From positions 1 through 7,784 of the forward strand of contig JAGUYV010000301.1 of assembly GCA_020061125.1 (NCBI GenBank): 7,784 bases of DNA, given 5' to 3'. Shown in pieces: positions 1 to 7,784 of this stretch. The notes under the pieces are model-generated. The model made no database searches and had not been told where the DNA came from. It saw only the letters and a program-made list of their open reading frames with translations. Each line of letters begins with the position of its first letter. Positions within the stretch are counted from its first letter, which is position 1. The position numbers and the translations under genes are program-made. This DNA comes from a bacterium. Its GTDB lineage: Bacteria > UBP15 > UBA6099 > DSWB01.

Positions 1-96
1 CATGGCCATGTCCCGCGCGGGCGTGCCGCTGCGCCAGTTGGATCCGGCTTCGGCGATGATAAATGTCCGGTCCGCGGGCAAAGGGTTTTCACTCAT
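1..96 (-). CDS. NeuB-family nonulosonate (sialic acid-type) synthase, N-terminal fragment
   Basis: This is the first 32 codons of a gene that runs off the left window edge. It starts at an ATG (96 to 94 on the minus strand) with GGGAG nine bases upstream. The peptide has the segment TFIIAEAGSNW at residues 11-21, followed by a GTPARDMAM stretch. That matches the amino terminus of NeuB/SpsE/PseI/LegI enzymes, whose first TIM-barrel strand carries FIIAEAG-N. These enzymes condense phosphoenolpyruvate with an amino sugar to make sialic, legionaminic or pseudaminic acid in the cytoplasm. The common family motif has AEAGxNHNG; here a tryptophan follows the asparagine, which fits a divergent subgroup. 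The gene begins 18 nt after the acetyltransferase stop codon, so the two are probably cotranscribed. The family call is fairly secure for so short a fragment; the exact sugar cannot be told. Confidence 0.72.
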   Translation of the reverse strand, partial: MSENPLPADRTFIIAEAGSNWRSGTPARDMAM

Positions 97-114
97 GTCT
101 GAAAACTCCCGGGA

Positions 115-591
115 TCAAATGTCTCGTTCCATGACGATGGCGCGCTGTGCGAATCCTGCTTTTTCATAGAAGTTCATGGCCTTGCTGTTGCCTGGCTTGA
201 CTTCGACGAGGAGTTTGCCCACGCCGAGTTCCTGTGCGAGCCATGCGCCCAGGGCGTTGATGGCGTCCGCGCCCAGGCCCCTTCCACGCGCGTGTTCGGG
301 CCCGATGAGGATGCCGAGCGTGGCTTCCGCGGGAGCGCCCTGCTTGCGCGCAATGGCGTAAGTGAGCGTGCCGATGAAATCGAGGGTTTCACGGTTCGTG
401 ATCGCCAGAGTGTCGCCGGTTGCGGAACGGCGAAGTTTTTCCACATCGCGCCCCATTTGATCCGGGGTCACGCTGCGGCGGTAGAACAGGTGCGCAACCC
501 CGGGGTCGTTGCGCCATGCGCACGCCTGCGCGTATTCGCTCTCTGCGATGGGACGCAGAACGGTTTTCTGTCCCGTGATTTCACGCGGCAC
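115..591 (-). CDS. GNAT-family N-acetyltransferase (RimJ/RimL-like)
   Basis: A complete 158-residue protein, a normal length for a single-domain GNAT enzyme. Members transfer an acetyl group from acetyl-CoA to an amine. The acetyl-CoA pyrophosphate loop is visible as RGRGLG at residues 102-107 inside motif A (about 93-111), and motif B appears as NSKAMNFYEKAGF (135-147). The N-terminal LRP and WRNDP segments (12-14, 26-30) are typical of the RimJ/RimL type, which also includes amino-sugar acetyltransferases such as PseH. The start is GTG at 591, chosen because GGAGG lies about 7 nt upstream; the gap to the preceding radical SAM gene is 18 nt. A NeuB-type gene follows 18 nt downstream, so I infer that it acetylates an amino-sugar precursor of a nonulosonic acid. 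A ribosomal-protein or antibiotic substrate cannot be excluded. Confidence 0.85.
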   Translation of the reverse strand: MPREITGQKTVLRPIAESEYAQACAWRNDPGVAHLFYRRSVTPDQMGRDVEKLRRSATGDTLAITNRETLDFIGTLTYAIARKQGAPAEATLGILIGPEHARGRGLGADAINALGAWLAQELGVGKLLVEVKPGNSKAMNFYEKAGFAQRAIVMERDI

Positions 592-609
592 GGCAGGCCT
601 CCGCAGGGG

Positions 610-1977
610 CTATTTCTCGTGGATTTTCTTGTTCCAGGCGCCCAACTCGCGCACCATGTCTTCCTTGATACGCGTGAGTTCCTCGTCGCTGAAGTCCGTG
701 AAATTTACGCGCACTTTCTCGCCCTGTTCCCCGAGATTGAGGAGGTGTTCTTCCTCGTCCGGGATTTTGCCCATTTGCATGGCTATGTCGTAGAGCGTTG
801 TCTTGGGGTAGGGGGTCGCGAAGAATATCACCTCGGGCGCGAGGTTGAGTTCCTTGCAGAATTCCACGGTTTCGCGCACGGTTTCATGGGTTTCACCGGG
901 CAGGCCCGCGATGAACGAGCAGTCGGCCCAGCCCAGATGCTTCTGGGTCAGGCGGATGGCGGTTTTGGCCTGTTCCACGGTGACTTTCTTTTTGATCCGG
1001 TCCAGAATGGTCTGGCTTCCCGACTCGATGCCGTAGCCGATGAACACGCACCCGGCTTCTTTCATGCGCACGATCATCTCTTCGGTCATGATGTTCACGC
1101 GGCCCGCGCAACCCCAGGTCACGCCCATGTTCTCCCGGGTCATGATCTCGCAGAAACGGCGCACATTCACTTTATTAATGATGAAGCAGTCGTCAATGAA
1201 ATGGATGTATTGCACATTATAGCGGCTTTTGAGTTCCGCGATTTCCGCCACGATGTTCTCCGCGCTGCGGAATCTGTATTTCACGCCCATGAAGTCGTGG
1301 TAGCAGAAGGTGCAGTCGTAGGGGCAGCCGCGTGACGAAAGCACATTCATGCTGCGGCGGTGTTCGGTGTCCGGGGCGATGGAGCCGTCGTCCCACTTGT
1401 TGAGGTTCACGGCCCCGATGGGATTTTCGCAGTAAATGTCCATGGGAAACAGATCCCAGCGCGGAAATGGCAGGGAGTCGAGGTCCATGATCGGTGAGCG
1501 CGGGGCCGTGGCGTGCGGCTTGCCCGAGGCGTCGCGGTACCAGATGCCGGGCACTGTTTCGAGGTCCCGGCCATGCGCCAGTGCGTCGAGCAGTTCGCTG
1601 GTGGTGTTTTCGCCCTCGCCGATGCACAGGATGTCCACGGCGGTTTTGTCCATCATCACATGCGGCACGCTTGTGGCGCAACTGCCGCCCGCGATGATGG
1701 TTTTGTCCGGGTGAAGCCTGCGCACGGTCTGGATCAGATCCTTGATGATCCTGTATATTGTTACCAGGCCGCCGATGCCGAATACATCCGCATCGGACGA
1801 GGCGATGGCGCGCTCGAGTTCTTCGCGCGAAGGGCGCAGCGCGTTGATGTCGTACACTTCGATATCCCAGTCCGGATTGCGTTCCCCGATCACGGCGGCA
1901 AGATACCCCAGGCCGGAGGGATACACATTCGGCAGAGACCATTCACGAATAGGCGGGTTCAGAAGTAATAGTTTCAT
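610..1977 (-). CDS. B12-binding-domain radical SAM protein
   Basis: A 455-residue protein with the two-domain layout of B12-binding radical SAM enzymes. Residues 1-150 form a Rossmann-like cobalamin-binding region (MKLLLLNPP start, VYPSGLGYLAAV at 18-29, DVFGIGG at 64-70, IIAGGSCAT at 94-102, CIGEGE at 118-123). No DxHxxG base-off motif is seen, which is common in this class. The radical SAM core carries RGCPYDCTFC, with cluster cysteines 218, 222 and 225, then GIESGSQ (316-322) and FIAGLPGET (355-363). Such enzymes carry out methylation or other radical chemistry on lipids, sugars and natural products. The open frame extends upstream to 2061, but homology begins at ATG 1977. No Shine-Dalgarno sequence precedes 1977, so the start is supported by alignment only. 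It is the first gene of the leftward operon with the GNAT and NeuB genes. The substrate is unknown. Confidence 0.9.
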   Translation of the reverse strand: MKLLLLNPPIREWSLPNVYPSGLGYLAAVIGERNPDWDIEVYDINALRPSREELERAIASSDADVFGIGGLVTIYRIIKDLIQTVRRLHPDKTIIAGGSCATSVPHVMMDKTAVDILCIGEGENTTSELLDALAHGRDLETVPGIWYRDASGKPHATAPRSPIMDLDSLPFPRWDLFPMDIYCENPIGAVNLNKWDDGSIAPDTEHRRSMNVLSSRGCPYDCTFCYHDFMGVKYRFRSAENIVAEIAELKSRYNVQYIHFIDDCFIINKVNVRRFCEIMTRENMGVTWGCAGRVNIMTEEMIVRMKEAGCVFIGYGIESGSQTILDRIKKKVTVEQAKTAIRLTQKHLGWADCSFIAGLPGETHETVRETVEFCKELNLAPEVIFFATPYPKTTLYDIAMQMGKIPDEEEHLLNLGEQGEKVRVNFTDFSDEELTRIKEDMVRELGAWNKKIHEK

Positions 1978-2052
1978 AATTATTAGTATCGGCGCGGCAG
2001 GCGGCGCACTTGACATATTTACACAAATTCTGTGCCTCGGAGTGTATACAGG

Positions 2053-2078
2053 ACAAGTCAAATTCAGGAATGACTTGT
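2053..2078. promoter_or_regulatory. Perfect inverted repeat, operator candidate
   Basis: ACAAGTCA (2053-2060) and TGACTTGT (2071-2078) are exact reverse complements separated by 10 bases. The element lies between two divergent genes and its right arm overlaps the possible -35 box at 2075. This spacing suits a dimeric regulator, though an RNA hairpin is possible. No regulator gene is visible in the window. Confidence 0.4.
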
Positions 2079-2104
2079 TTTGGTTTGTTGAAATTGTGAA
2101 TAAT
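2075..2104 (+). promoter_or_regulatory. Possible sigma70-type promoter for the rightward polysaccharide genes
   Basis: TTGTTT (2075-2080) and AATAAT (2099-2104) are separated by 18 bases, with a TG dinucleotide just upstream of the -10 box. The AT-rich stretch stands out from the GC-rich surroundings. Transcription would begin near 2111, just before the ribosome binding site at 2113-2120. Both boxes are imperfect. Confidence 0.35.
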
Positions 2105-2122
2105 TAAGAAAAGGATGGAGCC

Positions 2123-2284
2123 ATGAATCCGCCCATGCATTTGGGAATCCACACGGGCCTGGGCGATGAAAAATACAGCATATTGCTTGAGACCGGTGTT
2201 GTGCCACGGCCTGGCGCGGGATGCGTCAAGGCCATTTTCCCGGTGAATGAACTTGAACGGGCTGGAGCGTGTTTCAACAGTTGA
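2123..2284 (+). CDS. Small unrecognised ORF, 53 codons
   Basis: A 53-residue frame starts at ATG 2123, preceded by GGATGGAG (2113-2120) only two bases from the start codon, and ends at TGA 2282-2284. The peptide begins MNPPMHLGIHTGLGDEKY and contains LLETGVVPRPGAG; it has two cysteines, no clear membrane segment and no signal peptide. I recognise no family. It lies on the same strand as the sugar transferase and ends 22 nt before that gene's preferred start, so it could be its translationally linked neighbour or a leader peptide. It could equally be a decayed gene remnant or chance, since a 53-codon frame in GC-rich DNA is weak evidence by itself. Confidence 0.35.
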   Translation: MNPPMHLGIHTGLGDEKYSILLETGVVPRPGAGCVKAIFPVNELERAGACFNS

Positions 2285-2306
2285 ATACGCACACGGGAGT
2301 CCGGGC

Positions 2307-3086
2307 ATGTCACAAGCAATGGCAAGCACAGAAATCATGAATCACGAGAGCGACAACAAGCCAGTCCTCGCCAGTGTACAGGCATGGGAACTGCCCGTGC
2401 GTTCGCGCGCCATGGACATTGTGTTTCATGCGTTTCAAATCCTGTTGAGCGCGGCCGGGCTGATCGTGTTTTCGCCGCTGTTTCTCGTGGTTGCGATCCT
2501 GGTGAAAATCAATTCTCCCGGCCCGGTGTTCTACAGGGGCGCACGAATCGGCAAAGGCAACACGCTGTACAAGCTCGTCAAGTTTCGGACCCTGCCCGTT
2601 CAGTACGAGCAGTCCGTGGGTGACCGCGTGCTCACGCAGAAAGAGCGCATCAACGGACTTTTCGCGGCCATCGTAGTGCGCAGCAAGCTCGACGAACTGC
2701 CGCAACTCATAAATGTTATCAAAGGCGACATGAATTTCGTGGGACCGCGCCCCGTGCGTCCCATCATTTATTCCAAATATTCAAAAACCATACCGGGATA
2801 CAACCGCAAATTCGCGGTCAAGCCCGGCATCACCGGCCTGGCCCAGATCATCGGCGGTTATTACATGGACCCCCGAAAAAAGCATAAATATGATATGCTT
2901 TACATGGAGCGCAGATGTCTGCTGCTCGATATGAAACTCATTGCGCTCACTTTCCTGACTCTGGTCTTGAGCCGCCGGATTATGAAGCTTAAAATTACGG
3001 AACGGTTCCTGGGATTCGAACTTGGAGTGGATGAAGACGAACTCGAACCCACGGCCGATGACTACAAGAATGTAACGGGGACCTGA
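2307..3086 (+). CDS. Polyprenol-phosphate sugar-phosphate transferase (bacterial sugar transferase family)
   Basis: A 259-residue monotopic phosphoglycosyl transferase, consisting essentially of the catalytic domain as in PglC/WcaJ C-termini. It moves a sugar-1-phosphate from a nucleotide sugar to undecaprenyl phosphate at the inner membrane, the first step of glycan assembly. Visible hallmarks are RAMDIVF (34-40), a re-entrant membrane helix (about 41-66) with the SP pair at 56-57, SPGPVFYRGARIG (70-82), KFRT (92-95), the catalytic Asp-Glu pair in KLDELPQL (129-130), GDMNFVGPRP (140-149) and KPGITGLAQ (172-180). I chose ATG 2307 because GGGAG lies eight bases upstream; an in-frame ATG at 2247 lacks a good site and overlaps the small upstream ORF. 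The acidic C-terminal tail (about 240-255) is not part of the conserved domain. The next gene begins immediately at the stop codon. Confidence 0.9.
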   Translation: MSQAMASTEIMNHESDNKPVLASVQAWELPVRSRAMDIVFHAFQILLSAAGLIVFSPLFLVVAILVKINSPGPVFYRGARIGKGNTLYKLVKFRTLPVQYEQSVGDRVLTQKERINGLFAAIVVRSKLDELPQLINVIKGDMNFVGPRPVRPIIYSKYSKTIPGYNRKFAVKPGITGLAQIIGGYYMDPRKKHKYDMLYMERRCLLLDMKLIALTFLTLVLSRRIMKLKITERFLGFELGVDEDELEPTADDYKNVTGT

Positions 3087-3836
3087 TTGAACCCGGCAAA
3101 ACCGACCATGCAAAGAATCGTCATCTCCGTATTCGTCTTGTTGCTCGCCGCCTTGCCCGCAGCGCGTTGCGCTATGGCGCAGGACAATCCGCCCCAGGCC
3201 TATCTGATCCAGCCCGAGGATGTCATCGAGATAACGGTATGGCCGGACGACAAAATGTCTCTCAAGACAACGGTGCGGCCCGATGGAACCATTTCATACC
3301 CGTTTCTGGGACAGCTCAAGGTTGAAGGCATGACCGTGACCGATCTGACCATGCGCATCGAGGAATCGCTGCTCGGATATTTGAATAACCCCAAGGTCGC
3401 GGTCAATGTGACTAATTTCCGCCGCATGCGCGCATTCGTGCTCGGCGCTGTCTTGAATCCCGGCGTTTACGACATTCGCAAGGGCGACACCATCATGGAC
3501 CTGATCGCGGAGGCCAACGGTTTCTCGGACAAAGCCAAGAAAAGCGAGGTCGCGCTCATCCGTCCGCCCAGGGAACGCCCCCTGCAAATGCAGGAATCTG
3601 CTTCCGCTCCCGACGCCTCGGCCGCTCCGGGCGGCGACGCCATGAAATACATCAGTGTCATCAATGTGGCCGAAGTGCTCGGCAAAGGCGAGTTCCCCGT
3701 TCAGGATCAGTATCTCCTGCAGGACGGCGACATCGTTTTCGTGCCAACCGGAAAAAAAGTTGACTGGGAGAAAATTTACAAGGTTGTCACTACGGCGTAT
3801 TTCGCATTCAGCGTTGACAATTTAATCGGTGATTGA
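3087..3836 (+). CDS. Polysaccharide export protein, Wza/OPX type (Poly_export plus SLBB)
   Basis: A 249-residue exported protein, short compared with Wza (about 380), like the small OPX proteins of exopolysaccharide loci. It carries polysaccharide across the periplasm and outer membrane. Numbering from the internal ATG at 3108, residues 1-25 are a signal peptide with likely cleavage after AMA; a cysteine is present but no proper lipobox. The Poly_export domain follows (YLIQPEDVIEITVWPD at 32-47, VRPDGTISYPFLG at 56-68), then one SLBB domain (FVLGAVLNPGVYDI at 110-123, ending LLQDGDIVFVP at 203-213) and a C-terminal helix. A Ser/Ala/Pro-rich linker interrupts the SLBB region near 163-178. The chosen TTG start at 3087 directly follows the sugar transferase TGA and has GGGG six bases upstream, suggesting translational coupling. 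ATG 3108 is possible but has no ribosome binding site. Confidence 0.9.
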   Translation: MNPAKPTMQRIVISVFVLLLAALPAARCAMAQDNPPQAYLIQPEDVIEITVWPDDKMSLKTTVRPDGTISYPFLGQLKVEGMTVTDLTMRIEESLLGYLNNPKVAVNVTNFRRMRAFVLGAVLNPGVYDIRKGDTIMDLIAEANGFSDKAKKSEVALIRPPRERPLQMQESASAPDASAAPGGDAMKYISVINVAEVLGKGEFPVQDQYLLQDGDIVFVPTGKKVDWEKIYKVVTTAYFAFSVDNLIGD

Positions 3837-3854
3837 GCCGCTGTTTTTTCAACG

Positions 3855-3874
3855 GGACGCCATGTCCGGCGTTC
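3855..3874 (+). terminator. Hairpin downstream of the export gene, weak terminator candidate
   Basis: GGACGCC (3855-3861) pairs with GGCGTTC (3868-3874) over seven base pairs with one G-U pair and a six-base loop. It begins 19 nt after the export gene stop codon. No T-run follows directly; the T-rich stretch starts about 15 nt later. It may slow polymerase or protect the 3' end rather than act as a classic intrinsic terminator. Confidence 0.3.
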
Positions 3875-3893
3875 ACTGCGGGCATTTCTGTGT

Positions 3894-3922
3894 TTGGTTT
3901 TATTCCTGCACGCCCCTATAAT
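3894..3922 (+). promoter_or_regulatory. Sigma70-like promoter for the dehydratase-like genes
   Basis: TTGGTT (3894-3899) and a consensus TATAAT (3917-3922) are separated by exactly 17 bases. Transcription would start near 3929, giving a leader of about 37 nt before ATG 3966, which has GGAG five bases upstream. The promoter separates this gene group from the polysaccharide genes despite the shared strand. Confidence 0.65.
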
Positions 3923-3965
3923 TCCATTTGAAAACAGAGGCGCGCCGCGCGCGTCCGGAGCCGCC

Positions 3966-4742
3966 ATGATTATCGGCATTGTGGGCGTTCCGCCCTGGGA
4001 CATGATGCAGGACTATCTGCGCGCCGGGCATTCCATCATTGACCTCGACGAACCCGTGCCGGATCTGCCCGTGCAGGATGTATTCCTGCCCAACGCTTAT
4101 TGCTCGATCCTCAAGCGCGTGGTGAGCAACATCTTCGGCCTGCGCGAGCGCGGCGGGCTGGATCTGGTTCTGGCCACGGTGGGAGAATGCAAGTGCGACG
4201 GCATGCGCAACATCGCGCGATGGCTTGAAAATACCACGGATATTCCAGTAAAGCAGGTGCGTAACGGCAATATGCTGGGCGCCGGGCATCCCATCTGCGA
4301 CAGTGGCCTGCCCCTGCCGGAAAAGTTCGAGCGCATCGTGAGCAGCGTATACGAGCCTGCGCCTGCATCCCTGGGGCCGCGCCTGGCGCCAGTCGAACCG
4401 GTGTGCGGATTCTGGGGCGTGCCGCCATACGATTTCGACATCGCAAGTTTGTTCCCGGATCGCACGCGCGTCTTCGGCTGGACCCGATGCATGGAGAACC
4501 GGACCCCCGCGGATCTGGACCTCGAGTGTTTCGTGCAACCGGGGCTGCCGACCGTGTTCTTCACGCAGTCGTTCTGCCAGAAAGCCGCGCTTGCGTTCAA
4601 TCTGGCCAAGGCGCACAACGGGCTGTTCGTGGAGGTGGACAAACGGCTCACCCGCTCCACGGCCGCAAAAATCCAGGCGTTTATCGAATTCAATGTGCAG
4701 CAGGAAAAGACCGAATGCCGCAGGACGCGTCCGCGCGCATGA
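3966..4742 (+). CDS. Compact HgdB-like 2-hydroxyacyl-CoA dehydratase D-component family protein
   Basis: A 258-residue protein that I match by motif to the HgdB/HadC/BcrC-type subunit, which binds a [4Fe-4S] cluster and receives electrons from an ATP-driven activator. Three cysteines fall where the family's cluster ligands lie: Cys46 in LPNAYC, Cys77 in GECKCDGM (the CDG motif), and Cys204 in FFTQSFC, followed by the typical C-terminal GLFVEVDKR. Spacing of the first two (31) is close to that in HadC (33), but the gap to the third (127) is about 100 residues shorter, so the middle of the usual 380-430-residue protein is missing. GVPPWD (7-12) and GVPPYD (151-156) mark the starts of two similar half-domains. 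Six other cysteines are present. The start is ATG 3966 with GGAG upstream; the frame is open further upstream but there overlaps the promoter. The activator-like ATPase follows 22 nt downstream. The reaction is unknown. Confidence 0.72.
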   Translation: MIIGIVGVPPWDMMQDYLRAGHSIIDLDEPVPDLPVQDVFLPNAYCSILKRVVSNIFGLRERGGLDLVLATVGECKCDGMRNIARWLENTTDIPVKQVRNGNMLGAGHPICDSGLPLPEKFERIVSSVYEPAPASLGPRLAPVEPVCGFWGVPPYDFDIASLFPDRTRVFGWTRCMENRTPADLDLECFVQPGLPTVFFTQSFCQKAALAFNLAKAHNGLFVEVDKRLTRSTAAKIQAFIEFNVQQEKTECRRTRPRA

Positions 4743-4764
4743 CCGGGCAGCGCATTCTCTGACT

Positions 4765-5448
4765 ATGCCATCGCAATCAAAACACACAATTCTTCTGGAC
4801 TGCGGCACAAGCTACGCCAAGGTGCATTACTGCGGCACGGGCCGGAGGCGCATCATCCCGGCGCGCGACATCATGCGCCATCCAGACCGCTATCGCGTGG
4901 CTGCGGCCACCGGACACAACGCCGGGGTCAGAACGCAGACGCGCGTGAACGAGCTTGTCGCCCTGGCGCATGGCGGCCTGGCGTTGATTCCGGACAAAAA
5001 CTTTACGCTTCTGGACTGCGGCGCGCGCGATGTGAAATTCGTGAAGGTCCGCAACCGGAAGGTGCGCGGCATGGATTGGAACACCGAGTGCGGAGCGTTC
5101 ACCGGGCAAGTCATCGAGCTGCTGGCGCGATACTTTGATATGGACACTTCCTCACCTTCCGCATCAACGGGCCGCCTGCCCGTGGTATGCGGCGTGCTCG
5201 GCATGACCGCCATGTTCGACCGCATCGCACAGGGCGCGCCCCACGAAGTCGCGTTCAGCGAATTCCTGCGAGGCATCGCATTCAACTGCCAGACTCTGGT
5301 GGGCCGCCCCGATGTGCTTTACCTCTCCGGCGGCCTGTGCAAGAACCATACCTTCGTCAACAGCTTTTCCTGCGAAGTGCGGACCCTGGGCCGCTATGTG
5401 CTCCTGGACGGACTGCTCCGCGCCACGGACGCTTCTCAAATCAAATAA
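4765..5448 (+). CDS. HgdC/BadF-type ASKHA ATPase (dehydratase activator-like)
   Basis: A 227-residue protein, slightly shorter than HgdC (about 260). Activators of this family form a homodimer bridged by one [4Fe-4S] cluster and use ATP hydrolysis to drive an electron into a dehydratase or double-cubane protein. Visible parts are phosphate-1 loop LLDCGTSYAK (10-19), NELVALAHGG (62-71, matching the family's EIT-A-G segment), phosphate-2 loop LLDCGARDVK (82-91), and the cluster loop ECGAFTGQ (108-115, family CAAGTG) with Cys109. Cys142 (VVCGVLGMTAMF) sits where HgdC has its second ligand in CTVFAESEV, and GGLCKN (189-194) is the adenosine motif. Both cluster cysteines are thus kept although several flanking residues differ. 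The start is ATG 4765, 22 nt after the preceding stop, with no clear ribosome binding site; coupling with the upstream gene is likely. That gene is its probable electron acceptor. Confidence 0.82.
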   Translation: MPSQSKHTILLDCGTSYAKVHYCGTGRRRIIPARDIMRHPDRYRVAAATGHNAGVRTQTRVNELVALAHGGLALIPDKNFTLLDCGARDVKFVKVRNRKVRGMDWNTECGAFTGQVIELLARYFDMDTSSPSASTGRLPVVCGVLGMTAMFDRIAQGAPHEVAFSEFLRGIAFNCQTLVGRPDVLYLSGGLCKNHTFVNSFSCEVRTLGRYVLLDGLLRATDASQIK

Positions 5449-5517
5449 TCATCTGACCATAACCATCGCCCCATTGCTTCCCGACGGACATCATGGAGTT
5501 CTCTTTGTCCACACGGG

Positions 5518-5566
5518 TTGCGCGTTTGCCTTGCATCAGGGTATTATCGCGGCAACGGCTTATAAT
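5518..5566 (+). promoter_or_regulatory. Possible promoter(s) upstream of the UroD-family gene
   Basis: TTGCGC (5518-5523) and TATTAT (5542-5547) are separated by 18 bases. A second, perfect TATAAT lies at 5561-5566 without a good -35 box. The two -10-like boxes belong to a direct repeat. This could let the UroD-family gene be expressed apart from the two genes before it. Confidence 0.35.
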
Positions 5567-5573
5567 CGCGGCA
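5542..5573 (+). repeat. Short direct repeat overlapping the -10 boxes
   Basis: TATTATCGCGGCA (5542-5554) is repeated as TATAATCGCGGCA (5561-5573), 12 of 13 bases identical, with starts 19 bp apart. Location in a candidate promoter fits a tandem regulator-binding site, but it is short. Confidence 0.4.
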
Positions 5574-5614
5574 GGGGCAAGCAAGGAGTCCAATCGGGAA
5601 ACGGCGGTGTGTTA

Positions 5615-6676
5615 ATGGTTGATCCCACAATGAACGCTATGCGCATGATGCAAATTGCCAATGGCATGAAACCGGATCAGGTTCCGGTGTTCCTGCCGAT
5701 CGAGAGCGGATTCATGGCGGAGTTCGGAGGCGCGTCGCAGAAGCAGTATCACCACGATCCGGGCATAATGCTGGAGTGCCAGGCGAAGGTCAGCGCACGG
5801 TTCGGCGGCCTGACTCCTCTGTACACGGATTTCGGCGTGGTGACCGAGGCTGCTGCGTTCTGTGACATATTCTGGCCAGAGGACGACTCCCCCTGGGCGC
5901 ACCCGGCCATGGAGACCGCAGCGGATGTTGCGCGTCTCAAGGTTCCGGATGTGGAAAGGGACGGCCTGTTCCCGCAAATCATCGAGTATTTCGAGACCAT
6001 GAACAATCTGGCGCTCAAGCGGGGCGTGCGGTCCCTGGTTCCGAATCCGCGCGGCCCCGTGGGATTCGGCAGCCTGCGCGGCCCCGTGGTCCTGGCGGCC
6101 ATGATTCGCGGCATCAACGAATTCCTCATGGATTTGATCCTCGCTCCAAAAGAAATGCACGCGCTCATGGAAATCGCCACGCAGACCCTGCTGGCGTATC
6201 TGGATTTGCAAAAAAACCATCTGGGCGGGTTGAGCGCCATTTTCATGTGCGACGATGTATGCGGACTTTTGTCCCCGCACCTGTTTGAAGAATTTTTCAT
6301 TCCCTACGCAAAGAGGATCTTCGATGCGCACAAGGATGTCATCACGATTTTCCACTGTGATTCGGACATGGCCAAAACCGTGCTCATGGCGCCGCTTACG
6401 GGAGCAAAGGCGTTCCACATGGGATACATGCACGACCTGGCGCACCTCAAAGCGGAGATCGGGGGCAGCATGTGTTTGCTGGGAAATGTGCCGCCTGTGC
6501 ATGTGATGCTGCGGCGGCCCAAAGCAGAAGTTGTAGAAGCGGCCCGGGTGTGCATTGCAAAGGCCGCGCCCGGGGGCGGATTTGGCCTGTCCTGCGGCGG
6601 CGTGATTGACCGCGGCACCCCGCCGGAAAACATTGACGCGCTCATCGAAGCCACGGAGTTGTTCGGAAAATATTGA
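5615..6676 (+). CDS. UroD/MtaA/CmuA-family protein (uroporphyrinogen decarboxylase-like fold)
   Basis: A 353-residue TIM-barrel protein of the uroporphyrinogen decarboxylase superfamily. It contains NGMKPDQVPVF near the start (16-26, the family's PDRVPV region), GPVGFGSLRG (147-156), FEEFFIPYAKRI (224-235), a metal-site region IFHCDSD (245-251), and a C-terminal GLSCGGVIDRGTPPENIDAL (324-343). That last segment resembles the MtaA/CmuA end in which a zinc ligand cysteine precedes TPxEN, so a cobalamin- or zinc-dependent methyl transfer role is more likely than heme synthesis. However, the usual His-x-Cys pair reads His-Cys-Asp here (247-249), with Cys327 as the further ligand candidate. No corrinoid protein is adjacent. 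The frame stays open far upstream, but conserved sequence begins near ATG 5615; a GTG at 5609 with GGGAA upstream is an alternative start. It may work with the two preceding genes. Confidence 0.85.
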   Translation: MVDPTMNAMRMMQIANGMKPDQVPVFLPIESGFMAEFGGASQKQYHHDPGIMLECQAKVSARFGGLTPLYTDFGVVTEAAAFCDIFWPEDDSPWAHPAMETAADVARLKVPDVERDGLFPQIIEYFETMNNLALKRGVRSLVPNPRGPVGFGSLRGPVVLAAMIRGINEFLMDLILAPKEMHALMEIATQTLLAYLDLQKNHLGGLSAIFMCDDVCGLLSPHLFEEFFIPYAKRIFDAHKDVITIFHCDSDMAKTVLMAPLTGAKAFHMGYMHDLAHLKAEIGGSMCLLGNVPPVHVMLRRPKAEVVEAARVCIAKAAPGGGFGLSCGGVIDRGTPPENIDALIEATELFGKY

Positions 6677-6682
6677 AATGCA

Positions 6683-6782
6683 GATCACGAATTTTCACGA
6701 ATAAATGAAGAATCAACACCAAGACAACATGCATTCAATCCATTCGAGACGATTGCTATTCAATTCGTGTGAATTTGTGATC
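6683..6782. repeat. 100-bp element with 20-bp imperfect inverted arms between convergent genes
   Basis: The left arm (6683-6702) and right arm (6763-6782) match in 17 of 20 positions as reverse complements, enclosing 60 bases of lower GC content. The left arm itself contains TCACGAAT twice, 10 bp apart (6685-6692 and 6695-6702). It begins seven bases after the UroD-family stop and ends 13 bases before the YkgJ-type stop. It could be a MITE-like dispersed repeat or act as a bidirectional transcription end. There is no T-run beside either arm. Confidence 0.65.
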
Positions 6783-6795
6783 CGGTTTCCCTCAA

Positions 6796-7248
6796 TTACA
6801 GAAACGGGCCGAAGCTGATGGCCTCGACGATTTGATCCACATCACTCCAGGGCCAGAGGCGGCCTCGGCCGATGCCGGGGCACAGGCCGCGCAGGTTTTC
6901 CCACGACCGGGCGTTGCGCACATGATCCGGCCAGAAGGGAAAAGTGCTGCACTGCATGGGCCGCACCTCGTAGATAGCGCACCCGGTCTCCGTGAGAAAT
7001 TTGCATGGCTTGTCGTCGGGCATGTTGATTTCATATACATCGCCGTAGTGCGGCCGCAGATGGCGCTCGATGAACGCTTTGAGGTCCATGCCGAAAAATT
7101 CCGCCATGGCCGGCGCTTCCCATGCGCCCACATAAACCACGCCGGGGATGGCGCAGCATTTTGTGCATCCGTACTGGCATTGGAACTTCAGCCCGTCCGG
7201 GTATTTGATGCGCAGGGAGTTTTTTCTCACGGTTCTGTTCTCGTGCAT
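6796..7248 (-). CDS. YkgJ-family cysteine cluster protein (zinc/iron-chelating CxxCxxCC-type domain)
   Basis: A 150-residue small cytoplasmic protein. Its N-terminal CQYGCTKCC (24-32) is the family signature, followed by Cys82 in DKPCKFL, Cys90 in TGCAIYEVRP (89-97), Cys100 in MQCSTFPFWP (99-107) and Cys123 in GLCPG. These eight cysteines are expected to bind a metal ion or iron-sulfur cluster; the biochemical role of the family is unsettled. The frame is open further upstream to 7419, but that part has no family similarity and the ATG at 7248 places the signature at the usual distance from the N-terminus. No Shine-Dalgarno sequence is present; a -10-like TATACT ends eight bases before the ATG, which suggests a leaderless or nearly leaderless transcript. 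It converges on the UroD-family gene, with the inverted-repeat element between them. Confidence 0.88.
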   Translation of the reverse strand: MHENRTVRKNSLRIKYPDGLKFQCQYGCTKCCAIPGVVYVGAWEAPAMAEFFGMDLKAFIERHLRPHYGDVYEINMPDDKPCKFLTETGCAIYEVRPMQCSTFPFWPDHVRNARSWENLRGLCPGIGRGRLWPWSDVDQIVEAISFGPFL

Positions 7249-7256
7249 ACGGATCA

Positions 7257-7286
7257 AGTATAGCTTGTGCGGATGGCCATTGCGAA
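7257..7286 (-). promoter_or_regulatory. Possible promoter giving a leaderless YkgJ-type transcript
   Basis: On the minus strand TTCGCA (7286-7281) and TATACT (7262-7257) are 18 bases apart. Transcription would start within one or two bases of the ATG at 7248. The -35 box falls inside the palindrome at 7278-7299. Confidence 0.4.
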
Positions 7287-7299
7287 TCGCTGCGCAATG
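7278..7299. repeat. REP-like palindrome
   Basis: CATTGCG (7278-7284) and CGCAATG (7293-7299) are perfect reverse complements around an eight-base loop. Read on the minus strand, the surrounding CGTCATTGCG...CGCAAT resembles the CGTCATTGCGA-type dispersed palindromes that I recall from several bacterial phyla; that resemblance is from memory only. Confidence 0.45.
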
Positions 7300-7348
7300 A
7301 CGGCGTGAACGGCCTGCGCCGGACGCACGATGCTTTTTTGGCGCTAAC

Positions 7349-7357
7349 TGGTATAAT
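7349..7357 (+). promoter_or_regulatory. Extended -10 promoter for the exported-protein gene
   Basis: TGGTATAAT is a perfect extended -10 element (TGN before TATAAT). No convincing -35 box is found at the usual spacing, which extended -10 promoters do not always need. The start would be near 7364, giving a leader of about 127 nt before ATG 7491. Confidence 0.5.
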
Positions 7358-7399
7358 ATCAGTAAACCAATCGCAATCGTTTTTGTTGTGTATCTTGTT

Positions 7400-7419
7400 T
7401 TGCCGCTTCGCGCGGGCAA
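7400..7419 (+). other. Stable hairpin in the 5' leader
   Basis: TTGCCGC (7400-7406) pairs with GCGGGCAA (7412-7419) with one bulged G and a five-base loop. An outer ATCTTG (7392-7397) and CAAGAT (7430-7435) are also complementary and could close a longer structure around it. No T-run follows, so it is not an obvious terminator. No known riboswitch is recognised. Confidence 0.35.
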
Positions 7420-7490
7420 CAGGGAAAAGCAAGATTGGATTTAACCTTTCAGCGGTATGAGAGTCCTAACAGAAAAACCCGGAGGATATC

Positions 7491-7784
7491 ATGCGAAAAA
7501 CGCTCGGAAATCTGTTTGCCGTTTTTCTTTTGACTCTGGCACTGTCCGCGGCGGCGCGGTCCGCGGAAATCGAGGGCGCGGCGGCTGTTTCGTCCATTGC
7601 CGGACAAGTGGAGCGGAAATCCGGATCCGGTGACTGGAAACGCGCGGCGCAGGGCGCGCTCGATCTCATCGACCCTCTCATGAACGGCAATAACGCTCAT
7701 CGACGGCATCGCGCGGCAGTGGAAATTGACGATTTCGCCGGCGTCGGTGTCGCGCACCCGCACGTTGTGCACGTCATGGATCGC
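7491..7784 (+). CDS. Exported protein, possible FecR-domain, N-terminal fragment
   Basis: The frame opens at ATG 7491, with GGAGG six bases upstream, and is still open after 98 codons at the window edge. Residues 1-24 are a clear signal peptide: a KT-containing n-region, a hydrophobic core FAVFLLTLALSAAA, and likely cleavage after ARSA. The mature start has SIAGQVERKSGSGDWKRA (about 35-52) and later RAAVEIDDFAGVGV (about 73-86). That order resembles periplasmic FecR domains, which typically read as a GxVxxxxxG-W segment followed by a hydrophobic strand and a D-G turn. The usual GD-L-TG step is not well kept (LDLIDPLMNGNN here), so the domain call is tentative. The protein is secreted to the periplasm or beyond. 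A regulatory, cell-wall or surface role cannot be chosen from the fragment. It is divergent from the YkgJ-type gene. Confidence 0.7.
   Translation, partial: MRKTLGNLFAVFLLTLALSAAARSAEIEGAAAVSSIAGQVERKSGSGDWKRAAQGALDLIDPLMNGNNAHRRHRAAVEIDDFAGVGVAHPHVVHVMDR

What the first reader, a model, noticed from the sequence alone, without database searches (positions are those of the whole stretch)
3966..6676. Compact ATP-driven iron-sulfur pair next to a UroD/MtaA-family enzyme
The first two genes keep the cluster cysteines of an HgdB-type acceptor (46, 77, 204) and of its HgdC-type activator (109, 142), but both are smaller than normal. There is no HgdA-type second subunit, no CoA transferase and no corrinoid protein in the window. 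Known relatives use ATP-driven electron injection for dehydration, arene reduction or small-molecule reduction (the double-cubane proteins). A UroD/MtaA-type partner suggests a methyl-transfer or decarboxylation reaction needing very low-potential electrons, possibly reductive reactivation of a corrinoid encoded elsewhere. That link is inference.
Basis: partly seen in the sequence, partly recalled or inferred. Interest (0 to 1): 0.7.

Follow-up and report, generated by a model that had tools for sequence, protein, structure and literature searches.

The report
Compact iron-sulfur reductase pair, probably queuosine
Two neighbouring genes encode a shrunken ATP-powered iron-sulfur enzyme pair that, judging from which genomes carry it and from its nearest relatives, probably makes a building block (preQ1) of the tRNA modification queuosine in anaerobic bacteria that lack the normal enzyme for that step, QueF.

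Summary
The first two genes are real and form a conserved pair: a 258-aa HgdB-like protein with exactly three invariant cysteines (46, 77, 204), and a 227-aa HgdC-like ATPase (109, 142 invariant). The pair recurs in 13 of the genomes examined, in about five unrelated lineages.

The evidence leads to queuosine instead. All 13 pair genomes have QueH and none has QueF (preQ0 to preQ1); ten have QueC. Sister genomes without the pair have either a queD-queC-queE-queF operon, or a queD-queC-DUF366-queE operon ending in a full-length HgdB-like gene. Ilyobacter polytropus has an HgdB-HgdC-queD-queE-folE-queC operon with no queF. By profile comparison those queuosine-operon HgdB proteins are the closest relatives found of the compact protein. 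In one family the compact pair overlaps a queuosine-precursor transporter gene.

I propose an ATP-dependent Fe-S preQ0 reductase that replaces QueF. Anatomy is well supported; the pathway link is strong inference; the reaction is untested.

The parts
3966..4742 (+). hgdB-like gene, 258 aa (P0001): compact double-Rossmann iron-sulfur acceptor with Cys46, Cys77, Cys204; predicted catalytic subunit (proposed preQ0 reductase)
   Evidence: invariant Cys; fold matches to HadBC/BzdNO/MbdON/DCCP; closest to queuosine-operon HgdB
4101..4103 (+). Cys46 codon, predicted [4Fe-4S] ligand 1
   Evidence: invariant
4194..4196 (+). Cys77 codon, predicted [4Fe-4S] ligand 2
   Evidence: invariant
4575..4577 (+). 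Cys204 codon, predicted [4Fe-4S] ligand 3 (Q-S/A-F-C motif shared with queuosine-operon HgdB proteins)
   Evidence: invariant
4765..5448 (+). hgdC-like gene, 227 aa (P0002): ASKHA ATPase activator with Cys109 and Cys142 for a subunit-bridging [4Fe-4S] cluster
   Evidence: TIGR00241 at E 9.9e-9, below its cut-off; HadI/HgdC/DCCP-R
5615..6676 (+). URO-D/MtaA-superfamily gene (353 aa); adjacent but not part of the conserved pair

Best explanation
P0001/P0002 is a compact HgdB/HgdC-type reductase of queuosine biosynthesis that does the job of QueF. P0002, an ASKHA ATPase dimer with a bridging [4Fe-4S] cluster, takes an electron from ferredoxin and, driven by ATP, injects it into the three-cysteine [4Fe-4S] cluster of P0001. 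P0001, probably a homodimer, binds preQ0 with its nitrile near the open iron site and reduces it in four one-electron steps to the aminomethyl group of preQ1, which TGT and QueA then use and QueH finishes. Shown here: gene pair, conserved cysteines, ATPase family, fold resemblance, co-occurrence with QueH/QueC, absence of QueF, and homologs in queuosine operons. Inferred: cluster assembly, homodimer, electron donor, and preQ0 as the substrate.
For: (1) QueH is present in 13/13 pair genomes and in 2/8 sister genomes without the pair. (2) QueF (PF14489) is over its cut-off in 0/13 pair genomes, while the two pair-less QueH genomes of the same phylum as G214 both have it, in a queD-queC-queE-queF operon. 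The weak hit in the window's own genome is FolE. (3) Clear QueC in 10/13 pair genomes including the window's own, with QueE next to it in G000, G005, G006 and G277. TGT and QueA lie by QueH in G214, and QueA by QueH in Aquicultor. So preQ0 is made or salvaged and preQ1 is needed, but QueF is missing. (4) Five sister genomes of G277 carry queD-queC-DUF366-queE followed by a full-length HGD-D-family gene; the three tested for QueF lack it. G277 itself has that operon without the HGD-D gene, but carries the compact pair elsewhere. (5) Ilyobacter polytropus pILYOP01: HgdB-HgdC-queD-queE-folE-queC with no queF. (6) The compact P0001 profile matches these queuosine-operon HgdB proteins over its full length (hhalign global Prob 97, E 7e-11; Ilyobacter alone 97), against 13 or less for canonical HgdB and YjiM and about 1 or less for 20 column shuffles and the reversed profile. 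The three cysteines align. (7) In G214, G344 and G388 the hgdB-like gene overlaps the end of a queuosine precursor transporter gene; E. coli's member of that family, YhhQ, is implicated in preQ0 transport (PMC5372724).
Against: No biochemistry. In the window the pair is not beside any queuosine gene. Three pair genomes (G002, G003, G396) show no true QueC, so they must salvage preQ0, or the gene is unassembled. The genomes with the full-length queuosine-operon HgdB also lack QueH where tested (G140, G389, G391) and QueG was not tested, so an epoxyqueuosine-reduction role for that homolog is not excluded. Only about five independent lineages; co-occurrence could partly reflect anaerobic lifestyle. 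The P0001 model has modest confidence (pLDDT 66.6). No preQ1 riboswitch was found at the loci tested. Most genomes are incomplete.
Confidence: 0.66

Rival explanations
1. The pair is an ATP-driven iron-sulfur reductase in the queuosine pathway but for another step, for example epoxyqueuosine to queuosine, or as an electron donor to QueH.
For: QueH co-occurs with the pair in 13/13 genomes. The reductive removal of an epoxide oxygen resembles HgdB-type chemistry (inference). The full-length queuosine-operon homologs live in genomes that lack QueH where tested.
Against: QueH already fills that step in every pair genome, and pair-less genomes G073 and G386 have QueH without the pair. The step without a known enzyme in pair genomes is QueF's.
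Confidence: 0.12
2. A general compact ATP-dependent small-molecule reductase or low-potential electron-injection module unrelated to queuosine, like the DCCP proteins.
For: Fold and sequence relation to DCCP/DCCP-R. Genomic neighbours vary between lineages, and in G277 the pair lies beside DUF2229 activase, DUF116 and ferredoxin oxidoreductase genes.
Against: Three conserved cysteines, not the six that bind a double cubane (PMC11971306). Consistent QueH presence and QueF absence. Nearest relatives sit in queuosine operons.
Confidence: 0.17
3. One reading: the pair drives a methyl-transfer or decarboxylation reaction of the UroD/MtaA-type neighbour, for example reductive reactivation of a corrinoid.
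For: Same strand and adjacent in the window.
Against: No UroD relative next to the pair in the other pair genomes examined; no ortholog of P0003; some pair genomes have no match at all.
Confidence: 0.03
4. A 2-hydroxyacyl-CoA dehydratase with a single subunit.
For: Same superfamily.
Against: The central helical bundle, which in BzdNO helps build the CoA channel (PMC11971306), is missing; no second subunit or CoA transferase in the window; P0001 matches no Pfam or NCBIfam family.
Confidence: 0.02

Closest known systems
2-hydroxyacyl-CoA dehydratase / activator (HadBC-HadI, HgdAB-HgdC)
   Same: Double-Rossmann acceptor fold with three cysteine ligands; ASKHA activator with two cysteines for a bridging cluster
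   Different: 258 aa instead of about 375; no central helical domain; one acceptor gene, not two; no CoA genes; no curated family matches the acceptor
DCCP / DCCP-R (double-cubane cluster protein and its reductase; E. coli YjiM/YjiL type)
   Same: Single acceptor gene next to its activator; best Foldseek hit for the acceptor and among the best for the activator
   Different: Only three conserved cysteines, so a single [4Fe-4S] cluster rather than [8Fe-9S]; hhalign to YjiM is weak
HGD-D-family protein in queuosine operons (Ilyobacter polytropus ILYOP_RS11680 with activator RS11675; G140/G389/G391/G392/G394)
   Same: Closest sequence relatives found; same three cysteines and Q-S/A-F-C motif; the Ilyobacter example is also an HgdB-HgdC pair
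   Different: About 330 aa with the central helical segment; the unnamed-genome members are recognised by Pfam HGD-D; inside the queuosine operon rather than away from it. I found no paper in the library that links this family to queuosine
QueF (NADPH-dependent preQ0 reductase)
   Same: Proposed to catalyse the same step, preQ0 to preQ1
   Different: Unrelated fold (tunnelling-fold family) and chemistry, from general knowledge; QueF is absent wherever the pair was found

Membership tests
HgdC / acyl-CoA dehydratase activase (BcrAD_BadFG, TIGR00241) | Sequence match above curated cut-off | tested here: not met
   PF01869 24.4 bits against 31.5; TIGR00241 35.1 against 125.4
HgdC / acyl-CoA dehydratase activase (BcrAD_BadFG, TIGR00241) | ASKHA fold, phosphate and adenosine motifs and two cluster cysteines | tested here: met
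   Model pLDDT 85 best matches HadI, HgdC, DCCP-R; C109 and C142 invariant
HgdB / HGD-D (PF06050) | Sequence match to PF06050 | tested here: not met
   No Pfam match at E 0.1
HgdB / HGD-D (PF06050) | Double-Rossmann fold with three cluster cysteines | tested here: met
   The only full-length fold matches with VIA Z 8.5-9.5 are HadBC, BzdNO, MbdON and DCCP, on a model of modest confidence; three invariant Cys align
HgdB / HGD-D (PF06050) | Central helical domain | tested here: not met
   Missing from the joint alignment
Double-cubane cluster protein (DCCP) | Six cysteines per acceptor subunit | tested here: not met
   Only three invariant cysteines
QueF functional equivalents | Present in Q-making genomes that lack QueF | tested here: met
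   13/13 pair genomes with QueH, 0/13 with QueF over cut-off
QueF functional equivalents | Converts preQ0 to preQ1 | not testable with these tools
   Needs biochemistry or complementation
QueF protein family (PF14489) | Sequence match to PF14489 | tested here: not met
   P0001 and P0002 show no QueF match in Pfam

The most novel reading that the evidence does not exclude
An unrecognised second way to make preQ1: HgdB/HgdC-type ATP-driven iron-sulfur enzymes, in a full-length form (Ilyobacter-type, inside the queuosine operon) and a compact form (this window), reduce a nitrile to an amine in place of NADPH-dependent QueF in strict anaerobes.
Probability: 0.6. Interest if true: 0.85.

Novelty: new variant of a known kind. 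Interest (0 to 1): 0.74.

Why it matters
QueF is, as far as I know, the only known biological nitrile reductase and the only known enzyme for preQ0 to preQ1. An ATP-driven iron-sulfur replacement would close a hole in queuosine synthesis in uncultured anaerobes and a cultured fusobacterium, extend the HgdB/benzoyl-CoA reductase superfamily from CoA esters to a nucleobase nitrile, and give the superfamily an unusually small acceptor. It is directly testable by complementing an E. coli queF mutant.

Tried and rejected
UroD partnership: rejected by synteny and lack of orthologs. QueG/QueH replacement: first guess after seeing the transporter overlap; rejected because QueH is present in all pair genomes. 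preQ1 riboswitch upstream of the pair or the queuosine operons: none found. Viral, phage and plasmid copies of the compact pair: none found. HMMER of the P0001 profile against PDB sequences: only chance hits. hhalign of P0001 against canonical HgdB from its own genome: no useful score. Trees: the HgdB tree joins compact and queuosine-operon forms at 94/88, but long branches make this weak; the activator tree does not place the Ilyobacter activator with the compact ones, so descent of the two pairs from one queuosine-specific ancestor is not shown.

Full report
What is there. The window carries, on the + strand, a 258-aa gene at 3966-4742, a 227-aa gene at 4765-5448 (22 bp later) and a 353-aa URO-D family gene at 5615-6676 (166 bp later). 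The first protein matches no Pfam or NCBIfam family; the second matches the activase family only below the curated cut-offs. The window lies in an incomplete (79%) genome assembly of 513 contigs.

The pair is conserved, the trio is not. Relatives of the first protein were found in five further genomes of the same order, four genomes of one family of another phylum (f187), two more lineages (G252, G277) and Candidatus Aquicultor secundus. A relative of the second protein lies next to it, in the same order, wherever the stretch held covers both. In several genomes the two genes overlap by 4-10 bp, which suggests translational coupling. A diverse sample of about 380 genomes shows only 10 carriers, so the pair is rare and patchy. 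No other pair genome examined has a relative of the UroD gene beside the pair, and P0003 has no ortholog in them, with 30% identity at best.

What the proteins are. The second protein's profile finds HadI, HgdC and the DCCP reductase in the PDB (E 1.7e-13 to 1.5e-10), and its model (pLDDT 85) finds the same proteins first. C109 and C142 align with cysteines of those activators that, from general knowledge, bind the bridging cluster. The first protein's model is modest (pLDDT 66.6), but the only solved structures it matches over its full length are HadBC, BzdNO, MbdON and DCCP (Foldseek E 2.7e-5 to 1.7e-3; VIA Z 8.5-9.5, the rest at 7.6 or lower covering mostly one domain). C46, C77 and C204 are the only invariant cysteines and align with three cysteine columns of full-length relatives. 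The roughly 100-residue central helical part is absent; in BzdNO that region stabilises the protein and helps form the CoA channel (PMC11971306), so a CoA ester is an unlikely substrate (inference). Three cysteines rather than six argue for one [4Fe-4S] cluster, not a double cubane.

How queuosine came in. In family f187 the hgdB-like gene overlaps the end of a gene for a queuosine precursor transporter (TIGR00697, E 6e-56). I therefore tested queuosine enzymes in 21 genomes: 13 with the pair and 8 sisters without it. QueH was in 13/13 pair genomes and 2/8 others. QueF was over its cut-off in 0/13 pair genomes and only in G073 and G386, the same two pair-less genomes that have QueH. Their QueF sits in a queD-queC-queE-queF operon. 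The sub-threshold hit in the window's genome is FolE. Fisher tests give p = 0.0095 for pair against QueF among QueH genomes and p = 0.0005 for pair against QueH, but they ignore relatedness; the honest count is about five independent lineages. QueC is clear in 10/13 pair genomes, including the window's own, where QueE is directly next to it. TGT and QueA lie in the QueH neighbourhood of G214, and QueA follows QueH in Aquicultor. These genomes therefore appear to need preQ1 but have no known enzyme to reduce preQ0. Among 2,228 gut genomes classified in PMC6593275, the variants listed that contain QueC also contain QueF.

The relatives that close the argument. Five sister genomes of G277 have an operon queD-queC-DUF366-queE followed by a 327-336 aa HGD-D family gene (in G389 that gene is cut by the contig end). 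The three of them tested lack QueF. G277 itself keeps queD-queC-DUF366-queE without that gene, but carries the compact pair elsewhere. A search of plasmids with this full-length protein found a single match, on Ilyobacter polytropus pILYOP01 (43% identity over 99%). There the operon reads 2-hydroxyacyl-CoA dehydratase, acyl-CoA dehydratase activase, queD, queE, folE, queC, with no queF in the 21 kb seen. Profile comparison places the compact family nearest to these queuosine-operon proteins: global Prob 97.3 and E 7e-11 over 246 columns, against 13 or less for canonical HgdB from the same genome and E. coli YjiM, and 1.1 or less for shuffled and reversed controls. Hence three different solutions (queF, full-length hgdB with or without its activator beside it, or the compact pair) appear to fill the same slot.

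Proposed mechanism. P0002 dimer, ATP and ferredoxin supply low-potential electrons one at a time to the [4Fe-4S] cluster of P0001. The nitrile of preQ0 binds near the open iron site (water-ligated in HAD and BzdO, PMC11971306) and is reduced by four electrons to preQ1. DCCP's reduction of acetylene, hydrazine and azide (PMC11971306) is a chemical precedent. Shown: sequences, conservation, fold resemblance, co-occurrence, operons. Inferred: clusters, dimer, electron source, substrate.

Limits. The pathway assignment rests on comparative genomics in incomplete genomes. Three pair genomes lack a detectable QueC. The full-length queuosine-operon homologs occur in genomes without QueH where tested, and QueG was not tested, so an epoxyqueuosine role for that branch stays open. 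The activator tree does not group the Ilyobacter activator with the compact ones, and long branches limit both trees. No paper in the held library mentions 2-hydroxyglutaryl-CoA dehydratase or benzoyl-CoA reductase together with queuosine; most subscription papers are not in that library, so novelty is provisional.

Noticed in passing
L104-L108 (queD-queC-DUF366-queE operons); L092 4191-4748: DUF366 (PF04017) sits between queC and queE in G277 and its sister genomes, suggesting an unrecognised queuosine-related role for DUF366.
   Followed up: partly
window 613-1974, - strand: B12-binding radical SAM protein (top NCBIfam similarity HpnJ/BchE, all below cut-off), divergent from the polysaccharide genes.
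   Followed up: no
window 2307-3836: Sugar transferase (Bac_transf) and polysaccharide export (Poly_export/SLBB) genes directly upstream of the pair, likely an exopolysaccharide unit unrelated to it.
   Followed up: no
L034 1092-6304: In G277 a 1046-aa double activase/DUF2229 fusion, a 403-aa protein resembling COG3581-type HgdB relatives (no Pfam match) and a DUF116 gene run directly into the compact pair, with 2-oxoacid:ferredoxin oxidoreductase genes downstream.
   Followed up: no
window 5615-6676: The URO-D protein reads IFHCDSD where MtaA-type enzymes have the zinc motif HxC (from memory), so it may be a variant without the usual zinc site.
   Followed up: no
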